NCBI RefSeq assembly: GCF_020618415.1 | Contig: NZ_CP085345.1 | Location: 744,001 to 808,000 of the forward strand | DNA: 64,000 nucleotides | DNA from: Cupriavidus sp. MP-37 | GTDB lineage: Bacteria > Pseudomonadota > Gammaproteobacteria > Burkholderiales > Burkholderiaceae | Reading direction: 5' to 3' | Notes under the pieces: generated by a model | The model's database searches: none | What the model saw: the letters and a program-made list of their open reading frames with translations, nothing else | What the model was told of the DNA's origin: nothing | Position numbers and translations under genes: made by a program | Shown: piece by piece, positions 1-64,000 of the stretch | How the letters are laid out: each line of letters begins with the position of its first letter | Position numbering within the stretch: the first letter of the stretch is position 1

Positions 1-90
1 CAACAGCGCTGCCAGCGGCGAGGTGGCGCGCTGCTGCGCGGGCACCAGGTGGATCGGCTTGACCAGCAAGGAAGACGAATTCATGTTCAT
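1..90 (-). CDS. N-terminus of an unidentified protein, cut by the window edge
   Basis: Only the first 30 codons are visible, beginning with the ATG at 90-88 (a second in-frame ATG follows two codons later). The reading frame stays open to the window edge. It lies 10 bp after the stop of the aminotransferase on the same strand, so it is probably the second gene of that operon. The visible residues include a run of serines and leucines and the segment VKPIHLVPAQQR. They do not let me name a family. Confidence 0.5.
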   Translation of the reverse strand, partial: MNMNSSSLLVKPIHLVPAQQRATSPLAALL

Positions 91-100
91 GGCATGCAAG

Positions 101-1321
101 TCATGCGGCGGCCTTGAGCACCGGCGTGTCGGCGTGCGCGGCGAGCGACGCCATCGCCGCCGCCACGCCGCTGCCGGCAAGCGGCACGCCAGCGAGCTTC
201 AGCCCCATCTCGCAGCCGGCAAGCGTGGCCATCAGGGTCAGGTCATTGCAGTCGCCGAGATGGCCGATGCGGAACATGCGGCCGCGCATCTTGCCCAGCG
301 CCTGCCCCAGCGACATGTCGAAGCGCTCGTAGATCAGCTTGCGCACCGCGTCCGCGTCGACGCCGTCGGGCATCATCACGCCGGTCAGCACCGGGCTGTA
401 CACCGCGGGATCCGCGCACTGGATCTCCAGGCCCCAGGCGCGCACGGCCTGGCGCGTCGCCTGCGCCAGCCGCTGGTGGCGCGCGAAGACCTGGTCCAGG
501 CCCTCGCCCAGGATCATGTCGAGCGCTTCGGACAGGCCATACAGCAGGTTGGTGTTGGGCGTGTACGGCCAGTAGCCGTTCTTGTTGGCCTCGATGATCT
601 CGGCCCAGCCCCAGAACGCGCGCGGCAGCCTGGCGTGCTGGCTGGCGGCGATGGCCTTGGGCGAGAGCGCGTTGAAGCTGATGCCGGGCGGCAGCATCAG
701 GCCCTTTTGCGAGCCGGACACGGTCACGTCGACGCCCCACTCGTCATGGCGGTAATCGGCCGACCCCAGGCCCGAGATGGAGTCCACCAGCAGCAGCGCC
801 GGGTGCCCGGCGGCATCGATGGCCCGGCGCACCGCGGCGATATCGGAGGTCACGCCGGTCGAGGTTTCGTTGTGCACCACGCAGACGGCGCGGATCGCAT
901 GGCCGGTGTCCTCGCGCAGCCGGGCTTCGATCATGTCCGCCTGCACCCCGCGGCGCCAGCCCTCGATGCCCGGCAAGCCCAGGAATTCCGGCCGCAGGCC
1001 CAGCGCCTCGGCCATCTTCTTCCACAGCGTGGCGAAATGGCCGGTCTCGAACATCAAGACATGGTCGCCCGGGCTGAGCGTATTAGTCAGCGCCGCTTCC
1101 CAGGCACCGGTGCCAGACGCCGGATAGATGATCACCGGATGCCGGGTCTTGAAGATTTCCTTGATGCCGGCCAGCACCTTGCGACCAAGCGCGCCGAACT
1201 CCGGGCCGCGGTGGTCGATGGTCGGATAGCTCATCGCGCGCAGGATGCGATCGGGCACCGGGCTCGGGCCGGGGATCTGCAGGAAGTGGCGGCCGGATGG
1301 ATGGAAATCGAGGTGAACCAT
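101..1321 (-). CDS. serine-glyoxylate aminotransferase (class V PLP enzyme)
   Basis: A 406-aa class V aminotransferase, close in length and layout to serine-glyoxylate and alanine-glyoxylate transaminases. These cytosolic enzymes transfer the amino group of serine (or alanine) to glyoxylate, giving hydroxypyruvate and glycine. The PLP-binding lysine is K206 in SGSQKGLMLPPG, and D180 in LLLVDSISG contacts the pyridine nitrogen. The start is fixed by AAGGAGG about nine bases upstream. It is transcribed away from a GntR regulator at 1492. The neighbouring hydroxyacid dehydrogenase and tartronate-semialdehyde reductase-like gene fit a glyoxylate/hydroxypyruvate theme. The exact amino donor cannot be read from sequence. 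Confidence 0.85.
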   Translation of the reverse strand: MVHLDFHPSGRHFLQIPGPSPVPDRILRAMSYPTIDHRGPEFGALGRKVLAGIKEIFKTRHPVIIYPASGTGAWEAALTNTLSPGDHVLMFETGHFATLWKKMAEALGLRPEFLGLPGIEGWRRGVQADMIEARLREDTGHAIRAVCVVHNETSTGVTSDIAAVRRAIDAAGHPALLLVDSISGLGSADYRHDEWGVDVTVSGSQKGLMLPPGISFNALSPKAIAASQHARLPRAFWGWAEIIEANKNGYWPYTPNTNLLYGLSEALDMILGEGLDQVFARHQRLAQATRQAVRAWGLEIQCADPAVYSPVLTGVMMPDGVDADAVRKLIYERFDMSLGQALGKMRGRMFRIGHLGDCNDLTLMATLAGCEMGLKLAGVPLAGSGVAAAMASLAAHADTPVLKAAA

Positions 1322-1349
1322 GAAATCGCGCCTCCTTGATGGATTATGA

Positions 1350-1362
1350 ATTTTGAATGCAA
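1350..1362. promoter_or_regulatory. candidate GntR operator, copy 1
   Basis: ATTTTGAATGCAA occurs here and again at 1485-1497. Its core TTGAATGCAA is of the TTG-N4-CAA form, a short inverted repeat like those bound by FCD-type GntR regulators. This copy is about 30 bp upstream of the aminotransferase start. Its role is inferred from the repeat and its position. Confidence 0.5.
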
Positions 1363-1484
1363 TCGACTATAGCAGAGGGGCTGGCGGCGCTCCAAGGCGA
1401 AACTTATTGGCTTTTGTCGTGGTTAACCCGCGTTTTGCGGCCGCAATGCGAGATGCATTAGAATCCGCGCCAAGTCGATAGAGG

Positions 1485-1497
1485 ATTTTGAATGCAA
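1485..1497. promoter_or_regulatory. candidate GntR operator, copy 2, overlapping the regulator's start codon
   Basis: This is an identical 13-bp copy of the 1350-1362 motif. It covers the ATG (1492) of the GntR gene, just after the GAGG ribosome binding site at 1481-1484. A regulator bound here would block its own expression, so autoregulation is the natural reading. Confidence 0.5.
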
Positions 1498-2247
1498 AAC
1501 TCATATAGCGATGAAGACGCGGCAGGCCTCGCCGAGCCGCTTCCGCCGCCTTCGCTGCCGCGCCTGGCACGCCCGCGGCTGCACGACACCGTGGTCGAGC
1601 ACCTGCGCCAGTTCATCGTCGAAGGCGTGTTCGCGCCGGGCACCAAGCTCAACGAACGCGAGCTGTGCGAGACCCTTGGCATCTCGCGCACGCCGCTGCG
1701 CGAGGCGCTCAAGGTGCTCGCGGCCGAGGGGCTGATCGACCTGCTGCCCAATCGCGGCGCCAGCATCTCGCGCATGAGCGAGGCCGAAGTCAGGGAGAGC
1801 TTCGAACTGATGAGCGGTCTGGAGGCGTTTTCCGGCGAACTCGCCTGCGAGCGCATCACCGCGGCGGAATTGGCGCAGATCAGGGCGCTGCACTACGCCA
1901 TGCTGGCCTGCCGCGCCCGGAACGACCTGCCGGGCTACTACAGCCGCAACCAGGAGATCCACGACCGCATCAACGAGGCCGCGCGCAATACACCGCTGCG
2001 CAACACCTACCAGTCGATCAACCGCCGCCTGCAAGCCCTGCGCTTTCGCTCCAACCAGCAGAGCGGGAAGTGGGACGAGGCGGTCGAGGACCATGAAGAG
2101 ATGATCCGGGCGCTGGAAGCCCGCGACGGCAAGCGGCTCGCCGCGGTACTGAAGCGCCACTTGCTGGAGAAGCGCGATGCAGTGCTGCCGCTGGTGTCGG
2201 GCGGCGGCCATGGCACCAAGAATTCTCTGAAAGAGACGCAGGGGTAA
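1492..2247 (+). CDS. GntR-family regulator, FCD subfamily
   Basis: A 251-aa cytoplasmic DNA-binding protein. A winged helix-turn-helix lies at about residues 35-90 (recognition part LCETLGISRTPLREALKVL). An all-helical FCD ligand domain follows at about 100-225, ending in an HEEMIRAL...H pattern of possible metal or acid ligands. It is divergent from the serine-glyoxylate aminotransferase across a 170-bp gap that holds two identical candidate operators, so it most likely controls that operon in response to a small organic acid. The start has GAGG seven bases upstream. Confidence 0.88.
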   Translation: MQNSYSDEDAAGLAEPLPPPSLPRLARPRLHDTVVEHLRQFIVEGVFAPGTKLNERELCETLGISRTPLREALKVLAAEGLIDLLPNRGASISRMSEAEVRESFELMSGLEAFSGELACERITAAELAQIRALHYAMLACRARNDLPGYYSRNQEIHDRINEAARNTPLRNTYQSINRRLQALRFRSNQQSGKWDEAVEDHEEMIRALEARDGKRLAAVLKRHLLEKRDAVLPLVSGGGHGTKNSLKETQG

Positions 2248-2302
2248 CTGCAACGCAGCGTTTTACCGTGCCAGGGCCGGATTTTTCTTGCCTCCACGCC
2301 GA

Positions 2303-2322
2303 TACTGTATATATTTACAGTA
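2303..2322 (+). promoter_or_regulatory. LexA (SOS) box overlapping a sigma-70 -10 element
   Basis: The core CTGTATATATTTACAG (2305-2320) and its flanks match the E. coli-type SOS consensus at 19 of 20 positions. A plausible promoter overlaps it: TTGCCT at 2288-2293, then a 16-nt spacer, then TATATT at 2310-2315. Bound LexA would therefore cover the -10 region. The box begins 49 bp before the ATG of the 95-aa gene at 2352. Confidence 0.8.
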
Positions 2323-2351
2323 CCTGTATGGATGAACAGTGGAGTCCCGGC

Positions 2352-2639
2352 ATGGAACACCTGATCCGCGTGCAAAACGACTATGACCGCCAAGTACTGG
2401 CCTGGCTGCGCGGCCGCATCGGCGATGCCGCGCTGCAGAGCGTGGTGCAACGCCTGGCTGGCCCGCGCAAGCCCTATCTGTCCACGATCTGCCGCAGCCT
2501 GGGCATCCGCCCGCCCAGCCGGCGCCAGTTCGCCGCGGAAACGGCGCGCATGCACCGCGCGGTCGGCGACAGCTACCTGGCCCGCATCAGGGAAATCCTG
2601 GCGCAAGCCCCGGTGCACGAAGTTGCCCGGCAGGGGTAA
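2352..2639 (+). CDS. small protein of unknown function, probably SOS-induced
   Basis: A 95-aa basic, helical protein with no signal peptide or membrane segment. I do not recognise the family. The start at 2352 is preferred because GGAG sits at 2341-2344 and the leader then fits the promoter inside the LexA box. The in-frame ATG at 2328 has no ribosome binding site and would lie almost on the box. The stop codon (2637-2639) lies inside the first bases of the downstream repeat element. The SOS box implies induction on DNA damage; whether the protein acts in repair, division arrest or toxicity is open. Confidence 0.65.
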   Translation: MEHLIRVQNDYDRQVLAWLRGRIGDAALQSVVQRLAGPRKPYLSTICRSLGIRPPSRRQFAAETARMHRAVGDSYLARIREILAQAPVHEVARQG

Positions 2640-2761
2640 TGCCGTTCGGATAAGGTTTCAATTCCTAACGTCATTCCCGCGAAAGCGGGAATCCAGCGTC
2701 GTTGAAAGCCACTGGGTCCCCGCTTTCGCGGGGACGACGGTCATTTGACGGACAGAATTAC
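2636..2761. repeat. palindromic repeat element (MITE/REP-like), copy A
   Basis: A roughly 126-bp unit starts with GTAATGCCGTTC and ends in ATTAC. It contains two GC hairpins, ATTCCCGC-GAAA-GCGGGAAT and TCCCCGC-TTTC-GCGGGGA. The same first 12 bases begin the element at 45543-45729, so they appear to be one family. The outer ends here have diverged. No coding capacity is seen. Confidence 0.65.
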
Positions 2762-2829
2762 CCCGCCAGCAGGCATTTGCCGATCACCGGCCACGCGCGG
2801 CTCAGCAAGCGCGCGCCGGACGTATCATC

Positions 2830-2864
2830 AAAGCCCCGTTGCCGTCACACGGCAACGGGGCTTT
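2830..2864 (+). terminator. strong hairpin with T-run, 35 nt before the next gene
   Basis: A perfect 16-bp stem (AAAGCCCCGTTGCCGT and its complement) has a 3-nt loop CAC. CTTTGTGTTT follows on the + strand. It looks like an intrinsic terminator for transcripts from the SOS gene. Only 35 nt separate it from the dehydrogenase start at 2900, so either the dehydrogenase promoter is very close or the hairpin acts as an attenuator in its leader. Confidence 0.7.
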
Positions 2865-2899
2865 GTGTTTCGCAACGTATTCCTCTCTCCAAGGCCGAC

Positions 2900-4003
2900 A
2901 TGAGCGAACTCCGCATTCCCACCCGCGCGCTGCACCAGTGGGTGACCGATCTCTGGCTTGCCGCCGGCAGCAGCGCACAGGAAGCGCAACTGACCGCCGA
3001 CCACCTGGTCGGCGCCAACCTGAGCGGGCATGACTCGCATGGCGTGGGCATGATCCCGCGCTATGTGCTGGCGTGGCAGGCCGACGAGCTGCAGCTGAAC
3101 CGGCGCGTCAGCGTGCTGCAGGATGCCGGCAGCCTGCTCAGCCTGGACGGCAACCGCGGCATGGGGCAGGCGGTGACGGCGCAGGCCATGGAGATGGCCA
3201 TCGCCCGCGCCCGCGAACACGGCGTGTGCGTGATGGGGCTGCGCCAGTCGCACCACCTCGGGCGCGTCGGCCACTGGGCCGAGCAGGCCACGGCCGCGGG
3301 CATGATCTCGATCCACTTCGTCAACGTGCTGTCCAAGCCGATCGTCGCGCCCCACGGCGGCTACGACGCGCGCTACGGCACCAATCCGTTCACCATCGGC
3401 GTGCCGATGGCGGACGCGCCGCCGCTGGTGCTGGACTTCGCCACCAGCGCCATCGCGCTGGGCAAGGTGCGCGTGGCCCATAACAAGGGCGTGCCGGTCG
3501 GTGCCGGCTGCCTGCTCGATGCGCAGGGCGAGCCCACCACCGATGCCGCCGTGATGTACCCGCCCGCCGGCACGCCGCAGGGCGCCCTGCGGCCGTTCGG
3601 CGAACACAAGGGCCATGTGCTGGCGGTGATGTGCGAGCTGCTCGGGGCCGCGGTCACTGGCGGCCATACCATCCGCCCGGAAACGCTGCGGCATCAGCAC
3701 GCGGTCTGGAACAACATGCTGGCGATCGTGTTCGATCCCGCGCGGCTGGGCACCAGCACCTCGTTCGGGCATGAAGTCGCAGCCTTTGCCGACTGGATGA
3801 AAAGCGCGCGGCTGCAGCCCGGCCAGCCCGGCATCCAGCTGCCTGGCGAACCCGAGCGCGCCTGCCGCGGCGCCCGTGCGCAACAGATCCCGATCGATGC
3901 CGGCACGCTGGCGCAGCTGGACGACGCCGCGGCGCGCGTGGCGGCGGCGCGGGCCAGCGCGCATCCCGCGCCGGGTCCGTTGTCGACGCTGGCGCGCGGC
4001 TGA
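2900..4003 (+). CDS. malate/L-lactate dehydrogenase-family oxidoreductase (YbiC/HcxB-like)
   Basis: A 367-aa NAD(P)-dependent 2-hydroxyacid dehydrogenase of the Ldh2/MDH2 fold, colinear with E. coli YbiC (hydroxycarboxylate dehydrogenase B). Family marks are GHDSHGVGMIPRY (H44 and H47), the SHHLGRVGHWAEQ helix, YGTNPF, LDFATSAIALGKVRVA and FGEHKGH. It probably interconverts a 2-hydroxy acid and its 2-oxo acid in the cytosol. Hydroxypyruvate/glycerate-type substrates would suit the neighbours, but this is inference. The reading frame stays open upstream to 2702, through the repeat and hairpin; ATG 2900 (MSELRIPT) is where family similarity starts. Confidence 0.82.
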   Translation: MSELRIPTRALHQWVTDLWLAAGSSAQEAQLTADHLVGANLSGHDSHGVGMIPRYVLAWQADELQLNRRVSVLQDAGSLLSLDGNRGMGQAVTAQAMEMAIARAREHGVCVMGLRQSHHLGRVGHWAEQATAAGMISIHFVNVLSKPIVAPHGGYDARYGTNPFTIGVPMADAPPLVLDFATSAIALGKVRVAHNKGVPVGAGCLLDAQGEPTTDAAVMYPPAGTPQGALRPFGEHKGHVLAVMCELLGAAVTGGHTIRPETLRHQHAVWNNMLAIVFDPARLGTSTSFGHEVAAFADWMKSARLQPGQPGIQLPGEPERACRGARAQQIPIDAGTLAQLDDAAARVAAARASAHPAPGPLSTLARG

Positions 4004-4082
4004 CTATCATCAGATATGCGCCCGGCGCGGTGCACCACGCACTCGCGCCGGGTCGGCGCCTGAACCCCAACCGGACACTGAC

Positions 4083-5018
4083 ATGAGCAAGATCGGCTTT
4101 ATCGGGCTTGGCGTGATGGGCAAGCCCATGGTGCGGCACCTGGTCGACGGCGGGCACACCGTGTTCGCCCACAGCCGCAGCGGCGTGCCGCAAGACCTGC
4201 AGGATGCCGGCGTGAAGGCCTGCGCCAGCGCCGAGGAGGTGGCGAAGCAGTCGGAGACCATCATCCTGATGCTGCCCGACACGCCCGACGTGGAAAAGGT
4301 GCTGTTCGGCGAGCGCGGCGTCGCCGACGGCCTGGCCGATACCGCCGGCGGCGTCACGGTAATCGACATGAGCTCGATCTCGCCGATCGCCACGCGCGAG
4401 TTCGCACGCTGCATCGAGGCCATCGGCGCGGACTACATCGACGCGCCGGTATCGGGCGGCGAAGTCGGGGCCAGGGCCGGCACCTTGTCGATCATGGCCG
4501 GCGGCAAGCAGGACGTGTTCGACCGCGTGCTGCCCATCCTGCAGCTGATGGGCAAGAACATCACGCGCGTGGGCGCGGCCGGCGATGGCCAGGTGGCGAA
4601 GGTGGCCAACCAGGTAATCGTGGCGCTGACCATCGAGGCGGTCAGCGAGGCGCTGGTGCTGGCGGCCCGCGCTGGCGCCGACCCCGCCCGCGTGCGCGAG
4701 GCGCTGATGGGCGGCTTTGCCAGCTCGCGCATCCTGGAAGTGCATGGCGAACGGATGATCCGGCGCACCTTCGACCCGGGCTTCCGCATCGCGCTGCACC
4801 AGAAGGACCTGGAGCTGGCGCTGTCGACTGCGCGCGAGCTTGGCGTGGGCCTGCCCAATACGGCGTCGTGCCAGCAGCTGTTCAATGTCTGCAGCGGGCT
4901 GGGCGGCGCGGCCTGGGACCATTCCGGGCTGGTCAAGGCGATCGAGCATTTGTCCTCGTTCGCCATCGGCGAGACGGGCGTCACGGGTGGCACGGGCGAC
5001 CGGCGGCCCGCCGGCTAG
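4083..5018 (+). CDS. glxR: 2-hydroxy-3-oxopropionate (tartronate semialdehyde) reductase-like dehydrogenase
   Basis: A 311-aa beta-hydroxyacid dehydrogenase. It has an N-terminal Rossmann motif GFIGLGVMGKPM, the substrate-binding signature DAPVSGGEVGARAGTLSIMAGG (split around the SGG), and the catalytic lysine in GQVAKVANQ. The C-terminal helical domain forms the dimer. Sequence style is closest to GlxR/GarR, which reduce tartronate semialdehyde to glycerate with NAD(P)H. 3-Hydroxyisobutyrate dehydrogenase is the main alternative. The C-terminal tail (GETGVTGGTGDRRPAG) is longer than usual and low-complexity. It lies 79 bp after the 2-hydroxyacid dehydrogenase and probably shares its transcript. 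Confidence 0.78.
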   Translation: MSKIGFIGLGVMGKPMVRHLVDGGHTVFAHSRSGVPQDLQDAGVKACASAEEVAKQSETIILMLPDTPDVEKVLFGERGVADGLADTAGGVTVIDMSSISPIATREFARCIEAIGADYIDAPVSGGEVGARAGTLSIMAGGKQDVFDRVLPILQLMGKNITRVGAAGDGQVAKVANQVIVALTIEAVSEALVLAARAGADPARVREALMGGFASSRILEVHGERMIRRTFDPGFRIALHQKDLELALSTARELGVGLPNTASCQQLFNVCSGLGGAAWDHSGLVKAIEHLSSFAIGETGVTGGTGDRRPAG

Positions 5019-5035
5019 GCACAGGGCCGGCCCGC

Positions 5036-5905
5036 ATGCCGCACGCAAATACCGCGTTGCTGACCGCACTCGCGATGCTGGCGTTCGCCGGCAATTCGCT
5101 GCTGTGCCGGCTGGCGCTGAAAGGCACCACCATCGACGCCGGCACCTTTACACTGGCGCGCGTCGCGGCCGCGGCGGCGGTGTTGTGGCTGATCGTGGTG
5201 GCGCGGCGGCAAGCCGGGCGCAACCGCGCCGGCGCGCTGACGCTGGGCGGCAACTGGGTGTCGGCGCTGGCGCTGTTCTGCTATGCCGCGGCGTTCTCGT
5301 TCGCGTATGAGCGCCTGAGCGCCGGCACCGGGGCATTGCTGCTGTTTGCCGCGGTGCAGGCGACCATGACCGGCTACGGGCTCTACACCGGCGAGCCGCT
5401 GCGCGCGCAGCAGTGGGTGGGCTTGGCGCTGGCGCTGACTGGCCTGGTCTGGCTGATGCTGCCAAGCCTGGCGACGCCGCCGCTGGCGTCTTCGCTGCTG
5501 ATGATTGCGGCAGGCATCGCCTGGGGCGTCTATTCGCTGCGTGGCAAGCGGGCCACGGATCCGGTCGGGACCACCGCGGGCAACTTCGTGCGCGCCGTGC
5601 CCATGGCGCTGGCCCTCGGCGCCGCAATCCAGGCGCAGCGTTCGCTGGATGGCACCGGCCTCGCCTATGCGGTGGTGTCCGGCGCCATCACATCGGGGCT
5701 CGGCTATGTGATCTGGTACGCCGCGGTGCCGCGCCTGCGTGCCGCGACCGCGGCCACCGTGCAGCTGAGCGTGCCGGTCATCGCCGCGGTGGGCGGCACC
5801 GCCTTGCTCGGCGAAGCCCTGAGCTTGCGGCTGGCGCTGAGCGCGGCGGCGGTGCTGGGCGGCATCGCGCTGGTGATCCTGGGCAAGCGGGCCGAGCGCG
5901 CCTAA
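5036..5905 (+). CDS. DMT-superfamily transporter (two EamA domains)
   Basis: A 289-aa inner-membrane protein with about ten hydrophobic segments arranged as two EamA repeats. The last repeat has the typical GYVIWYAAVPRLRAATAATVQLSVPVIAAV helices. Such proteins usually export amino acids or metabolites. It follows the reductase by 17 bp and looks cotranscribed. Its stop TAA overlaps the stop of the convergent flavin reductase by 3 bp (coding ends overlap by 4 bp). The substrate cannot be inferred. Confidence 0.82.
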   Translation: MPHANTALLTALAMLAFAGNSLLCRLALKGTTIDAGTFTLARVAAAAAVLWLIVVARRQAGRNRAGALTLGGNWVSALALFCYAAAFSFAYERLSAGTGALLLFAAVQATMTGYGLYTGEPLRAQQWVGLALALTGLVWLMLPSLATPPLASSLLMIAAGIAWGVYSLRGKRATDPVGTTAGNFVRAVPMALALGAAIQAQRSLDGTGLAYAVVSGAITSGLGYVIWYAAVPRLRAATAATVQLSVPVIAAVGGTALLGEALSLRLALSAAAVLGGIALVILGKRAERA

Positions 5906-6477
5906 CCCGCGCGGGGTTGGCTCGCGTCGGCAAAGCCGCCGCCATGGAACACCAGCGGCGTCCCCGGGGCTGCGCCGTAGGCCACCACTTCCACGACGAA
6001 CAGCACGTGGTCTCCCACCGTGCGCACCGAGCGGTGCCGGCAGATGAAGTAGGCCAGCGTGCCGTCGATCAGCACCGTGCCGCACGGACCGGCGCGATGG
6101 GCGATGCCGGCGAAGCGGTCGTCGGCACGCGCCGCAAAGCGCCGGCACACCTCCAGCTGGTTGCCGCCCAGCACGTTGATCGCGTGGCAGGGCGCGGCGC
6201 GCAGCACCGGCAGGCTGCCGGAGCTGCGCGCCAGGCACCACAGCAGCAACGGCGGCGCGAGCGACACGGAAGCGAACGCATTGATGGTCACGCCCACCGG
6301 GCGGCCGTCGGCACCGGCGGCCGTGACCACGGTCACGCCGGTGGCAAACTGCCCCAGCGCATCGCGCAAAGCGCGGCGCGCCGCGCCATCGTGGCCGATG
6401 GCGCAGGCGTCCTCGCCCTGGCCGCTGTCATTGCAGGCCTCGGTGTCGTAGGAAAGCTGGGCCAGGGCGGACATCAT
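5902..6477 (-). CDS. flavin reductase (HpaC/FRD-like), partner of the upstream monooxygenase
   Basis: A 191-aa FMN-binding split-barrel protein. Family marks are QFATGVTVVTA near residue 45, GVTINAFASVSLAPPLLLWCLA, and the H-V-L-F-V-V-E-V strand near the end. It would reduce free FMN or FAD with NAD(P)H and pass it to an oxygenase. Its start (6477) overlaps the stop of the acyl-CoA-dehydrogenase-like gene as ATGA, so the two are translationally coupled. This supports a two-component oxygenase. Confidence 0.82.
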   Translation of the reverse strand: MMSALAQLSYDTEACNDSGQGEDACAIGHDGAARRALRDALGQFATGVTVVTAAGADGRPVGVTINAFASVSLAPPLLLWCLARSSGSLPVLRAAPCHAINVLGGNQLEVCRRFAARADDRFAGIAHRAGPCGTVLIDGTLAYFICRHRSVRTVGDHVLFVVEVVAYGAAPGTPLVFHGGGFADASQPRAG

Positions 6478-7652
6478 TGCGCTGCCGTACGCACCTCGCC
6501 GGCCGGCGCATCGATATCCAGGCCCAGCGCCATGCGTCCGGCGTACTCCTGCTGAGCCCCCGCCTGCAGCGGATGGAAGCGCGCGCCCTGCGCATCGCGG
6601 AAGCGCCGCTCGAGCCCGGCATCGCGATAGAAGCCCGCGCCGCCGGCCAGGTCCATCGCCGCTTCCACCGTCGCCAGCACCGCGCGCGCCGCCAGCGTGC
6701 GGGCGCTCATGATGCGGTTGGTCGTCACCGCGCCGGGTGCCGGACCCGCGGCGGCCGCGAACATCGCATCGAGCGCCAGCTGGGCGGCCTCCGCTTCATT
6801 GCACAGGCGTCCCGCGGCCTCGACCGCATGCGCGTTCAGGCGCCGCTGCCGTGCCAGCTGCAGCGCGATATCGCGCGCGGCCTCGGCGATGCCGACGTAG
6901 ACGGCGTAGATCAGCGGCAACGCGATCATCGCCACCGTATGCATCATCGGATGCCACACGCCTTGCGGGCGGCGCGCGGCAATGGCGGTGTCGGGCACCA
7001 GCACGCCTTCCAGCATGACATCGTGCGAGCCGGTGCCGCGCATGCCGAGCGTGTGCCAGTTCGACAGCACGCGCACGCCCGGCGTCTTCATCGGCAGCGC
7101 AAAATGCAGCACGGTGGGACCGGCCTCCGGATCGTCATAGACCGCGCAGGTCATGAACAGGTCTGCCACCGGCGCGCCGCTGGCGAAGATCTTGCGCCCT
7201 TCCACGCGATAGCCGCCGTCCACGCGCGTGGCCTTGCCGCTGCCCTGCAGCCAGTCGGAGCCGCCGCTGCCGAGCAACACCAGCTGCTCGGCGCCGACGC
7301 GCTTGAGCAGGCCCTCCACCGGCGCTTGCTGATTGCGCCAGCGCCATGCGGCCGTGGCCACCGGATGCGTATGCATGGCAAAGGCCAGCGCGGTCGAGCC
7401 GCAGTACTTGCCCAGTTCGCGCAGCACCGCGCCAAGCTCCTGGTGCGACAGCCCGGCGCCGCCCAGCTCCTGCGGCACCGCCGCGGCAAAGAAGCGGTGC
7501 GCGCGCAGGTCTTCATAGTTGGCGCTGACGAACTGCTCGCTCGCGTCGATCTCGGGCGCGCGGCCATCGAAGGTGCGGCCCAGGGTGGCGGCAAGGCCGA
7601 TCCAGTCGGCCTGCGCGCCGGCGCTGGCATCCGCTGCGGAAAGGGTTTCCAT
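6474..7652 (-). CDS. acyl-CoA dehydrogenase-fold flavoprotein, probable FMNH2-dependent monooxygenase
   Basis: A 392-aa protein with the N, middle and C domains of the acyl-CoA dehydrogenase fold (substrate region at LGGAGLSHQELGAVLRELGKYCGSTALAFAMH; helical C-terminus). The usual catalytic Glu motif near the end (YEGTS) is absent; the C-terminus reads RFRDAQGARFHPLQAG. This is like DszC/SfnB-type oxygenases, which use reduced flavin. Coupling to a flavin reductase gene fits oxygenase chemistry on an organosulfur, amine or aromatic substrate. The start at 7652 is the first Met near family similarity; an upstream extension to 7835 would cross the divergent promoter. Confidence 0.75.
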   Translation of the reverse strand: METLSAADASAGAQADWIGLAATLGRTFDGRAPEIDASEQFVSANYEDLRAHRFFAAAVPQELGGAGLSHQELGAVLRELGKYCGSTALAFAMHTHPVATAAWRWRNQQAPVEGLLKRVGAEQLVLLGSGGSDWLQGSGKATRVDGGYRVEGRKIFASGAPVADLFMTCAVYDDPEAGPTVLHFALPMKTPGVRVLSNWHTLGMRGTGSHDVMLEGVLVPDTAIAARRPQGVWHPMMHTVAMIALPLIYAVYVGIAEAARDIALQLARQRRLNAHAVEAAGRLCNEAEAAQLALDAMFAAAAGPAPGAVTTNRIMSARTLAARAVLATVEAAMDLAGGAGFYRDAGLERRFRDAQGARFHPLQAGAQQEYAGRMALGLDIDAPAGEVRTAAQ

Positions 7653-7799
7653 GGTGTTGTCTCCGTCTGGTTCTGGTACGTGTCCCGCGCCGTTGTACGG
7701 CCACGGGCACGGTGCTAGTATCGGAGCCCGGTCCCCTCGCCCGTATGATCGGGCGTCCGGCTTTCTTGCGCGAAACCCCGGATCTGGAGGAATGTGGCC

Positions 7800-8786
7800 A
7801 TGGATGCCTTGTCCGACCTCTTGCGCGCCGTGCAACTGAGCGGTGCCGTGTTCCTGAACGGCGAATTCAAATCACCGTGGTGCCTGATCAGTGAAGCCGA
7901 TGCTGAATTGCGCGCCGCGTTCCTGCCGCGCGCTGATCGCGTGGTCTCGTACCACCTGATCACCGAAGGCGTCTGCTGGGCGCGGCTCGTCAACGACACG
8001 GGCCCCGGTGTGCGCGTGGAAGCCGGCGAGCTGCTGGTGGTGCCGCAGGGCGAGCCGCATGTGCTCGGCAGCGACCTTCACCTGCAGCCCTTGCCTTCGG
8101 CGCCGCTGGTGTATGACCTGCTGCGCAACAGTCCCGGCGAAGTCATGCGGGTCTCGTACGGCGGCGGCGGCGAACACACGCGCATGGTCTGCGGCTTTCT
8201 CGGCTTCGACGACACCATGGGCAATCCGCTGCTGACGTCGCTGCCACGGCTGTTCAAGGTGGGGCTGGGCAGCGGGCTGGAATCCGCATGGCTGGCCTCG
8301 GCGCTGGCCTTCGCCACCTCGGAGGCGGCGGAGCCGCGCGCCGGCAGCGCCACCGTGCTGGCCAAGCTGTCGGAACTGCTCTTCGTGCAGGCGGTGCGGC
8401 GCTGCATCGACACCTTGCCGGCCAATGAAAGCGGCTGGCTCGCGGCGCTGCGCGACCGCTACGTGGCACGTGCGCTGTCGCGCATGCACGCGCGGCCGGC
8501 GTATCCGTGGACCGTCGACGAACTCGCCGGAAATGTAGGCTTGTCGCGCTCGGCGCTGGCGCAGCGCTTCACCGACCTGCTGGGCCAGCCGCCGATGCAG
8601 TATCTCGCGCACTGGCGCCTGCGTACCGCTGCGGCCGAGTTGCGCAGCGGCAACCGCTCCATCAGCGAGGTCGCCGGCGCGGTCGGCTATGACTCCGAGG
8701 CCGCCTTCAGCCGGGCCTTCAAGCGCGAATTCGGACTGCCGCCGGCGAGCTGGCGCCGCAACTGCACCGAAGCGGCGCACGCATGA
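7800..8786 (+). CDS. AraC-family regulator with N-terminal cupin
   Basis: A 328-aa regulator. A cupin-like sensor occupies the first 190 or so residues (VVPQGEPHVLGSD). A double helix-turn-helix AraC domain lies at about 215-320 (WTVDELAGNVGLSRSALAQRF and ISEVAGAVGYDSEAAFSRAFKREFG). ATG 7800 is chosen because GGAGG at 7786-7790 sits nine bases upstream; GTG 7794 would be too close. It is divergent from the monooxygenase/flavin reductase pair and probably controls it. Confidence 0.85.
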   Translation: MDALSDLLRAVQLSGAVFLNGEFKSPWCLISEADAELRAAFLPRADRVVSYHLITEGVCWARLVNDTGPGVRVEAGELLVVPQGEPHVLGSDLHLQPLPSAPLVYDLLRNSPGEVMRVSYGGGGEHTRMVCGFLGFDDTMGNPLLTSLPRLFKVGLGSGLESAWLASALAFATSEAAEPRAGSATVLAKLSELLFVQAVRRCIDTLPANESGWLAALRDRYVARALSRMHARPAYPWTVDELAGNVGLSRSALAQRFTDLLGQPPMQYLAHWRLRTAAAELRSGNRSISEVAGAVGYDSEAAFSRAFKREFGLPPASWRRNCTEAAHA

Positions 8787-8819
8787 ATCGCACGCATGAA
8801 TCGCACGCACAAATGAAAG

Positions 8820-8844
8820 CGGCCCGCGCCTGGGGCACGGGCCG
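8820..8844. terminator. hairpin between convergent genes
   Basis: CGGCCCG (8820-8826) pairs with CGGGCCG (8838-8844) across an 11-nt loop. On the minus strand it is followed by CTTTCATTT, so it probably ends transcription of the entericidin-like gene. It also lies downstream of the AraC gene. Confidence 0.5.
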
Positions 8845-8876
8845 TTGCGACTGGCCACAGCGTGGCCGCCGGCAGC

Positions 8877-9020
8877 TTACATCTTCTGCTTGGTGCTTTC
8901 CGCCGCGCCCTGCACCTTCTCGCCGCCGCGCTCGATATCCTTGCCTGCGCCAGCCATGGTGTTGCAACCCGTGACCAGCAGCATGCCAGCGAGGGCAAAC
9001 AGTGCGTATAGCTTTCTCAT
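8877..9020 (-). CDS. entericidin-like small lipoprotein
   Basis: A 47-aa protein with a short charged N-terminus, a hydrophobic core and a lipobox (LVTGC, cysteine near residue 19). A polar tail with GAGKDIERGGEKVQGAAE follows. This matches the entericidin A/B family of small membrane lipoproteins, often stress-induced. AAGGAG lies seven to eight bases upstream of the ATG at 9020. Confidence 0.85.
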   Translation of the reverse strand: MRKLYALFALAGMLLVTGCNTMAGAGKDIERGGEKVQGAAESTKQKM

Positions 9021-9334
9021 GATGATCTCCTTGCTTCGTGTGGATGCGGCATGCGCCGCCAGGATGGAAGAGCTCGGAATGGCTTGACCGGGCAGCCTGT
9101 TGCCCAACCGGCAATTGGATCGTAGCAATCCGCGGCGGTACGAAAAGTCGGCATTCGTCCTACCGCGATGTCAGCAGAACGCGCGACATGTCGCGGCGGC
9201 GCGCCGCACTATGGCGGTGCCGCGTCGCGGCGGCGGGTTGGTCCCGAATATGCTTGTAGGACAGCGACCGATAGCCCCCTGGCGCGGGATCGCTTAAAAC
9301 CCAACTGTCACTGCCAGCCATCACGGAGAACACC

Positions 9335-9607
9335 ATGACGTCACGCAGCATCCACGTGCTTCCCGCCACGACCGGCGACGCCGAATACGCCAGCGAAGGG
9401 GAATGGGCGCTTACGATCGAGGGCCTGGATAGTGGCCCGGACCACGTGGCACTGCACTTCCCGACGCAGGAAGCCGCGATCGCCGCCGGCTGGATGCGTG
9501 CCCGCGAAGATGGCGTGTCGCTGTGCATCCACGGCCGCGACGGCCTGGTGCGTGAACGCAAGATCTACTGCCGCGATGCCCGCGGCAATACCCGCCTCGG
9601 CCGCTAG
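9335..9607 (+). CDS. small DUF2188-like protein
   Basis: A 90-aa soluble protein. The C-terminal half (AAIAAGWMRAREDGVSLCIHGRDGLVRER) follows the DUF2188 pattern of an A..AA..A helix followed by a strand and HGRDG.I. No function is established for that family. GGAG lies six to seven bases before the ATG. It is divergent from the entericidin-like gene across 314 bp of intergenic DNA in which I see no further gene. Confidence 0.65.
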   Translation: MTSRSIHVLPATTGDAEYASEGEWALTIEGLDSGPDHVALHFPTQEAAIAAGWMRAREDGVSLCIHGRDGLVRERKIYCRDARGNTRLGR

Positions 9608-9813
9608 TCCTGCCCGGGCCGGCCCCTTCTGGCGCCGGCTGCCTAGCCATCATTGCCTTGCGTGCCCGCTTACCTGGCGGGCCGCAACAGTTCATTGCGC
9701 CGGATGCATTGAGTTGCATCAAAGTGCTGCGCATCTTCTGCTGGAAACTCCGGGTCCACCGCCAATACTGGAGTCAGGCCACAGGCCGACGACCAGGAAA
9801 CCCGAGACCCGCC

Positions 9814-10011
9814 ATGCGCTTTCTTCTCCGATACCGTCCGCTGGACATCTACCCCGACCCGCTCGACGCCCGGGTGGCGGAACTGCACGAACTTGCCGAG
9901 GACATTCAGGCCCGCCACGCCCGCAAGTGGCGCCGGCATGGCTCCATGCTGATCCGGCAGGACGGCGCGGCGGCCGGGTTCCCCACCGGCAATCCGAAAA
10001 CTCGGCACTGA
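9814..10011 (+). CDS. small hypothetical protein
   Basis: A 65-aa basic ORF starting MRFLLRYRPLDIYP, with weak AGGA upstream. Its composition is rich in Arg, Ala and His, without signal peptide or domain. It sits among other small genes and its frame codon bias looks plausible, but I cannot exclude a chance ORF. Confidence 0.35.
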   Translation: MRFLLRYRPLDIYPDPLDARVAELHELAEDIQARHARKWRRHGSMLIRQDGAAAGFPTGNPKTRH

Positions 10012-10166
10012 TGCGCCCATGGCGAGGCGATGCCTCCCATCGGACGAATGTGAACAAGTGTCATATCGGGTTGGCAAGACCATGACCCCTGCTAAAGAAT
10101 GGTTATCCGCAGGCAAGGGACCCGATCGGCGGGTTCGCTGCCGCACCATTTTTCTGACGCAGCGAC

Positions 10167-10505
10167 ATGAATCGAACCACCCGGGAATGCGTGACGGCGT
10201 TGATGTCGAGCCTGCGTGCCAATGGGCCCATGCCCCGGCACCGGCTTGCCGCAGCCAGCCGCCTGAGCGCCGCGGAACTGACCCGCGCGCTGAAATCCGC
10301 CCGCCAGATGGGCGTCGTGGCTTATGAAGGCGAGCCAGACTTGCCGCCCGAGGCGGATACCCCACTGATGCTCACCGGCCGGCCGTTGCCGCCGCCCCGG
10401 CGCGTCGCCCCGGCGCCGCGCGACAACACGCCGCATTTTGAGCCGCTGCTCGATGTCTGGGGCATCTCCCGCCCCGCCGCGCTGCGGCGCGGACACGCCT
10501 CCTGA
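10167..10505 (+). CDS. hypothetical protein with a possible winged-helix N-terminus
   Basis: A 112-aa ORF. Residues 5-60 (TRECVTALMSSLRANG, MPRHRLAAASRLSAAELTRA, LKSARQMGVVAYEG) have the spacing of a winged helix-turn-helix. The C-terminal half is proline-rich and disordered. No family is recognised. It could be a small DNA-binding protein; this is inference from pattern only. Confidence 0.5.
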   Translation: MNRTTRECVTALMSSLRANGPMPRHRLAAASRLSAAELTRALKSARQMGVVAYEGEPDLPPEADTPLMLTGRPLPPPRRVAPAPRDNTPHFEPLLDVWGISRPAALRRGHAS

Positions 10506-10674
10506 CACGCCCTTCACCCTGCGGCACGCGGCCTGGCCCGCGTGCCGATCTTACAAAGGCAGGTAAGGCGCACACGCAAAAGCCGCGCCCGGCACCGCAC
10601 CGGCCCGCCCTTGCGCACGGTACGGAACTTGCGCCACGCTTCAGGCTATGGTTTTCGCATCGTGAGCGTGTGCA

Positions 10675-12963
10675 ATGAGGCAATACAATGCGCCCGGCAC
10701 CACGGCGTTCCCCGCGCCCCCGGCGTCGCCACCACCGCATGACCCCTCCTTACCGCCCGGCTTCCAGCTCGAGCCCGGGCGCAATTGCTGGCGCATCGAA
10801 CCTTGCCGGCGCTTTGCCATGCTGGTCGACGCCGACGCGTATTTCCGCGCGCTGCGCGAGGCCCTGCCGCTGGCCGAGCACACCATCTTCATCCTGGGCT
10901 GGGACATCGACAGCCGCATGGAACTGGTCCCCGCCGGCGCGCACGATGGCCTGCCGGCCGGGCTGCGCGACTTCCTGTGCGCGCTGGCCGACCGCCGCCC
11001 CAACCTGCGCATCTACATCCTGAGCTGGGACTACGCCATGGTGATGGCGATGGAGCGCGAATGGCTGCCGTCGGCCAGCGCGCACTGGCAGGCGCACCGG
11101 CATTTGTCGTTCCGGCTGGACGGCAATCATCCGCCGGGCGCCTCGCACCACCAGAAGGTGGTGGTGCTCGACAACAAGGTCGCCTTTGTCGGCGGGCTGG
11201 ACCTGACGCTGCGCCGCTGGGACGACAACCAGCACGCGCCCGGCGCGCCGCTGCGCATGGCCGAGGGCCGGCCCTACGCGCCCTTCCATGACGTGCAGTG
11301 CGCGCTCGACGGCGACGCGGCCGCGGCGCTGGGAGAGCTGTGCGCGCAGCGCTGGCTGCGCGCCAGCGGCAGCCAGCCGCGGCCGGTGGCAAGGACCTCG
11401 TCCGATCCGTGGCCGCCGAGCCTGGCGCCCGAGCTGACCGACGTGCGCGTGGGCATCGCCCGCACCATGCCGATGTGCGAGGACGAGCCCGGCGTCAGCG
11501 AGGTCCGCATGCTGCTGCGCGATGCCATCGCCTCGGCCCGGCACAGCATCTACATGGAGAACCAGTACTTCAGCTCGGGCGAGATCGCCAAGGCGCTGGC
11601 CGCACGCCTGGGGCACGAGGATGGCCCGGATATCGTGCTGGTGTCGCGCCGCAACGAGAGCGGCTGGCTCGAGGCGCACAGCATGGGCGTGCTGCGCGCA
11701 CGCCTTTACCGGCAGCTGCGCGCGGCCGACAAGTTCGATCGCTTCCGCCTGTACTGCCCGACGATTCCCAACCTGCTGCCCGACTGCGTCAACGTCCACA
11801 GCAAGGTGACGGTGATCGACGACGACTTCCTCACCATCGGCTCCGCCAACTTAAGCAACCGTTCGCTGGGGCTCGACACCGAGTGCAATATCGTGGTGGT
11901 CTCCGGCGGCGAGCCGCGCGTCCAGGCGGCCATCGCCGCCATGCGCGCGCGGCTGCTGGGCGAACACCTGGATGTGGCGCCCGAAGCGTTCCAGGCCGAG
12001 GTCGCCGCCACGCGCAGCGTGCTTGGCGCGATCCGGCACCTGCAGCGCAGCGACGGGCGCTCGCTGGAAGACTATGTGCCGCCGCTGCCCGACGATGTCG
12101 ATGCCGCGTCACCGGCCGCCAACCTGCTGGACCCGATCGAACCGATCGACAGCGACCAGCTGCTGGCCGAGTTCGTCAGCCACGAGGCGCGCCCGCGCGT
12201 GCTCGGGCGCGTGGGCGTGATGGTGGCGCTGGCGCTGCTGGTGGCGGGGCTGGCCTTTGCGTGGCGCTATACGCCGCTGCGCGAGTGGGCGGATTTCCGC
12301 GCCCTGCTGGGCGTCATCGAGCGGGTGGACGAGATGCCGCTGGCCCCGCTCGCCATGATGGGGGTCTATTTGGCCGGTGCGGTGACACTGCTGCCCGTGA
12401 CGCTGCTGATCCTGGTCACCGTGGTGGTGTTCGGCCCGCTCTACGGCGCCGTGCTGGCCCTGTGCGGCACGGTGCTGAGCACCGGCGCGGGCTACCTGGC
12501 CGGCCGGCTGCTGGGGCGCAACGCCGTGCGCCGCTTTGGCGGCAGGCGGCTGAACCGCGTCAGCCACCAGCTGGGCAAGCACGGCGTGGTCGCCATGGTG
12601 GTGCTGAGGCTGGTGCCGATCGCACCGTTCTCGCTGGTCAACCTGGTGGTGGGAGCCTCGCGCATCAGCCTGCGCGACTGCCTGATCGGCACCGCGCTGG
12701 GGATGCTGCCGGGCATCGTGGTCAGTGCCCTGCTGGTGGACCGGGTCGCCGCGGCGGCGCGCGACCCGGGGCTGGTCACCTTTGCGCTGCTGGCACTGGT
12801 GCTGCTGGTGCCGGCCTCGCTGCTGCTGTTGCTGCGCCGGCGCCGGCGCAATGCGGCGCGGCCGCGCGGCGGCCGCCACGACGATCCGCCCGGCCCCCAC
12901 TCGCGAACGTCGCGAACGTCGCGTCTGTCGCGGCTGGCGCGGATGGCCGGCGAGCGCTCCTGA
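10675..12963 (+). CDS. phospholipase D/cardiolipin synthase-like protein fused to a VTT (DedA-like) membrane domain
   Basis: A 762-aa two-part protein. Residues 1-490 form a bilobed PLD domain with two HKD motifs: H159-Q-K161 (HHQKVVVLDNKVAFVGGLD) and H375-S-K377 (VHSKVTVIDDDFLTIGSANL). It should catalyse phosphodiester hydrolysis or transphosphatidylation. Residues from about 510 hold a membrane segment, then a VTT/SNARE-associated domain (about 560-705) with GPLYGAVLALCGTVLSTGAG and LRLVPIAPFSLVNLVVGA, followed by an Arg-rich tail. This puts a lipid-modifying domain beside a candidate lipid scramblase in one inner-membrane protein. It ends 3 bp before a convergent gene. Confidence 0.85.
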   Translation: MRQYNAPGTTAFPAPPASPPPHDPSLPPGFQLEPGRNCWRIEPCRRFAMLVDADAYFRALREALPLAEHTIFILGWDIDSRMELVPAGAHDGLPAGLRDFLCALADRRPNLRIYILSWDYAMVMAMEREWLPSASAHWQAHRHLSFRLDGNHPPGASHHQKVVVLDNKVAFVGGLDLTLRRWDDNQHAPGAPLRMAEGRPYAPFHDVQCALDGDAAAALGELCAQRWLRASGSQPRPVARTSSDPWPPSLAPELTDVRVGIARTMPMCEDEPGVSEVRMLLRDAIASARHSIYMENQYFSSGEIAKALAARLGHEDGPDIVLVSRRNESGWLEAHSMGVLRARLYRQLRAADKFDRFRLYCPTIPNLLPDCVNVHSKVTVIDDDFLTIGSANLSNRSLGLDTECNIVVVSGGEPRVQAAIAAMRARLLGEHLDVAPEAFQAEVAATRSVLGAIRHLQRSDGRSLEDYVPPLPDDVDAASPAANLLDPIEPIDSDQLLAEFVSHEARPRVLGRVGVMVALALLVAGLAFAWRYTPLREWADFRALLGVIERVDEMPLAPLAMMGVYLAGAVTLLPVTLLILVTVVVFGPLYGAVLALCGTVLSTGAGYLAGRLLGRNAVRRFGGRRLNRVSHQLGKHGVVAMVVLRLVPIAPFSLVNLVVGASRISLRDCLIGTALGMLPGIVVSALLVDRVAAAARDPGLVTFALLALVLLVPASLLLLLRRRRRNAARPRGGRHDDPPGPHSRTSRTSRLSRLARMAGERS

Positions 12964-12966
12964 ACC

Positions 12967-13449
12967 TCAAGGCTGGCGGCGGTAGGTGGCCTTGACGATC
13001 TGCGTCCACTCGCCGTTCTCGCCTTGCATGTACGAGGTGAGTTCGCGGTGGTCGTCGTCGCGGAACGTGATCACGTCGCGGTACTGCACCATGCGGCCAT
13101 TGCCCGAGCAGTCCGGGCCTTCGGCACGCAGCGTCAGCTGCTGGCCGCCTTCGTCGAGGTCGCCCTCGTAGACCCACAGGTGGGTCATCATCGAGCCGAT
13201 AAAGGTGCCGACAAAGTGCTTGCGCGCCGGGTCGTAGCCCAGCGTCATGACCGTGGACGCCGGACCGCAGCCGGGCATGTCGCCCTGGGCCACGCACTGC
13301 ACCCAGATGTCGCCGATACCGCTTACCCGTTCCGGGATGTTCCATGTCTGCACCGGCTGGTCGGGACCCATGACGGCCTCGCCCTCCGCCATCCAGTTGC
13401 CAATCAGACGTTGCAGCCAGCGGTGTTCCTTATGTGCTTCGATTTGCAT
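12967..13449 (-). CDS. DUF1579-family protein
   Basis: A 160-aa soluble protein. It starts HRWLQRLIGNWMAEGEA and contains TVMTLGYDPARKHFVGTFIGSMMTHLWVYEG, both typical of DUF1579, a lipocalin-like barrel family of unknown role. ATG 13449 has GGAGA upstream. A longer frame reaches 13563 but crosses the promoter region. It is convergent with the PLD-VTT gene. Confidence 0.75.
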   Translation of the reverse strand: MQIEAHKEHRWLQRLIGNWMAEGEAVMGPDQPVQTWNIPERVSGIGDIWVQCVAQGDMPGCGPASTVMTLGYDPARKHFVGTFIGSMMTHLWVYEGDLDEGGQQLTLRAEGPDCSGNGRMVQYRDVITFRDDDHRELTSYMQGENGEWTQIVKATYRRQP

Positions 13450-13599
13450 GTTCGGTCTCCGGTGAGTGGGTACAGCCAGGGTTCGGCCAAATACGGCGGT
13501 GGCCGCAAGCATTTGTGGATGCTGTACACATAGACTAGCAAACGAACTGGACAGTGTCCACATTAAATTGCAACAGCCGGCGCAGGGGACGGGCTGAGG

Positions 13600-13956
13600 C
13601 TACTGCGGCAGCCGCAGCTTGGGCACGTCGAAGCGGTTGCCCTGTGCGCGCCGTACATCGCACTGGACCTTGGCCTCGCGCACGGCGCCGTCCTGGGCCA
13701 GGTATTCGACATCGGCCACCACGCTGTAGTTGTCCTTGTCGATCTGGCGCGCGGTGGCGGCCACCCACTTGAAGCTGCCGGGATTGGGCAGCGCCGCCTT
13801 GACCGCGTGCTTGCAGGCGGCCTCGGGCGCGCCCTCGCTGGCAGGCGGCCGGGACGCTTCCTGCCGGGCCGCGGCCAGCGCGGCCGGCACGCCCGCCGCG
13901 GACAACGCCACCGCCAGCGCGGTGGACAGCAAACGTGGGGAAAGCGGCGAAAGCAT
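13600..13956 (-). CDS. small secreted protein of unknown function
   Basis: A 118-aa protein with a clear Sec signal peptide (MLSPLSPRLLSTALAVALSA..., cleavage probably after ALAA near residue 29). The mature part has two cysteines, in EAACKHAVKAALPNPGSFKWV and KVQCDVRRA, that could form a disulfide. AGGAG precedes the ATG. The CKxAVKAxLxNPxSFKW pattern is found in other proteobacterial periplasmic proteins of unknown function. It lies 113 bp downstream of the GntR/UTRA gene on the same strand. Confidence 0.7.
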   Translation of the reverse strand: MLSPLSPRLLSTALAVALSAAGVPAALAAARQEASRPPASEGAPEAACKHAVKAALPNPGSFKWVAATARQIDKDNYSVVADVEYLAQDGAVREAKVQCDVRRAQGNRFDVPKLRLPQ

Positions 13957-14069
13957 CCTGGACTCCTGCGACTGTGCGGCGCCGGTCCGGGTCACGCTAG
14001 CGTCCGCGCCGATGCAGTTCAGGCCGCGGCGCGCAGGCGAAAGTTCCCTTGCCGCCACAGCCAGCGGCC

Positions 14070-14819
14070 CTAACGCCGCACGCAGGCCTTGTAGGTGAAC
14101 TTGTCGCCCCGGAACATGAATTCCGAAAACGCCAGTGGGCGGTCGTCGATGTCGTGCGGGGTGAAGCGGATGCGCAGCAACGGCTCCCCCGGCCCGACCT
14201 TCAGCCGGCGCGCGCTTTCCGCGCTGGCGGGGATCGCCGCGCTTTCGGTGTGCAGGTACTTCAGGCGATAGCCCAGGCGCGCCTCGACGATCATCAGCGC
14301 ATCGTTGTTTTCCAGGTCGTGTTCCAGGATCGCGCGCATCAATGGCTCCGGCGCCATGGTCATGCCCACGGCCACCGGCACGCCGGCCACCGACTTGAGC
14401 GTGGTCACGCTCAGCAGCTTGCTGCCGGGCGGCACCCGCAGCGCATCGGCGGCAATGGCAGGCGCGGTGATCAGCCGCGTCGACAGCAGCTTGCCGTGCG
14501 CTTCGTGGCCACGGGCGCGCATGTAGTCGTAGAAGCCGGTCAGCGGTCCCAGATCGGCCTGCCCCGCCGGGCGGCTGACAAAGCTGCCCTTGCCGTGGAC
14601 CGTCTCGATCAGCCCCTCCGCCAGCAGCGATGCCAGCGACTGCCGCACGGTGATGCGGCTGACGCCGAACTCCGCCATCAGCTCGGCCTCCGACGGCAGC
14701 TTGATGCCCGGTGTCCATTCGTTGTTGACGATGCGCTGGCGCAGCGCGCCTTCGATCTGCTTGAAGCGGGGCAGTGAGCTGGTTGTCACGGGATTGTGCG
14801 GATTCATGGGATGGCCCAT
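14070..14819 (-). CDS. GntR-family regulator, HutC/UTRA subfamily
   Basis: A 249-aa regulator. A winged helix lies at about 15-80 (LPSEAELMAEFGVSRITVRQSLASLLAEGLIETVHGKGSFV), followed by a UTRA ligand domain (about 100-245, chorismate-lyase fold). It is divergent from the CoA ligase-DUF1254-Bug operon. The intergenic region is unusually AT-rich and contains several related dyads, so it probably represses that operon until an effector appears. Met1 or Met5 could be the start. Confidence 0.87.
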   Translation of the reverse strand: MGHPMNPHNPVTTSSLPRFKQIEGALRQRIVNNEWTPGIKLPSEAELMAEFGVSRITVRQSLASLLAEGLIETVHGKGSFVSRPAGQADLGPLTGFYDYMRARGHEAHGKLLSTRLITAPAIAADALRVPPGSKLLSVTTLKSVAGVPVAVGMTMAPEPLMRAILEHDLENNDALMIVEARLGYRLKYLHTESAAIPASAESARRLKVGPGEPLLRIRFTPHDIDDRPLAFSEFMFRGDKFTYKACVRR

Positions 14820-14831
14820 GCGGGCATCTAC

Positions 14832-14871
14832 TTATCATAACAACGTTGACTCATCATAACATGTCATGACA
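14832..14871. promoter_or_regulatory. cluster of GntR-type operator dyads
   Basis: An AT-rich island between divergent genes holds TTATCATAACAA (14832-14843), a second ATCATAACA (14853-14861), and the perfect palindrome TGTCATGACA (14862-14871). Repeated half-sites of TTATGATA type suggest cooperative binding by the adjacent HutC-type regulator. The assignment is inference. Confidence 0.5.
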
Positions 14872-14966
14872 ACATGAGCCGGCACAACCATGACAAGACG
14901 CGCGGCGCCAGTCCCCCAGGGGCCACTACGTGACGGCGCACGCATACGGAGATACGGAGACAATCG

Positions 14967-17153
14967 ATGCCAGACCTGAGTGCATTGCTGCAACCGCGCA
15001 CCATCGCCGTGATCGGCGCTTCCACCCAGCCCGACAAGGTGGGCGGCATGCCGGTGCGGCTGCTGAGCGAGCTGGGCTACGCCGGACGCATCGTCCCGGT
15101 CCACGCGACCGCCAGCGAAGTGCAGGGGCTGGCCGCGGTGCCGACGCTGGACGCGCTGGATACGCCCGCCGACCTTGCCATCGTGGCCCTGCCGGTCAGC
15201 GCCAGCCTCGACGCGATGCGCCAGCTGGCGCGCAACGGCACGCGCGCCGCGGTGTTCTTCACCTCGGGCTTTGCCGAGACCGGTGGTGACGGCATCGCGC
15301 TGCAGGCCGAACTGGCGGCGCTGGCGCAGGCCCATGGCATCACGCTGCTCGGGCCCAACTGCCTGGGCGCGATGAACCTGCGCGAGCGCGTGTTCGCCAC
15401 CTTCTCGCCGATCCCGCTCAGCGGGCTGCCGCCGGTCGGCGATGTCGGCCTGGTCAGCCAGAGCGGCGCTTTTGGTGCCTATGCCTTCGCGCTGGCGCGC
15501 GAGGCCGCGCTGGGCCTGAGCCACTGGGTCACCACCGGCAATGAAGCGGGCCTGCATGTGGCCGACGTGATCGAATGGATGGCGCGCGACGATGCCACGC
15601 GCGTGATCCTCGCCTACCTGGAAGGCTGCCGCGACGGCAACCGCCTGCGCCGCGCGCTGGCGGCAGCGCGGGCAGCGGGCAAGCCGGTGGTGGTGACCAA
15701 GGTCGGCACCACCGAAGCCGGCGCGCGCTCCGCGCAATCGCATACCGCCAGCCTGGCGGGCGAAGATGCGGTCTACCAGGCGGTGTTCGACGAGTACGGC
15801 GTGTTCCGCGCCGATACGCTCGATGACTTCTTCCGGCTCGGCTACGTGCTGTCGCGCGGGAGGCGCCCGACGCGGTGGCAGCCCTCGGCAAAGGAGCCGG
15901 CCAATGCCGTCACCCCGGTCGCGCTGGTCACCGTCTCAGGCGGCGTCGGCATCATGATGGCCGACCAGGCCGAGGCGCTGGACCTGCCGCTGCCGGCGAT
16001 GCCCGCAGCCGCCGCCGCAGCGCTGCGCAGCGCGATTCCGTTCGCCAGCACCGCCAACCCCATCGACGTCACCGGCCAGGTGGTGGCGCAGCCGGAAGTA
16101 TTGCTGGACGCCATTGCCGCGGCCGCGCAAAGCGCGGATTACGGCAGCGTGGTGGCCTTCCTCGCCGGCGGCGTGGGCGCGCCGCGGATCTGGCCCGGGC
16201 TGCAGCAGACCGTCGAGACCCTGTACCGCAGCGGCAACGCGGCGCCGCTGCTGTTCAGCGGCCTGGTCGATGACGACAAGCGCCGCTGGCTGGAAGCGCG
16301 CGGCGCGCTGGTGTTCCGCGAACCCGCGCACGCGGTGCAGGCCGTGGCCGTGCTGGCCCGCGCCGCGGCGCAGGCAGCGGCTGCACGGGCGCCTGGCTGC
16401 GCAGCGGCCGCCGCAGACACCGTGCCCGTTCCCGATGTGCTGCCCGGCACCACCGCCTTGTCCGAGTTCGAAGCCATGCAATGGCTGGCCGCGTGCGGCA
16501 TCCCCACCGCGCCGCACGGCCTGGCGCGCGATGCCGACGAGGCCGTGCGCCTTGCCCAAGCCATCGGCTACCCGGTCGCGATCAAGCTGTGCTCGCCCGA
16601 CATCCTGCACAAGAGCGACGTCGGCGGCGTGGTGCTGAACGTGGCGGATGCGCAGGCGGCACGCGCTGCCTTTGCGCAAGTGCAGGCCGCCGCGGCCCGC
16701 CACGGCACTCCTGCGCGCTTTGACGGCGCGCTGGTCGCCGGCATGGTGCGCGGCTGGGGCGAGCTGGTGGTGGGCGTGCGGCGCGATCCGGTGTTCGGCC
16801 TGGTGGCGCTGGCCGGCATCGGCGGCACCGCGGTGGAGATCTTCCGCCAGACCGCGTTCGGGCTGGCGCCGCTCAGCCATGCCCGTGCGCGCACCATGCT
16901 GCGCGCGAGCCGTGCCGAGGCCCTGCTGAACGGCCACCGCGGCCATCCCGCGATCGATGCCGAGGCGGTGGCCGAGGTGCTGGTGCGCGTGTCGCAGGCC
17001 GCTGCCGCGCTGGGCCCGCGGCTCGACACCATCGAGATCAACCCGCTGATCGTCACCGCCCGCGGCGTGGTCGCCGCCGATGCCGTGGTGACCCTGCATG
17101 CGGCAGGCCCCGATCGCCACGCAGACAGACAAACCCAGGAGACCATCCGATGA
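14967..17153 (+). CDS. acetate--CoA ligase family protein (ADP-forming acyl-CoA synthetase, fused subunits)
   Basis: A 728-aa protein with, in order, a CoA-binding Rossmann domain (TIAVIGASTQPDKVGGMPVR), a flavodoxin-like CoA ligase domain, a second ligase domain, and a C-terminal ATP-grasp domain (from about 500; YPVAIKLCSPDILHKSDVGGV). The likely phosphohistidine is H259 in QSHTASLAGEDA. It should make an acyl-CoA from a carboxylic acid and ATP with ADP and phosphate as products. Its stop overlaps the next start (ATGA), so it is coupled to the first DUF1254 gene. The acid used is unknown. Confidence 0.85.
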   Translation: MPDLSALLQPRTIAVIGASTQPDKVGGMPVRLLSELGYAGRIVPVHATASEVQGLAAVPTLDALDTPADLAIVALPVSASLDAMRQLARNGTRAAVFFTSGFAETGGDGIALQAELAALAQAHGITLLGPNCLGAMNLRERVFATFSPIPLSGLPPVGDVGLVSQSGAFGAYAFALAREAALGLSHWVTTGNEAGLHVADVIEWMARDDATRVILAYLEGCRDGNRLRRALAAARAAGKPVVVTKVGTTEAGARSAQSHTASLAGEDAVYQAVFDEYGVFRADTLDDFFRLGYVLSRGRRPTRWQPSAKEPANAVTPVALVTVSGGVGIMMADQAEALDLPLPAMPAAAAAALRSAIPFASTANPIDVTGQVVAQPEVLLDAIAAAAQSADYGSVVAFLAGGVGAPRIWPGLQQTVETLYRSGNAAPLLFSGLVDDDKRRWLEARGALVFREPAHAVQAVAVLARAAAQAAAARAPGCAAAAADTVPVPDVLPGTTALSEFEAMQWLAACGIPTAPHGLARDADEAVRLAQAIGYPVAIKLCSPDILHKSDVGGVVLNVADAQAARAAFAQVQAAAARHGTPARFDGALVAGMVRGWGELVVGVRRDPVFGLVALAGIGGTAVEIFRQTAFGLAPLSHARARTMLRASRAEALLNGHRGHPAIDAEAVAEVLVRVSQAAAALGPRLDTIEINPLIVTARGVVAADAVVTLHAAGPDRHADRQTQETIR

Positions 17154-18463
17154 ACCAACCCGCTGCGCCCTTCCTTGCCGGCGCTCCCATCGACACCCCG
17201 CAGGAAGCCCTGACCGCCGCGGCGGCACTGCCGCTGGTGCTGGCCACCTACCCGTTGTTCGAAAGCCTGCGCACCTGCCGGCTGCAGACTTCGGTGGCGC
17301 AGGCCACCGGCTATGGGCGCGCGCCGGTCAACACGCTGTCGGCCAGCACGCAGCCGTGGACCCACCGCGACCGCGACATCGTCACGCCGGCCAACGACCT
17401 GCTCTACTTCTGCGCCTGGGTCAACCTGGCCGACGGCCCCGTCACGCTGCATGTACCCGCGCTGCCGGACGCGCGCCGCTACTACGTGGTGGAACTGCTC
17501 GACGCCTGGACCAACAACTTCGAAAACCTGGGCCCGCGCAACGTGCCCGCCGCGGGCGCCGACATCGTGCTGGCCGGCCCGGGCCAGCACGCCGAGGGCG
17601 CACACGTGGTGCATTGCCCGACCTCGCTGGTCTGGCTGCTCGGCCGGGTGCTGGTGACCGGCGCCGACGACCTGCCCGCCGCCAGCGCCTTCGAAAACGG
17701 ATTCCGCCTGTCCGGCGGCAGCGCGCGGCAGCCCGAGTGCGTGCGCGACTGGCACGACAGCGGCGAACCGGCGCTCGACTACTTCGCCAACGTCTTCAAC
17801 GCGCTGCGCGAATACCCGGCCGAGCCTTCCGCAGCGGGCCTGCTGTCGCTGCTGCGCAAGTGCGGCATCCGTGCCGGCGAGGCGGTCGACGTGGGCGCGC
17901 TGCGGCCCGCGGTGCAGCAGGGCCTCGCGCGCGCCTGGCGCGAAGGCATGGCGCTGATCGAAGCCAATACCCGCAGCCATGCGCGCAAGAGCTGGACCTA
18001 CAGCCTGCTGCTGGGCCGCTATGGCGACGACTGGATGCAGCGCGCGGTGACCGCGATGAAGGGACTGGGCGCACTGCGCGCCGACGAAGCCGTCTACGCC
18101 GCCGCCGACTACGATGCCGACGGCGAGCTGCTGCATGGCCGCCACACCTACGCGCTGCACTTCCCGGCCGGACACCTGCCGCCGGCGCAGGCGTTCTGGT
18201 CGGTCTCGCTGTACGGCGCCGACCGCTTCTTCACCGACAACGCGATCGGCCGCTATGCGCTGGGCGACCGCAGCCCCGGCCTGCAATACGATGCCGATGG
18301 CGGCCTCACCCTCACCATCTCGCACCGGCGCCCCGAGCAGGCACAGGAAAACTGGCTGCCGGCACCGGACGCCCCGTTCTACCTGATCCTGCGCCTGTAC
18401 CACCCCACCGACGGCTTCATGGCCGGCGACTACGTGATCCCGCCGCTGCGGCGCATCGCCTGA
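17150..18463 (+). CDS. DUF1254/DUF1214 protein, first of a tandem pair
   Basis: A 437-aa protein with an N-terminal DUF1254 domain (TPANDLLYFCAWVNLADGP and RRYYVVELLDAWTNNFENLGPRN) and a C-terminal DUF1214 domain (ALHFPAGHLPPAQAFWSVSLYG, QENWLPAPDAPFYLILRLYHPTDG split across the Asp-Ala). No signal peptide is visible, so it should be cytosolic, unlike many family members. The family has no established reaction. ATGA overlap with the CoA ligase and the paralogue immediately downstream suggest the two work together, perhaps as a heteromer. Confidence 0.8.
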   Translation: MNQPAAPFLAGAPIDTPQEALTAAAALPLVLATYPLFESLRTCRLQTSVAQATGYGRAPVNTLSASTQPWTHRDRDIVTPANDLLYFCAWVNLADGPVTLHVPALPDARRYYVVELLDAWTNNFENLGPRNVPAAGADIVLAGPGQHAEGAHVVHCPTSLVWLLGRVLVTGADDLPAASAFENGFRLSGGSARQPECVRDWHDSGEPALDYFANVFNALREYPAEPSAAGLLSLLRKCGIRAGEAVDVGALRPAVQQGLARAWREGMALIEANTRSHARKSWTYSLLLGRYGDDWMQRAVTAMKGLGALRADEAVYAAADYDADGELLHGRHTYALHFPAGHLPPAQAFWSVSLYGADRFFTDNAIGRYALGDRSPGLQYDADGGLTLTISHRRPEQAQENWLPAPDAPFYLILRLYHPTDGFMAGDYVIPPLRRIA

Positions 18464-18475
18464 AGGAGCCCGCCC

Positions 18476-19792
18476 ATGGCAACCCATGACATTTCCCTCG
18501 ACACGCTTGCCTGCGACGCGGTGCGCTACACGCTGCCGCTGTACGAAATGGCGCGCATGCGCGCCGCCACCTGCCCGCGGCGCGACAGCAGCGGCAGCTT
18601 TGCCGGCGACGGCCCCGATTCCACGCTGCGCTGGATCAACACCGTCACGCACGTGCGCACGCTGCTCGGGCCGCAACACCGGCAGGTCGTCACGCCGAAC
18701 AACGACACGCTCTACACCAACGCCTGGCTCGACCTGTCGCGCGGCCCGCTGCTGCTGGACGTGCCCGACTGCCACGGCCGCTACTACGTGCTCGGGCTGC
18801 TCGACGCCTATACCAACCCGTTCGGCTACATCGGCACCCGCACCACCGGCACGCACGGCAGCACCTGGCTGCTGCACGGCCCCGGCTGGCAGGGCGAGGT
18901 GCCGGCCGGCGCGACGCCGCTGCCCTGCCCCACCGATGCGGTCTGGATCATCGGCCGCATCCTGGCCGACGGCGCAGCCGACCTGCCCGGCGCGCATGCC
19001 TTGCAGGACGGCATCCGCCTGCGCCGGCCCGACGGCACCGCTGCCGCGAGCGTGATCGACGCCGGCATGCACGCCGGCGAGCGGCCCGGCGATCCCGACC
19101 GCTACGCCGCCATCGTGCGGCGCATGCTGGCCGAGAACCCGCCGCCCGCGGCCGAAGCGGAGCTGGTGCGCAGCTTCGCCGCCGCCGGCATCGGCAGCGC
19201 GACGCCGCTGACGCCGGCGCAACGGACCGCGCTGGCCACGGCCCTGGCCCAGGTCGATGCCGAACTCGCCGCGCCCAGGGCTTCCGCGCTGGGCGGCGGC
19301 TGGTCCCTGCCGGTGGACATCCGCACCTCGTTCGGCTCGCACTACGCGCTGCGCGCCGAGGTGGCGCGCAACTACATCGGCGCGCTGGGGGTCGAGGAAG
19401 CCATGTACCTGATGGCCGATTGCGATGCCGACGGCCTGCCGCTGGACGGCACCCACCAGTACGAGCTGGTGTTCCCCGCGCAGGGCTTGCCGCAGGTTGG
19501 CGCGTTCTGGTCGCTGACCATGTATCGCAAGTCGGACTGCATGCTGGCCGAAAACCCGCTGCAGCGCTATTCGCTGGGCGACCGCTCGCCGGACCTGCGC
19601 GCGGCGCCCGATGGCAGCCTGCGCATCGTGCTGGGCGCGCGCGGCCCGGCGGACCCGGCTGGTGCCGGCAACTGGCTGCCAGCGCCGCCCGAACCGTTCT
19701 ACGTGGCGCTGCGCCTGTACGTCCCCGGCCCGGCGCACCTGGAACGTACCTTCCGCTACCCCGCCATCCGCCGCATCAAGGAACCCTTATGA
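18476..19792 (+). CDS. DUF1254/DUF1214 protein, second of a tandem pair
   Basis: A 438-aa paralogue of the preceding gene with the same two domains: TPNNDTLYTNAWLDLSRGP, GRYYVLGLLDAYTNPFGYIG, then ELVFPAQGLPQVGAFWSLTM and GNWLPAPPEPFYVALRLYVP. No signal peptide. It follows after 12 bp with GAAGGAG as ribosome binding site, and its TGA overlaps the ATG of the Bug gene. Equal length and colinear domains point to duplication followed by strong divergence. Function is unknown. Confidence 0.8.
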   Translation: MATHDISLDTLACDAVRYTLPLYEMARMRAATCPRRDSSGSFAGDGPDSTLRWINTVTHVRTLLGPQHRQVVTPNNDTLYTNAWLDLSRGPLLLDVPDCHGRYYVLGLLDAYTNPFGYIGTRTTGTHGSTWLLHGPGWQGEVPAGATPLPCPTDAVWIIGRILADGAADLPGAHALQDGIRLRRPDGTAAASVIDAGMHAGERPGDPDRYAAIVRRMLAENPPPAAEAELVRSFAAAGIGSATPLTPAQRTALATALAQVDAELAAPRASALGGGWSLPVDIRTSFGSHYALRAEVARNYIGALGVEEAMYLMADCDADGLPLDGTHQYELVFPAQGLPQVGAFWSLTMYRKSDCMLAENPLQRYSLGDRSPDLRAAPDGSLRIVLGARGPADPAGAGNWLPAPPEPFYVALRLYVPGPAHLERTFRYPAIRRIKEPL

Positions 19793-20769
19793 ACCGAACC
19801 ATTGTCTTCGCCAGGGCCGTGCTGGCGGCCAGCGTGGCGCTGCTGTGCCTGGGCGGCCAGGCCCAGGCGCAAACCTATCCGTCGCGGCCGGTCAAGCTGG
19901 TGTCGCCCTACGGCGCCGGCGGCTCCAACGACATTTCGGCGCGCATCCTCGCCGACGCGCTGGGCAGCAAGCTCGGCCAGCAGGTGGTGGTCGAGAACAA
20001 GCCCGGCGCCGGCACACGGCTGGCCACGGAGCATGTGGCGCATGCCGCGCCGGACGGCTATACCCTGCTGTGGGCGGCCGCGCCCTTCGCCATCAACACC
20101 GCCGCGGGCATCGCGCAGCGCTACGATGTGCACAAGGATTTCGTTGCGGTGGGGCCGCGCGTGCTGGGGCCGATCTTCCTGATCGTCAACGCCAACTCGC
20201 CGGCACGCACGGTGGCGGACTTCGTGCGCCTGGCCAGGGAAAAGCCGGACGGCGTGACGGTGGCCTCGCCCGGCGCGGGCTCCGGTCCGCACCTGACCGC
20301 CGAGCTGTTCGGGCAGGTCGGCAAGTTCAAGCTGCTGAGCGTCCACTACCGCGGCGACGCCACCGCCTATACCGAACTGCTGGCGGGCCGCGCCGATGCC
20401 ACGCTGACCGCCATCACCTCGGCGCTGCCCTTCATCAAGGCCGGCAAGCTGCGCGTGCTGGCGGTGGCGTCGGAACAGCGCACGCCGGTCTATCCCGATG
20501 CGCCCACCTTCGCCGAACAGGGCTACCCGGGCATGGTCGGCTATGGCTGGTTCGGACTGGTCGCGCCGGCCGGCACGCCGCCCGCCATCACCGAACGGCT
20601 GAACCGCGAGGCGTCGGCCGTGCTGGCCGATGCGCACACCCGCAGCAAGCTGCTTGGCCTGGGCCTGGAGCCGCATCCCGAGCGCGGCAGCGCGTTCTCG
20701 GCCTTTATCGACCAGGAGATCGGCAAATGGGGCAAGCTGATCCAGGCGCGCGGCATCAAGCTGGACTAG
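19789..20769 (+). CDS. Bug-family periplasmic solute-binding protein (TTT transporter type)
   Basis: A 326-aa protein with a Sec signal peptide ending AQAQ-TYPSRP. The mature part has the Bug pattern: YPSRPVKLVSPYGAGGSNDI, VVVENKPGAG, APDGYTLLWA, and a domain II with HYRGDATAYTELLAGRADA. These proteins bind carboxylic acids and deliver them to TctAB-type permeases or act as sensors. It overlaps the DUF1254 stop as ATGA. No TctA/TctB genes are in the window, so it is an orphan binding protein or shares a distant permease. Confidence 0.87.
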   Translation: MNRTIVFARAVLAASVALLCLGGQAQAQTYPSRPVKLVSPYGAGGSNDISARILADALGSKLGQQVVVENKPGAGTRLATEHVAHAAPDGYTLLWAAAPFAINTAAGIAQRYDVHKDFVAVGPRVLGPIFLIVNANSPARTVADFVRLAREKPDGVTVASPGAGSGPHLTAELFGQVGKFKLLSVHYRGDATAYTELLAGRADATLTAITSALPFIKAGKLRVLAVASEQRTPVYPDAPTFAEQGYPGMVGYGWFGLVAPAGTPPAITERLNREASAVLADAHTRSKLLGLGLEPHPERGSAFSAFIDQEIGKWGKLIQARGIKLD

Positions 20770-20821
20770 CGCAGGGGCGCAAGCCAACCATGACATTGCA
20801 TAAACAGGAGACCACGCCAAC

Positions 20822-21844
20822 ATGATGACCGTTGTCCGTTTTTCGCCGCGGCAGCGCGGCAAGCTGCTGCTGGCCACGCTGCGCTGGCTCGGCGTCGCGG
20901 CGTTCGCCGCCGCGCCGGTTGCCGCGCCGGCACAGGGCAGCTATCCGGCCAAGCCCATCCACCTGATCGTCGCCTATCCGCCGGGCGGCCTCACCGACAC
21001 GCTGGCGCGCGCCGTCGGCGACGGCCTGTCGCGCCAGCTGGGCAAGACCGTGGTAGTCGAGAACAAGGGCGGCGCCGGCGGCATCATCGGCACCGACTAT
21101 GTCGCCAAGGCGGCGCCCGACGGCTATACCCTGCTGATGACGATTCCGGGGCCGATCACCGCCAACCTGGCGCTGTACAAGAAGCTGCCCTACGATCCCC
21201 GCACCGACCTGCGCCCGGTCTCCGACATTGCCACCGCGCGCACCGTGCTGGCGGTCAACAGCAGCGTGCCGGCCAAGACCGTCGCCGAGCTGCTGGCCTA
21301 TGCCAAGGCCTCGCCCGGCAAGCTGCGCATGGGTTCGTGGGGCGCGGGCACGCAGCCGCATACCATCCAGACCTATTTCGCCAGGCAATACCAGGTCGAC
21401 ATGCTGCACGTGCCCTACCGCGGCGAAGGGCCGATGGTGACCGACCTGCTGGCCGGCCAGGTCAACGTGACGGTGGGTTCGGTGACCGCGCTCAAGCAGC
21501 ATTTCGCCACCGGCAAGCTGCGTCCGCTCGCCGTCACCGGCACGCGGCGCGCGCAGGCGCTGCCGGATGTGCCGACCTTCACCGAAGCCGGCTACGCCGA
21601 CGAGCCGTTCCGGCTGACCGGGCCGATCACGCTCATGGCCCCGGCGAAGACGCCGCAGGAGATCATCGACCGCCTCGGCCGCGAAACCGCCAGCCTGGTC
21701 GCCAGCGCCGACATGCAGCGGCGCATCGTCGACATGGGCGCGGAACCGCTGGGCACCACCCCGGCGCAGGCAGAGGCGGCCTACAAGGCTTACCTGCCGG
21801 TGGTGCTGAAGCTGACCGCGGATACGGGGGTGACGCTGGACTGA
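20822..21844 (+). CDS. Bug-family periplasmic solute-binding protein
   Basis: A 340-aa protein. The signal peptide is long (positively charged to residue 18, cleavage near APAQG). Typical Bug motifs follow: YPAKPIHLIVAYPPGGLTDT, VVVENKGGAGGIIGTDYVAK, APDGYTLLM and VPYRGEGPMVTDLLAGQV. It is the second binding protein of this operon, 52 bp after the first, and differs substantially from it. The pair probably recognises different forms of the operon's substrate. Confidence 0.86.
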   Translation: MMTVVRFSPRQRGKLLLATLRWLGVAAFAAAPVAAPAQGSYPAKPIHLIVAYPPGGLTDTLARAVGDGLSRQLGKTVVVENKGGAGGIIGTDYVAKAAPDGYTLLMTIPGPITANLALYKKLPYDPRTDLRPVSDIATARTVLAVNSSVPAKTVAELLAYAKASPGKLRMGSWGAGTQPHTIQTYFARQYQVDMLHVPYRGEGPMVTDLLAGQVNVTVGSVTALKQHFATGKLRPLAVTGTRRAQALPDVPTFTEAGYADEPFRLTGPITLMAPAKTPQEIIDRLGRETASLVASADMQRRIVDMGAEPLGTTPAQAEAAYKAYLPVVLKLTADTGVTLD

Positions 21845-21912
21845 GGGGTCCCGGCGGCGCGTGATACAGTGCCCGAGGCGCGGCAGATGGCCGCGCATGC
21901 CACACTGCACGC

Positions 21913-22404
21913 ATGAAAACGCTGCTGATCGTCTTTCACACCATGACTGGCGGCACGCGCCAGATGGCCGCGGCCGCCGCCGACGCGGCGCGCCGACAGC
22001 CCGGCGTCACGGTCGTGCTCAAGACCGCCGCCGAGGCCGGCCCCGACGATGTGCTGGCCGCCGACGGCTACCTGTTCGCCACCCCGGAAAACCTGGCCGC
22101 GATGGCGGGCATGATGAAGGACTTCTTCGACCGCTGCTATTACGCCGCGCTCGACCGCATCAATGGCCGGCCCTACGCCGCCATGATCTGCGCCGGCAGC
22201 GATGGCCAGAACGCACTGCGCCAGCTCGAGCGCATCGCCACCGGCTGGCGCCTGAACCGCGTTGCGCCCGGGCTGATCGTCTGCACGCATGCGCAGACGC
22301 CGGAGCGCATCCTCGCCCCCAAGCAGATCGAAGCAGCCGATCTGGCGCGGTGTGCCGAGGTTGGCGAAGGGCTGGCGGCGGGGCTGGGGCTGGGGGTGTT
22401 CTGA
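21913..22404 (+). CDS. flavodoxin-fold NAD(P)H-dependent oxidoreductase
   Basis: A 163-aa protein with the flavodoxin phosphate loop at the start (LLIVFHTMTGGTRQMAAAAADAA split) and the FMN segments FATPENLAAMAGMMKDFFDRCYY and AAMICAGSDGQ. It should bind FMN and act as a soluble quinone or flavin reductase. It lies 68 bp after the second Bug gene and may or may not share its transcript. Confidence 0.78.
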   Translation: MKTLLIVFHTMTGGTRQMAAAAADAARRQPGVTVVLKTAAEAGPDDVLAADGYLFATPENLAAMAGMMKDFFDRCYYAALDRINGRPYAAMICAGSDGQNALRQLERIATGWRLNRVAPGLIVCTHAQTPERILAPKQIEAADLARCAEVGEGLAAGLGLGVF

Positions 22405-22491
22405 GGCACGCCCGAACATCGGGCGGCCGGGCAAACGGATGACCGGGAACAGGACTTGCACGTCCCACACATCCCTTTGCCGGCCCCAGCC

Positions 22492-22764
22492 ATGGACGAC
22501 CCCGAAATTACCGCTTCAGAAGCCCGGCGCGATCCGCTTGCCGGCACCGCGCGCGGCGTGATGCGCGTGGTCGATGCGCTGACGCAGACCGCGCTGGTGG
22601 TCGCCACCGCCACGCTGGCCTGGGTGCTGTGGCGGCGCTCCGATGCCTATGCCTGGTTCGGCGGGCTCGGCCCCGGCACCGCGGTGACGCTGGCGGTGCT
22701 GGTCACGCTGGTGGCGCTGCTGGGCGTCTGGATGGGCGTGCGCACCTGGCGGCGCGTGGGGTGA
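22492..22764 (+). CDS. small membrane protein, two predicted TM segments
   Basis: A 90-aa protein. Residues about 35-52 (ALVVATATLAWVLWRRSD) and 60-84 (AVTLAVLVTLVALLGVWMGV) are hydrophobic. The N-terminus is acidic. The start at ATG 22492 is preferred over TTG 22456. I see no known family. Confidence 0.5.
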   Translation: MDDPEITASEARRDPLAGTARGVMRVVDALTQTALVVATATLAWVLWRRSDAYAWFGGLGPGTAVTLAVLVTLVALLGVWMGVRTWRRVG

Positions 22765-22823
22765 GGCGTCGCTAAACCTTACAACGCCACAGTAAAAACG
22801 GCCCACAAGCTGAAGGAGATCTG

Positions 22824-23648
22824 GTGGCTGACACTCCGCTTCGCCGTACCGGCCCGTTTGCCGTCGTCACCGGCGCGTCCTCGGGCATCGGCTACGAACT
22901 GGCGCGTTGCTGCGCGCGCCGCGGCTATGACGTGTTGATTGCCGCGGACGAACCGCAGATCGAAATCGCCGCGCAGCAACTGCGCGACGAAGGCACCGAG
23001 GTGACGGCGCTGATGGCCGACCTGTCCACGCCCGACGGCGTCGGGCAGCTATGCGCCGCGCTGGCCGGCCGCCGCGTCGATGTGCTGTGCGCCAACGCCG
23101 GCCGCGGCCTGGGCCACGCCTTCCTCGACCAGGACTTCACGGCGATCCAGCGCGTGGTGGAGACCAACGTGACCGGCACCTTGCACCTGCTGCACCGGGT
23201 CGGCCGGATCATGCGCGCGCAGCGCGAGGGACGGATCCTGATCACGGGCTCGATCGCCGGCTTCGTGCCGGGCACCTGCCAGGCCGTGTACAACGCCAGC
23301 AAGGCCTTCCTCGATTCCTTTTCCTACGCGCTGCGGCATGAGCTGCAGGATAGCGGCGTGTCTGTCACCTGCCTGATGCCGGGTGCCACGGAAACCGATT
23401 TCTTCGAGCGCGCGGATCTGCTCGATACCCGGCTCGGCCAGCAGAAGAAGGGCGATCCGGCCGAGGTGGCGCGGATCGGCTTCGATGCCATGATGCGCGG
23501 CGAGGGCGAGGTCGTGCCGGGCTGGCAGAACAAGTTGCGCGCCGCCATCGCCATGGTCACGCCCGCCGACGTGCTGGCCGAGCAGCACCGGCGCGTGGCC
23601 GCCCCGCAGCATGCCACGGGGCCGGCGGACGAGCCGCCGGCGCCATAG
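22824..23648 (+). CDS. short-chain dehydrogenase/reductase (SDR)
   Basis: A 274-aa Rossmann enzyme. The cofactor motif TGASSGIG is at 16-23, NAG at 92-94, and the catalytic S144, Y157 and K161 (YNASK) are all present. D/R discrimination suggests neither cofactor clearly. It starts with GTG at 22824; AAGGAG lies five bases upstream. C-terminal residues 225-274 form a Pro-rich extension. Substrate unknown; the layout resembles DltE/YqjQ-like reductases. Confidence 0.83.
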   Translation: MADTPLRRTGPFAVVTGASSGIGYELARCCARRGYDVLIAADEPQIEIAAQQLRDEGTEVTALMADLSTPDGVGQLCAALAGRRVDVLCANAGRGLGHAFLDQDFTAIQRVVETNVTGTLHLLHRVGRIMRAQREGRILITGSIAGFVPGTCQAVYNASKAFLDSFSYALRHELQDSGVSVTCLMPGATETDFFERADLLDTRLGQQKKGDPAEVARIGFDAMMRGEGEVVPGWQNKLRAAIAMVTPADVLAEQHRRVAAPQHATGPADEPPAP

Positions 23649-23655
23649 CGCTGCC

Positions 23656-24450
23656 TCAGCCCATGCGCGTGGTGCCGCCGGTACTGTCGCGTCCCGCGCC
23701 CGGCCCGCCGCTGCCGGTCTCCATGCCGCCGCCATAGCTGCTGGCGCTGGACCCGGTGGCGCTACCGGAACTGCTGACGCCGCTGACGTGCCCCTGCCCG
23801 GAGCTGCCGGACGGCACGCCTTCGGTGATGCCGGACACACCGAACGCGCCCGGCGCGCCCAGGCGCACCGCGTTATGGATCTCCTGCACGCCGAAGACAT
23901 CGTCGACGATATCCTCGATGCAGTACTTCTGGCGCCGGTCGCGCACGTTGCCGGTCAGGCGCACCACACCGCCCTGCACTTCGACTTCCACGTCGCTTAC
24001 GTCGACGTGGCGCGCGTGCGCAAGCCGTTCGCAGATGTCTTCGCGGATGCGCTCGTCGCTGCGCTGGTAGCCCTTGGGCCCCACGCGGTCGCGGCCACGC
24101 GGCGCCGGGCGCGCGGCGTTGGCGCGGCTGTCGCCCCATTCGTCGCGGACCTCGCTGCCGCGGCGCCAGGCTTCGTCCTCTTCCCACGGCGGGCGCTGGT
24201 CGGAAGATTCCCAGACCCGCTGCGCCGGGCTGGCGCGGCTGCCGTAGTACCCCGCCTCGCGCACGTCGCTGTCATGCCGCTGGCGCCCTTCATAGCGGGC
24301 TTCGCCGTAGTCGCGCGCGGGGCCGCCGCGCTGGCCATAGCGCCCTTCGCCGTAGCCGCGCGGGTCGTCGCCGCGGCTGCGGCGCGGTTCATCGGCGTCG
24401 CGGTCCTCGCGCCACCATGAGCCGCCGCCTTCATTTCGGAATGGATGCAT
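23656..24450 (-). CDS. BON-domain protein with long low-complexity arms
   Basis: A 264-aa protein. The first 130 residues are highly charged and rich in Arg, Gly and Asp (EGRYGQRGGPARDYGEARYE-like repeats). A single BON domain follows at about 137-200 (ERLAHARHVDVSDVEVEVQG, then GVVRLTGNVRDRRQKYCIED). The tail is Gly/Ser-rich. No signal peptide is seen, so it is not an OsmY-type periplasmic protein. BON domains bind lipids or polymers. It is convergent with the SDR gene. Confidence 0.78.
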   Translation of the reverse strand: MHPFRNEGGGSWWREDRDADEPRRSRGDDPRGYGEGRYGQRGGPARDYGEARYEGRQRHDSDVREAGYYGSRASPAQRVWESSDQRPPWEEDEAWRRGSEVRDEWGDSRANAARPAPRGRDRVGPKGYQRSDERIREDICERLAHARHVDVSDVEVEVQGGVVRLTGNVRDRRQKYCIEDIVDDVFGVQEIHNAVRLGAPGAFGVSGITEGVPSGSSGQGHVSGVSSSGSATGSSASSYGGGMETGSGGPGAGRDSTGGTTRMG

Positions 24451-24567
24451 CGCTGTCTCCAGGGGGTTGAACTTCCCGCGCGGCCTTGGCGGCCGCGCAG
24501 CCGTCAGCGGGGCGCAAATTCCATACCATTGGCCGGCGGCAAGCACGCCGCGCGCCCCGCACGAAAG

Positions 24568-24605
24568 CAAAGGCGGGCGCCATCGGTCGAGGGCGCCCGC
24601 CTTTG
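24568..24605. terminator. bidirectional intrinsic terminator
   Basis: A perfect 14-bp stem (CAAAGGCGGGCGCC with its complement at 24592-24605) has a 10-nt loop, with short T-runs on both sides. It lies just beyond the stop of the 69-aa gene on the minus strand. Confidence 0.75.
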
Positions 24606-24626
24606 TCGGACAATCGGATAGCCGCG

Positions 24627-24836
24627 TCAGGCGGCAAGCGGGGTGAGGCGGTGCGGGGCCTCGCCCCCGTCCTCGTCTTCATCGACGATCAGCACGACGC
24701 CGCGCCGTCTGGCCGCGGCCATGCCGATGTTGACAGCGACGTCGCGGTCGTCGCAGTGAACCAGGCCCTTGCGCGCGCTTTCCACCGTCAGCTCCCAGCC
24801 TTGCGCGGTCTGCCTGATCAGGAAGTTTGCAGCCAT
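24627..24836 (-). CDS. small conserved-looking hypothetical protein
   Basis: A 69-aa soluble protein beginning MAANFLIRQTAQGWELTVES and ending in an acidic stretch (VDEDEDGGEAP). The order strand - R.A..GWELT - A.AA...R - VVL is like small DUF2188-type proteins. GGGAG precedes the ATG and a strong terminator follows the stop, which supports a real gene. Function unknown. Confidence 0.6.
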   Translation of the reverse strand: MAANFLIRQTAQGWELTVESARKGLVHCDDRDVAVNIGMAAARRRGVVLIVDEDEDGGEAPHRLTPLAA

Positions 24837-25037
24837 GGGTTGCTCCCTGTCATTGGTGTTCTTGCAGCGTAGGCCATGGGCAGAACCGTTAAATCGGCGT
24901 CCGTCCGATAGCGTGTGGGCGCTTCTCCTACAGTCCTCCGGGATGGCGCCCCGGCGCCGCATCGCTGGACACCGCGGGCACCGGCAAAATGCGCCAACAA
25001 CCGATCGCGGCAATTTGATCCGGTCGATCGTCGGAAT

Positions 25038-25058
25038 GTGATTGTTGACAAGAATCAC
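25038..25058. promoter_or_regulatory. inverted repeat with TTGACA upstream of flhC
   Basis: GTGATT (25038-25043) and AATCAC (25053-25058) form a perfect 6-bp inverted repeat with 9-nt spacer. A consensus -35-like TTGACA (25045-25050) lies inside it. It is about 100 bp before the FlhC start. An operator is likely, but I cannot name the regulator. The 318-bp gap 24837-25154 shows nothing else definite. Confidence 0.4.
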
Positions 25059-25154
25059 GGTTATAGCCGAGCGCCGCGCCAAGAATCCTCCTCTACTACG
25101 AAAAGCCCGACCCGGCGCAGCGCCGCACCGGGACATGCCGGGCAGGAGGAGACC

Positions 25155-25772
25155 ATGGACACACACCCCGTCGCCGCCATGAGCGGCCCCGCTGCGGCAG
25201 CTTGCCGCCCGTTGCCCGCGCCGGCCCGCAAGAGCGTGCTGCACGACATGGAGCAAACCCGCCTGGCCATAGAGATGATCGGCCTGGGCGCACGCCTGCA
25301 GGTGCTGGAAGCGGAGGTGGCGCTGCCGCGCGTGCGGCTGATCCGGCTGTACAAGGAGCTGTGCGGGGCATCGCCGCCCAAGGGCATGCTGCCGTTCTCG
25401 ACCGACTGGTTCCTGACCTGGCGCCCCAACGCGCATGCCTCGATGCTGCTCGGCGCTTACCGCTTCATGGTCCATGCCGGCCACCTGGACGGCATCCGTG
25501 CCACCCTGGCCGGCTTCCGCATGTATCGCGAGCACCTGTGCGCCACCGGCGAGGCCGCGCAGCTCAGCTTTACCCGGGCCTGGATGCTGGTCCGCTTCTA
25601 TCAGCGCGGCATGCTGCAGCTGGCGCGCTGCCGGTGCTGCCACGGCGAATTCCTGGTGCGCGCCCACGATGCGCGCCAGCGCTACACCTGCGGCCTGTGC
25701 CTGCCGCCCGCGCGCGCCGGCAAGGGCCGCAAACCCGCACCAGCGGCCGACACCGCCCGCGATGACGCGTGA
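25155..25772 (+). CDS. flhC: FlhC-like flagellar transcriptional activator, without FlhD
   Basis: A 205-aa protein clearly of the FlhC family: RLIRLYKELCGASPPKGMLP, FSTDWFLTWRPNAHASML, TRAWMLVRF, and a zinc site with C159/C162 and C179/C182 (CRCCHGEF and CGLCLPP). FlhC binds DNA as a complex with FlhD to switch on flagellar genes. No FlhD gene lies next to it and the neighbours are unrelated, so this is an orphan copy. It has an N-terminal extension of about 25 residues. GGAGGAG gives a strong start. It may pair with a remote FlhD or have a new role. Confidence 0.88.
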   Translation: MDTHPVAAMSGPAAAACRPLPAPARKSVLHDMEQTRLAIEMIGLGARLQVLEAEVALPRVRLIRLYKELCGASPPKGMLPFSTDWFLTWRPNAHASMLLGAYRFMVHAGHLDGIRATLAGFRMYREHLCATGEAAQLSFTRAWMLVRFYQRGMLQLARCRCCHGEFLVRAHDARQRYTCGLCLPPARAGKGRKPAPAADTARDDA

Positions 25773-25883
25773 GCGCCCCGCCTCTCCATGCCATTGTCTG
25801 CTGGCGCACAGTCCGGCCGATTGCACGCTTCCATGATGGATACACCCGACCACCCCGCCGCCGGCGCTCCCGGAGCCTCCCCT

Positions 25884-26270
25884 ATGTTCAAGATCCCCAT
25901 GCTCGGCAAGATGCTGGGCACGCCCACGCCCGAGGCCGGCGGCAAGGCTCGCGCCGAACCCCAGCCAGCACCGCCCGGCACGCCGTCCGGCGCCGCGCGC
26001 AAGGGCATGCCGGAACAGCTGGCGCAAAACCTCAAGACCCAGGGCGACGCCATGATCCAGTACGGCGCGCGGCTGCTGGTGATGCGCGAAATGCTGTGCG
26101 CCATGGCCGTGGCGCTGCCGCCCGATGCGCGCGCGAGCGCGCAGCGGCAGTTCCGGCAGCGCATCGACCAGCTGCTGTCGCTGACCGACGACCATGTGCT
26201 GCCGGCGGAATTCCACGCGGCGCTGCTGGCCGAGGTCAACTATTACCTCGGCGAGCTGAGGCAACGCTGA
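25884..26270 (+). CDS. hypothetical helical protein
   Basis: A 128-aa protein. Start 25884 is chosen for GGAG eight bases upstream; earlier in-frame Mets at 25833 and 25788 lack one. Residues 1-40 are Pro/Ala/Gly-rich; 42-128 are helical (QLAQNLKTQGDAMIQYGARL, ASAQRQFRQRIDQLLSLTDD, LLAEVNYYLGELRQR). No family recognised. It is 111 bp after flhC and could be cotranscribed. Confidence 0.55.
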   Translation: MFKIPMLGKMLGTPTPEAGGKARAEPQPAPPGTPSGAARKGMPEQLAQNLKTQGDAMIQYGARLLVMREMLCAMAVALPPDARASAQRQFRQRIDQLLSLTDDHVLPAEFHAALLAEVNYYLGELRQR

Positions 26271-26734
26271 CGGCGCCGGAGCCTGCGCGGCCCTGGCCTG
26301 GCCATTTTCGCGGCCAGCACGCGGCGCCCGCGACGGCTCTCCGCCCGTGGCGTTGCGCAACCGGCATCTGTTGCCGGTTTGATACTGGTCGTAACTGCCG
26401 TTCCTGGGCCCCTGGCATCGTGCTACAGTGCGCCCTCAGCACAAGGCTGCGCAGCGACGCATAGCGCACCCGCGCGGCCCGCAACCGGGTACGGCAAGGG
26501 ATCGCGCGCCAGCGTACCCGCCCCCGCTTTGTCGCCCCCGACGCGCACACGGTGCGCACCAGGCGCCGGCCCGTGCCGGGAGCCGGCCCCTTGCTCTTCG
26601 TGCCCTTGCCGCGCCCTTGCTGCGCCTTTGCCGCACGCTTGCCGCTCGCCACCCGCGTGGCGCCGAACCATTGCCGCGCAGCCGCCTGTCCCGGATTCGC
26701 CCCCCGGGCGCCGCTGCCGCCCTTCAGGAACTTC
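26271..26734. other. 464-bp stretch without a supported gene
   Basis: I see no ORF with a convincing ribosome binding site on either strand. Open frames crossing it are GC-biased shadows, including an upstream extension of the acyltransferase frame. It presumably holds the promoter of the acyltransferase gene. Confidence 0.5.
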
Positions 26735-27613
26735 ATGACGCACCGGCTCCAGGCCGCGCTGACCATCGCCGCCTTCAAGCTCTTTGCCGCCCTGCCGTAC
26801 GGCGTGACCGCCCGGCTGGGTGACGCCCTCGGCAGGCTGCTGTACCGCATCCCCAGCCGCCGCCGGCGCATCGTCCATACCAACCTGGCGCTGTGCTTCC
26901 CCGACATGGATCCGGCCGAGCGCGAGCAACTGGCGCGGGACCACTTCGGCCATGTGCTGCGCAGCTACCTGGAGCGCGGCGTGCAGTGGTTCGGCAACGC
27001 CGAGCGGCTGGGCAAGCTGGTCGAGCTGGATTCGCGCATCGACCTGGCCTCGTGCGCGGAGCATCCGACCATCTTCATGGGCTTTCATTTCGTCGGCATC
27101 GAGGCCGGCTGCATGTTCTATTCGATGCGCCACCCGGTGGCGTCGCTGTACACGCGCATGTCCAGCCCGCTGCTGGAGCAGATCTCGCGCACGCAGCGCG
27201 GGCGCTTCGGCGCCGAGATGATCCCGCGCAACGGCAGCGGCAAGCAGGTGGTGCGCACGCTGCGCGCCGGCTGCCCGGTGATGCTGGCGGCGGACATGGA
27301 CTTCGGCATCAACGATTCGGTGTTCGTGCCGTTCTTCGGCGTGCCGGCGTGCACGCTGACCTCGGCCTCGCGCCTGGCCAGCCTGACCGGCGCGCGCGTG
27401 GTGCCGTTCACCACCGAAGTGCTGCCGGACTACCGCGGCTACCGGCTGCGCGTGTTCGACCCGCTCGAGGGCTTTCCCTCCGGCAGCGTCGAAGAAGATT
27501 CGCGCCGCATGAACGCCTTCCTCGAAACCCAGATCGCCACCATGCCGGAGCAGTATTACTGGATCCACCGGCGCTTCAAGAACCGGCCGGAAGGCATGCC
27601 GTCGGTGTATTGA
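26735..27613 (+). CDS. lipid A biosynthesis acyltransferase-family protein (LpxL/HtrB type)
   Basis: A 292-aa membrane-anchored acyltransferase with an N-terminal hydrophobic helix and the catalytic HX4E dyad H118/E123 (GFHFVGIEAG). RNGSGKQVVRTLRAGCPVML and MPEQYYWIHRRFKNRPEG complete the family pattern. It should transfer an acyl chain from acyl-ACP to a lipid A precursor at the inner face of the inner membrane. CAGGAA precedes ATG 26735. It is convergent with the IclR gene, 6 bp apart. Confidence 0.87.
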   Translation: MTHRLQAALTIAAFKLFAALPYGVTARLGDALGRLLYRIPSRRRRIVHTNLALCFPDMDPAEREQLARDHFGHVLRSYLERGVQWFGNAERLGKLVELDSRIDLASCAEHPTIFMGFHFVGIEAGCMFYSMRHPVASLYTRMSSPLLEQISRTQRGRFGAEMIPRNGSGKQVVRTLRAGCPVMLAADMDFGINDSVFVPFFGVPACTLTSASRLASLTGARVVPFTTEVLPDYRGYRLRVFDPLEGFPSGSVEEDSRRMNAFLETQIATMPEQYYWIHRRFKNRPEGMPSVY

Positions 27614-27619
27614 CCCCGG

Positions 27620-28456
27620 CTAGCCGGCGGCGCGGCGCCAGGCTTGCCGGATCTCGTCCACCAGCCGCTCCAGTTGCGCGGCATAGCGCGCGTGGTCGCG
27701 GCGGCGCTCGGCGTCGTTGAACGGGTAGCTGATGTTGAGCCCGTACAGCTGCTGGTCCGGGCCTGAAAAGGCCGCGCCCACGGCCAGCAGATGCCCCGGC
27801 TGGTAGGCCGCGGTGCAATGGCCGTGCCGCTGCGCCTGCGCGATGCCGCGCAGCACGCGCGCGCGCATGCCGGGCCAGGCCGCCCCCTGGCGGGCGGCGA
27901 TGCCGGCCAGCAGATCCCTGCGCACCTCCTCGGGCTGCGCCGCCAGCCATGACAGGCCGATCGCCGTCAGCTCCATCGGCACGCGCGATCCCGGCACCAC
28001 GCGCCGCGTGCGCGACACGCTGTCGCGGCTGTGCCGGATCGACGCCAGGTACACCATCTCCAGCTGGTCCCCCACCGCCAGTCCTACGTTGACCTTGCCG
28101 GCCTCGGCCACCTTGCGCATCAGCGGCAGCGCAATCTCCGGCGCGCGGCTGGACTGGTGGAAGGCATCGGCCAGGCTCAGCACCACCGGCGCCAGCCGGT
28201 AGGCGCGCTCGTTGACGTCGTAGCGCAGGAAGCCGGCATCGACCAGCGAGCGCGTCAGCCGGCTCACGGTCGGGCGCGGCAGGCCGGTGCGCGCGGCCAG
28301 TTCCGCATTGGTCAGGCTGGTGGTGCCGACGCGGAATACGCGCAGCAGCATCAGCCCGCGCTCGAGCGACTGGCTGCCGGCGGTTTCCCGGGTAAAGCGG
28401 CCGGTGTGGTGGGTCACGCTGCGGGTGGAACCCTGCGGCGGGAAGGCGTCGGGCAT
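27620..28456 (-). CDS. IclR-family regulator
   Basis: A 278-aa regulator. A winged helix lies at about 28-85 (SLERGLMLLRVFRVG, LTNAELAARTGLPRPTVSRLTRSL), followed by a GAF-like effector domain (about 100-275). It is divergent from the enoyl-CoA hydratase gene across a short promoter region containing a perfect dyad. It should control the CoA-thioester operon beginning at 28567. Start ATG 28456 is used; a longer frame to 28573 would cover the dyad and promoter. Confidence 0.87.
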   Translation of the reverse strand: MPDAFPPQGSTRSVTHHTGRFTRETAGSQSLERGLMLLRVFRVGTTSLTNAELAARTGLPRPTVSRLTRSLVDAGFLRYDVNERAYRLAPVVLSLADAFHQSSRAPEIALPLMRKVAEAGKVNVGLAVGDQLEMVYLASIRHSRDSVSRTRRVVPGSRVPMELTAIGLSWLAAQPEEVRRDLLAGIAARQGAAWPGMRARVLRGIAQAQRHGHCTAAYQPGHLLAVGAAFSGPDQQLYGLNISYPFNDAERRRDHARYAAQLERLVDEIRQAWRRAAG

Positions 28457-28466
28457 CGCGGCCGAT

Positions 28467-28485
28467 AATTTCAGTAGGTGAAATT
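28467..28485. promoter_or_regulatory. candidate IclR operator
   Basis: AATTTCA-GTAGG-TGAAATT is a perfect 7-bp inverted repeat with 5-nt spacer, 10 bp upstream of the IclR start and about 80 bp before the hydratase start. Its symmetry and location between divergent genes make it the best operator candidate for this regulator. Confidence 0.6.
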
Positions 28486-28566
28486 CGAGTATAGCGGTGC
28501 GGCGGCACGGCGCGAATACTGTGGGCACGCGGCCCTGAGCCGACAGACCACAGAGGAGCCCCCAGC

Positions 28567-29337
28567 ATGTCATCCGATGCCGAGATCCATGTCACCCGCG
28601 ACGGCCACGTGGCCCGCGTGCTGCTGTCCCGCCCGCCGCACAACTTCGTCGACGCCGACGTCATGCGGCGCCTGGCCGATACCCTGCTGGCGCTCGACGA
28701 CGACCACGACTGCCGCGCCATCGTGCTGGCGTCGGGCGTCGGCGCGTTCTGCGCCGGCGCCGACTTCAGCGGCGCGGGCCAGGGCGAGGTTGCCAGTGAC
28801 CCGGCCGGCTTCTACGTCCATGCGATGAAGCTGTACCGCAACCGCAAGCCCATCGTCGCCGCCGTGGCGGGCGCCGCCATTGGCGCGGGGCTGGGCCTGG
28901 CGCTGGTGGCGGATTTCCGCGTGACCTGCGCCGAGGCCCGCTTCAGCGCCAACTTCAACCGGCTGGGCTTCCACCCCGGTTTCGGCCTGAGCCTGACGCT
29001 GCCGCGCCTGGTGGGCGAGCAGCAGGCCGCGCTGCTGTTCTACACCGGCCGGCGCATCACCGGGACCGAAGCGGTCAACATCGGCCTGGCCGACGAACTG
29101 GTCGCCAGGGCCGAGGTCGACGCGCGCGCCATGGCGCTGGCGCAGGAGATCGCCGCCTCCGCCCCGCTGGCGGTGGAAACCACGCGCGCCACGCTGCGCG
29201 ACGGGCTGGCCGACCGCATTGCCGAGGTCAACCAGCGCGAGCTGGCGATCCAGCGCGGGCAATTCCACAGCGAGGATTTCCGCGAAGGCGTCGCGGCCAT
29301 GGCCGCGCGCCGCGCGCCCGTGTTCCGGCGCCGCTGA
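28567..29337 (+). CDS. enoyl-CoA hydratase/isomerase family protein
   Basis: A 256-aa crotonase-fold enzyme. The two oxyanion-hole segments are GVGAFCAGADFSGAG (near 58-72) and AVAGAAIGAGLGLALVADFRV (near 100-120). The usual catalytic Glu region reads FNRLGFHPGFGLSL, without an obvious Glu at the first position, so hydratase activity is not certain and another crotonase reaction is possible. It is the first gene of an operon with a CoA-transferase, an acyl-CoA dehydrogenase and a Bug protein. Confidence 0.85.
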   Translation: MSSDAEIHVTRDGHVARVLLSRPPHNFVDADVMRRLADTLLALDDDHDCRAIVLASGVGAFCAGADFSGAGQGEVASDPAGFYVHAMKLYRNRKPIVAAVAGAAIGAGLGLALVADFRVTCAEARFSANFNRLGFHPGFGLSLTLPRLVGEQQAALLFYTGRRITGTEAVNIGLADELVARAEVDARAMALAQEIAASAPLAVETTRATLRDGLADRIAEVNQRELAIQRGQFHSEDFREGVAAMAARRAPVFRRR

Positions 29338-29348
29338 AGGAGGCACCG

Positions 29349-30542
29349 ATGAGCGAACCACACAATGGCACCACGCCGGCCGGCCCGCTGGACGGCATCC
29401 GCGTGCTCGACCTGACCGCGGTCGTGCTCGGTCCGCTGGCGACGCAGGTGCTGGCCGACTTCGGCGCCGACGTAATCAAGATCGAAGGCCCCGAGGGCGA
29501 CCTGATGCGCGCCAATGGCGTGTCGCAGCACGCCGGCATGAGTTCGATCTACCTGGCGCTGAACCGCAACAAGCGCTCGGTGGTGCTCGACCTGAAGACC
29601 GCCGAGGGCGCGGCGGCGCTGCGCGGCCTGATTGCCGGCGCCGACGTGCTGGTGCACAACATGCGCGTCGCGGCGATCGAGCGGCTGGGCTTTGGCTATG
29701 CCGAAGTGGCTCGCATCAACCCGCGCATCGTCTACTGCATGGCCACCGGCTTCGGCCAGGACGGCCCGCACCGCGACAAGCCGGCCTTCGACGACATCAT
29801 CCAGGCCGGCTGCGGGCTGGTCGCGTTGGGTTCCGCCACGGGCGAGCGCCCGCAATACGTGCCCAGCCTGCTCGCCGACAAGACCACCGGGCTGGCGCTG
29901 GCCAATGCCGTGCTGGCCGCGCTGCTGTACCGCGAGCGCCACGGCGTGGGCCAGCTGGTGGAGGTGCCGATGCTGGAAACCATGACCGCCTTCGTGATGA
30001 CCGAGCACCTGGGCGGCCTGACCTTCGATCCGCCACCGGCCGGCGCCGGGTACGCCCGCCTGCTGCAAGGCGGGCGGCGCCCCGCGCCGACCCGCGACGG
30101 CTGGATCTGCGCGCTGCCCTACACCGAGCGCCACTGGCAGGCCTTCTTCCGCGCAGTGGGCCGCGACGACCTGGCCGAACGCTACGACGTGGCCGACCGC
30201 GCCCAGCGCAATGCCAATATCCGTGCGCTCTACGGCCACCTGGCCGAACTGACGCCGGCGCGCACCACCGGCGAGTGGATGCAGCTGTTCGAATCGCTCG
30301 ACATCCCCGCCACGCCCATCTACGGCCTGGATGCGCTGGTCGACCATCCGCACCTGCGCGCGGTCGGGTTGTTCCAGGAAACGCAGCACCCTACCGAAGG
30401 CCCCTTGCGCGAACTGCGCCCGGCCGCGCGCTTCTCGGCCACGCCGCTGTCGCTGCGCCGCCACGCGCCGGCGCTGGGCGAGCACACCGAGGAGGTCCTG
30501 CGCGAACTGCCCCTCGCGCCGCAGACGCGCCAATCCCGATAA
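29349..30542 (+). CDS. CaiB/BaiF family CoA-transferase (class III)
   Basis: A 397-aa class III CoA-transferase. GIRVLDLTAVVLGPLATQVLADFGADVIKIE is the N-terminal signature (given here in two parts, GIRVLDLTAVVLGPL and ADFGADVIKIE). The likely catalytic aspartate is D148 in KPAFDDIIQAGCG. It should move CoA between an acyl-CoA and a free acid, activating the substrate of the pathway without ATP. It follows the hydratase by 11 bp. Confidence 0.87.
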   Translation: MSEPHNGTTPAGPLDGIRVLDLTAVVLGPLATQVLADFGADVIKIEGPEGDLMRANGVSQHAGMSSIYLALNRNKRSVVLDLKTAEGAAALRGLIAGADVLVHNMRVAAIERLGFGYAEVARINPRIVYCMATGFGQDGPHRDKPAFDDIIQAGCGLVALGSATGERPQYVPSLLADKTTGLALANAVLAALLYRERHGVGQLVEVPMLETMTAFVMTEHLGGLTFDPPPAGAGYARLLQGGRRPAPTRDGWICALPYTERHWQAFFRAVGRDDLAERYDVADRAQRNANIRALYGHLAELTPARTTGEWMQLFESLDIPATPIYGLDALVDHPHLRAVGLFQETQHPTEGPLRELRPAARFSATPLSLRRHAPALGEHTEEVLRELPLAPQTRQSR

Positions 30543-30560
30543 ACAGCCGAGAACACCGCC

Positions 30561-31727
30561 ATGCATTTTGAACTCGACGAAGAACACCGGATGCTCAAGG
30601 ACCTGGTCGCACGTTTCGTGCGCGAGCAGTTGATCCCGCTGGAACCGACGGCGCTGGCGCGCGAAGCCGCCGGCGGCCAGATGGCGCTGCTGCCCGAAGA
30701 GCATTCGCGCCTTGACGCCATGTCGCGTGAGCTGGGCCTGTGGGGCCTGGATGCCCCGGCGGAAATGGGCGGCTCCGACCTGCCCACGGTGGCGATGGTC
30801 GGCGTCAACGAAGAACTGGGCAAGACCATCACGCCCTATGACCTGCCGCCGGATTCGCCCAACCTGCGCATGCTGATGCTGACCGCGAGCGAGGCCCAGC
30901 GCGAACGCTACCTGGCGCCGTATGCGCGCGGAGAGACGGTCTCGGCCATCGCCATCTCGGAGCCCGGCGCCGGCGGCGATCCCGCCATGATGGCCACGCG
31001 CGCCGAGCGCGACGGCGACCACTGGGTGCTGAACGGCCGCAAGATCTGGATCAGCCGCGCCGCGCGCGCCGACTGGACCATCGTCATGGCCGTGACCGAC
31101 AAGGCCCGCGGCGCGCGCGGCGGCATCTCGGCCTTTATCGTCGAGCGCGGCACGCCCGGCTTGCGGGTCGAGCGGCGCATCCCGATGATCGGCGGCGCCT
31201 CGACCTATGAAGTGGTGCTGGAAGACTGCCGCATCCCCGCCGCCCAACTGCTGGGGGCCGAGGGCCAGGGCTTTGCGCCGATGCAGGCGCGGCTGTCGAC
31301 GCGCCGCGTGCAGATGGCCGCCTGGTGCATCGGCCGCGCCCAGCGCGCGCTCGACATGATCTGCGAGTACGCGCCGCAGCGCCAGACCTTTGGCGCGCCG
31401 CTGGCGCAGCGCCAGGCGATCCAGTGGTGGGTGGCCGACGCCGCCACCCGCATCCACGCCTGCCGCCTGATGACCTACGAAGCCGCCACCCGCATCGACG
31501 CCGGACAAGAAGCCCGCACGCAGGTGTCGATGATCAAGGTGTTTGCCACCGAAATGGCCTGGGACGTGATCGACCAGGCCATGCAGACCTTCGGCGCGAT
31601 GGGCATGACCAAGGAGTTGCCGCTGCAGCAGATGGCCAACGAGACCCGGCTGATGCGCATCTACGAAGGCCCCAGCGAAGTGCACCGCTGGGTCATTGCG
31701 CGCGACCTGCTCGGCCTGCGCCGTTAG
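30561..31727 (+). CDS. acyl-CoA dehydrogenase
   Basis: A 388-aa flavoenzyme with the FAD-contact motifs AISEPGAGGDPAMMATRAE and WISRAARADWTIVMA, and the C-terminal RIYEGPSEVHRW. The Glu in YEG is at the position of the catalytic base of medium-chain dehydrogenases. It should oxidise an acyl-CoA to the enoyl-CoA and pass electrons to ETF. It lies 18 bp after the CoA-transferase; together with the hydratase the genes provide activation, desaturation and hydration. Confidence 0.88.
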   Translation: MHFELDEEHRMLKDLVARFVREQLIPLEPTALAREAAGGQMALLPEEHSRLDAMSRELGLWGLDAPAEMGGSDLPTVAMVGVNEELGKTITPYDLPPDSPNLRMLMLTASEAQRERYLAPYARGETVSAIAISEPGAGGDPAMMATRAERDGDHWVLNGRKIWISRAARADWTIVMAVTDKARGARGGISAFIVERGTPGLRVERRIPMIGGASTYEVVLEDCRIPAAQLLGAEGQGFAPMQARLSTRRVQMAAWCIGRAQRALDMICEYAPQRQTFGAPLAQRQAIQWWVADAATRIHACRLMTYEAATRIDAGQEARTQVSMIKVFATEMAWDVIDQAMQTFGAMGMTKELPLQQMANETRLMRIYEGPSEVHRWVIARDLLGLRR

Positions 31728-31789
31728 GCCCGCATCGATCCCTTGCACCGGCGGAGACATGCCGGGCATTCCACCGTCAGGAGACCACC

Positions 31790-32788
31790 ATGCAACAGGC
31801 TTTCCGTTCCCGTCGCCGCTTCCTCGGGCTCTTTCCGGCGGCACTGGCGCTGCTGGGCGCGGCCACGCCGGCGGCGCATGCCGCCGAGGCCGACGCCTTT
31901 CCGTCGCGGCCGCTGCGCTTCATCGTGCCCTTCCCTTCGGGCAGCGGCACTGACACCACCGCGCGCATGTTCGCCAAGAAGATCGGCGAACTGACTGGCC
32001 AGGGCGTGGCGGTGGAAAACAAGCCCGGCGGCAACGGCTTTATCGGGGTGCAGACCGCGCTGAACGCGCCAGCCGACGGCTACACCGTCTTTATCGGCAG
32101 CAATTCCACGCTGTCGACCAACGCCGCCACCTTCCGCAAGCTGCCGTATGACCCGTTGACGGACTTTGCGCCAATCACGCTGCTGTCGCGCGGGCCATGC
32201 GTGATCATCGTGCCGGCCGGCTCGCCCTACCGCACGCTGGCCGAGCTGCTGGACGACGCGCGCAAGCGTCCCGGCGCGCTCAACTACGGCACGGGCTCGA
32301 TCTCGTACACGCTTTATTCGGAATGGCTCAACGAACTGGCCCGCATCAAGACCACGGCGGTACCGTACAAGGGGGCCGGCGATGCCATCAATGGCGTGAT
32401 GGCGGCCAATGTGGATTTCGCGGTGGTCGACGCCACCGGCGCGATCGAGCTGGCCCGCGGCGGCAAGGTGCGCGCGCTGGCCTACACCGCGCCGCAGCGC
32501 TCGCCGCTGCTGCCGGACGTGCCGTCCATCGTCGAAGCCGGCCTGCCGGACTTCCTCGCCTACAACTGGGTGGCGGCCGCGGTCTCGGCCAAGACGCCGC
32601 CGGCTGTGGTGAAGCGGTTGCAGGACCTGTTCACGCAGGCCGGCAATGCCGCGGACGTGCGCGAGTACTACTCGCGCCAGTCGACCCGGCTGATCCTGTC
32701 GTCGCCCGCCGAGATGCGGCAGTACCAGAAGGACGAGATTCAGCGCTGGAAGCGGCTGGCGGCGGTGGCAAAGATCCCGCTGCAGTAA
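31790..32788 (+). CDS. Bug-family solute-binding protein with Tat-like signal
   Basis: A 332-aa protein. The N-terminus SRRRFLGLFPAALALLG has a twin-arginine motif followed by a hydrophobic segment and AHAAEA cleavage region, so export by Tat is likely. The mature part has FPSRPLRFIVPFPSGSGTDT, AVENKPGGNGFIG, ADGYTVFIGSN and VPYKGAGDAINGVMA, typical of Bug. It probably captures the acid degraded by this operon. CAGGAG precedes the ATG. Confidence 0.86.
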   Translation: MQQAFRSRRRFLGLFPAALALLGAATPAAHAAEADAFPSRPLRFIVPFPSGSGTDTTARMFAKKIGELTGQGVAVENKPGGNGFIGVQTALNAPADGYTVFIGSNSTLSTNAATFRKLPYDPLTDFAPITLLSRGPCVIIVPAGSPYRTLAELLDDARKRPGALNYGTGSISYTLYSEWLNELARIKTTAVPYKGAGDAINGVMAANVDFAVVDATGAIELARGGKVRALAYTAPQRSPLLPDVPSIVEAGLPDFLAYNWVAAAVSAKTPPAVVKRLQDLFTQAGNAADVREYYSRQSTRLILSSPAEMRQYQKDEIQRWKRLAAVAKIPLQ

Positions 32789-32792
32789 CCGC

Positions 32793-33692
32793 CTACGCCG
32801 GGCGGCTGTGCTCGCGCAGCAGCACCGTCAGGCGCTGCGCCAGCGGCGACTGGTACGCGCCCGCGCGCGTGACCACGCCGATGCGCCGGCGCAGGTCCAG
32901 CTCCTCCACGCCCAGCGGCAGCACGCGCAGGCCGCGCTGCATGGCCTCGCCGCCGGCATTGGCGATGCTCAGCATCTGCGTGCCCTGCATCAGCGCGAAC
33001 AGCGAGGTGCTGCCGAAGTCGATCTCGATGCGGGGCTGCGGCTCCGGCAGGCCGCGCTGGCGGAACGCCGCGTCCACCTGCTGGCGCAGCGTGATATGGC
33101 TTTCGGGCAGCAGCCACTCCTGCTCGGCCAGGTCGGCCAGCCGCAGCTTGCGCCGCCGCAGCAGCGCGTGGCCCTCGTCGGCCACCACCACCAGCCGGTC
33201 GTCGAACAGCGGCTGCACCGCGAAGGTCGCAGCCAGCGCGCCTGACGGCGTCGGCGCCACCGCCATGTCCAGGTCCCCGGCCGCAAGCAGGTCCAGCAGG
33301 TCGCGCGCCAGCCGGCGCCGCAACCGCAGCCGCGCCACGGGCCGTTCGCGCACCAGTTGCCGGCACGCGTCCAGGATCACGTGGCCCGGGATCGACGGCG
33401 AATAGCCCACACGCAGGATGCCCTGCTCGCCGGTACGGATGCCCAGCATCTCCTTGATGCCATCCTCGAACTCCAGCTGGATGCGCCGCGCGCGTTCCAG
33501 GAAGCGCGTGCCGGCATAGGTGGCGGCCATGCCATTGGCGGTGCGCTCGAACAGCGGCAGCCCCGCTTGCGCCTCGACCCGCTGCACCGCCTTGGTCAGC
33601 GCCGGCTGGCTGATTCCCAGCGCTTCGGCGGCCCGGCCGATGCCGCCATGCGCCGCCACCGCGAGGATGTATTCGATGTCCCGCGTCTCCAT
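32793..33692 (-). CDS. LysR-family regulator
   Basis: A 299-aa LTTR. The helix-turn-helix lies at about 18-37 (GRAAEALGISQPALTKAVQRVEA) and the periplasmic-binding-protein-like effector domain at about 90-295. It is divergent from the acyl-CoA synthetase operon and ends 4 bp after the Bug gene on the other strand. It should activate the 33826-38828 operon. Confidence 0.88.
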   Translation of the reverse strand: METRDIEYILAVAAHGGIGRAAEALGISQPALTKAVQRVEAQAGLPLFERTANGMAATYAGTRFLERARRIQLEFEDGIKEMLGIRTGEQGILRVGYSPSIPGHVILDACRQLVRERPVARLRLRRRLARDLLDLLAAGDLDMAVAPTPSGALAATFAVQPLFDDRLVVVADEGHALLRRRKLRLADLAEQEWLLPESHITLRQQVDAAFRQRGLPEPQPRIEIDFGSTSLFALMQGTQMLSIANAGGEAMQRGLRVLPLGVEELDLRRRIGVVTRAGAYQSPLAQRLTVLLREHSRPA

Positions 33693-33713
33693 GCCCTCAC
33701 ATTCCCGACGGTT

Positions 33714-33729
33714 ATGGCTTTATAGCCAT
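33714..33729. promoter_or_regulatory. dyad in the LysR/acyl-CoA synthetase promoter region
   Basis: ATGGCT-TTAT-AGCCAT is a perfect 6-bp inverted repeat with 4-nt spacer, 22 bp upstream of the LysR start and about 97 bp before the synthetase start. A LysR binding site is likely from position. Confidence 0.5.
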
Positions 33730-33825
33730 CGCGTCATTGTGGTGATGCCCGCCATCTTACAGACTACAGCGCACGAGCACACCACCGAGCGTGCCAAGAA
33801 CCATTCCAGCCTTCACGGAGACAGC

Positions 33826-35379
33826 ATGGGTTTCGCGTATTTCCTGCGCCGCGCCGCGCGCTATTGGGGCGACCAGCCCGCCATCCTCTACCAGGACCAG
33901 GTGGTGACCTATCGCCAGCTGGACGAGCGCTCGACGCGGCTGGCCAATGCCCTGCTGGCGCTGGGCCTGCGCCCGGGCGACCGGGTCGCGGTGCAGTCGC
34001 GCAACCGCCCCGAGCTGGTCGAACTGGAGTGCGCGCTGTACAAGGCCGGACTGGTCAAGGCCGCGCTCAACCCGCGCTTTACCGCGGCCGAGGCCAGCGA
34101 CGTGGTCGAGAACTGCACCCCGCGCGTGCTGATCGCCGGTCCCGGTTATACCGGCTACACCCGCACCACGGCCGGCTTCGGCAGCATCGAGACCTTTATC
34201 GCCATCGGCGCGGCCCCGGCCGGCTATGTCGAATACGAGGCACTGCTGGCCAACGCCGGCACCACGCCGCCCGACATCACTCCCGCTGCCGATGACCTGG
34301 CCGTGCTGCATTTCTCGTCCGGCTCCACCGGCAAGATCAAGGCGGCCATGCAGAGCTACGGCAACCGCATGGCGGCGCTGCGCAAGGTGGTGTCCGGCAT
34401 GGACCGCCCCGCCCGCCCCGGCGACCGGCTGGCGCTGATCGGCCCGGTCACGCATGCCTCCGGCATGCTGATGCAGCCCTACCTGTACGTGGGCGCGACG
34501 CTGGTGCTGTTCGACAAATTCGAGCCGGCGCACTTCCTGGCCGAGGTCGCGCGGCTGCGCATTACCCATGTGTTCATGGTGCCGGCCATGATCAACATGC
34601 TGCTGGCCGAGCCCACGCTGGAGCAGGCCGACCTGTCGAGCCTGAAGACGCTGGCCTACGGCGCCGCGCCGATGGCGCCGGCGCGCATCCGCGAGGCCTG
34701 GGAGCGCATCGGCCCGATCCTGTCGCAGGGCTATGGCGCCAGCGAATCGACCTCGGGCGTCACGCGGCTGTCGACCAGCGACCATGCCGAGGCCATCGCC
34801 AGCCATCCGGAGCGCCTGGCCTCGTGCGGCCGCGCGCTGGGCGAGACCGAAGTGCGCGTGGTCGACGAGCACGGCAACGAAGTCGCCGTGGGCGAGATCG
34901 GCGAACTGGTGATCCGCGGCGAAGACGTGTTCCAGGGCTACTGGAACGAACCCGGCCTGACCAGCGAGACCCTGGTCGACGGCTGGCTGCATACCGGCGA
35001 CATGGCGCGCGTGGACGAGGCCGGCTACCTGTACCTGGTCGACCGCAAGAAGGACATGATCATCTCCGGCGGCTTCAACGTCTACCCGACCGAGGTCGAG
35101 GCCACGCTGTACCAGCACCCCGACGTGCTCGAGGCCTGCGTCATCAGCGTACCGGACGAGACCTGGGGCGAAAGCGTCAAGGCCGTGGTCACGCTGCGCC
35201 CCGGGCGCGAGGCCACCGCGCAGCAGCTGATTGCGCACTGCCGCGAGCGCATCGCCGACTACAAGTCGCCGCGCTCGGTGGACTTTGTCGCCGAACTGCC
35301 CAAGAACGCCAGCGGCAAGCTGGCCCGCAAGATCGTGCGCGAACGCTACTGGCAAGGCGTCGGCCGCCGCGTCAACTGA
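33826..35379 (+). CDS. AMP-forming acyl-CoA synthetase/ligase
   Basis: A 517-aa ANL-family ligase. Motifs in order: phosphate loop LHFSSGSTGKIKAAM (Ser and Lys as expected but followed by IKAA instead of PKG), YGASES, DGWLHTGDMARVDEAGYLYL, DRKKDMIISGGFNVYPTEVE and the catalytic lysine in PKNASGKLARK. It converts a carboxylic acid, ATP and CoA to acyl-CoA, AMP and PPi. It is first in the operon with acyl-CoA dehydrogenase, Bug and AMACR-like genes. CGGAG precedes ATG 33826; the frame is open farther upstream but crosses the LysR promoter. Confidence 0.87.
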   Translation: MGFAYFLRRAARYWGDQPAILYQDQVVTYRQLDERSTRLANALLALGLRPGDRVAVQSRNRPELVELECALYKAGLVKAALNPRFTAAEASDVVENCTPRVLIAGPGYTGYTRTTAGFGSIETFIAIGAAPAGYVEYEALLANAGTTPPDITPAADDLAVLHFSSGSTGKIKAAMQSYGNRMAALRKVVSGMDRPARPGDRLALIGPVTHASGMLMQPYLYVGATLVLFDKFEPAHFLAEVARLRITHVFMVPAMINMLLAEPTLEQADLSSLKTLAYGAAPMAPARIREAWERIGPILSQGYGASESTSGVTRLSTSDHAEAIASHPERLASCGRALGETEVRVVDEHGNEVAVGEIGELVIRGEDVFQGYWNEPGLTSETLVDGWLHTGDMARVDEAGYLYLVDRKKDMIISGGFNVYPTEVEATLYQHPDVLEACVISVPDETWGESVKAVVTLRPGREATAQQLIAHCRERIADYKSPRSVDFVAELPKNASGKLARKIVRERYWQGVGRRVN

Positions 35380-35406
35380 ACCCGGAACCGCACCGAGGAA
35401 ACCGCC

Positions 35407-36588
35407 ATGTTCGATCACCTGAACAACCCCGTCCTGCTGGAAAGCCGCGCCGGCATCCGCCGCTTTATCGACGCAGAGCTGCGCCCGCTCGAACAGGAAC
35501 TGGGCCTGGGTTCGGAAGACCCCTGGCCGCGCGAGACCCTGCGCCAGGTCTGGCGCCGCTCCAGCGAACTGGGCTTCTACGCCGCCTGCCTGCCCACCGC
35601 GCTCGGCGGCAAGGGCCTGAACATCCAGGAACAATGCGCGCTCAAGGCCGACCTGGCCGCCAGCGGCTCGACCCTGGCCGCGCACGTGCTGGGCGACCTG
35701 GGCGGCCCGCCGCGCGTGGGCAACATGCTGAAGTACGCCACGCCGGAGCAGCTCGAGCGGTATTTCAAGCCGGTGATCCGCGGCGAGAAATCGACCTGCT
35801 TCGCGCTGACGGAAACGCATTCCGGCTCCGATGCGCAAAGCATCAAGACCTCGGCCGTCGCCGATGGCGATGAGCTGGTGATCAACGGCGGCAAGCACTA
35901 CATCAGCGGCGCGCCGTTCGCCGACTTTGCCATCGTCATGTGCGTGACCGACGCCACCGCCACGCCGCCGGCGATCACCGCGGTGCTGGTCGACCTGGAC
36001 CTGCCCGGCGTGACCGTCACCAACGAGTACGTGCCGATGTCGGGCCAGCATATCGATGGCGATATCCGTTTCGACAATGTGCGCGTGCCGCGCGCCAACA
36101 TCTTCGGCGGCGAAGGCAACGGCTTCAAGCTGGGCATGTCGCGCATCAACGTGAACCGCCTGCTGCACTGCCCCAGCATGCTGGGGCTGGCCATGCGGGC
36201 CTATCAATCGTCAGTGGAATATGCGGGCCAGCGCCGCCAGTTCGGCGGCCCGATCGCGCGCTTCCAGGCGATCCAGCACATGTTGGCCGACATGGCCGCC
36301 GCACTGTGGGCCTGCGAAAGCATGATCGCGCACACCGCAGCGCTGGCCGATGCCGGCGTCGACCTGCGCATGAAGGCCGCGGCGTGCAAGCTCTTCGTCT
36401 CGGAGCGCTGCTTCGAGGTGGCGGACAAGGCCGTGCAGATCCACGGCAATGTCGGCGTCACGCGCGGCCATCCGGTCGAGCAGACCTTCCGCAAGCTGCG
36501 CATGTTCCGCATCTTCACCGGCACCAGCGAGATCCAGCGCAACACCATCGCGCGGGCTATCCTGGAACCGCAGCAGCAGCAAGGCTGA
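35407..36588 (+). CDS. acyl-CoA dehydrogenase-family protein
   Basis: A 393-aa flavoprotein. FAD/substrate segments are CFALTETHSGSDAQSIKTSA and YISGAPFADFAIVM. The C-terminal motif is RIFTGTSEIQRN: a threonine takes the place of the usual catalytic glutamate (YEGTS). The base must lie elsewhere, as in isovaleryl-CoA dehydrogenases, or the reaction differs. It follows the acyl-CoA synthetase by 27 bp and presumably acts on its product. Confidence 0.85.
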   Translation: MFDHLNNPVLLESRAGIRRFIDAELRPLEQELGLGSEDPWPRETLRQVWRRSSELGFYAACLPTALGGKGLNIQEQCALKADLAASGSTLAAHVLGDLGGPPRVGNMLKYATPEQLERYFKPVIRGEKSTCFALTETHSGSDAQSIKTSAVADGDELVINGGKHYISGAPFADFAIVMCVTDATATPPAITAVLVDLDLPGVTVTNEYVPMSGQHIDGDIRFDNVRVPRANIFGGEGNGFKLGMSRINVNRLLHCPSMLGLAMRAYQSSVEYAGQRRQFGGPIARFQAIQHMLADMAAALWACESMIAHTAALADAGVDLRMKAAACKLFVSERCFEVADKAVQIHGNVGVTRGHPVEQTFRKLRMFRIFTGTSEIQRNTIARAILEPQQQQG

Positions 36589-36665
36589 CCGTGCCGGCGG
36601 CACGGTCGCCGCCGGCATCCGGATCCCGGCCACAGCACAATACGACAAGACCACGGAGACCAAGC

Positions 36666-37658
36666 ATGAACCGCCGAAACTGGCTTGCCACCGCCGGCGC
36701 CGCCGCGCTGGGCAGCCTGCTGCTGCCGGCCCGCGCCGCCAGCGCCTCATCCGCCTACCCCAGCCGCCCGATCCGGCTGATCGTCCCCTTCATCGCCGGC
36801 AGCACGCCCGACAGCACGGCGCGCACGCTGTCGGCGGAACTTGGCAAGAAGCTGGGCCAGCCGCTGGTGGTCGAGAACATGCCCGGCGCCGGCGGCATCA
36901 TCGGCGCGGGCGCGCTGCGCCGTGCCGCACCCGATGGCTACACGCTGGGCATCCTGGCCAACTCGCACGTCATCAACGTGCACATGTACCGCAAGATGCC
37001 GTATGACCCGGCACGCGACTTCACGCCGATCACGGCCTTGTCGGGCGGACCGTCCGCGCTGGTGGTGCCGATGTCCTCGCCGTACAAGACCGCCGCCGAG
37101 CTGGTCGCGGCGATGAAAAAAGAGCCGGGCAAATTCAACTACGGCTCCGGCGGCAAGGGCAGCATCGCCCATCTGGCGGTCGAAACCATGCTGCACCAGA
37201 CCGCCTGCGAGGCCGTGCATATTCCCTACAAGGGCGCGCCGGAAATCATCACCTCGATGCTGACCGGGCAGACGCAGTTCGGCATGCCGGTGCTGGGCAC
37301 CGCGACGCAGTACGTGCGCAACAACCAGGTCAGGGTGCTGGCCGTCACCGCCGCGGCCCGTTCCCCTTATTTCCCCGACGTGCCGACGATGGCCGAGGCG
37401 CTGCCGCCGGGCTTCGTCATCGACAACTGGAGCGGCCTGTTCGCGCCGGCCAATTTCCCGGCCGAACTGGCGCAGAAGCTGCACGCCGCCGTCGCTGCGC
37501 TGCAGGCCGCGGGCGTGTTCGACGCCCAGCTCAAGGCCAACGCCGGCGAACTGCGCCGCAGCGCCTCGCCCGCGCAGTTCAGCACCATGGTCGCCAGCGA
37601 CAACGCGCGCTACGGCGACCTGATGAAGTCGATCGGCATGACCGGCGACCTTGGCTGA
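36666..37658 (+). CDS. Bug-family solute-binding protein with Tat-like signal
   Basis: A 330-aa protein. MNRRNWLATAGAAALGSLL carries a twin-arginine motif; cleavage is probable near ARAASA. The mature protein has YPSRPIRLIVPFIAGSTPDS, VENMPGAGGIIGAG, APDGYTLGI and IPYKGAPEIITSMLTGQ. It is the fourth Bug protein in the window and the second in the CoA-thioester island. No permease genes accompany it. Confidence 0.86.
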   Translation: MNRRNWLATAGAAALGSLLLPARAASASSAYPSRPIRLIVPFIAGSTPDSTARTLSAELGKKLGQPLVVENMPGAGGIIGAGALRRAAPDGYTLGILANSHVINVHMYRKMPYDPARDFTPITALSGGPSALVVPMSSPYKTAAELVAAMKKEPGKFNYGSGGKGSIAHLAVETMLHQTACEAVHIPYKGAPEIITSMLTGQTQFGMPVLGTATQYVRNNQVRVLAVTAAARSPYFPDVPTMAEALPPGFVIDNWSGLFAPANFPAELAQKLHAAVAALQAAGVFDAQLKANAGELRRSASPAQFSTMVASDNARYGDLMKSIGMTGDLG

Positions 37659-37736
37659 GCCGTCTGCCCTGTTCCCCGCGCCGCACGCCAATCCGCGTGC
37701 GGCGCTTGCGTTTTTACCTGTCGCCGGAGGCTGCGC

Positions 37737-38828
37737 ATGAAGCCAGCATGGTCTTGCCTGAAGGACGTCACCATCCTCGATGTCAGCCAGCTGCTGCCCG
37801 GCCCCCACGCCTGCAGCCTGCTGCGCCAGCTTGGCGCGGACGTGATCAAGGTCGAGCAGCCCGGCAGCGGCGACACCGCGCGGCAACTGGGCGCGCATGT
37901 CTATGCGCAGTTCAACCGCGGCAAGCGCTCGGTGGCGCTGGACCTGAAAACCGACGCGGGCCGCGCCGCCTTCCTCAACCTGGTGCGCGACGCCGATGCC
38001 GTGGTCGAAGGCTTCCGCCCCGGCGTGATGGCGCGCCTGGGGCTGGGCTACGACGCGCTGGCGGCAGTCAATCCGGCCATCGTGTTGTGTTCCGTCTCTG
38101 GCTTCGGCCAGACCGGGCCGTATGCCAGCCACGCGGGGCATGACCTGAACTACCTGGCGCTGGCCGGATACTGGGCGACGCCGGTACAGGTGCGCGATGT
38201 GGTCTCGCGCCCGCGCGTGCGGGTGTCGGACTACGCTGCGTCGGGCTACGCCGCGTTGTCGCTGGCCGTGGCGATCATGAGCGCGCGGCAGAACGGACAG
38301 GGGCAACATCTCGATGTGTCGATCCACGATGCCATCCTGTCGTGGACCGCGCACGGCGCCTGGACCGCGCGCGCGCACGAGGCCTCGCCCCAGGCCTCGC
38401 CCACGGTGATGCCGGAGAACGATCTGTTCGAAACCCGCGACGGCCGTCACCTGGCGATGGGCATCCTGGAGAACAAGTTCTGGGACAACCTGTGCGCGGC
38501 GCTGGGCGACGCGTTCCCGGCCTTGCGCGATCCGCGCTTTGCCACGCGCGCCGGGCGCAGCGGGCACAAGGTGGAGGTCAATGACCTGATGGCGGCGGTG
38601 TTTCGGACGCGGGACCTTGCCGACTGGGAGGTCTTCTTCGCTACGCTGGATATCCCGTTTTCTCCGGTGCTGGGGGCTGGTGAGCTGTTCGAGGATCCGC
38701 ATGTGAAGGCGCGGGAGGTAATGCGGCGAATTGACGGTGGGATTGCGGTGAATTTTCCGGTGAAGTTTTCGTCGGGGTTGCCGGAGGGGGACGATTTTGT
38801 GGCGAGGATTGGGGAACACAATGTGTAG
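37737..38828 (+). CDS. CaiB/BaiF family protein resembling alpha-methylacyl-CoA racemase
   Basis: A 363-aa class III family member. The motif AGHDLNYLALAG (H135, D136) and the following RVSDYAASGYAALSLA match the active-site region of alpha-methylacyl-CoA racemase more than that of CoA-transferases. It may epimerise a 2-methylacyl-CoA so the dehydrogenase can use it; CoA transfer is the alternative. It is the last gene of the operon. Its last 100 bp use noticeably less GC-rich codons, leading into AT-rich DNA with a large palindrome. Confidence 0.78.
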   Translation: MKPAWSCLKDVTILDVSQLLPGPHACSLLRQLGADVIKVEQPGSGDTARQLGAHVYAQFNRGKRSVALDLKTDAGRAAFLNLVRDADAVVEGFRPGVMARLGLGYDALAAVNPAIVLCSVSGFGQTGPYASHAGHDLNYLALAGYWATPVQVRDVVSRPRVRVSDYAASGYAALSLAVAIMSARQNGQGQHLDVSIHDAILSWTAHGAWTARAHEASPQASPTVMPENDLFETRDGRHLAMGILENKFWDNLCAALGDAFPALRDPRFATRAGRSGHKVEVNDLMAAVFRTRDLADWEVFFATLDIPFSPVLGAGELFEDPHVKAREVMRRIDGGIAVNFPVKFSSGLPEGDDFVARIGEHNV

Positions 38829-38895
38829 GATAGCCCCGGACGGAAGTTGTGAAGATGCACAATGTTGCAACATCGCGCCGCTCCCCGGGCGAGTT

Positions 38896-38949
38896 TTAGT
38901 CAGAATTATGGAATTTCAATAATTATTGGAATTCCATAATTCTGACTAA
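38896..38949. repeat. 54-bp AT-rich near-perfect palindrome
   Basis: The left arm starts TTAGTCAGAATTATGGAATT and the right arm ends AATTCCATAATTCTGACTAA. The two 27-base arms meet without a loop and differ at one position only. It lies 68 bp after the AMACR-like gene. It is about 30% GC in a GC-rich region. Possible roles are a terminator, a cruciform or protein binding site, or two abutting mobile-element ends. None can be chosen from the sequence alone. Confidence 0.8.
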
Positions 38950-39188
38950 GTAGGAAATCTGGTTGGAACGCAAATCCATCGAAAGCAAGTTGTAAACAGG
39001 TCGGATCCCTGTGGCCATTGCATTTCAGGGCTCAGCGATTTCCCTCGCACCAGCGTTTGCGGCAAGCTTCGCCCGCCCCCTTCCGAATGCGACATATCTC
39101 ATCGTCGGCCTGACTTCTTCTTGGAATACTGGTTCTGTCATCGGATGGCCGGTGACCGGGCGTGGAAACCCGCGGAGTAGATCAAGGG

Positions 39189-39329
39189 CAGGCGTTGTGC
39201 TTTCACACGGCAACGCCTGTGCTCGCATGGAAAGGCTTACTTCCGTGGCGGGCCGAGCGAGGCAGCCGCAAGGCTGACCGGGTTCTTCCTTGATCTCGCC
39301 GGGTTTCCACCCTCGCTGTCTGGCCCGCC
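39189..39329 (+). ncRNA. candidate structured leader RNA upstream of a 61-aa gene
   Basis: Two strong hairpins lie in tandem. The first pairs CAGGCGTTG (39189-39197) with CAACGCCTG (39211-39219). The second pairs GGCGGGCC and AGCGAGG (39247-39262) with CCTCGCT and GGCCCGCC (39311-39329). Inside it is a small stem CAGCC-GCAA-GGCTG (39263-39276) capped by a GNRA tetraloop. The long stem ends 49 nt before the ATG at 39379. A cis-acting leader or a small RNA is possible. It has not been matched to a known RNA family. Confidence 0.45.
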
Positions 39330-39378
39330 GCCCTCACCTTCAAATGAGTGGCGTGCCTCAACCTGGAAGGAGTCAATC

Positions 39379-39564
39379 ATGACGGTCGATGCGATCGAAG
39401 CCAATGTGTGTTTGCATGAAGTGCGTGCGGGGATAGAAGGCGTGCTCGTGTTGCTGGAGCAGCAAAGCGCGCGTTCGGAATCGTGCTTCAGTGCGCTTTG
39501 TCTGCTGGAGTTGGTGAAGGCCAAGCTGGATGCGTTGATGGCGGAGGGGCCGTTGGCGGGGTAG
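39379..39564 (+). CDS. 61-aa protein of unknown function
   Basis: A small acidic helical protein (VCLHEVRAGIEGVLVLLEQQ, then SCFSALCLLELVKAKLDALM) with three cysteines. GGAAGGAG seven bases before the ATG is one of the strongest ribosome binding sites here, so it is very likely translated. The layout (R.G...E.VL.LL, then a helix ending LLE..KA.LDAL) recalls DUF3077-type small proteins of pseudomonads, but that is an impression, not a match. A REP-like hairpin follows 54 bp after the stop. Confidence 0.7.
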   Translation: MTVDAIEANVCLHEVRAGIEGVLVLLEQQSARSESCFSALCLLELVKAKLDALMAEGPLAG

Positions 39565-39617
39565 CTTGTGTCGCGCATGGGGGGCGCAGCGATTGCCCTT
39601 TTTTCCCAACGTGTGTT

Positions 39618-39647
39618 CTCCCCTCTCCCGCTTGCGGGAGAGGGGAG
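39618..39647. repeat. REP-like hairpin, copy 1
   Basis: CTCCCCTCTCCCGC and its complement form a 14-bp stem with a 2-nt TT loop. The same core recurs at 39768-39791. It may also terminate the 61-aa gene. Confidence 0.7.
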
Positions 39648-39767
39648 CAAACACGCGGGAATCTTAAAACGGTTGCCTATCCAGCGGCGCCGCATGCGAA
39701 CGCAGCGACACACTCCATACCAGAGCCCAAACCGGAGCAAGAGCATGCGCAGCGCAGCCTGTTTTCT

Positions 39768-39791
39768 CCCTCTCCCGCTTGCGGGAGAGGG
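39768..39791. repeat. REP-like hairpin, copy 2
   Basis: CCCTCTCCCGC and its complement with TT loop give an 11-bp stem identical in core to the copy 150 bp upstream. The 310-bp interval 39565-39875 contains these two repeats and no supported gene. Confidence 0.7.
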
Positions 39792-39875
39792 GCGGGGGAG
39801 AGGGCAGGCGCATCAACGAAGTCACGCGCCAAATCAAGCACGAATTCGCCTGCCCCCCACCTCAAGCGCCAAACC

Positions 39876-40583
39876 CTACCGCTTCCCCCCATACTCCAAC
39901 TCCGGATACCAATCCCCCCTCCCCTCCGGCGTGGTATCCAGCAACGTCCACAACGGATCCAGATCCGGCGCTCCCCGCGGATCCTGGCCGGGATCCACCG
40001 GCAGCGCATACATCTCGCTGCTCCAGAAATGCCGGATCTTGCCATCGCGCCGCGTAAAGACGGTATATCCCGGCTCATCCGCATCCTCGGCGTTGACGTA
40101 ATCGCGCGTGAAGTCGCCGTCGACATCCGCATACACCTTCAACTGCTTCCAGCCTCTTTCACGCTTCGCCGCCACCAGACGCTCGATTGGCGAGCGCGCC
40201 ACCATGGCCAGCGCCACGCGCTGCTCGATATCGGCAACCTTGTGGTCCCAGGACGCCATGATCGACGTGCACATCGGACAAGGCCGCTGCCGCTGGGGTC
40301 CGAACATGTAGCTGTAGACCACCAGCGTATCCTTGTCGGCGAACAGCTCTTCGAGCGTGATCGGCCCGTGCTCGCCTTGAAAGGTATATCGCTTCGTCAC
40401 CTCACCGCCGGGCGGCAGGGCGCGGCGCTGCGCGGCCACGCGTTCGATATGCCGCCGCAATTCGATCTCTTCGGCCAGCAGCGCATTGCGCGCCTCGCGG
40501 TACGCCGCGCTCTCATTCGGAAAGTGGACGGGATTCTGCCGGACCAGTTCGCTCGACGGGACCAGCTTTGCCGTAGTGTTCAT
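39876..40583 (-). CDS. DUF899 thioredoxin-fold protein
   Basis: A 235-aa protein of the DUF899 family with a CXXC pair C102/C105 (RPCPMCTSIMASWD). TYVFTRRDG-like segment GYTVFTRRDGKIRHFWSSE and the closing LDPLWTLLDTTPEGRGDWYP are family hallmarks. A redox or peroxidase-like role is assumed for the fold, not shown. AGGAGG precedes the ATG at 40583. A promoter gap separates it from the YCII gene upstream on the same strand. Confidence 0.83.
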   Translation of the reverse strand: MNTTAKLVPSSELVRQNPVHFPNESAAYREARNALLAEEIELRRHIERVAAQRRALPPGGEVTKRYTFQGEHGPITLEELFADKDTLVVYSYMFGPQRQRPCPMCTSIMASWDHKVADIEQRVALAMVARSPIERLVAAKRERGWKQLKVYADVDGDFTRDYVNAEDADEPGYTVFTRRDGKIRHFWSSEMYALPVDPGQDPRGAPDLDPLWTLLDTTPEGRGDWYPELEYGGKR

Positions 40584-40759
40584 GTCAGTCCTCCTGGAGA
40601 TGGCGTGCGCAGCCCTCGCCATGCGGCGCTGAGCCTTCGCACGCCTGTCCTGGTTCGTTCCCGCGCAGCGCGAATTGTTCCGGCACGCTGGCGCCATCCA
40701 GCGCAAACGGCGGTTCACACTCGCATGCGAACCGCCGTCTCTCTGCCATCACGCCAAAC

Positions 40760-41206
40760 CTAGCCTTGCTGAGATTTGGCCGCGCGCGCGGCCTGCTCCC
40801 GAACCCGTTCTTCCTGCTCCCGCAGTTCCGGCGTCAGTTCCGCGCCAAAATCCTCAAGTTCGTACAACGGCCGGATCTCGATGTCCGATTCGCCTTCCAT
40901 GGGATTGGGACAGCGCTTGACCCATTCCACCGCCTCATCCATCGACTTGACCTGCCACAGCCAGAACCCGGCGACCTGTTCTTCCGGTGGCGCAAAGGGC
41001 CCATCGCTCACGGTGCGCTGGCTGCCCGCAAAGCGCACGCGCTTGCCCTTCGCGCTGGGCTGCAGGCCCTCGCCCGCCAGCATGATGCCGGCCTTGACCA
41101 GTTCTTCGTTGAAGTTGCCCATCGCTGCCAGCAACTCGGTGCCGGGCATCTTGCCCGCTTCCGACTCGCTGGTAGCCTTGACGATCACCATTACACGCAT
41201 CGACAT
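40760..41206 (-). CDS. YCII-related (DGPF) family protein
   Basis: A 148-aa protein starting MRVMVIVKATSESEAGKMP after two residues, with the family motif VSDGPFAPPEEQVAGFWLWQVKS. YCII/DGPF proteins are small ferredoxin-like folds, often next to ECF sigma factors, with no settled function. GAGGAG lies upstream of the start. The C-terminus is a charged helix (LREQEERVREQAARAAKS). Confidence 0.85.
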   Translation of the reverse strand: MSMRVMVIVKATSESEAGKMPGTELLAAMGNFNEELVKAGIMLAGEGLQPSAKGKRVRFAGSQRTVSDGPFAPPEEQVAGFWLWQVKSMDEAVEWVKRCPNPMEGESDIEIRPLYELEDFGAELTPELREQEERVREQAARAAKSQQG

Positions 41207-41297
41207 GTCTCCTCAGGTGCATGTGGCGACATGCGCGCCGGGTGGCGCGCTCCACGCCGCTGCCATGGCGGCGTGTCGCACACCGGTCCAGCATAGA

Positions 41298-41349
41298 CGC
41301 TATTGCTGCACGCGATTGCTGCGCGCTATTGCTGCACGCTACTGCTGCA
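41298..41349. repeat. four tandem copies of a 13-bp unit
   Basis: CGCTATTGCTGCA (41298), CGCGATTGCTGCG (41311), CGCTATTGCTGCA (41324) and CGCTACTGCTGCA (41337) lie head to tail. The last unit overlaps the stop and final codons of the 60-aa gene. Such an array could vary in copy number. Confidence 0.8.
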
Positions 41350-41521
41350 TCGACCAGGATGACTGCCTGCGCAGATCTTCCTGTCCTGGCTGGCGCGGCG
41401 GCTTGCCGAGATCGTCATCGTGCCGGGGCGGCAGCTGCTCTTCGCTCTTGCGCGAAGGATCAGCCGGCGGCACCTCGGGTACCTTCGGCCCTTCCTCAGG
41501 CCGTGGAATTTGATGTGCCAT
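41339..41521 (-). CDS. small hydrophilic Pro-rich protein
   Basis: A 60-aa protein (MAHQIPRPEEGPKVPEVPPA...) rich in Pro, Glu, Asp and Arg, with no hydrophobic segment and probably disordered. AGGAGG about eight bases before the ATG supports translation. Its last codons (WSMQQ) lie in the 13-bp tandem repeat, so the C-terminus may differ between strains. Function unknown. Confidence 0.6.
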   Translation of the reverse strand: MAHQIPRPEEGPKVPEVPPADPSRKSEEQLPPRHDDDLGKPPRQPGQEDLRRQSSWSMQQ

Positions 41522-41848
41522 GATGCCCTCCTGCTTGCCAAGTACGACACCCTTGACTACGCAACCGCCATGCCAGCCCGCGCAGCGGCGTTATGTGCGC
41601 GCCGGAGATCCTGTGTGCCGCCCCACCGTGCCCGGGCACGGCCGCCGCGCAATCTCGGCGCGCAAATCTGGCTGGCTTTGTAATGCGGCACGCGCTCGCG
41701 GCGTCGATTGGCTGTAGTGGCGCCACGTCCGGCATGGCTCAGGGCTGGTTGCGGCAACCGCCATCGCCGGGCACGAAAGGTGCACCGCCCTCCCGTGGCG
41801 CCGGGGTTCGCCCCGTGCGCCACGGATACTTCAATGCGGAGGCGCACC
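41522..41848. other. 327-bp divergent intergenic region
   Basis: It lies between the 60-aa gene and the ElaB-like gene, which point away from each other, so it should contain both promoters. I see no convincing ORF or large repeat. Confidence 0.4.
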
Positions 41849-42310
41849 ATGGAACAGACGGAAACGACAAGCACGCCCACCAGCACATCAGGCATGCGCC
41901 AGCAGGAGACGCGCATGTCTTCGGTATCAGGCTCGGATACGCGCAGCGGCGCGTCGTGGCGGGACACGTCGGCACGATCGTCGGCGTCGCAAGACCTGGC
42001 GCGCGAGCTCGACCGGCTGATCGATCGCCTGCCAACGTTGTCCGGCGATAACCTCGAGCAGGCCAAGGCGGAGTTCGTCGAACTTGCCGCGAAGTCGGGC
42101 AGCGCGGCGACGGAACTCGCGGCGAAATCGGCGGATGTTGCCCGGCGCGTGAAGGGACGCGTCAAGAGCGAGTGGGAAACCAGCCTCGAGCGCACGGAAT
42201 CGTTCGTCCATGCCAACCCGGTGCGTGCGCTCGGGATTGCGCTGGGCGTCGGCGTGGTGCTGGGCGCGCGGTTGTTCGGCGGCTCGCACCGGCATCACCA
42301 CGAGATGTGA
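41849..42310 (+). CDS. DUF883/ElaB-YqjD family membrane-anchored protein
   Basis: A 153-aa protein. The N-terminal 45 residues are Ser/Thr-rich. A long amphipathic helix follows (LARELDRLIDRLPTLSGDNL, AKSGSAATELAAKSADVARR). The C-terminal TM segment VRALGIALGVGVVLGARLF precedes HRHHHEM. This is the layout of ElaB/YqjD, stationary-phase inner-membrane proteins reported to bind ribosomes. GCGGAGG precedes ATG 41849. Confidence 0.82.
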   Translation: MEQTETTSTPTSTSGMRQQETRMSSVSGSDTRSGASWRDTSARSSASQDLARELDRLIDRLPTLSGDNLEQAKAEFVELAAKSGSAATELAAKSADVARRVKGRVKSEWETSLERTESFVHANPVRALGIALGVGVVLGARLFGGSHRHHHEM

Positions 42311-42343
42311 GCCGGCGTTGGCGCTCCGGGGGGAGGCGCCGGT

Positions 42344-43315
42344 TCAGCCGCCCCGCTGGCGCGGCACCGCGGCGCCGAACTGCTTGCGGTAAGCCGACGG
42401 CGACACCGCGAGCGCCTGGGTGAAGTGCTGGCGCAGCGAAACGGCCGACCCGAACCCGACCAGCTCGGCCACCAGGTCGACGCCCTTGTCGGTGGTCTCC
42501 AGCAGGCGCCGCGCCGCCGTCAGCCGGTGGTTCAGCAGCCACTGCGTCACCGTGGTGCCGGTCTTCTCCTTGAAGCGCCGCGTGAAATTGCGCCGGCTCA
42601 TGCCGGCTTTCTCGGCCAGCGTGTCGAGCGTCAGCGGCTGGGCCAGGTGCGCGATGGCCCAGTCCAGCGTCAGGCTGAGCCGGTCGGCGCCGTCGGCCTG
42701 CGGCAGCGGATGCTCGATGTATTGCGCCTGGCCGCCGTGCCGGTGCGGGGCCACCACCATCCGGCGCGCCACCCGGTTGGCCACCTCGGCGCCATGGTCG
42801 CGCCGCACCAGGTGCAGGCAGCAGTCCAGCGCCGCGGCAGTGCCGGCCGAGGTCAGGATCTCGCCATCGTCGATATAGAGGGAATCGCGGTCGAGCCGCA
42901 CCTGCGGGTAGCGCTGCGCGAAATCGTCGGCCCAGGCCCAGTGCGTGGCCGCGGTGCGGCCGTCCAGCAGGCCGGCCTCGGCCACCACGAAGGTGCCCAG
43001 GCACAAGCCGGCAATGCGCGCGCCGCGCGCGCTGGCGCTGCGCAGCGCATCGAGCAGCGCTTGCGGGGCGCGCTCGCCCGGGTCGCGCCACGCCGGCATG
43101 ATCACGGTATCGGCCTGTTCCAGCACCGACAGGTCGTGTTCCACCTCGATGCGGAATCCTGACATGGTGGGGATCAATCCCGGCTTCTCGGCGCAGATCA
43201 GCAGCCGGTAGCGCGGCACGCCCAGGCGGTCGAGGTCGTCGCCAAAGACGATGCAGGGCACGGACAGGTGGAAGGGGCTGATGCCTTCGAAGGCAATCAC
43301 CGCGACGGTGTGCAT
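42344..43315 (-). CDS. GlxA-type AraC regulator (DJ-1/PfpI domain plus HTH)
   Basis: A 323-aa regulator. The N-terminal DJ-1/PfpI-like domain (1-185) has the nucleophile-elbow region AGLCLGTFVVAEAGLLDG with its cysteine retained. The C-terminal AraC HTH spans about 215-315 (LDTLAEKAGMSRRNFTRRFKEKTG). It is divergent from the isochorismatase-family gene and probably controls it. Confidence 0.87.
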   Translation of the reverse strand: MHTVAVIAFEGISPFHLSVPCIVFGDDLDRLGVPRYRLLICAEKPGLIPTMSGFRIEVEHDLSVLEQADTVIMPAWRDPGERAPQALLDALRSASARGARIAGLCLGTFVVAEAGLLDGRTAATHWAWADDFAQRYPQVRLDRDSLYIDDGEILTSAGTAAALDCCLHLVRRDHGAEVANRVARRMVVAPHRHGGQAQYIEHPLPQADGADRLSLTLDWAIAHLAQPLTLDTLAEKAGMSRRNFTRRFKEKTGTTVTQWLLNHRLTAARRLLETTDKGVDLVAELVGFGSAVSLRQHFTQALAVSPSAYRKQFGAAVPRQRGG

Positions 43316-43495
43316 CGGAATCTCGCTGGGTTGGGGACGGTCGGCGGGCTGGAACGTTTTGGCCCGATTCTATCGGATGTTGTCCATCGGGCCACTTCCG
43401 ACGATGCCGGCGGCGCTGGAAACTACGCTTCATGCCGCGCCTGCGGTCCAACGCAGCGGCACCGCCCGCTTCCTTCCCTGTCGACGAGGACCACC

Positions 43496-44104
43496 ATGCC
43501 CCACCCGACCCTACGCACGATCGCCGGCGCGCCGGCCCGTACCGCCATCGAAGCCGCCAGCACCGCCGTGCTGGTCATCGATTTCCAGAACGAGTATTTC
43601 AGCGGCAGGCTGCCGATTCCGGATGGGCCGGCCGCCCTCGGCAACGCTCGCCGCCTGGTTGACCACGCCGACGCCGCCGGGATGCCTGTGTTCCACATCC
43701 AGCATGTCACGCCCGCCGGCAGTCCCGTGTTCGCGGCACAGGGCCCGACCGTGGCGTTCCACAGCGACCTGCAGCCCGCCCCGCACCACACCGTGCTGCA
43801 AAAGACCTCGGTCAGCGCGTTCCCGACCACTGACCTGGACCAGCGGCTCAAGGCGGCCGGCATCAAGACCCTGATCATCACCGGCCTGATGACCCACGCC
43901 TGCGTCACCGGCGCGGCGCGCGACGCGGTGCCGCTGGGGTACGGCGTGATCGTGGCGGCGGACGCCTGCGCCACGCGCGACCTCGATACCGCGGCCGGCA
44001 CGGTGCCGCACCAGGACCTGCACCGCGCCGCGCTGGCCGCGCTCGACGACACCTTCGGCGATATCCTGACCACCGAGCAGGTGCTGAAGCTGCCGCTGGC
44101 CTGA
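43496..44104 (+). CDS. isochorismatase-fold cysteine hydrolase
   Basis: A 202-aa hydrolase with the full catalytic triad D29 (VLVIDFQNEYF), K103 (VLQKTSVSAF) and C136 (GLMTHACVTGA). It probably cleaves an amide or similar bond of a small metabolite (nicotinamidase, carbamoylsarcosine and isochorismate hydrolases share this fold). The start follows GAGGA. It lies between a divergent regulator and a convergent MFS gene, so it forms a single-gene unit. Confidence 0.85.
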   Translation: MPHPTLRTIAGAPARTAIEAASTAVLVIDFQNEYFSGRLPIPDGPAALGNARRLVDHADAAGMPVFHIQHVTPAGSPVFAAQGPTVAFHSDLQPAPHHTVLQKTSVSAFPTTDLDQRLKAAGIKTLIITGLMTHACVTGAARDAVPLGYGVIVAADACATRDLDTAAGTVPHQDLHRAALAALDDTFGDILTTEQVLKLPLA

Positions 44105-44120
44105 GCCACGGCGCGGCCCT

Positions 44121-45461
44121 TCACACTGCCAGTTGCGGTTGCGGCCTTGCCCGCCTGACGATCCCCAGCGAGAACATCGACAGCCCCGCAATCAGTGCCG
44201 GCACGCCGATCCACGCGAACAGCGCCGGCATGCCCAGCCCCAGCGACAGCAGGGTCGCGCCGCCGACCGATCCCACCACCGAGCCCATCCGGCCCACGCC
44301 GTTGGCCCAGCTGACGCCGGTGGCGCGGCAGTCGGTCGGATAGAAGCTGGCCGACAACGCATTGGCGCCCACCTGCGAGCCCGAGATGCAGAAGCCCGCG
44401 ACAAAGACCGCCACGCCCGCGGCGACGGGCTCGGCGGCAACGCTGCCGACCGCGGCAATGCCCAGCGCCGCCAGCGCGTAGCTGGTGGCCAGCACATGGT
44501 GCGGGTTGAACCGGTCCATCAGCCACCCCAGCGCAATCGCGCCGACCGTGCCGCCCACCTGGAACATGGTGGTCACCAGCGCCGCCGTGCGCAGCGAATG
44601 GCCGGTGCCGCGCAGCAGCGTCGGCAGCCAGCTCGACAGCAGGTAGATCACCAGCAGGCTCATGAAGAACGTCAGCCAGAACAGCAGCGTGCCGCGCAGC
44701 AATTCGGGGCGGAACAGGTGCCGCACCGGCGAGCTAGTGGCGCGCTGCTCGCTGACGGCGAAACTCGCGTGGCGCAGGTCTTCATGCGGGGCGATTCTCT
44801 GCAGCGTGGCGACGATGCGCTCGCGCGACTTGCCGGTCAGCACCAGGTAGCGCACCGACTCCGGCAGCAGCCACACCAGCGCCACCGCCAGCAGCAGCGG
44901 CAGCACGCCGCCTGCCACCAGCACCGAGCGCCAGCCGAAGGCATCGATCAGCCCCGCCGACGCCAGCCCGCCAAGCGCGGAGCCCAGCGTGAAGCCGCAG
45001 AACATGGTCGTGACCAGGAACGAGCGCCGCTTCTCCGGGCAGAATTCCGAGGTCAGCGTGATGGCGTTGGGCATGGCCCCGCCCAGGCCCAGGCCGGTGA
45101 TGAAGCGCAGCAGCACCAGCGTCCACAGGTCCGGCGACCACGCCGACGCCAGGCTGGCCGCGCCGAAGCACAGCACCGACAGCACCAGCACGGCCTTGCG
45201 GCCAAAGCGGTCGGCCAGCGGACCGAACAGGAAGGCGCCGGCCATCAGGCCGCCCAGCCCGGCGCCGAACAGCGGCGCCAGTTGCGCCGGCGTCAACTGC
45301 CATTCGGCGCGGATGGCGGGCGCGATAAAGCCGATCGCGGCGGTATCGAAGCCGTCGACGGCGACGATCAGGAAGCACAGTACGACGATGGTCACCTGGA
45401 ACGCCGACAGCGGCTGGCGGTCGATGAACGCGGTGACGTTGAGCGGTTGGCTGGCAGGCAT
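44121..45461 (-). CDS. MFS aromatic-acid/H+ symporter (AAHS family)
   Basis: A 446-aa inner-membrane transporter with 12 expected TM helices. The N-terminal signature is DGFDTAAIGFIAPAIRAEW. The cytoplasmic loop 2-3 motif is GPLADRFGRKAVLV, which fits PcaK/BenK-like AAHS carriers. It follows the gentisate operon on the same strand, so 3-hydroxybenzoate or gentisate is the likely substrate. AGGAGGAG gives a strong start. A 187-bp repeat element separates it from the hydroxylase. Confidence 0.86.
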   Translation of the reverse strand: MPASQPLNVTAFIDRQPLSAFQVTIVVLCFLIVAVDGFDTAAIGFIAPAIRAEWQLTPAQLAPLFGAGLGGLMAGAFLFGPLADRFGRKAVLVLSVLCFGAASLASAWSPDLWTLVLLRFITGLGLGGAMPNAITLTSEFCPEKRRSFLVTTMFCGFTLGSALGGLASAGLIDAFGWRSVLVAGGVLPLLLAVALVWLLPESVRYLVLTGKSRERIVATLQRIAPHEDLRHASFAVSEQRATSSPVRHLFRPELLRGTLLFWLTFFMSLLVIYLLSSWLPTLLRGTGHSLRTAALVTTMFQVGGTVGAIALGWLMDRFNPHHVLATSYALAALGIAAVGSVAAEPVAAGVAVFVAGFCISGSQVGANALSASFYPTDCRATGVSWANGVGRMGSVVGSVGGATLLSLGLGMPALFAWIGVPALIAGLSMFSLGIVRRARPQPQLAV

Positions 45462-45542
45462 GGTGTCTCCTCCTTGTTGCCAGGGTCAGGGGCGCGAGAG
45501 GTCCGGCGGCTGCGTCGGCCGCCGGCTCGCTATCAATGTTTC

Positions 45543-45729
45543 GTAATGCCGTTCAGTTAACCACTGTCGTTCCCGCGCAGGCGGGAACCCAGTGACTTTT
45601 AAAGACGCTGGATTGCTCGCTGTCACTCACCCTTCGGGCCGTCCTCCGGACGTCCAATGCGCATCCGCGCATTGTCCCGCCTGCGCGGGAATGACGGTAG
45701 TGTTTGATACCTAAACTGAACGGCATTAC
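45543..45729. repeat. palindromic element with perfect 16-bp terminal inverted repeats, copy B
   Basis: GTAATGCCGTTCAGTT (45543-45558) is the exact complement of 45714-45729. Inside are the arms GTCGTTCCCGCGCAGGCGGG and CCCGCCTGCGCGGGAATGAC and smaller palindromes. Copy A at 2636-2761 shares the first 12 bases. Size, TIRs and lack of genes fit a miniature inverted-repeat element. It sits 15 bp after the hydroxylase stop. Confidence 0.75.
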
Positions 45730-45744
45730 GCCGCAGTCAGCGGC

Positions 45745-46959
45745 TTACAGCCAGGGCGTCGGGCTCAGGCATTGGTCGGCGCGCCACCCATGCAGCCATT
45801 GCAGCGCGTCGTAGAACTGCGCCTGGGTGCGGCCGGTCCACAGGCTGTTGCGCACCAGGCGGTCGACGCCTTTGGCGTGGTAGACGCGGCCCATGTCGCG
45901 CGCGGCATAGAGCACGCGCGCGGTGCGCGGGATGCGGGCCTGCTCGTACAGTTTGAAAGCCGCGGCATAGTCGCCATCCGCGGCCTGTACCGCGGCGCCG
46001 AGCGTCACGGCATCTTCCAGCGCCTGGCAGGCGCCCTGCGCCACGTATTGCGTCATCGGGTGCGCGGCATCGCCCAGGATGGTGGCGCGGCCGAAGCTCC
46101 AGCGCTCGACCGGGTCGCGGTCGGCGGTGGCCCAGCGCTTCCATGAGGTCGGGCGGTCCAGCATCTGGTGCGGCAGCGGATGGATGCCCTCGAAGTACGA
46201 CAGCACTTCTTGCTTGCTGCCCTCGCGCACGCCCCAGGTTTCGGTTTCGCGGCTGTGGAAGGTCACCACCAGGTTGTATTGCTGGCCGCCGCGCAGCGGG
46301 TAGTGCACCAGGTGGCAGTTCGGGCCGGCCCACACCACGGGCGCATTGACCTGCAGGTCCTGCGGCATGTTGGCCACGTCGACCACGGCGCGGTAGACCA
46401 CGTGCCCGGTCACGCGCGCCTCGTCGCCGATCAGCGCCTGGCGGATCGCGGACTTGACGCCGTCGCAGCCGATCACCGCATCGCCGCGGTGATGCTGGCC
46501 ATGCTGGTCGACCACGGTGACGCCGTGGTCGTCCTGCAGCAACTGCTCCACGCGCGTGCTGGTGCGCATCGTGATCAGCGGATGGTCCTGCACCGCTTCC
46601 AGGATGGACAAGTGGATATCGACGCGGTGGATCACGCCATAAGGATTGCCGAAGCGCTCGCGATACGCCTGCCCGACATCGACCTGCGCGATCACGCTGG
46701 TGTCGACGGCATCGCGCAGGCTGAGGAAGTCGGTGAAGACCGTGCGGCCGCGCGCGGCCTCGCCCACGCCGAGCGCGTCGAGCGCGGCGAAGGCGTTGGC
46801 GGCGAGCTGGATGCCGGCGCCGATCTCGCCGATGTGCTCGGCCTGCTCCAGCAGCTCGATGCGGATGCCCTGGCGGGCCAGCGCCAGCGCCGCGGCCAGG
46901 CCGCCGATGCCGCCGCCGATGATGAGGACCTTGCCGGTCGCGTTGTGGGTACTGCTCAT
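45745..46959 (-). CDS. nagX: 3-hydroxybenzoate 6-monooxygenase
   Basis: A 404-aa class A flavin monooxygenase. FAD/NADH motifs are GGGIGGLAAALALARQG, the DG motif region VIGCDGVKSAIRQAL and GDAAHPMTQYVAQGACQALEDA (given as GDAAHPM...ALEDA). It should hydroxylate 3-hydroxybenzoate at C6 using NADH and O2 to give gentisate. Its position in an operon with gentisate dioxygenase and the two following enzymes is the main evidence against a salicylate hydroxylase. It starts 28 bp after the isomerase. Confidence 0.85.
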   Translation of the reverse strand: MSSTHNATGKVLIIGGGIGGLAAALALARQGIRIELLEQAEHIGEIGAGIQLAANAFAALDALGVGEAARGRTVFTDFLSLRDAVDTSVIAQVDVGQAYRERFGNPYGVIHRVDIHLSILEAVQDHPLITMRTSTRVEQLLQDDHGVTVVDQHGQHHRGDAVIGCDGVKSAIRQALIGDEARVTGHVVYRAVVDVANMPQDLQVNAPVVWAGPNCHLVHYPLRGGQQYNLVVTFHSRETETWGVREGSKQEVLSYFEGIHPLPHQMLDRPTSWKRWATADRDPVERWSFGRATILGDAAHPMTQYVAQGACQALEDAVTLGAAVQAADGDYAAAFKLYEQARIPRTARVLYAARDMGRVYHAKGVDRLVRNSLWTGRTQAQFYDALQWLHGWRADQCLSPTPWL

Positions 46960-46987
46960 GTCTGTCTCCTGGCCTGCGCCGCTGGCG

Positions 46988-47629
46988 TCAGGCGGTGTAG
47001 TCTGGCTGGCGCGCGGGCGCGGCCTGGGCGAAGGCGGGATGGGCGCTGGCATGGGCGAAGACCGCCATCGCGCGCGGGTATCGCTCCAACTCGCAGCCCA
47101 TGCGCAGCGCGTTGGCCACCTGCGGCACCAGCGCGACATCGGCCAGCGTGGGTGCATTGCCGAAGCACCACTTGCCATGGCCATGGCGCGCCAGCAGCCG
47201 TTCGACGCCGGCCATGCCTTCGTCGATCCAGTGGCGGTACCAGGCGTCCTTCTGCTCCGGCGTGACCTGCAGCGTGTCCTGCAGGTAGCGCAGCACGCGC
47301 AGGTTGTTGACGGGATGGATGTCGCAGCCGATCAGCATCGACAGCTCCAGCACGCGCGCGCGCTGCGCGGGGTCTTGCGGCAGCAGGCGCGGCTCGGGAT
47401 GGCGCGCGTCCAGGTAGTCGATGATCGCGAACGACTGGCCCAGCGTGAAGTCGCCATCGACCAGCGCGGGCACGGACGCGGACGGGTTGATGCCCTCGAC
47501 ATATTCCGCATGGCGATGCTGGCCGGTGCGGATATTGACGCCCAGGTAGTCGTACGGCAGGCCCTTGAGGGCCAGCGCGATACGCACGCGGTACGAGGTG
47601 GAACTGTTGAAGAAGCTGTAGAGCTGCAT
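46988..47629 (-). CDS. nagL: maleylpyruvate isomerase (zeta-class GST)
   Basis: A 213-aa GST-fold enzyme. The zeta-class signature SSTSYRVRIALALKG near the N-terminus has tyrosine where many zeta enzymes have cysteine (SSCSxRVRIAL). VPALVDGDFTLGQSFAIIDYL follows (split after GQS). It should isomerise maleylpyruvate to fumarylpyruvate using glutathione. It lies between fumarylpyruvate hydrolase (18 bp) and the hydroxylase, all on one strand. Confidence 0.86.
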   Translation of the reverse strand: MQLYSFFNSSTSYRVRIALALKGLPYDYLGVNIRTGQHRHAEYVEGINPSASVPALVDGDFTLGQSFAIIDYLDARHPEPRLLPQDPAQRARVLELSMLIGCDIHPVNNLRVLRYLQDTLQVTPEQKDAWYRHWIDEGMAGVERLLARHGHGKWCFGNAPTLADVALVPQVANALRMGCELERYPRAMAVFAHASAHPAFAQAAPARQPDYTA

Positions 47630-47647
47630 GGTCGGGATTACCTGTAT

Positions 47648-48346
47648 TCAGACCACGCGCACGGTCAGTTCGCCCAGGCCGTCGACACCGGTGACCATGG
47701 TGTCGCCGGGCTTGACCGCGCCCACGCCCTCGGGCGTGCCGGTAAAGATGACGTCGCCCGGCTCCAGGCGGAAGAACCGCGACAGGTACGCCACGGTCTC
47801 GGCCACCGACCAGATCAGGTGCGACACGTCGCTGCGCTGCCTGGTTTCGCCATTGACCGTCAGCCAGAGCCCGGCCTGCCGCGGGTGGCCGATATCGCTG
47901 GCGCGGTGGATCGGGCCGACCGGCGCCGAGGCGTCGAAGGCCTTGCCGATCTCCCACGGGCGGCCCATTTCGCGCATCTTCATCTGCAGGTCGCGGCGGG
48001 TCATGTCGAGGCCGACGGCGTAGCCCCACACATGCTCGAGCGCCTGTTCGACCGGGATATCCGAGCCGCCCTTGCCGATCACGGCGACCAGCTCGGCCTC
48101 GTAGTGGTAGTTCTGCGTTTGCGCGGGATACGGCAGCTCGAGCGTGGTGCCGGCCTGCACCGGGACGATGGCGTCGGCCGGCTTGCAGAAGAAGAACGGC
48201 GGCTCGCGCTCCGGATCGAAGCCCATTTCGCGGGCATGGGCGGCGTAGTTGCGGCCGACGCAGTAGACGCGGCGCACGGCGAACCGGTCATCGCTGCCGG
48301 CAACGGGAATGGCAACGGGGGCGGGAGGCGTGAAGACGTAGGACAT
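47648..48346 (-). CDS. nagK: fumarylpyruvate hydrolase (FAH family)
   Basis: A 232-aa FAH-fold hydrolase. RRVYCVGRNYAAHAREMG, the metal-binding YEAELVAVIGKGG and FTGTPEGVGAVKPGD are family motifs. It should cleave fumarylpyruvate to fumarate and pyruvate, the last step of the pathway. It is 87 bp downstream of gentisate dioxygenase in the same operon. Confidence 0.88.
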   Translation of the reverse strand: MSYVFTPPAPVAIPVAGSDDRFAVRRVYCVGRNYAAHAREMGFDPEREPPFFFCKPADAIVPVQAGTTLELPYPAQTQNYHYEAELVAVIGKGGSDIPVEQALEHVWGYAVGLDMTRRDLQMKMREMGRPWEIGKAFDASAPVGPIHRASDIGHPRQAGLWLTVNGETRQRSDVSHLIWSVAETVAYLSRFFRLEPGDVIFTGTPEGVGAVKPGDTMVTGVDGLGELTVRVV

Positions 48347-48433
48347 GGTGGAGGCTTCCAGGAAATTGTCGGGTGAGCGCCGGCCCGGCGGTGCCGGCTG
48401 GCACCGCGCGCGGCGGCGCTGGTCGGGTCGAGC

Positions 48434-49480
48434 TCAGGTGCGCGCTTCGCGCAGCAGGTTCAGCGCGGACAGCACCGGGCGGTCGGAATAGCTGAACAGC
48501 ACGGCATCTGCCAGCGCGCCGAGCTGCACCGGCGCCCACGACGGCGCCACGAACACGTCGCGCGGCTCGAACTGGAACTGCGCATCGCCGATGCGCACCG
48601 TGCCGCGCCCTTCCACCACGCTGTACACGGTGGCGTCGGTGCTGCGGTAGGTCTTGCCCTGGAAGCCCGCCGGCAGGTACTGCATGAAGGTGGCGATGGT
48701 CGGCATCGGCCAGCCGCCGGTGGCCGGGTTGACATAGCGCAGCTTGACGCCGTCCCAGGGATCGAGCTCGCCGTTGCGGTAGAGCTGGTCCAGCGCCTCG
48801 CGCGAGCGCGCGTACGGGTAGCTGAACACCGGCGAAGTGGGATCGGTCACGCGGTGGCGCACCGGCACCATGTTGTGGCCGAAGCGGGCGAAGCTGTCGC
48901 CTTCGGCGCGGGTCACGGGCTGCTGCGATTCGGGGTAGTTCTCGGCAAAGCCGGCGTCGAACTGCTGCACCATCGGGATGTCGAGGCCGTCCAGCCACAC
49001 CACCGGCTCGCCGCCGTCCTCGACCGACGGGTTGCCATGGTCATGCCAGGTCCACGACGGCGTGATGATGAAATCGCCGGGATGCATGGTGGCGCGCTCG
49101 CCGTTGACGGCGGTCCACGCGCCCTTGCCTTCGACGATAAAGCGCAGCGCCGACTGCGTATGGCGGTGGCTGGGCGCGATCTCGCCCGGCAGGATCAGCT
49201 GCAGGCCGGCGTACAGCGTGGAGGTGATGCTGGACTTGCCGGGGATGCCGGGGTTCTCCAGCACCAGCACGCGGCGCACCGCTTCCTCGGCGCTGATGAC
49301 GCCGCCGGCCTGCATCACCAGCGGGCGGATCTGCGCGTACTTCCAGATGGCGGGAACGATCTGCGGCCGCGGCTGCGGCGGCACCAGGGCGTGCAGCGAC
49401 TCCCACAGCGGGGTCATGTGGCTGCGGCCGATTTCTTCGTAGTAGGCCACGCGGGCCGGGTCTGGGGTGTGCTCGGACAT
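48434..49480 (-). CDS. nagI: gentisate 1,2-dioxygenase
   Basis: A 348-aa bicupin. Iron ligands in the first cupin are H105 and H107 ([18 protein letters not shown]), with H146/H148 in SWTWHDHGN. The second cupin covers about 260-330. It cleaves gentisate with O2 to maleylpyruvate. It is the first gene of the operon and is divergent from a LysR regulator. Confidence 0.9.
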
Positions 49481-49589
49481 GCTGTCTCCGTAACTTTGTG
49501 CAAGGCGTTTCGAGAGCGCTTTGTGCGGGTGCCTGTTTGCTGCGCACCGTCTGTGTTGTCGTCTGTGTTGTCGTTATACGCCCCGCCCT

Positions 49590-49637
49590 ATAAGATCTGA
49601 AATGAAGTTTTCATCTTATCGATACGATTTACCGTAT
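49590..49637. promoter_or_regulatory. LysR binding dyads in the gentisate promoter region
   Basis: ATAAGAT (49590-49596) and ATCTTAT (49613-49619) form an inverted repeat. Next to it, ATACG-ATTTAC-CGTAT (49622-49637) is an ATAC-N8-GTAT dyad of LysR type. The second ends 12 bp before the LysR start, fitting autoregulation; the first may be the activation half. Confidence 0.55.
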
Positions 49638-49649
49638 AGGTCACGCCCC

Positions 49650-50588
49650 ATGGATTGGACCCAGAGACTGCGCCTGCGCAACCTGCAGATGCTGCTGAGC
49701 CTGGCCGAGACCGGCAACATGAGCCAGTCCGCCGCCATGCTGAACACCACCCAGCCCGGGCTTTCCAAGTGGCTGAAGGACCTGGAGGACGATATCGGCC
49801 TGCCGCTGTTCGAGCGCCAGGCGCGCGGGCTGCGGCCCACGCCGTACGGCGAATCGCTGATCGAGCACGCGCGCCGGATCGAGGCCCAGCTCGATACCGC
49901 CCGCGACGACCTGCAGGCCATGCGCGACGGCGGCAGCGGCATCGTGGTGGTGGGCACCTCGGGCGCGTCGGCGGCGGACACCGTGCCGCTGGCCGCGCTG
50001 CGGCTGATGCAGCGCATGCCGCGCGCCAGCGTGCGGCTGCTGGAAACCACCATGGACCGGCTCATGACGCAGCTGGCGCGCAGCGAGCTGGATATCGTGG
50101 TGGGCCGCTCGGCGCCGGAGCTGCAGGACGCGCAGATGCGCACCGAATCGCTCTACATGGAGCCGATCCACTTCGTCGCGCGGCCGCGGCACCCGCTGCT
50201 GCAGGGCGGCAAGGTGGCCTGGGACGACCTGTACCGCCACCGCTGGGTGGTATGGCCGCGCGGCACGCCGATCCGCAATGCCCTGGAAGGCGCGCTGGCC
50301 AGCGCCGGGCGCGCGCTGCCGGCGGACTGCGTCGAGAGCAATTCCACGGTGCTGAACCTGACCCTGTTCAACAACAGCGACATGGTCGGGCTGGCCTCGC
50401 ACCGCACCGCGCGCAGGCTGGAAGAACTGGGCGCGCTGCGCATCGTGCCGCTGCGGCTGGCGGGGTTCGGCTCGGTGTCGATGTACTGGCGCGCCGACGG
50501 CGAGTCGCGCGCGGCGGTGGCGGCGATGCTGGACTGCCTGAGGGCGGCGGCGGGCGTGGCCCAGGCGCCTGCTGCCAACCACGCCTAA
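49650..50588 (+). CDS. LysR-family regulator of the gentisate operon
   Basis: A 312-aa LTTR with an N-terminal HTH (about 20-42, NMSQSAAMLNTTQPGLSKWLKDLE in part) and an effector domain from about 95. It is divergent from gentisate dioxygenase, so it is probably the 3-hydroxybenzoate/gentisate-responsive activator. ATG 49650 is the usual LTTR start; the ribosome binding site is weak (AGG). An alternative in-frame ATG at 49602 would include the dyads in coding sequence. Confidence 0.87.
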   Translation: MDWTQRLRLRNLQMLLSLAETGNMSQSAAMLNTTQPGLSKWLKDLEDDIGLPLFERQARGLRPTPYGESLIEHARRIEAQLDTARDDLQAMRDGGSGIVVVGTSGASAADTVPLAALRLMQRMPRASVRLLETTMDRLMTQLARSELDIVVGRSAPELQDAQMRTESLYMEPIHFVARPRHPLLQGGKVAWDDLYRHRWVVWPRGTPIRNALEGALASAGRALPADCVESNSTVLNLTLFNNSDMVGLASHRTARRLEELGALRIVPLRLAGFGSVSMYWRADGESRAAVAAMLDCLRAAAGVAQAPAANHA

Positions 50589-50630
50589 CGCGCAGCATAA
50601 TCTCGTCAACCGCCACTTCCGGTGCCCGCC

Positions 50631-51536
50631 ATGCACCTTGCCCACGCCCGTCTCAGCGACCTGCTGCGCCATCCGCTGCGCTTTGCCTGGCACACGCTGC
50701 GGCAGTTCCGCGCCAACCAGGGCCTGCTGCTGGCCGGCGCGGTGGCCTACTACGCGCTGCTGTCGATCGTGCCGCTGCTGATCCTGATGGTGATCGCGCT
50801 GTCGCACTTGATCGAGCCCGAGCTGCTGCTGTCGACGCTGGCGCGCTATCTCGAGTGGATCGTGCCCGGCCAGGCGCGCGCCCTGGTCAACGAGCTGGCC
50901 GGCTTCCTGCGCAACCGCGGCACCATCGGCTGGGTGCTGCTGGGCACCATGCTGTTCTTCAGCTCGCTCGCCTTCACCGTGCTGGAAAACGCCATGTCGG
51001 TCATCTTCGAGCACCGCGTGGCGATCCGGCGCCGCCATTTCCTGGTCTCGGCGCTGCTGCCCTATTGCTATATCGCCGTGCTCAGCATCGGCCTGCTGCT
51101 GGTCACCGTGGTCTCGGGCGCGCTGCTGGCGATCGGCGAACGGCACGTCGAGGTGCTGGGCCGCGACTGGTCGCTGGACCGCCTCTCCACCGGCCTGCTC
51201 TACCTGCTCGGCTTTATCGGCGAGGTGCTGATGCTGACCTCGATCTACCTGGTGATGCCGGTCGGCCGGCTATCGCTGCGCCACGCGCTCACAGGCGCGG
51301 TGATCGCCGCGGTGCTGTGGGAGATCTCGCGCCACGTGCTGGTGTGGTACTTCACCACGCTGTCGCAGGTCGGACGGGTCTATGGCTCGCTGACCACGGC
51401 GATCGTGGTGCTGCTCAGCCTGGAAATCGCCGCGACCTTGCTGTTGCTCGGCGCGCAGGTGATCGCGGAATTCGAGCGCGGCGCCTGGCACAAGCTGCCG
51501 GGGCGCGCGGGCCGGGCGGAGGAATTCCATACCTGA
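50631..51536 (+). CDS. YihY/virulence factor BrkB family membrane protein
   Basis: A 301-aa inner-membrane protein with about six TM helices. The YihY signature AGAVAYYALLSIVPLLILMV is near the N-terminus and GSLTTAIVVLLSLEIAATLLLLGAQ near the end (given in part as GSLTTAIVVLL). Once misnamed ribonuclease BN, the family's role is unsettled. GTG 50622 is an alternative start. It is convergent with the metallochaperone gene. Confidence 0.87.
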   Translation: MHLAHARLSDLLRHPLRFAWHTLRQFRANQGLLLAGAVAYYALLSIVPLLILMVIALSHLIEPELLLSTLARYLEWIVPGQARALVNELAGFLRNRGTIGWVLLGTMLFFSSLAFTVLENAMSVIFEHRVAIRRRHFLVSALLPYCYIAVLSIGLLLVTVVSGALLAIGERHVEVLGRDWSLDRLSTGLLYLLGFIGEVLMLTSIYLVMPVGRLSLRHALTGAVIAAVLWEISRHVLVWYFTTLSQVGRVYGSLTTAIVVLLSLEIAATLLLLGAQVIAEFERGAWHKLPGRAGRAEEFHT

Positions 51537-51560
51537 GCCGAAGGCGTCGGCCACGCGCGC

Positions 51561-52514
51561 TCAGGCGAGCGCAGCTTCCATGCAGGCACGCAGGCGCGCT
51601 TCCGCCTGCGCGTCGAAGGCACCGATGAAGACCAGCGCCGAGCTCTGGAAGCCGGCGCTTTGCGCCGGCCGCAGCCGCATCCGGCCAGCGACGAGGTGGA
51701 CTTCATGCAGCCGTGCGTCGGCGTCGAGCCGGACCAGCCCCTTGGCCCGCAACAGCCGCACCGGCACGGTCGCCAGCGCCTGCCGCAGGCGCGCCTTGTC
51801 GAAGCTGCGCGGGGTCTGGTAGGCCACGCTGCGGATGCCGGCATGGCCGCCAGCCACGGCGCCGCGCTGCCAGCCCGATCCGTCCAGCAACGCCGTGCTG
51901 CCGGGCAAGGGCGGCACGCCGGCATCGAGGAAGACCGACATCGGCAGCTCGCCGCAGCGCGCCGTCAGCACGGTCGCATGCGGCGCCAGGCCGGCTGCCG
52001 TGGCCGCGGCGCCCGCCACGGCTGCGGCGCCGGCCAGGTCGGCCTTGGTCAGCGCCACCACCGACGCGCCCGTGACTTGCCGCCGCACCATGTCGCCGAC
52101 CAGCGGGTCGCGCAGGCTGTCGTGCACGCCGGTCGCGTCCACCGCAACCAGCACCGCATTCAGCCGGAACGCCGGGTCCAGCAGCCCGACCTGCGCGATG
52201 CGCTGCGGGTCGGAGACCCCGCTGGCCTCGATCACCAGCAGCTCCGGCCGCTGCGCCCGCGCGGCGATGGCCACCAGCGCCTCGGCCAGCCGGCCGCCGA
52301 TCGAGCAGCAGATGCAGCCGTTCTCCAGCTCGATCACGTCGTCACTGCGCGCGCGCACCAGCGCGGCATCGATATTGACCGCACCGAAATCATTGACCAG
52401 CACCGCGATGCGGCACCCCTGCGCATTGGCAAGCAAGCGGTTGAGCAAGGTGGTCTTGCCGGCGCCAAGGTAGCCGCCCAGCACCACCAGCGGAATCGGC
52501 GCGCGCGCGCTCAT
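51561..52514 (-). CDS. COG0523/CobW-family GTPase, putative metallochaperone
   Basis: A 317-aa P-loop GTPase. Walker A is GGYLGAGKTT (13-22), the metal-binding CXCC is C67-I-C69-C70 (ENGCICCSIGG), IEASGVSDP follows, and TKADL is the guanine-specificity motif. A CobW C-terminal domain closes it. Such proteins deliver Zn, Co or Fe to partner enzymes. Its ATG overlaps the TGA of the amidohydrolase (ATGA), so that metal-dependent enzyme is the obvious client. Confidence 0.87.
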   Translation of the reverse strand: MSARAPIPLVVLGGYLGAGKTTLLNRLLANAQGCRIAVLVNDFGAVNIDAALVRARSDDVIELENGCICCSIGGRLAEALVAIAARAQRPELLVIEASGVSDPQRIAQVGLLDPAFRLNAVLVAVDATGVHDSLRDPLVGDMVRRQVTGASVVALTKADLAGAAAVAGAAATAAGLAPHATVLTARCGELPMSVFLDAGVPPLPGSTALLDGSGWQRGAVAGGHAGIRSVAYQTPRSFDKARLRQALATVPVRLLRAKGLVRLDADARLHEVHLVAGRMRLRPAQSAGFQSSALVFIGAFDAQAEARLRACMEAALA

Positions 52515-54187
52515 CGTGCCGGTGCCGGAAATACCCGCCCGCCCAGCACCGTGCCCCAGACGCGCAGGTCCTTCAGGCTGGCCGGCGCCATGGCGGTGGG
52601 GTCGTCCTCCAGCACCGCGAAGTCGGCCAGCTTGCCGGGCGCGATGCTGCCGATGCGGTGCTCGAGCTTCAGCGTATAGGCCGCGCCCATGGTGATGGCA
52701 TAGAGCGCGTCGGCCAGCGTCAGCCGTTCGGCTTCGCCCAGCACGCGCCCGCAAGCGGTCTGGCGCTGCATCGCGCACCATGCCGTGAACAGCGGGTTGA
52801 GCGGCGTGATCGGCGCATCGGAATGGATCGCGAACGGAATCCCCAGCCGCCGCGCCGTGCCGGCCGGATTCATGCGCGCGGCCCGCGCCGGGCCCACGGT
52901 CTGCTCGACGTGCGCATCGCCCCAGTAGTACAGGTGGTTCGCGAAGAAGTTGATGCACAGGCCGAGCCGCGCGGCGCGCGCCAGCTGCGCGGCGTCGGCC
53001 AGCTGGCAATGCTGCAGCGTATGGCGATGGTCCGCGCGCGGATGGCGCGCGAGCATGGCTTCCAGCACGTCCAGCACCACTTCGGTGGCCTCGTCGCCGT
53101 TGGTGTGGATATGCAGCGGCAGGCCGGCCAGGTGGAACGGCGTGAACGCATCGAGCAGCTGCTCCGGCGGGATCAGCCACAGGCCGTTGGGCTGGCCGCC
53201 GGCATAGCCGGGTGCGCGCAGGCGCGCGGTAAAGCCCTGGATCGAGCCGTCGACGATGAATTTGACCGGCCCAAAGTGCAGCTTGTCGGTGCCCGCGGCC
53301 GCGGCGGCCTGCACGCGCGCCGGGCCGCCCTGCGCATTGCGCTGCGGCGAGAAAGCCGGGACGATGCGCAACGGGAAGCCCGGCTCGGCCGTGACCGCGT
53401 GCAGCGTCTCCAGCCCCTTGGGCGAGAGGTCGTTGACCAGGTCGGTGGCGGTGGTCACGCCCGCCAGTTGCGCCACGCGGCCGAAGCGGCGCACCGCCCC
53501 GGCGTTCTCGGCGGCGGCCAGCGACAAGCCGCTGCCCAGCACGCGCTGGACCGGATACATCGCCGCGAACTCCTGCAGCTCGCCGGTGGGCTGGCCTTGC
53601 GCGTCCTTGTGTACGCCGTCGATGTCGGTGTCGGCGTCGATGCCGGCCTGCGCCAGCATCGCCGAATTCACGTTCATCAGATGCACGCTGGCATGCATCA
53701 CCACGATCGGGCGCGTCGCCGACACGCGGTCCAGCTCGCGTACCGACAGCCGGCTGGCGCCGAAGTAGATCGGGTCGAAGCCCCACGCCAGCAGCGGCGC
53801 ATCGGCGTCGCGCAGCTGGCCGGCCGCGCTGGCGAGGCGGTCGAGCACCTGCTCCAGCGTGCGCAGGCCGCGCCACAGCCGGCCCTCCGGGTCGCGGCGG
53901 TCGAAGTAGCCGACGTAGACCGCGTCCCACATCGCGCCCTCCATCAGGTGGCAGTGCGCTTCCACCAGCCCTGGCATCAGCACCTTGTCGCGGAAGGTGT
54001 CGACCTGCACCGCATCGGGCCAGGCGGCCATGTCGGCGGCGCCGCCGACGGCCACGATCTCGCCGTTGCGTACCGCGACATGGGTGGCTTCGGGCCGCCC
54101 GGCTTCCATCGTCAGGATCTTGCGCGCCACCAATACCTGCGTGCGCGCCGCGTCGTCTTGTGTCATCGATTGCATGGGTTGGTTCAT
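52511..54187 (-). CDS. YtcJ-type metal-dependent amidohydrolase
   Basis: A 558-aa amidohydrolase (amidohydro_3). Likely metal/catalytic residues are the HXH pair in PGLVEAHCHLMEG, the VDGSIQGFTARL segment, His in HIHTNGDEATEV and LQHCQLAD, and Asp in IHSDAPITPL. The substrate is unknown. Its start directly abuts the symporter stop (0 bp gap) and its stop overlaps the metallochaperone start. The operon therefore pairs import, hydrolysis and metal supply. Confidence 0.85.
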   Translation of the reverse strand: MNQPMQSMTQDDAARTQVLVARKILTMEAGRPEATHVAVRNGEIVAVGGAADMAAWPDAVQVDTFRDKVLMPGLVEAHCHLMEGAMWDAVYVGYFDRRDPEGRLWRGLRTLEQVLDRLASAAGQLRDADAPLLAWGFDPIYFGASRLSVRELDRVSATRPIVVMHASVHLMNVNSAMLAQAGIDADTDIDGVHKDAQGQPTGELQEFAAMYPVQRVLGSGLSLAAAENAGAVRRFGRVAQLAGVTTATDLVNDLSPKGLETLHAVTAEPGFPLRIVPAFSPQRNAQGGPARVQAAAAAGTDKLHFGPVKFIVDGSIQGFTARLRAPGYAGGQPNGLWLIPPEQLLDAFTPFHLAGLPLHIHTNGDEATEVVLDVLEAMLARHPRADHRHTLQHCQLADAAQLARAARLGLCINFFANHLYYWGDAHVEQTVGPARAARMNPAGTARRLGIPFAIHSDAPITPLNPLFTAWCAMQRQTACGRVLGEAERLTLADALYAITMGAAYTLKLEHRIGSIAPGKLADFAVLEDDPTAMAPASLKDLRVWGTVLGGRVFPAPAR

Positions 54188-55570
54188 TCAGGCCGCCTGC
54201 ACGCGGGACAGCCGGGGCGCGTAATGCACCAGCGCGGTCACCAGCAGGTTCACGCCCAGGCTGATCAGGCCAAGGTTGATGCCGCCGAAATCGGCCTGCT
54301 GCACATACAGCGCAAGCGCCAGCAGCTGCCCGGTGACGATGCCCAGCGCAATCGCCAGCGGCCGCACCTTGAGCGAGAATAGGATCACCATCACGCCGGG
54401 GAAGAACTGCGTCACGCCGTAGTAGGTGGTGTTGATCAGCGTCAGCATCAGGTTGGGCGTGGCCAGCGTCATCGCGATCGACAGCACCAGGTAGACCACG
54501 ATCACCACCTTGGCGCCCTGCTTCTGGCGCGCCTCGGGCAGGCCCGGCAGCAGGTTGCGCGTGACGATCGGGCCGATCGCCAGGCAGATGCCGGCCAGCA
54601 CCAGCAGGCCCGACAGCGCCGCGCCGGCGGTCACCAGTCCGAGCAGCCAGTCCGGCAACAGGCGCACCGCCGCGGCAAAGAAGGCTTCGTTGGGGGACGC
54701 CAGCTGCAGGTCCTGGCTGATGGCGTAGTACGACGCCAGCACCAGGAACGGGTACATCAGCATGTACAGCGGCATCGCCACCTGCGTGCGCCGGATGGTG
54801 TTGGCGCTCTTGGCGGTGAAGAAGTTCTGCACCGCGAACGGCATCACGTAGAAGCCCAGCGCCTGGAACAGCATGGTGCTCATCGAGAAGCGCAGCTGGG
54901 TCTCGCTCATCTGGTTGCTGACCTGCAGGCTGGCGGCGTGGAACACATCGCCCACGCCCGCCTTCCAGCCGACCGCAACGCCGGTGGCGACGATCGCCAC
55001 CACCATCAGGATGTCCTTGAGGATGGCGATATAGGCCGAGGCACGCACGCCGGAGATGGCGATGTAGGTAAAGGCCAGCGCTGCCGAGATCATCACCAGG
55101 TGGACCGGATCGAAGTTCCAGCCCAGCCCCTTGAGCGCCGCCACCAGCCCGGTGAACTGCAGCTGGCCCCACGGCAGCAGGAACAGGATCGACGAACCCG
55201 CCACGACCAGCTCCAGCGCGCGGCTGCCGTAGTGGCCCTTGAACAGGTCCGGCAGCGTGATGGCGTTGTAGCGCGCGCCGGCCTGCCAGATCTTCGGGCC
55301 CAGGAAGTAGCCGAGCGGATAGGCCAGCAGGATATAGCCGAGGAACCAGACGCCATAGGTCGGCCCCTTGGCATAGATGCCACCCGGGAAGCCCACCATG
55401 GTGCCGATGCTGTAGATCTCGCCGGCAGCCAGGAAGAACACCAGGAACGCGCCGAACTGCCGCGACGCGACGAAGAAGTCGTGCATGCTCTGCGCGCCAT
55501 GGCCCTTGCCCGAACGGATGGCGAGGTAGAGCGAAAACACGATGAAACCGAGGAATACCGCTGTGGTCAT
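54188..55570 (-). CDS. sodium:solute symporter (SSS family)
   Basis: A 460-aa protein with about 13 hydrophobic helices. SSS marks include DFFVASRQFGAFLVFFLAAG, ARYNAITLPDLFKGHYGSRA and YTYIAISG-like LAFTYIAISGVRASAYIA. It should import an organic solute with Na+. It follows a DUF3311 gene by 14 bp, the usual small partner, and precedes an amidohydrolase. ATG 55570 was chosen over longer upstream frames that overlap the DUF3311 gene. Confidence 0.87.
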   Translation of the reverse strand: MTTAVFLGFIVFSLYLAIRSGKGHGAQSMHDFFVASRQFGAFLVFFLAAGEIYSIGTMVGFPGGIYAKGPTYGVWFLGYILLAYPLGYFLGPKIWQAGARYNAITLPDLFKGHYGSRALELVVAGSSILFLLPWGQLQFTGLVAALKGLGWNFDPVHLVMISAALAFTYIAISGVRASAYIAILKDILMVVAIVATGVAVGWKAGVGDVFHAASLQVSNQMSETQLRFSMSTMLFQALGFYVMPFAVQNFFTAKSANTIRRTQVAMPLYMLMYPFLVLASYYAISQDLQLASPNEAFFAAAVRLLPDWLLGLVTAGAALSGLLVLAGICLAIGPIVTRNLLPGLPEARQKQGAKVVIVVYLVLSIAMTLATPNLMLTLINTTYYGVTQFFPGVMVILFSLKVRPLAIALGIVTGQLLALALYVQQADFGGINLGLISLGVNLLVTALVHYAPRLSRVQAA

Positions 55571-55584
55571 GGCCGTCCCCCGCG

Positions 55585-55791
55585 TCAGGCTTCGGGCGCC
55601 GCATCGGCGCCGTGGCGGTCGAACAGCAGCCAGCACGCCAGCATGCAGCCCGAGGTCAGCACGAACCACGCAAAGATCCACGCGTAGATAAAGGGCACGC
55701 CGAGCACGAAGCGCTCCACCGATGCCACCCACGGCAGCATCCCGATCACGCCGATATACGGCAGGCCTAGGCCGATCAACAGCTTGAGCAT
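55585..55791 (-). CDS. DUF3311 small membrane protein
   Basis: A 68-aa protein with two TM helices (LPYIGVIGMLPWV and GVPFIYAWIFAWFVLTSGC). DUF3311 proteins commonly precede SSS symporters and may be an accessory subunit. It is the first gene of the operon and divergent from a LysR gene. Confidence 0.82.
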   Translation of the reverse strand: MLKLLIGLGLPYIGVIGMLPWVASVERFVLGVPFIYAWIFAWFVLTSGCMLACWLLFDRHGADAAPEA

Positions 55792-55935
55792 GTCTTGTCT
55801 CCAATGTCCGATGGACGGTTGGCGGTATCCCGTGGCCGGGTCCGCTCTTGTGTCCGCCCATCATAGGGAGCGCCACGGTATGATTCAAATGCAAATGTTG
55901 AACCGATCCCATAACCAATGCGCATGGTTTTCCGC

Positions 55936-56868
55936 ATGGACACCCAGAAGCTTCTGCACCTGCTTGCGGTGGTCGAGCACGGCACCTTTTCCGAAGCGGC
56001 CCGCGCCGTGCACCTGACCCAGCCGGCGCTGAGCCGCAGCATCCGCGCGCTCGAAGACGAACTGAAGGCGCCGCTGTTCGACCGCGGCGCGCGGCGCGCG
56101 ACGCTGACCGTGTTCGGCGAGCTGGTGGCCGAGCGCGCGCGCCGCATGCGGCTGGAAGAGCGCCAGCTGCGGCGCGACCTGGAGCTGCTGCGCGGCGGCG
56201 AGGAAGGCTCGCTTGCGATCGGCGTGGCGCCGGCGCCGGCGGCGCTGCTGCTGACGCCGTTCCTGATCCACATGGCGCAGGCCCATCCGCGCATCAGGGT
56301 GCGCACGGAAACCGGCGCGACCAGCGCGTTGCTGGAAGCGCTGCGCAACGAGAGCATCGACGCCATCGTCGGCGACGCCTATGTGCTGCGCGCCGCCGAC
56401 GACGTCGAGGTGGAGCCGCTCGGCGAACTGCCCGCGGGGCTGGTGTGCCGGGCCGGCCATCCGATCCTGCGCAAGCGCCGCATCGACATCGACACCGTGC
56501 GCGCCTACCCCGTCGCCACCACCACGCTGAGCACGGTGATCAGCCGTCAGCTGGCCGAACTGTGGGGGCCCGATGCCGCGCCGGACCGGCTCTTCACCCT
56601 GCATTGCGACAACCTCGACATGCTGCGCAGCGTGACGCTGGCCAGCGATACGCTGCTGTTCGGCGTGCTCTCGATCACGCGCCAGGAGCGCGCCGCCGGG
56701 CTGATGGCCGAAGTGCCGATGCCGCCCGATGCGCGCCGCTGCGGACGCTACGGCATGGCGCGCATGGCGGCGCGCTCGCTGTCGCCGGCGCTGGAGGTGC
56801 TGTACCGGTTCACGCGCGAGCACTGGAAAGCGCTGTCGTCCGAAACCGGCGGCAACGGGCGCCGCTGA
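55936..56868 (+). CDS. LysR-family regulator
   Basis: A 310-aa LTTR. The HTH is near 20-42 (TFSEAARAVHLTQPALSRSI) and the effector domain lies beyond about 90. It is divergent from the DUF3311-symporter-amidohydrolase-metallochaperone operon. The start is uncertain: ATG 55936 gives the typical MDTQKLLHLLAVVEHG beginning, while 55918 adds six residues. Neither has a clear ribosome binding site. Confidence 0.86.
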   Translation: MDTQKLLHLLAVVEHGTFSEAARAVHLTQPALSRSIRALEDELKAPLFDRGARRATLTVFGELVAERARRMRLEERQLRRDLELLRGGEEGSLAIGVAPAPAALLLTPFLIHMAQAHPRIRVRTETGATSALLEALRNESIDAIVGDAYVLRAADDVEVEPLGELPAGLVCRAGHPILRKRRIDIDTVRAYPVATTTLSTVISRQLAELWGPDAAPDRLFTLHCDNLDMLRSVTLASDTLLFGVLSITRQERAAGLMAEVPMPPDARRCGRYGMARMAARSLSPALEVLYRFTREHWKALSSETGGNGRR

Positions 56869-56916
56869 GCAGCCGCTGCGGTATGCTCCTTCCCTGAGCC
56901 ATCGCCCTGATCCCGC

Positions 56917-57954
56917 ATGACCGAAGCCACGCCCGACCGCCCCCGCCGCATCACCATCCACGACGTCGCCCGCGCCGCCGGGGTCTCGCTGACCACGGTG
57001 TCGCACGCGCTCAACGGCCGCGGCGTGCTGGACCCGGCCACGCGCGCGCGCGTCAAGCGGGTGGCCGCGGAACTGGGCTACCGGCCCAGCGTGCGCGCGC
57101 AGCGGCTGCAGTCGGGCCGCGCCAACTGCATCGCGCTGCTGTCGTCGATGCCGTTCGCGGTGGCGGGCGGCACCTCGCGGCTGGGTTTCATGATGGAAGT
57201 GGCGGCGATCGCGGCGGAAGCGGCGATGGGCCGCGGCCTTGGCGTGGTGCTGGTGCCGCCGCTGGAAGGCGCTGGCGGACTGCTCGATACCCTCGATATC
57301 GACGGCGCCATCGTGATCGAGCCGATCGCCGGCGACCCGCATATCGCGCGCTTGCGCGAGCGCGGCGTCAGCATCGTGTCGATCGGACGCGAGCCGCTGA
57401 CCGAGACCCCGGTGCCCTGCGTCGACCTGCAGTCGGCCGAGACCGCGCGCCTGCTGCTGGCGCACCTGCACGGCCACGGGCGGCGGCAGATCGGCCTGAT
57501 GATCGGCGCGGCGCCGCGGCAGTCGTATGTGGAAACGGAACGCGCCTACCGCGAGTTCACGCAGGCGCTGGGCCTGCCCTGCCATATCGTCAAGGCAGCC
57601 GAGGAACACGGCGAAGCCGCGGGCGCCGAGGCCTGCGCACAACTGCTGGCGCAGATGCCGGGGCTGGATGCGCTGTGCGCGCCGGTCGATGCCTTCGCGG
57701 TCGGCGCCATGACCCACCTGCAAGCGCTGGGCAAGCGCGTGCCCGACGATGTGCTGGTGGTGACGCGCTACGACGGCATCCGCGCGCGCAGCGCGCAGCC
57801 GCCGCTCACCGCGGTCAACCTGCACCTGGAGCGGGTGGCGTCGCTGGCGGTGGAACTACTGTTCGCGCACCTGTCTGGCGAGCGCAGCCGCAGCGTGATT
57901 GCAGGGCCGGCGCCCGAACTGGTGGTGCGGGCGTCGTCGACGCCGAACGCCTAG
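56917..57954 (+). CDS. LacI-family regulator
   Basis: A 345-aa repressor. The HTH is RRITIHDVARAAGVSLTTVS at about 10-29 with the hinge helix up to about 65, and a periplasmic-binding-protein-like domain follows. Its coding end overlaps that of the convergent TSUP gene by 4 bp (CTAG). A LacI-type operator at 61579-61594 upstream of the NCS2 permease suggests that operon as its target. Confidence 0.86.
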   Translation: MTEATPDRPRRITIHDVARAAGVSLTTVSHALNGRGVLDPATRARVKRVAAELGYRPSVRAQRLQSGRANCIALLSSMPFAVAGGTSRLGFMMEVAAIAAEAAMGRGLGVVLVPPLEGAGGLLDTLDIDGAIVIEPIAGDPHIARLRERGVSIVSIGREPLTETPVPCVDLQSAETARLLLAHLHGHGRRQIGLMIGAAPRQSYVETERAYREFTQALGLPCHIVKAAEEHGEAAGAEACAQLLAQMPGLDALCAPVDAFAVGAMTHLQALGKRVPDDVLVVTRYDGIRARSAQPPLTAVNLHLERVASLAVELLFAHLSGERSRSVIAGPAPELVVRASSTPNA

Positions 57955-58664
57955 CCGCGCAGCAGCACCACCGCACCGGACACCAGCGCAAACACCAGCA
58001 CGCCGATGCGCAGCATGCGCTGGTTGATGCGCTTGTGCACCAGGTGGCTGGCGACCATGCCGACGCCCAGCACCGGCAGCAGCCCCGCGGCATAGAACAC
58101 CTGCTCCATGCCGAGCCGGCCGCCGAGCGCCAGCACCACCAGCGAGATCACCTCGCCCACCAGGAAGCACAGCGCCACGGTGGCGCGCAGCGTCGCCACG
58201 GGCGCGTGCTGGTAGGCCAGCGCCAGCGGCGGGCCGCCGACGCCGGTGGCGGTTTCGGTCACGCCGGTGATCAGGCCGGTGGAGGCAAAGGTCAGCCGGC
58301 CGGGCGTGAACGCGGGCGCCAGCAACGACACCACTGCCGCCGCAATGGTGCTGCCGCCGACCAGCGCGTTGAGCCACGCCATCGGCATCGCCACCAGCAC
58401 CCACAGGCCGCCGAAGGTGCCGGCCACGCGTCCGGCGCTGATCCAGCCGGCGCCGCGCATGTCGATGGCATGGCGCTCGCGCCAGGCCACGTAGGCGTTG
58501 AGCGGCAGCATCGCCAGCAACAGTGCGCCGGGCAGCATCGCCGGCGCGGCCAGCGCCAGCACCGGCACCACGATCAGCGCAAAGCCCATGCCGGTGGCGC
58601 CCTGGATCAGCGCGCCGGTAAAGACTGCGACGCCGACGCTGAACAAGGTCATGTCCATGCTCAT
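57951..58664 (-). CDS. TSUP (TauE/SafE) family exporter
   Basis: A 237-aa inner-membrane protein with about eight hydrophobic segments. GALIQGATGMGFALIVVPVL and TGVTETATGVGGPPLALAYQ are the two TauE/SafE repeats. Family members export sulfite, sulfonates or other small anions. Its ATG overlaps the stop of the aminohydrolase (ATGA). The nearby sulfite dehydrogenase is on the other strand, but a link through sulfite or a sulfonate is conceivable. Confidence 0.83.
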   Translation of the reverse strand: MSMDMTLFSVGVAVFTGALIQGATGMGFALIVVPVLALAAPAMLPGALLLAMLPLNAYVAWRERHAIDMRGAGWISAGRVAGTFGGLWVLVAMPMAWLNALVGGSTIAAAVVSLLAPAFTPGRLTFASTGLITGVTETATGVGGPPLALAYQHAPVATLRATVALCFLVGEVISLVVLALGGRLGMEQVFYAAGLLPVLGVGMVASHLVHKRINQRMLRIGVLVFALVSGAVVLLRG

Positions 58665-60109
58665 GCCACCTCCGTGCCGGCATGGCGCGCGCGGTGCACG
58701 TCGGCGGCGTCATGCAGCTTGCGGATCGGCGCGCCGGCGACGGTGTGCTCGGCCATGGCATGGATGTCGCGCATCAGCGCGCGCGCGTCCCAGTCGGTGG
58801 GCCAGCCCTGCCACAGGCGCAGGCTGCCGTCGACAAAGACCGCGCGGATCTGGTCGCGGTTGGCCAGGCGCACCAGCTCCCAGGTCAGGTCCCACGACGG
58901 CGTCAGCTCCGGCACGTCGAGGTCGACCAGCAGGAAGTCGGCGCGCTTGCCGGCGGCGATCTCGCCGGTCAGCGCGCCCAGGCCGGCGACGTCGGCCGCG
59001 TCGTGCGTGGCCATGTCGACCCAGCGCCAGCCCGCGCCGCAGGAGGAATCGCCCACGCCGATGCCGAAGGCGAAGCGCTGCGCGGCCTCGGCATAGTCGA
59101 GCAGGCGAAAGCCGTCGCTGCGGGTGCCGTCGGTGCCCAGGCCCAGGCGCACGCCGAAGGTGGCCATGGTCTCGGCCGGCGCCACGGCGTTGCCCTTCCA
59201 GGCACTGGCCACGGGGTTGTAAGCGACGGCGGCGCCGGTGTCGGCCAGCAGCCGGATTTCCTGCGGCGTCACCAGCGTGGCATGCGCCAGCAAGGCCGCC
59301 GGCCCCAGTGCGCCGATCGCCGCGAGATGCTCGATCGGCCTGCGGCCGCACGTGTTGAGCGAGCGCTCCACCGCCACCAGATGCTCGTTGGCATGGGTCT
59401 GGAAGATGCGGCCGGACTCGGCGCACAGCTGGTAGACGTGATGCAGCATCGCGTCCGAGGCCACCTCGGGGATCGAGATCGCCAGCGACGGCGCCACCAG
59501 CGCATCGCCGGCGTAGCGCTCCAGGTGCGCGGCGGCGCGGCGCAGGATGGGCGCGGCGTCGAGCGTTTCGGCGCCGGGCTTGTCGTTGCAGATCAGCCCC
59601 AGCACGCAGCGCACGCCGGCATCGGTGACCGCGCGCGCCACCGCGTCCAGCCCGGCCTCGCTGCGCGTGCCGGCATCGACCACGGTGGTAAAGCCGCCGC
59701 GCAGCGCTTCCAGCGCCGCCAGCTTGGACGACAGGTACAGGTGCTCGGCCTTCAGGCTGCCCTCCAGCGGCACCCACACGCGCCGGAAGATCTCCGACGG
59801 CTCGCCGAACACCAGCGACTTGCCGAACGACTGCGTCAGGTGGTGGTGGGTGTCGATCATGCCCGGCATCAGCAGCATGCGCGGCAGCGGCAGCGTCTCC
59901 AGCCCGGGGAAGCGCGCGGCGACTTCCGCGGCGGGGCCGACCGCGGTAAAGCGGCCGCCCTCGACCACCACCGCGTGGCCGCGTACCGCGCCCTGGCGCA
60001 GCAGGGTCCATTCCGGCAGCAGGATGCGCGGGCGCTGGAAGCTGTCCGGCGCCAGCGGCGGGTGGATGTCGCCGGGCCAGGCCGGCGTCGAGTCATAAGG
60101 TTGAGTCAT
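58661..60109 (-). CDS. amidohydrolase of the chlorohydrolase/deaminase (AtzA/TrzN, guanine deaminase) type
   Basis: A 482-aa cytosolic metal enzyme. Metal ligands are the HXH in PGMIDTHHHLTQSFG, His in FQTHANEHLVAVE (Glu of NEH as general base) and the Asp in LGTDGTRSDGFR; AHATLVTPQEI supplies another His. It should deaminate or hydrolyse an N-heterocycle. Location between an NCS2 nucleobase permease (19 bp upstream) and a TSUP exporter supports a purine, pyrimidine or triazine-like substrate. ATG 60109 is used. Confidence 0.83.
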   Translation of the reverse strand: MTQPYDSTPAWPGDIHPPLAPDSFQRPRILLPEWTLLRQGAVRGHAVVVEGGRFTAVGPAAEVAARFPGLETLPLPRMLLMPGMIDTHHHLTQSFGKSLVFGEPSEIFRRVWVPLEGSLKAEHLYLSSKLAALEALRGGFTTVVDAGTRSEAGLDAVARAVTDAGVRCVLGLICNDKPGAETLDAAPILRRAAAHLERYAGDALVAPSLAISIPEVASDAMLHHVYQLCAESGRIFQTHANEHLVAVERSLNTCGRRPIEHLAAIGALGPAALLAHATLVTPQEIRLLADTGAAVAYNPVASAWKGNAVAPAETMATFGVRLGLGTDGTRSDGFRLLDYAEAAQRFAFGIGVGDSSCGAGWRWVDMATHDAADVAGLGALTGEIAAGKRADFLLVDLDVPELTPSWDLTWELVRLANRDQIRAVFVDGSLRLWQGWPTDWDARALMRDIHAMAEHTVAGAPIRKLHDAADVHRARHAGTEVA

Positions 60110-60128
60110 GGCAATGCAGGAAGCGGGG

Positions 60129-61478
60129 TCAGTGCGTGGCGGCGGCGTCATCGCGCGCGATGGCGCTTGCGGCCGCGGTGCGCAGACCCGTATGGAAAAA
60201 CAGGAAGTTGAGCAGCGCCGCGGTGATGGCGCCCATCGCCACGCCATTACCCACCAGGATGCGCAGGTTGGACGGCAGGCCGCCATAGATGCCGGGCACC
60301 AGGATCGGCAGCAGGCCCACGGCCAGCGCCACCGCCACCACGTACATGTTGGCGTGGTCGCGCAGGTCGACCTTGCGCAGCATGTCGATGCCCATGGTGC
60401 CGACGATGCAGAACACCACCAGGCCGGTGCCGCCGACCACGGCCTCGGGGATCGCGCTGATCAGCGACGACACCGGCACCAGCAGCCCGAACGCCACCAG
60501 GATCGCGCCCGACATCGCCGTGACAAAGCGCGAGCGCACGCCGGTGGCCCGCACGATGCCGATGTTCTCGCCGCTGGTGATGATCAGCGAGGTGCCGAAC
60601 ATCCCGCCCAGCAGCGAGGTCAGCGCATCGCCGCGGATGGTGCGCGGCACGTCGCGCTGCTGGTCCACCGGCCGGCCCACGGCATCGCTGATCGCCAGGG
60701 TCTGGCCGGTGGCCTCGACCATCGAGATCACCGCAAACACCATCAGCGGGATTGCGGCCACCACGTCGAAGGTCGGCCAGCCGAACGGGAACGGCGTCGG
60801 CAACGCCAGCACCGGCGACATCGACACCTGGCCGAGGTGGAACGCGCCGGTCAGTCCCGCCACCACCGCGCCGCCCAGCAGGCCAAGCAGGATCGCGAGC
60901 TGCGCCAGCATGCCGCGCAGCCAGCGCGACGCCGCCACGGTGCAGGCGATGGTGGCAAAGGCCAGCAGCAGGTTGAGCGGATCCACCGCGCTGCCCGCGG
61001 CGGGATGGCCGGCCACCAGCTTGCCCGACACCTGCGCCAGGTTGATCGCCACCAGCAGCAGCATGGTGCCCACCACCACCGGCGGGAAGTAGCGCAGGCA
61101 GCGCCGGAACACCGGCAGCACCAGGAAGTAGAAGACCCCGGTAAGGATCACCGCGCCGGCCGCGGTCTGCACGTCGGTCTGCTGCGCGATCAGGATAAAC
61201 AGCACGATCGGCGCGCCGCCGGGCAGCATCACGAACGGCAGGCGCGCGCCGATGCCGCGCTTGCCCAGCGACTGCAGCAGCGTGCCGAGGCCGCAGATCA
61301 CGAAGGTGGCGCTCAGCAGCTGCACCGCCAGCGCGGGCGGGAAGCTGAGCGCCTTGCTCATCAGGAAGACCGACGCGATCGGCGACGCGGCCATGACCAG
61401 TACGTGTTGAAGCCCGAAGACGAACAGGCGCCGCCATGGCAGCCGTTCATCCACCGGCGCGGGGGCGGGGTGGGACAT
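60129..61478 (-). CDS. NCS2-family nucleobase:cation symporter
   Basis: A 449-aa inner-membrane permease with 12-14 expected helices. GLQHVLVMAASPIASVFLMS replaces the more usual uracil/xanthine permease start. Family marks are the TSGENIGIVRATGVRSR region and the conserved Glu in SMVEATGQTLAISDA. It should import a purine-, pyrimidine- or related heterocycle. GAGGAGC precedes ATG 61478. It is the first gene of the operon with the aminohydrolase and TSUP genes. Confidence 0.86.
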   Translation of the reverse strand: MSHPAPAPVDERLPWRRLFVFGLQHVLVMAASPIASVFLMSKALSFPPALAVQLLSATFVICGLGTLLQSLGKRGIGARLPFVMLPGGAPIVLFILIAQQTDVQTAAGAVILTGVFYFLVLPVFRRCLRYFPPVVVGTMLLLVAINLAQVSGKLVAGHPAAGSAVDPLNLLLAFATIACTVAASRWLRGMLAQLAILLGLLGGAVVAGLTGAFHLGQVSMSPVLALPTPFPFGWPTFDVVAAIPLMVFAVISMVEATGQTLAISDAVGRPVDQQRDVPRTIRGDALTSLLGGMFGTSLIITSGENIGIVRATGVRSRFVTAMSGAILVAFGLLVPVSSLISAIPEAVVGGTGLVVFCIVGTMGIDMLRKVDLRDHANMYVVAVALAVGLLPILVPGIYGGLPSNLRILVGNGVAMGAITAALLNFLFFHTGLRTAAASAIARDDAAATH

Positions 61479-61578
61479 GCTTTGCTCCTCGTTTGGTGTG
61501 TCGGGCGTTATGCCGTGGCGCATCGGCCGCTGGCTGCGTCTGTGCGCAATTCGCCGCAGATATTATCGATTTCCGCTA

Positions 61579-61594
61579 ACAAAAACGTTTTGGT
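61579..61594. promoter_or_regulatory. LacI-type operator upstream of the NCS2 operon
   Basis: ACAAAAACGTTTTGGT is a 16-bp palindrome with central CG and one mismatched pair, the form bound by LacI/PurR-type repressors. It is 101 bp upstream of the permease start. The LacI gene at the far end of the operon is the natural candidate to bind it. Confidence 0.6.
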
Positions 61595-61662
61595 AAGTGT
61601 AGGGAAACCGTATTGGCGATGCAAGCGGTTTTGTCGGCGGCAGCAGCCGTGGTCTTCCCTTA

Positions 61663-61679
61663 TATCGAATAAATCGATA
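61663..61679. promoter_or_regulatory. inverted repeat in the NCS2/sulfite dehydrogenase divergent region
   Basis: TATCGA-ATAAA-TCGATA is a perfect 6-bp dyad. The decamer TTATCGATTT occurs at 61563-61572 on the + strand and at 61671-61680 on the minus strand, so two related sites flank the LacI-type operator. The binding protein is unknown. Confidence 0.45.
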
Positions 61680-61793
61680 ACGGCTAGCAGCAAAACCCGT
61701 TTCACAAGTTGATCACGCGGCGTCAAAGTACCCGCCATAGCGCCTTGCGCGCCACCACACGCCCCCCGCGCACCACCCCAAGGAGACGCCCCC

Positions 61794-63065
61794 ATGCGAG
61801 ACAAGAACCGTCCGGCGCAATCCGCCGACCACGACCGGCCACTACCCACGCGGCGCCGCCTGGTGCAGGGTGCCGGCCTGCTGGCGCTGGGCGCCTCGCC
61901 TCTCGGCGCGCTGGCCGCCCAGGCTGCGCGCGCGACTGATGGTGTCACGCTGGCCGACGGCCCGCGTCCACTGGTGCGCTATCCCGGCAAGCGCCCGCTG
62001 GTGCGCGTCCATACCCGTCCGCCGCACCTGGAGACGCCCTTCTCCGCGTTCAACGAAGGACCGATCACCGCCAACGACGCCTTCTTCGTGCGCTACCACC
62101 TGGCCAACCTGCCGCTGTCGGTGGATCTCGCCACCTATCGCCTGAGCGTCGGCGGCCATGTCGGCAAGCCGCTGCAGCTGTCGCTCGATGAACTGAAGCG
62201 GCTGGCCGAGCCGGTGCACGTGGTCGCCGTCAACCAGTGCTCGGGCAACAGCCGCGGCTTCTCCGAGCCGCGCGTGTTCGGCGCGCAGCTGGCCAACGGC
62301 GCCATGGGCAATGCGCGCTGGACCGGCGTGCCGCTGCGCAAGGTGCTGGAGCATGCCGGCGTCAAGGCCGGCGCCAAGGTGGTGACCTTCAACGGCATGG
62401 ACACGCCGGTGCTGCCGAGCACGCCGGACTTCCGCAAGTCGCTCGATATCGCCCACGCCATGGACGGCGAGCCGCTGCTGGCCTGGGGCATGAATGGCGA
62501 AGACCTGCCGCTGCTCAACGGCTATCCGCTCAAGCTGGTGGTGCCGGGCTACTTCGGCACCTACTGGATCAAGCACCTGCACGAGATCGAGGTGCTGGAC
62601 CATCCGTTCGAGGGCCATGACGCGTTCTTCATGACCAAGGGCTACCGTGTGCCGGACAACGATTGCCAGTGCGTGGCGCCGGGCACGCCGGCGGCCAAGA
62701 CCAAGCCGATCTCGACGCTGGCCGTGCGCAGCTTCATCACCAGCGTGGAGAGCGGCGGCAGGCTGCCAGCCGGGCGCGCCGTCGAACTGAAGGGCATTGC
62801 CTTCGACGGCGGCTCCGGCATCCGCACGGTCGAGGTTTCCGTCGATGGCGGGCACAACTGGCAGGCCGCGAAGCTGGGCGAGGACCTGGGCCGCTTCTCG
62901 TTCCGCGCGTGGCACTTGCCGGTGAAGTTCGCCAGCAAGGGACCGGCAGTGCTGATGGTGCGCGCCACCAGCAACAACGGCGAGACCCAGCCAAGCAAGG
63001 CCAACTGGAACCCCGCCGGCTACCGCCGCAATGTCATCGAGGCCACGCCGGTCACCATCGCCTGA
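61794..63065 (+). CDS. sorA: sulfite dehydrogenase molybdopterin subunit (SorA-like)
   Basis: A 423-aa sulfite oxidase-family protein. The signal TRRRLVQGAGLLALG (R20-R22) is of Tat type, for export of the folded molybdoenzyme. The Mo-coordinating cysteine is C149 in AVNQCSGNSRGF. A C-terminal Mo-co dimerisation domain (from about 310) has FDGGSGIRTVEVSVDGGHNW (as FDGGSG...DGGHNW). It oxidises sulfite to sulfate in the periplasm and passes electrons to the cytochrome encoded next. AAGGAG precedes the ATG. Confidence 0.88.
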   Translation: MRDKNRPAQSADHDRPLPTRRRLVQGAGLLALGASPLGALAAQAARATDGVTLADGPRPLVRYPGKRPLVRVHTRPPHLETPFSAFNEGPITANDAFFVRYHLANLPLSVDLATYRLSVGGHVGKPLQLSLDELKRLAEPVHVVAVNQCSGNSRGFSEPRVFGAQLANGAMGNARWTGVPLRKVLEHAGVKAGAKVVTFNGMDTPVLPSTPDFRKSLDIAHAMDGEPLLAWGMNGEDLPLLNGYPLKLVVPGYFGTYWIKHLHEIEVLDHPFEGHDAFFMTKGYRVPDNDCQCVAPGTPAAKTKPISTLAVRSFITSVESGGRLPAGRAVELKGIAFDGGSGIRTVEVSVDGGHNWQAAKLGEDLGRFSFRAWHLPVKFASKGPAVLMVRATSNNGETQPSKANWNPAGYRRNVIEATPVTIA

Positions 63066-63075
63066 GGAACGCGCC

Positions 63076-63723
63076 ATGAAAGCAACCATCGCCCCCGCGC
63101 TGCTGGCGCTCGCCCTGCTCGGTGCCGCCCATGCCGGCGCCGCGCCGCAGGACATCAGGCTGCCGGCGGAGAACGTCAAGCTCAAGCCAGCGAAGCTGCC
63201 CGGCTACGGCATCGCCATGCAGAAATGCGCGATCTGCCATTCGGCCGACTACGTCTCGTACCAGCCGCCCGGGCTGAGCCTGGCGCAGTGGACCGCCGAG
63301 ATGAAGAAGATGCAGCAGGCCTACGGCGCGCCGATCGACGATGCCGAGGTCGAGCAGCTCGGCGCCTACCTGGCGGTGGCCTATGGCTCGGCCAAGGCGA
63401 AGGATCCGGAGATCGTGGCGATCGCGCAGAAGGCCGGCAAGCCGGCCGCGCCGGCGCCGGCCGCCGCCGCTGGCATCGACGTGCAGGGGCTGCTGGCAAA
63501 GAACGCCTGCCTGAGCTGCCACGGCGTGACGCAGAAGGTGGTCGGGCCCGCCTACCATGAGGTCGCCGTGCGCTACAAGAACGATGCGCAGGCCCAGGCG
63601 AAACTCGAGGCCAGCATCCGCGGCGGCAGCAGTGGCAAGTGGGGCGCGGTGCCGATGCCGCCGTTTGCCGGCTTGAAGGCCGAGGAAGTGAAGGCGCTGG
63701 CGGCCTACGTGCGCCAGCAATAG
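63076..63723 (+). CDS. sorB: dihaem c-type cytochrome: SorB domain fused to a c551-like domain
   Basis: A 215-aa periplasmic protein with a Sec signal (to about residue 22). The first haem motif is C51-A-I-C-H55 in a SorB-like domain (30-105). An Ala/Pro-rich linker (119-132) leads to a second domain with C145-L-S-C-H149, KVVGPAYHEVAVRY and the probable Met ligand in VPMPPFAG. That second part looks like cytochrome c551. Typical SorB has one haem, so this appears to be a fusion with its electron acceptor. It is 10 bp after sorA. Confidence 0.87.
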   Translation: MKATIAPALLALALLGAAHAGAAPQDIRLPAENVKLKPAKLPGYGIAMQKCAICHSADYVSYQPPGLSLAQWTAEMKKMQQAYGAPIDDAEVEQLGAYLAVAYGSAKAKDPEIVAIAQKAGKPAAPAPAAAAGIDVQGLLAKNACLSCHGVTQKVVGPAYHEVAVRYKNDAQAQAKLEASIRGGSSGKWGAVPMPPFAGLKAEEVKALAAYVRQQ

Positions 63724-63750
63724 CCTCGCCCGCGCCGCGCTGACTGCAAC

Positions 63751-63773
63751 ACGCCCCGGCTGGTCCGGGGCGT
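63751..63773 (+). terminator. intrinsic terminator after sorAB
   Basis: ACGCCCCGG pairs with CCGGGGCGT around a 5-nt loop, followed by CTTGCATT. It lies 28 bp after the cytochrome stop. Confidence 0.65.
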
Positions 63774-63814
63774 CTTGCATTCCGGCCTTGCAAGTTCCGG
63801 CTGACTCCTTATAC

Positions 63815-63830
63815 TTAGCCGCGTGGCTAA
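63815..63830. promoter_or_regulatory. ArsR operator overlapping the start codon
   Basis: TTAGCC-GCGT-GGCTAA is a perfect 6-bp dyad with 4-nt spacer. The GTG start (63823) of the ArsR gene lies inside it. ArsR regulators commonly bind such dyads at their own promoters. Confidence 0.6.
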
Positions 63831-64000
63831 CCATTATGCCGAGTTTGCAGACGTGTCCCAGGCTGTCGATCTTTCCCCGCTGTCCGGCGTGTTCTACGCG
63901 CTGGCCGACCCGACCCGCCGCGCCATCGTCAGCACGCTCGGGCGCGGGCCGGAAACGGTGTCGGCACTGGCGGCACCGTTCGCAATGGCGCTGCCCTCGT
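63823..64000 (+). CDS. ArsR-family regulator, 5' part only
   Basis: The visible 59 codons read MANHYAEFADVSQ then VFYALADPTRRAIVSTLGRG, the N-terminal winged-helix pattern of ArsR repressors of the type that start with ALADPTRR. GTG 63823 is preferred because MANHY is a common beginning of this subgroup; GTG 63853 is in the same frame. ATG 63836 is out of frame. The gene runs off the window. A partner such as an AHSA1/START-domain gene often follows, but that cannot be seen here. Confidence 0.8.
   Translation, partial: MANHYAEFADVSQAVDLSPLSGVFYALADPTRRAIVSTLGRGPETVSALAAPFAMALPS

Follow-up and report, generated by a model that had tools for sequence, protein, structure and literature searches.

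What two adjacent DUF1254/DUF1214 proteins do beside an acyl-CoA ligase is the question raised by an operon of the soil bacterium Cupriavidus sp. MP-37, located in a 64,000-nucleotide stretch of contig NZ_CP085345.1 (the window; positions are counted from its first nucleotide). All six genes of the locus were found where a preliminary description had placed them, and Pfam domain calls, all above gathering scores, bore out the identity that it had given to each. A divergently transcribed regulator with GntR (2.3e-21) and UTRA (4.8e-24) domains (249 amino acids; 14070 to 14819, reverse strand) is followed on the forward strand by a single-chain ADP-forming acyl-CoA ligase (728 amino acids; 14967 to 17153; CoA_binding_2, Succ_CoA_lig, and ATP-grasp_5), DUFa (437 amino acids; 17150 to 18463; DUF1254 and DUF1214, 2.5e-37 and 1.3e-34), DUFb (438 amino acids; 18476 to 19792; the same domains, 1.3e-50 and 1.3e-31), and two TctC-type solute-binding proteins, Bug1 (326 amino acids; 19789 to 20769; TctC, 2.8e-62) and Bug2 (340 amino acids; 20822 to 21844; TctC, 5.2e-65). 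The ATGA overlaps previously described at the ligase-DUFa (17150) and DUFb-Bug1 (19789) junctions are both present in the sequence; 12 bp separate DUFa from DUFb, and 52 bp separate Bug1 from Bug2. A flavodoxin-like gene at 21913 to 22404 was considered as a further operon member, but it probably lies outside the unit, with tblastn matches limited to close relatives and with other genes separating it from the block in two loci (L040 and L076).

The preliminary description had made its reading depend on the DUF1254 genes being found beside this ligase in other genomes, and a synteny survey showed that the block does recur as an operon-like unit conserved across relatives. Among 60 Cupriavidus genomes, DUFa was present in 49 and the ligase in 47, all of them among those 49, and the two genes were side by side in 46. 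The ligase was found in none of the 11 Cupriavidus genomes without DUFa (47/49 versus 0/11; Fisher P = 2.3e-10, a value that overstates independence because the genomes are related). Kinship likewise overstates independence in the corresponding binomial figures, for which the 4.6% background is a rough upper bound. In a wider set of 200 Burkholderiaceae genomes, all 24 that carried a DUFa orthologue also had a same-clade ligase in the vicinity; it was beside DUFa at ≥60% identity in 21 (one broken) and ∼4 kb away at 44 to 45% identity in 3. Locus tallies were made by tblastn because gene calls from a codon-usage script failed in one locus (L062) and were poor in another (L115).

On the basis of these surveys of 200 and 60 genomes, we rejected the DUF1254 genes as chance neighbors. 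That they are chance neighbors or passengers of the ligase operon would fit four loci with related ligases (37 to 41% identity) and no labeled DUF1254 gene (L143 to L146) and a 29-kb region of plasmid pBB2 of C. necator N-1, in which ligase, Bug, and metallo-beta-lactamase (MBL)-like genes were present and a DUF1254 gene was not. However, retention of the pair across four families, preserved order and overlaps, and strict co-occurrence in Cupriavidus leave this explanation with hardly any probability. The plasmid records provide contexts of distant relatives and no function for the block.

The DUFa-DUFb pair is retained more consistently than the ligase, a feature that the preliminary description had missed. 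DUFa and DUFb were adjacent in 55 of 62 named loci, the other seven genomes having DUFb, pieces of DUFb, or its sister DUFc elsewhere, so that DUFb or DUFc was found in 62/62. The ligase was missing from seven Paraburkholderia genomes that carry the pair; six Paraburkholderia loci have the arrangement MFS-DUFa-DUFb, and no ligase with >40% identity was found in those six genomes. The pair is thus not dependent on this ligase.

Both proteins belong to the DUF1254/DUF1214 family, with both domains (PF06863 and PF06742) above gathering score in each chain; proteins of this family are common, with hits in 58 of the 60 Cupriavidus genomes. DUFa and DUFb are ∼40% identical and fall into separate clades (58 and 52 rows), each spanning four Burkholderiales families, in a quickly built tree that retained 135 of 168 rows after removal of 18 loci judged to be duplicates and in which several long branches were flagged. 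This topology identifies them as ancient paralogues from one duplication, which had also gone unrecognized. Mirror-tree partial correlations of distances over 41 loci, given without a P value, were 0.72 for DUFa and DUFb given the ligase, 0.56 for DUFa and the ligase given DUFb, and 0.09 for DUFb and the ligase given DUFa.

The correlation between DUFa and ligase distances, the ATGA overlap of their genes, and their co-occurrence in Cupriavidus would all fit a pair that acts later than activation and has the CoA thioester formed by the neighboring ligase as its substrate, for example, in a hydratase- or hydrolase-like step. We consider such a role unlikely, given that the pair occurs without this ligase in Paraburkholderia and that family relatives seem to be exported to where CoA thioesters are not expected. 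The N-termini of DUFa and DUFb, judged by eye, are not signal-peptide-like, which fits the cytosolic location previously assigned to them. Those of sister-clade and other DUF1254 proteins, judged in the same way, are lipoprotein- or signal-peptide-like, and the chemistry of the family should therefore not depend on cytosolic cofactors.

It is also conceivable that the pair is not catalytic and binds or carries the substrate, or that it is a partner of the substrate or the ligase in binding, transfer, or assembly. The literature searched, as far as it was accessible, shows no enzyme activity for the DUF1254/DUF1214 family. The closest solved relatives, VPA0106 (PDB 3u07; whole-length profile match, 2.3e-59) and VPA0735 (PDB 2p3y and 3vb9; ∼1e-38) of Vibrio parahaemolyticus, are named uncharacterized or hypothetical proteins. 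However, eight selected polar or aromatic residues are common to DUFa, DUFb, VPA0106, and VPA0735, beyond what binding alone would need, and the pair is retained where the ligase is missing; a purely noncatalytic role seems improbable to us. A Malassezia DUF1214 protein was proposed to be glycoside hydrolase-like from structural modeling that included a jelly-roll comparison (PMC4634964). Similar activity of the pair is very unlikely, since no sugar genes were present among labeled or Pfam-scanned neighbors, the recurrent ones being acyl-CoA and carboxylate genes.

The ligase has the features of the NDP-forming (ADP-forming) acyl-CoA ligase superfamily, namely, CoA-binding, Succ_CoA_lig, and ATP-grasp_5 domains and the conserved SHT histidine. 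An SHTAS motif containing His259, which we presume to be the phosphorylated residue of this enzyme family, was present in 38 of 41 loci, including that of the window. The closest solved relatives are 3-hydroxypropionate- and 4-hydroxybutyrate-CoA ligases (PDB 9y43 and 8wzu), which share its domain content and SHT motif; a profile search ranked the 4-hydroxybutyrate enzyme first, and the match to 8wzu was nearly full length (1.8e-132). However, the window ligase scored 328.2 bits against the 4-hydroxybutyrate-CoA ligase equivalog NF045493 (curated cut-off, 1300), and with ∼330 bits versus cut-offs of 1200 to 1300 for NF045492 and NF045493, it belongs to neither equivalog. Ligases of Comamonadaceae shared only 34 to 38% identity, and the SHTAS pattern was lacking in the three for which a complete gene was called.

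The best solved relatives of both Bug1 (5.3e-54) and Bug2 (1.9e-57) are terephthalate-binding proteins, and Bug27 and BugD are also among their closest PDB entries; these PDB matches do not fix a ligand. In comparison with known Betaproteobacterial Bug operons, the window operon has the DUFa-DUFb pair in addition. The operon does not have the arrangement of a tripartite tricarboxylate transporter, in which TctC is encoded with TctA and TctB: it has two TctC genes and no dedicated permease, and of the five TctA genes of the genome, even the nearest is outside the window, upstream of the ligase by ∼21 kb. Orphan Bug proteins without a permease are known from Cupriavidus metallidurans and Bordetella (PMC5994714).

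In relatives, the block is joined by genes for two acyl-CoA dehydrogenases, an enoyl-CoA hydratase, a CoA-transferase, and an MBL-like protein without the HxHxDH motif, with porin or MFS genes as further additions. The genes for the first three kinds of enzyme lie next to the block in five named Cupriavidus loci (L084, L085, L088, L089, and L101). In the genome of the window, the dehydrogenase/hydratase/CoA-transferase/MBL-like set lies 45 to 55 kb downstream, outside the window, and appears to form the downstream half of the route, which the preliminary description had missed. The catabolic setting of the operon is well supported. The uptake-plus-activation route proposed earlier is, as a catabolic route, the natural reading of the conserved block and these neighbors, with uptake itself a putative part given the distance to TctA. 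In the C. campinensis region L049, the two acyl-CoA dehydrogenases, likewise encoded outside the window, gave their best NCBIfam matches to the PimC and PimD pimeloyl-CoA dehydrogenases (TIGR03204 and TIGR03203; 9.8e-101 and 7.1e-93), at about half of the cut-off scores. Genes for P450 and FMO-like proteins were found in one locus (L115), and a ferredoxin gene was found in one other (L114).

Plain alkyl sulfate breakdown was considered as the function of the extended cluster and rejected. The putative slf operon of Psychrobacter plasmid pP62BP1, with an alkyl sulfatase, two dehydrogenases, and a fatty acid-CoA ligase (PMC3346939), resembles the Comamonadaceae version of the cluster, and 10 of the 62 loci, each from Limnohabitans, Comamonadaceae, or unclassified Burkholderiales, had a Pisa1-like sec-alkylsulfatase close to the block. 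The slf ligase, however, is an AMP-type medium-chain enzyme, and the available portion of that report names no DUF protein. The window operon contains no sulfatase. The associated short MBL-like protein has a SHGHxGYN-type motif in place of HxHxDH, and no C-terminal domain was found in it; type III alkylsulfatases (SdsA1/Pisa1-like) combine HxHxDH with an SCP2-like C-terminal domain. The short gene was detected in eight loci by tblastn and in seven by clustering, the eighth (L121) also scoring for the long form. Full-length MBL-like genes occurred in 27 of the 60 Cupriavidus genomes, versus 49 with DUFa, and were absent from 23 of those 49. A demethylase of DNAN offers a lead only, that proteins in part alkylsulfatase-like can cleave an aryl methyl ether (PMC11631463).

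The UTRA regulator had tblastn matches in 7 of 62 named loci, six from close Cupriavidus relatives and one from Verticiella (L131; 37% identity), and an IclR-type regulator replaces it in other Cupriavidus. Between regulator and ligase, a 48-bp block (14828 to 14875) with an imperfect 16-bp palindrome (14854 to 14869) was almost invariant in 10/10 aligned intergenic regions with variable flanks and is predicted to be the operator/promoter region. A single regulon of the operon and the distant half via the same operator was rejected, as the exact 10-bp core was absent beside the distant half (L138) and occurs five times in the genome.

Taken together, the operon may cover three stages in the catabolism of an aliphatic or alicyclic (possibly dicarboxylic) compound: uptake, a first conversion, and activation. 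The compound would be captured by a Bug protein, or taken up by an MFS carrier in its place in Paraburkholderia. DUFa and DUFb would form one cytosolic heteromeric enzyme that converts the free imported compound to a carboxylic acid without ATP, NAD(P)H, or CoA, as a hydrolase, lyase, or isomerase. The ligase would then use ATP and its conserved His259 to form the CoA thioester, and breakdown would be continued by the acyl-CoA dehydrogenases, enoyl-CoA hydratase, and family III CoA-transferase encoded 45 to 55 kb away. Gene content, conservation, paralogy, and co-occurrence are shown by the data; we infer the order of steps, the heteromer, the kind of reaction, and the substrate class, and we prefer this module tentatively, at somewhat less than even probability. 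Gene loss in a single genus and N-termini judged by eye are the basis of the step order, ligase-less species could employ an unrelated ligase, and the dehydrogenases and MBL-like protein are inconstant partners. The stronger proposal is rather doubtful: that DUFa and DUFb constitute an obligate two-paralogue, cofactor-free enzyme for an undescribed first step on an aliphatic or alicyclic acid, ester, or ether, and the first recognizable functional unit of the family, with an MBL-like partner without the canonical metal motif in some species.

The operon supplies the DUF1254/DUF1214 family with a metabolic setting and a two-protein unit for expression, and the function of this long-unassigned family becomes directly testable. 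The substrate of the ligase would be the product of the DUF pair, and the regulator with its predicted operator is a possible sensor for the compound. If the pair is indeed a two-paralogue enzyme, the same chemistry would be a point of departure for the exported family members in bacteria and for the Malassezia DUF1214 protein.

The operon comprises the genes for an ADP-forming acyl-CoA ligase (14967-17153), two DUF1254/DUF1214 proteins, designated DUFa (17150-18463) and DUFb (18476-19792), and two TctC-type solute-binding (Bug) proteins (19789-20769 and 20822-21844), all on the + strand, with a UTRA regulator gene (14070-14819) divergent from them. The genome is 6.1 Mb in size, and the window is part of its second contig (2.5 Mb). 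The ATGA overlaps described at 17150 and 19789 were confirmed in the window sequence. Between the regulator and the ligase, a 48-bp block (14828-14875) containing a 16-bp palindrome was almost unchanged in all 10 aligned sequences and its flanks were variable, as expected for a predicted operator.

The preliminary description had proposed the ligase-DUF1254-DUF1254-Bug block as a candidate for an undescribed pathway, to be refuted if other genomes lacked DUF1254 genes next to this ligase; the synteny survey found them there. A clear DUFa orthologue was present in 24 of 200 Burkholderiaceae genomes, 20 of them among the 22 Cupriavidus genomes, and a ligase of the same clade was near DUFa in all 24. 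In 21 of these the ligase was at least 60% identical and adjoined DUFa, including a broken match of 403 residues in G184, and in the other three it was 44 to 45% identical and ∼4 kb away. Genome G184 also had a 49% identical ligase separated by one gene from another DUF1254 gene; ∼41% identical ligases in G145 and G177 (L145 and L146) had no labelled DUF1254 gene in the surrounding 20 kb. Across 60 genomes of the genus (identity of ≥63% for DUFa and ≥65% for the ligase), DUFa was found in 49 and the ligase in 47, all among those 49, and the ligase was absent from all 11 genomes lacking DUFa. The two genes were on one contig within ∼1.3 kb in 46 of the 47 genomes; the remaining pair was split over contigs. 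DUFa occurred without the ligase in G210 and G223, the latter matched by coordinates to C. necator UYPR2.512 (L080), in which DUFa directly follows the regulator, with no ligase left between them and with a broken DUFb. This locus and that of G184 (L047), with its broken ligase, are decaying copies of the operon.

In a tree of 135 DUF1254 proteins, DUFa and DUFb formed clades of 58 and 52 rows, both containing Cupriavidus and Paraburkholderia (Burkholderiaceae), Comamonadaceae, Noviherbaspirillum (Oxalobacteraceae), and Verticiella (Alcaligenaceae); a third clade, DUFc (7 rows), was sister to DUFb. DUFb was near DUFa in 55 of 62 named loci (median gap, 70 bp). Among the remaining seven, C. numazuensis and C. 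pinatubonensis had a DUFb of 69% identity elsewhere in the genome, not near DUFa; UYMMa02A had pieces of DUFb (68 to 70% identity) away from DUFa, and the four from the C. gilardii/C. cauae group had only a DUFc-class relative (43 to 45% identity). Distance correlations over 41 loci (DUFa-DUFb, 0.94; DUFa-ligase, 0.91; DUFb-ligase, 0.86) and the corresponding partial correlations (0.72, 0.56, and 0.09) favor DUFa and DUFb as each other's closest partners, although distances do not prove physical contact.

In an alignment of 41 sequences (DUFa, DUFb, and two exported proteins), the invariant columns included D83, Y86, D118, R166, W350, S351, Y355, N401, R415, and Y417 (DUFa numbering). The last eight were preserved in alignments to both VPA0106 and VPA0735; D83 was not preserved in VPA0735, nor Y86 in VPA0106. 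Because this candidate active-site set is intact in both paralogues, neither DUFa nor DUFb looks like a dead subunit from its sequence.

The order MFS-ligase-DUFa-DUFb was found in P. oxyphila and Burkholderia guangdongensis, and MFS-DUFa-DUFb without the ligase at six Paraburkholderia loci (P. tropica, two loci; P. haematera; P. nodosa; P. unamae; and P. madseniana). The ligase was likewise missing at the P. solitsugae locus (L129), and genome-wide the closest ligase in these seven cases was 36 to 40% identical, one genome having none under the E-value limit. This ligase is also absent from locus L115, where an additional DUFb-like gene lies upstream. The DUFa/DUFb pair is thus retained more consistently than the ligase and does not depend on it. 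N-termini, read by eye, were lipoprotein-like in the sister clade of DUFa, DUFb, and DUFc and signal-peptide-like in several other DUF1254 relatives. The pair's persistence without this ligase and these exported-looking N-termini are the basis for a proposed step order and reaction type: the pair would act ahead of CoA activation, and the chemistry of the family should do without ATP, NAD(P)H, or CoA, because the family would also work outside the cytosol. Another pair of DUF1254 matches in the window genome (C2:1180899-1182616 of the second contig; L059, C2:1172000-1191900) has a TctA permease gene ∼3 kb away. In a further context for the family, on Pseudomonas aeruginosa plasmid pUM505 (L151; NC_016138.1, 57061-74275), DUF1302, DUF1329, and then a DUF1254 gene stand between AraC-type regulators.

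In C. campinensis, C. numazuensis, C. pinatubonensis, Cupriavidus sp. amp6, and Cupriavidus sp. LEh25, the block adjoins genes for a family III CoA-transferase, an enoyl-CoA hydratase, two acyl-CoA dehydrogenases, and further Bug proteins, with a porin gene also adjoining in three of the five. The two dehydrogenases of C. campinensis (L049) were closest to PimC and PimD, with scores below the cut-off. In the window genome these genes, together with one for a metallo-beta-lactamase-like (MBL-like) protein, are 45 to 55 kb downstream of the operon, beyond the window (L138; second contig, 808001-827900). There a porin, Bug, two acyl-CoA dehydrogenase, enoyl-CoA hydratase, and CoA-transferase set is divergent from a LysR-type gene, the MBL-like gene, and a Bug gene. 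The pathway's second half is probably encoded here, having become separated from the operon in the window's clade.

The MBL-like protein of the window genome (417 aa; L138:10794-12047) has Lactamase_B and Alkyl_sulf_dimr domains. It was ruled out as a standard alkylsulfatase because SHGHxGYN-type residues replace HxHxDH, and the metal site of this family is unusual and possibly altered or lost. The same HxHxDH-less family with the alkylsulfatase dimerization domain occurs at L067, L084, L116, L131, L132, L139, and L140. The full-length protein was encoded in 27 of the 60 genus genomes, 26 of which have DUFa; the 27th (G201) has an adjoining DUF1254 relative of 40% identity. The gene was ≤4 kb from a DUF1254 gene in 15 of the 27 and 10 kb away in one; in nine of the other 11, including the window genome, it shared a contig with DUFa at a distance of 42 to 85 kb. 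In Noviherbaspirillum and Verticiella it stands next to the ligase gene. A fixed role is argued against by the lack of a full-length gene in 23 of the 49 DUFa genomes and by C. necator N-1 plasmid pBB2 (L147; NC_015724.1, 174448-203599), which encodes an ADP-forming ligase, three Bug proteins, two MBL-like proteins, an alpha/beta hydrolase, and an IclR regulator but no DUF1254 protein in 29 kb.

A gene for a Pisa1-like sec-alkylsulfatase (1.3e-189 in L114) was nearby in ten loci (Limnohabitans, Comamonadaceae, or unclassified Burkholderiales). An AMP-binding protein, a zinc alcohol dehydrogenase, and an SDR were encoded in these or neighboring loci, with a ferredoxin in L114 and a CYP153-type P450 and FMO-like protein in L115. 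The ligase of the sec-alkylsulfatase loci was only 34 to 38% identical to that of the window. The form of the cluster found in Limnohabitans and Comamonadaceae (L112-L119, L130, L134, and L135), with its sec-alkylsulfatase, alcohol dehydrogenase, and SDR genes, could serve in (cyclo)alkyl oxidation. Together with the PimC/PimD-like dehydrogenases and the window Bug proteins, which are of the terephthalate-binding type, the genes of these loci point to an aliphatic or alicyclic, perhaps dicarboxylic, class of substrate rather than naming a single compound.

The operon is real, conserved, and of a known kind, with Bug proteins, an ADP-forming ligase, and acyl-CoA catabolism; its new element is the constant DUFa/DUFb pair. 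No description of an operon with this pair was found in the parts of the open-access literature searched. The operon offers the uncharacterized DUF1254/DUF1214 family a testable setting.
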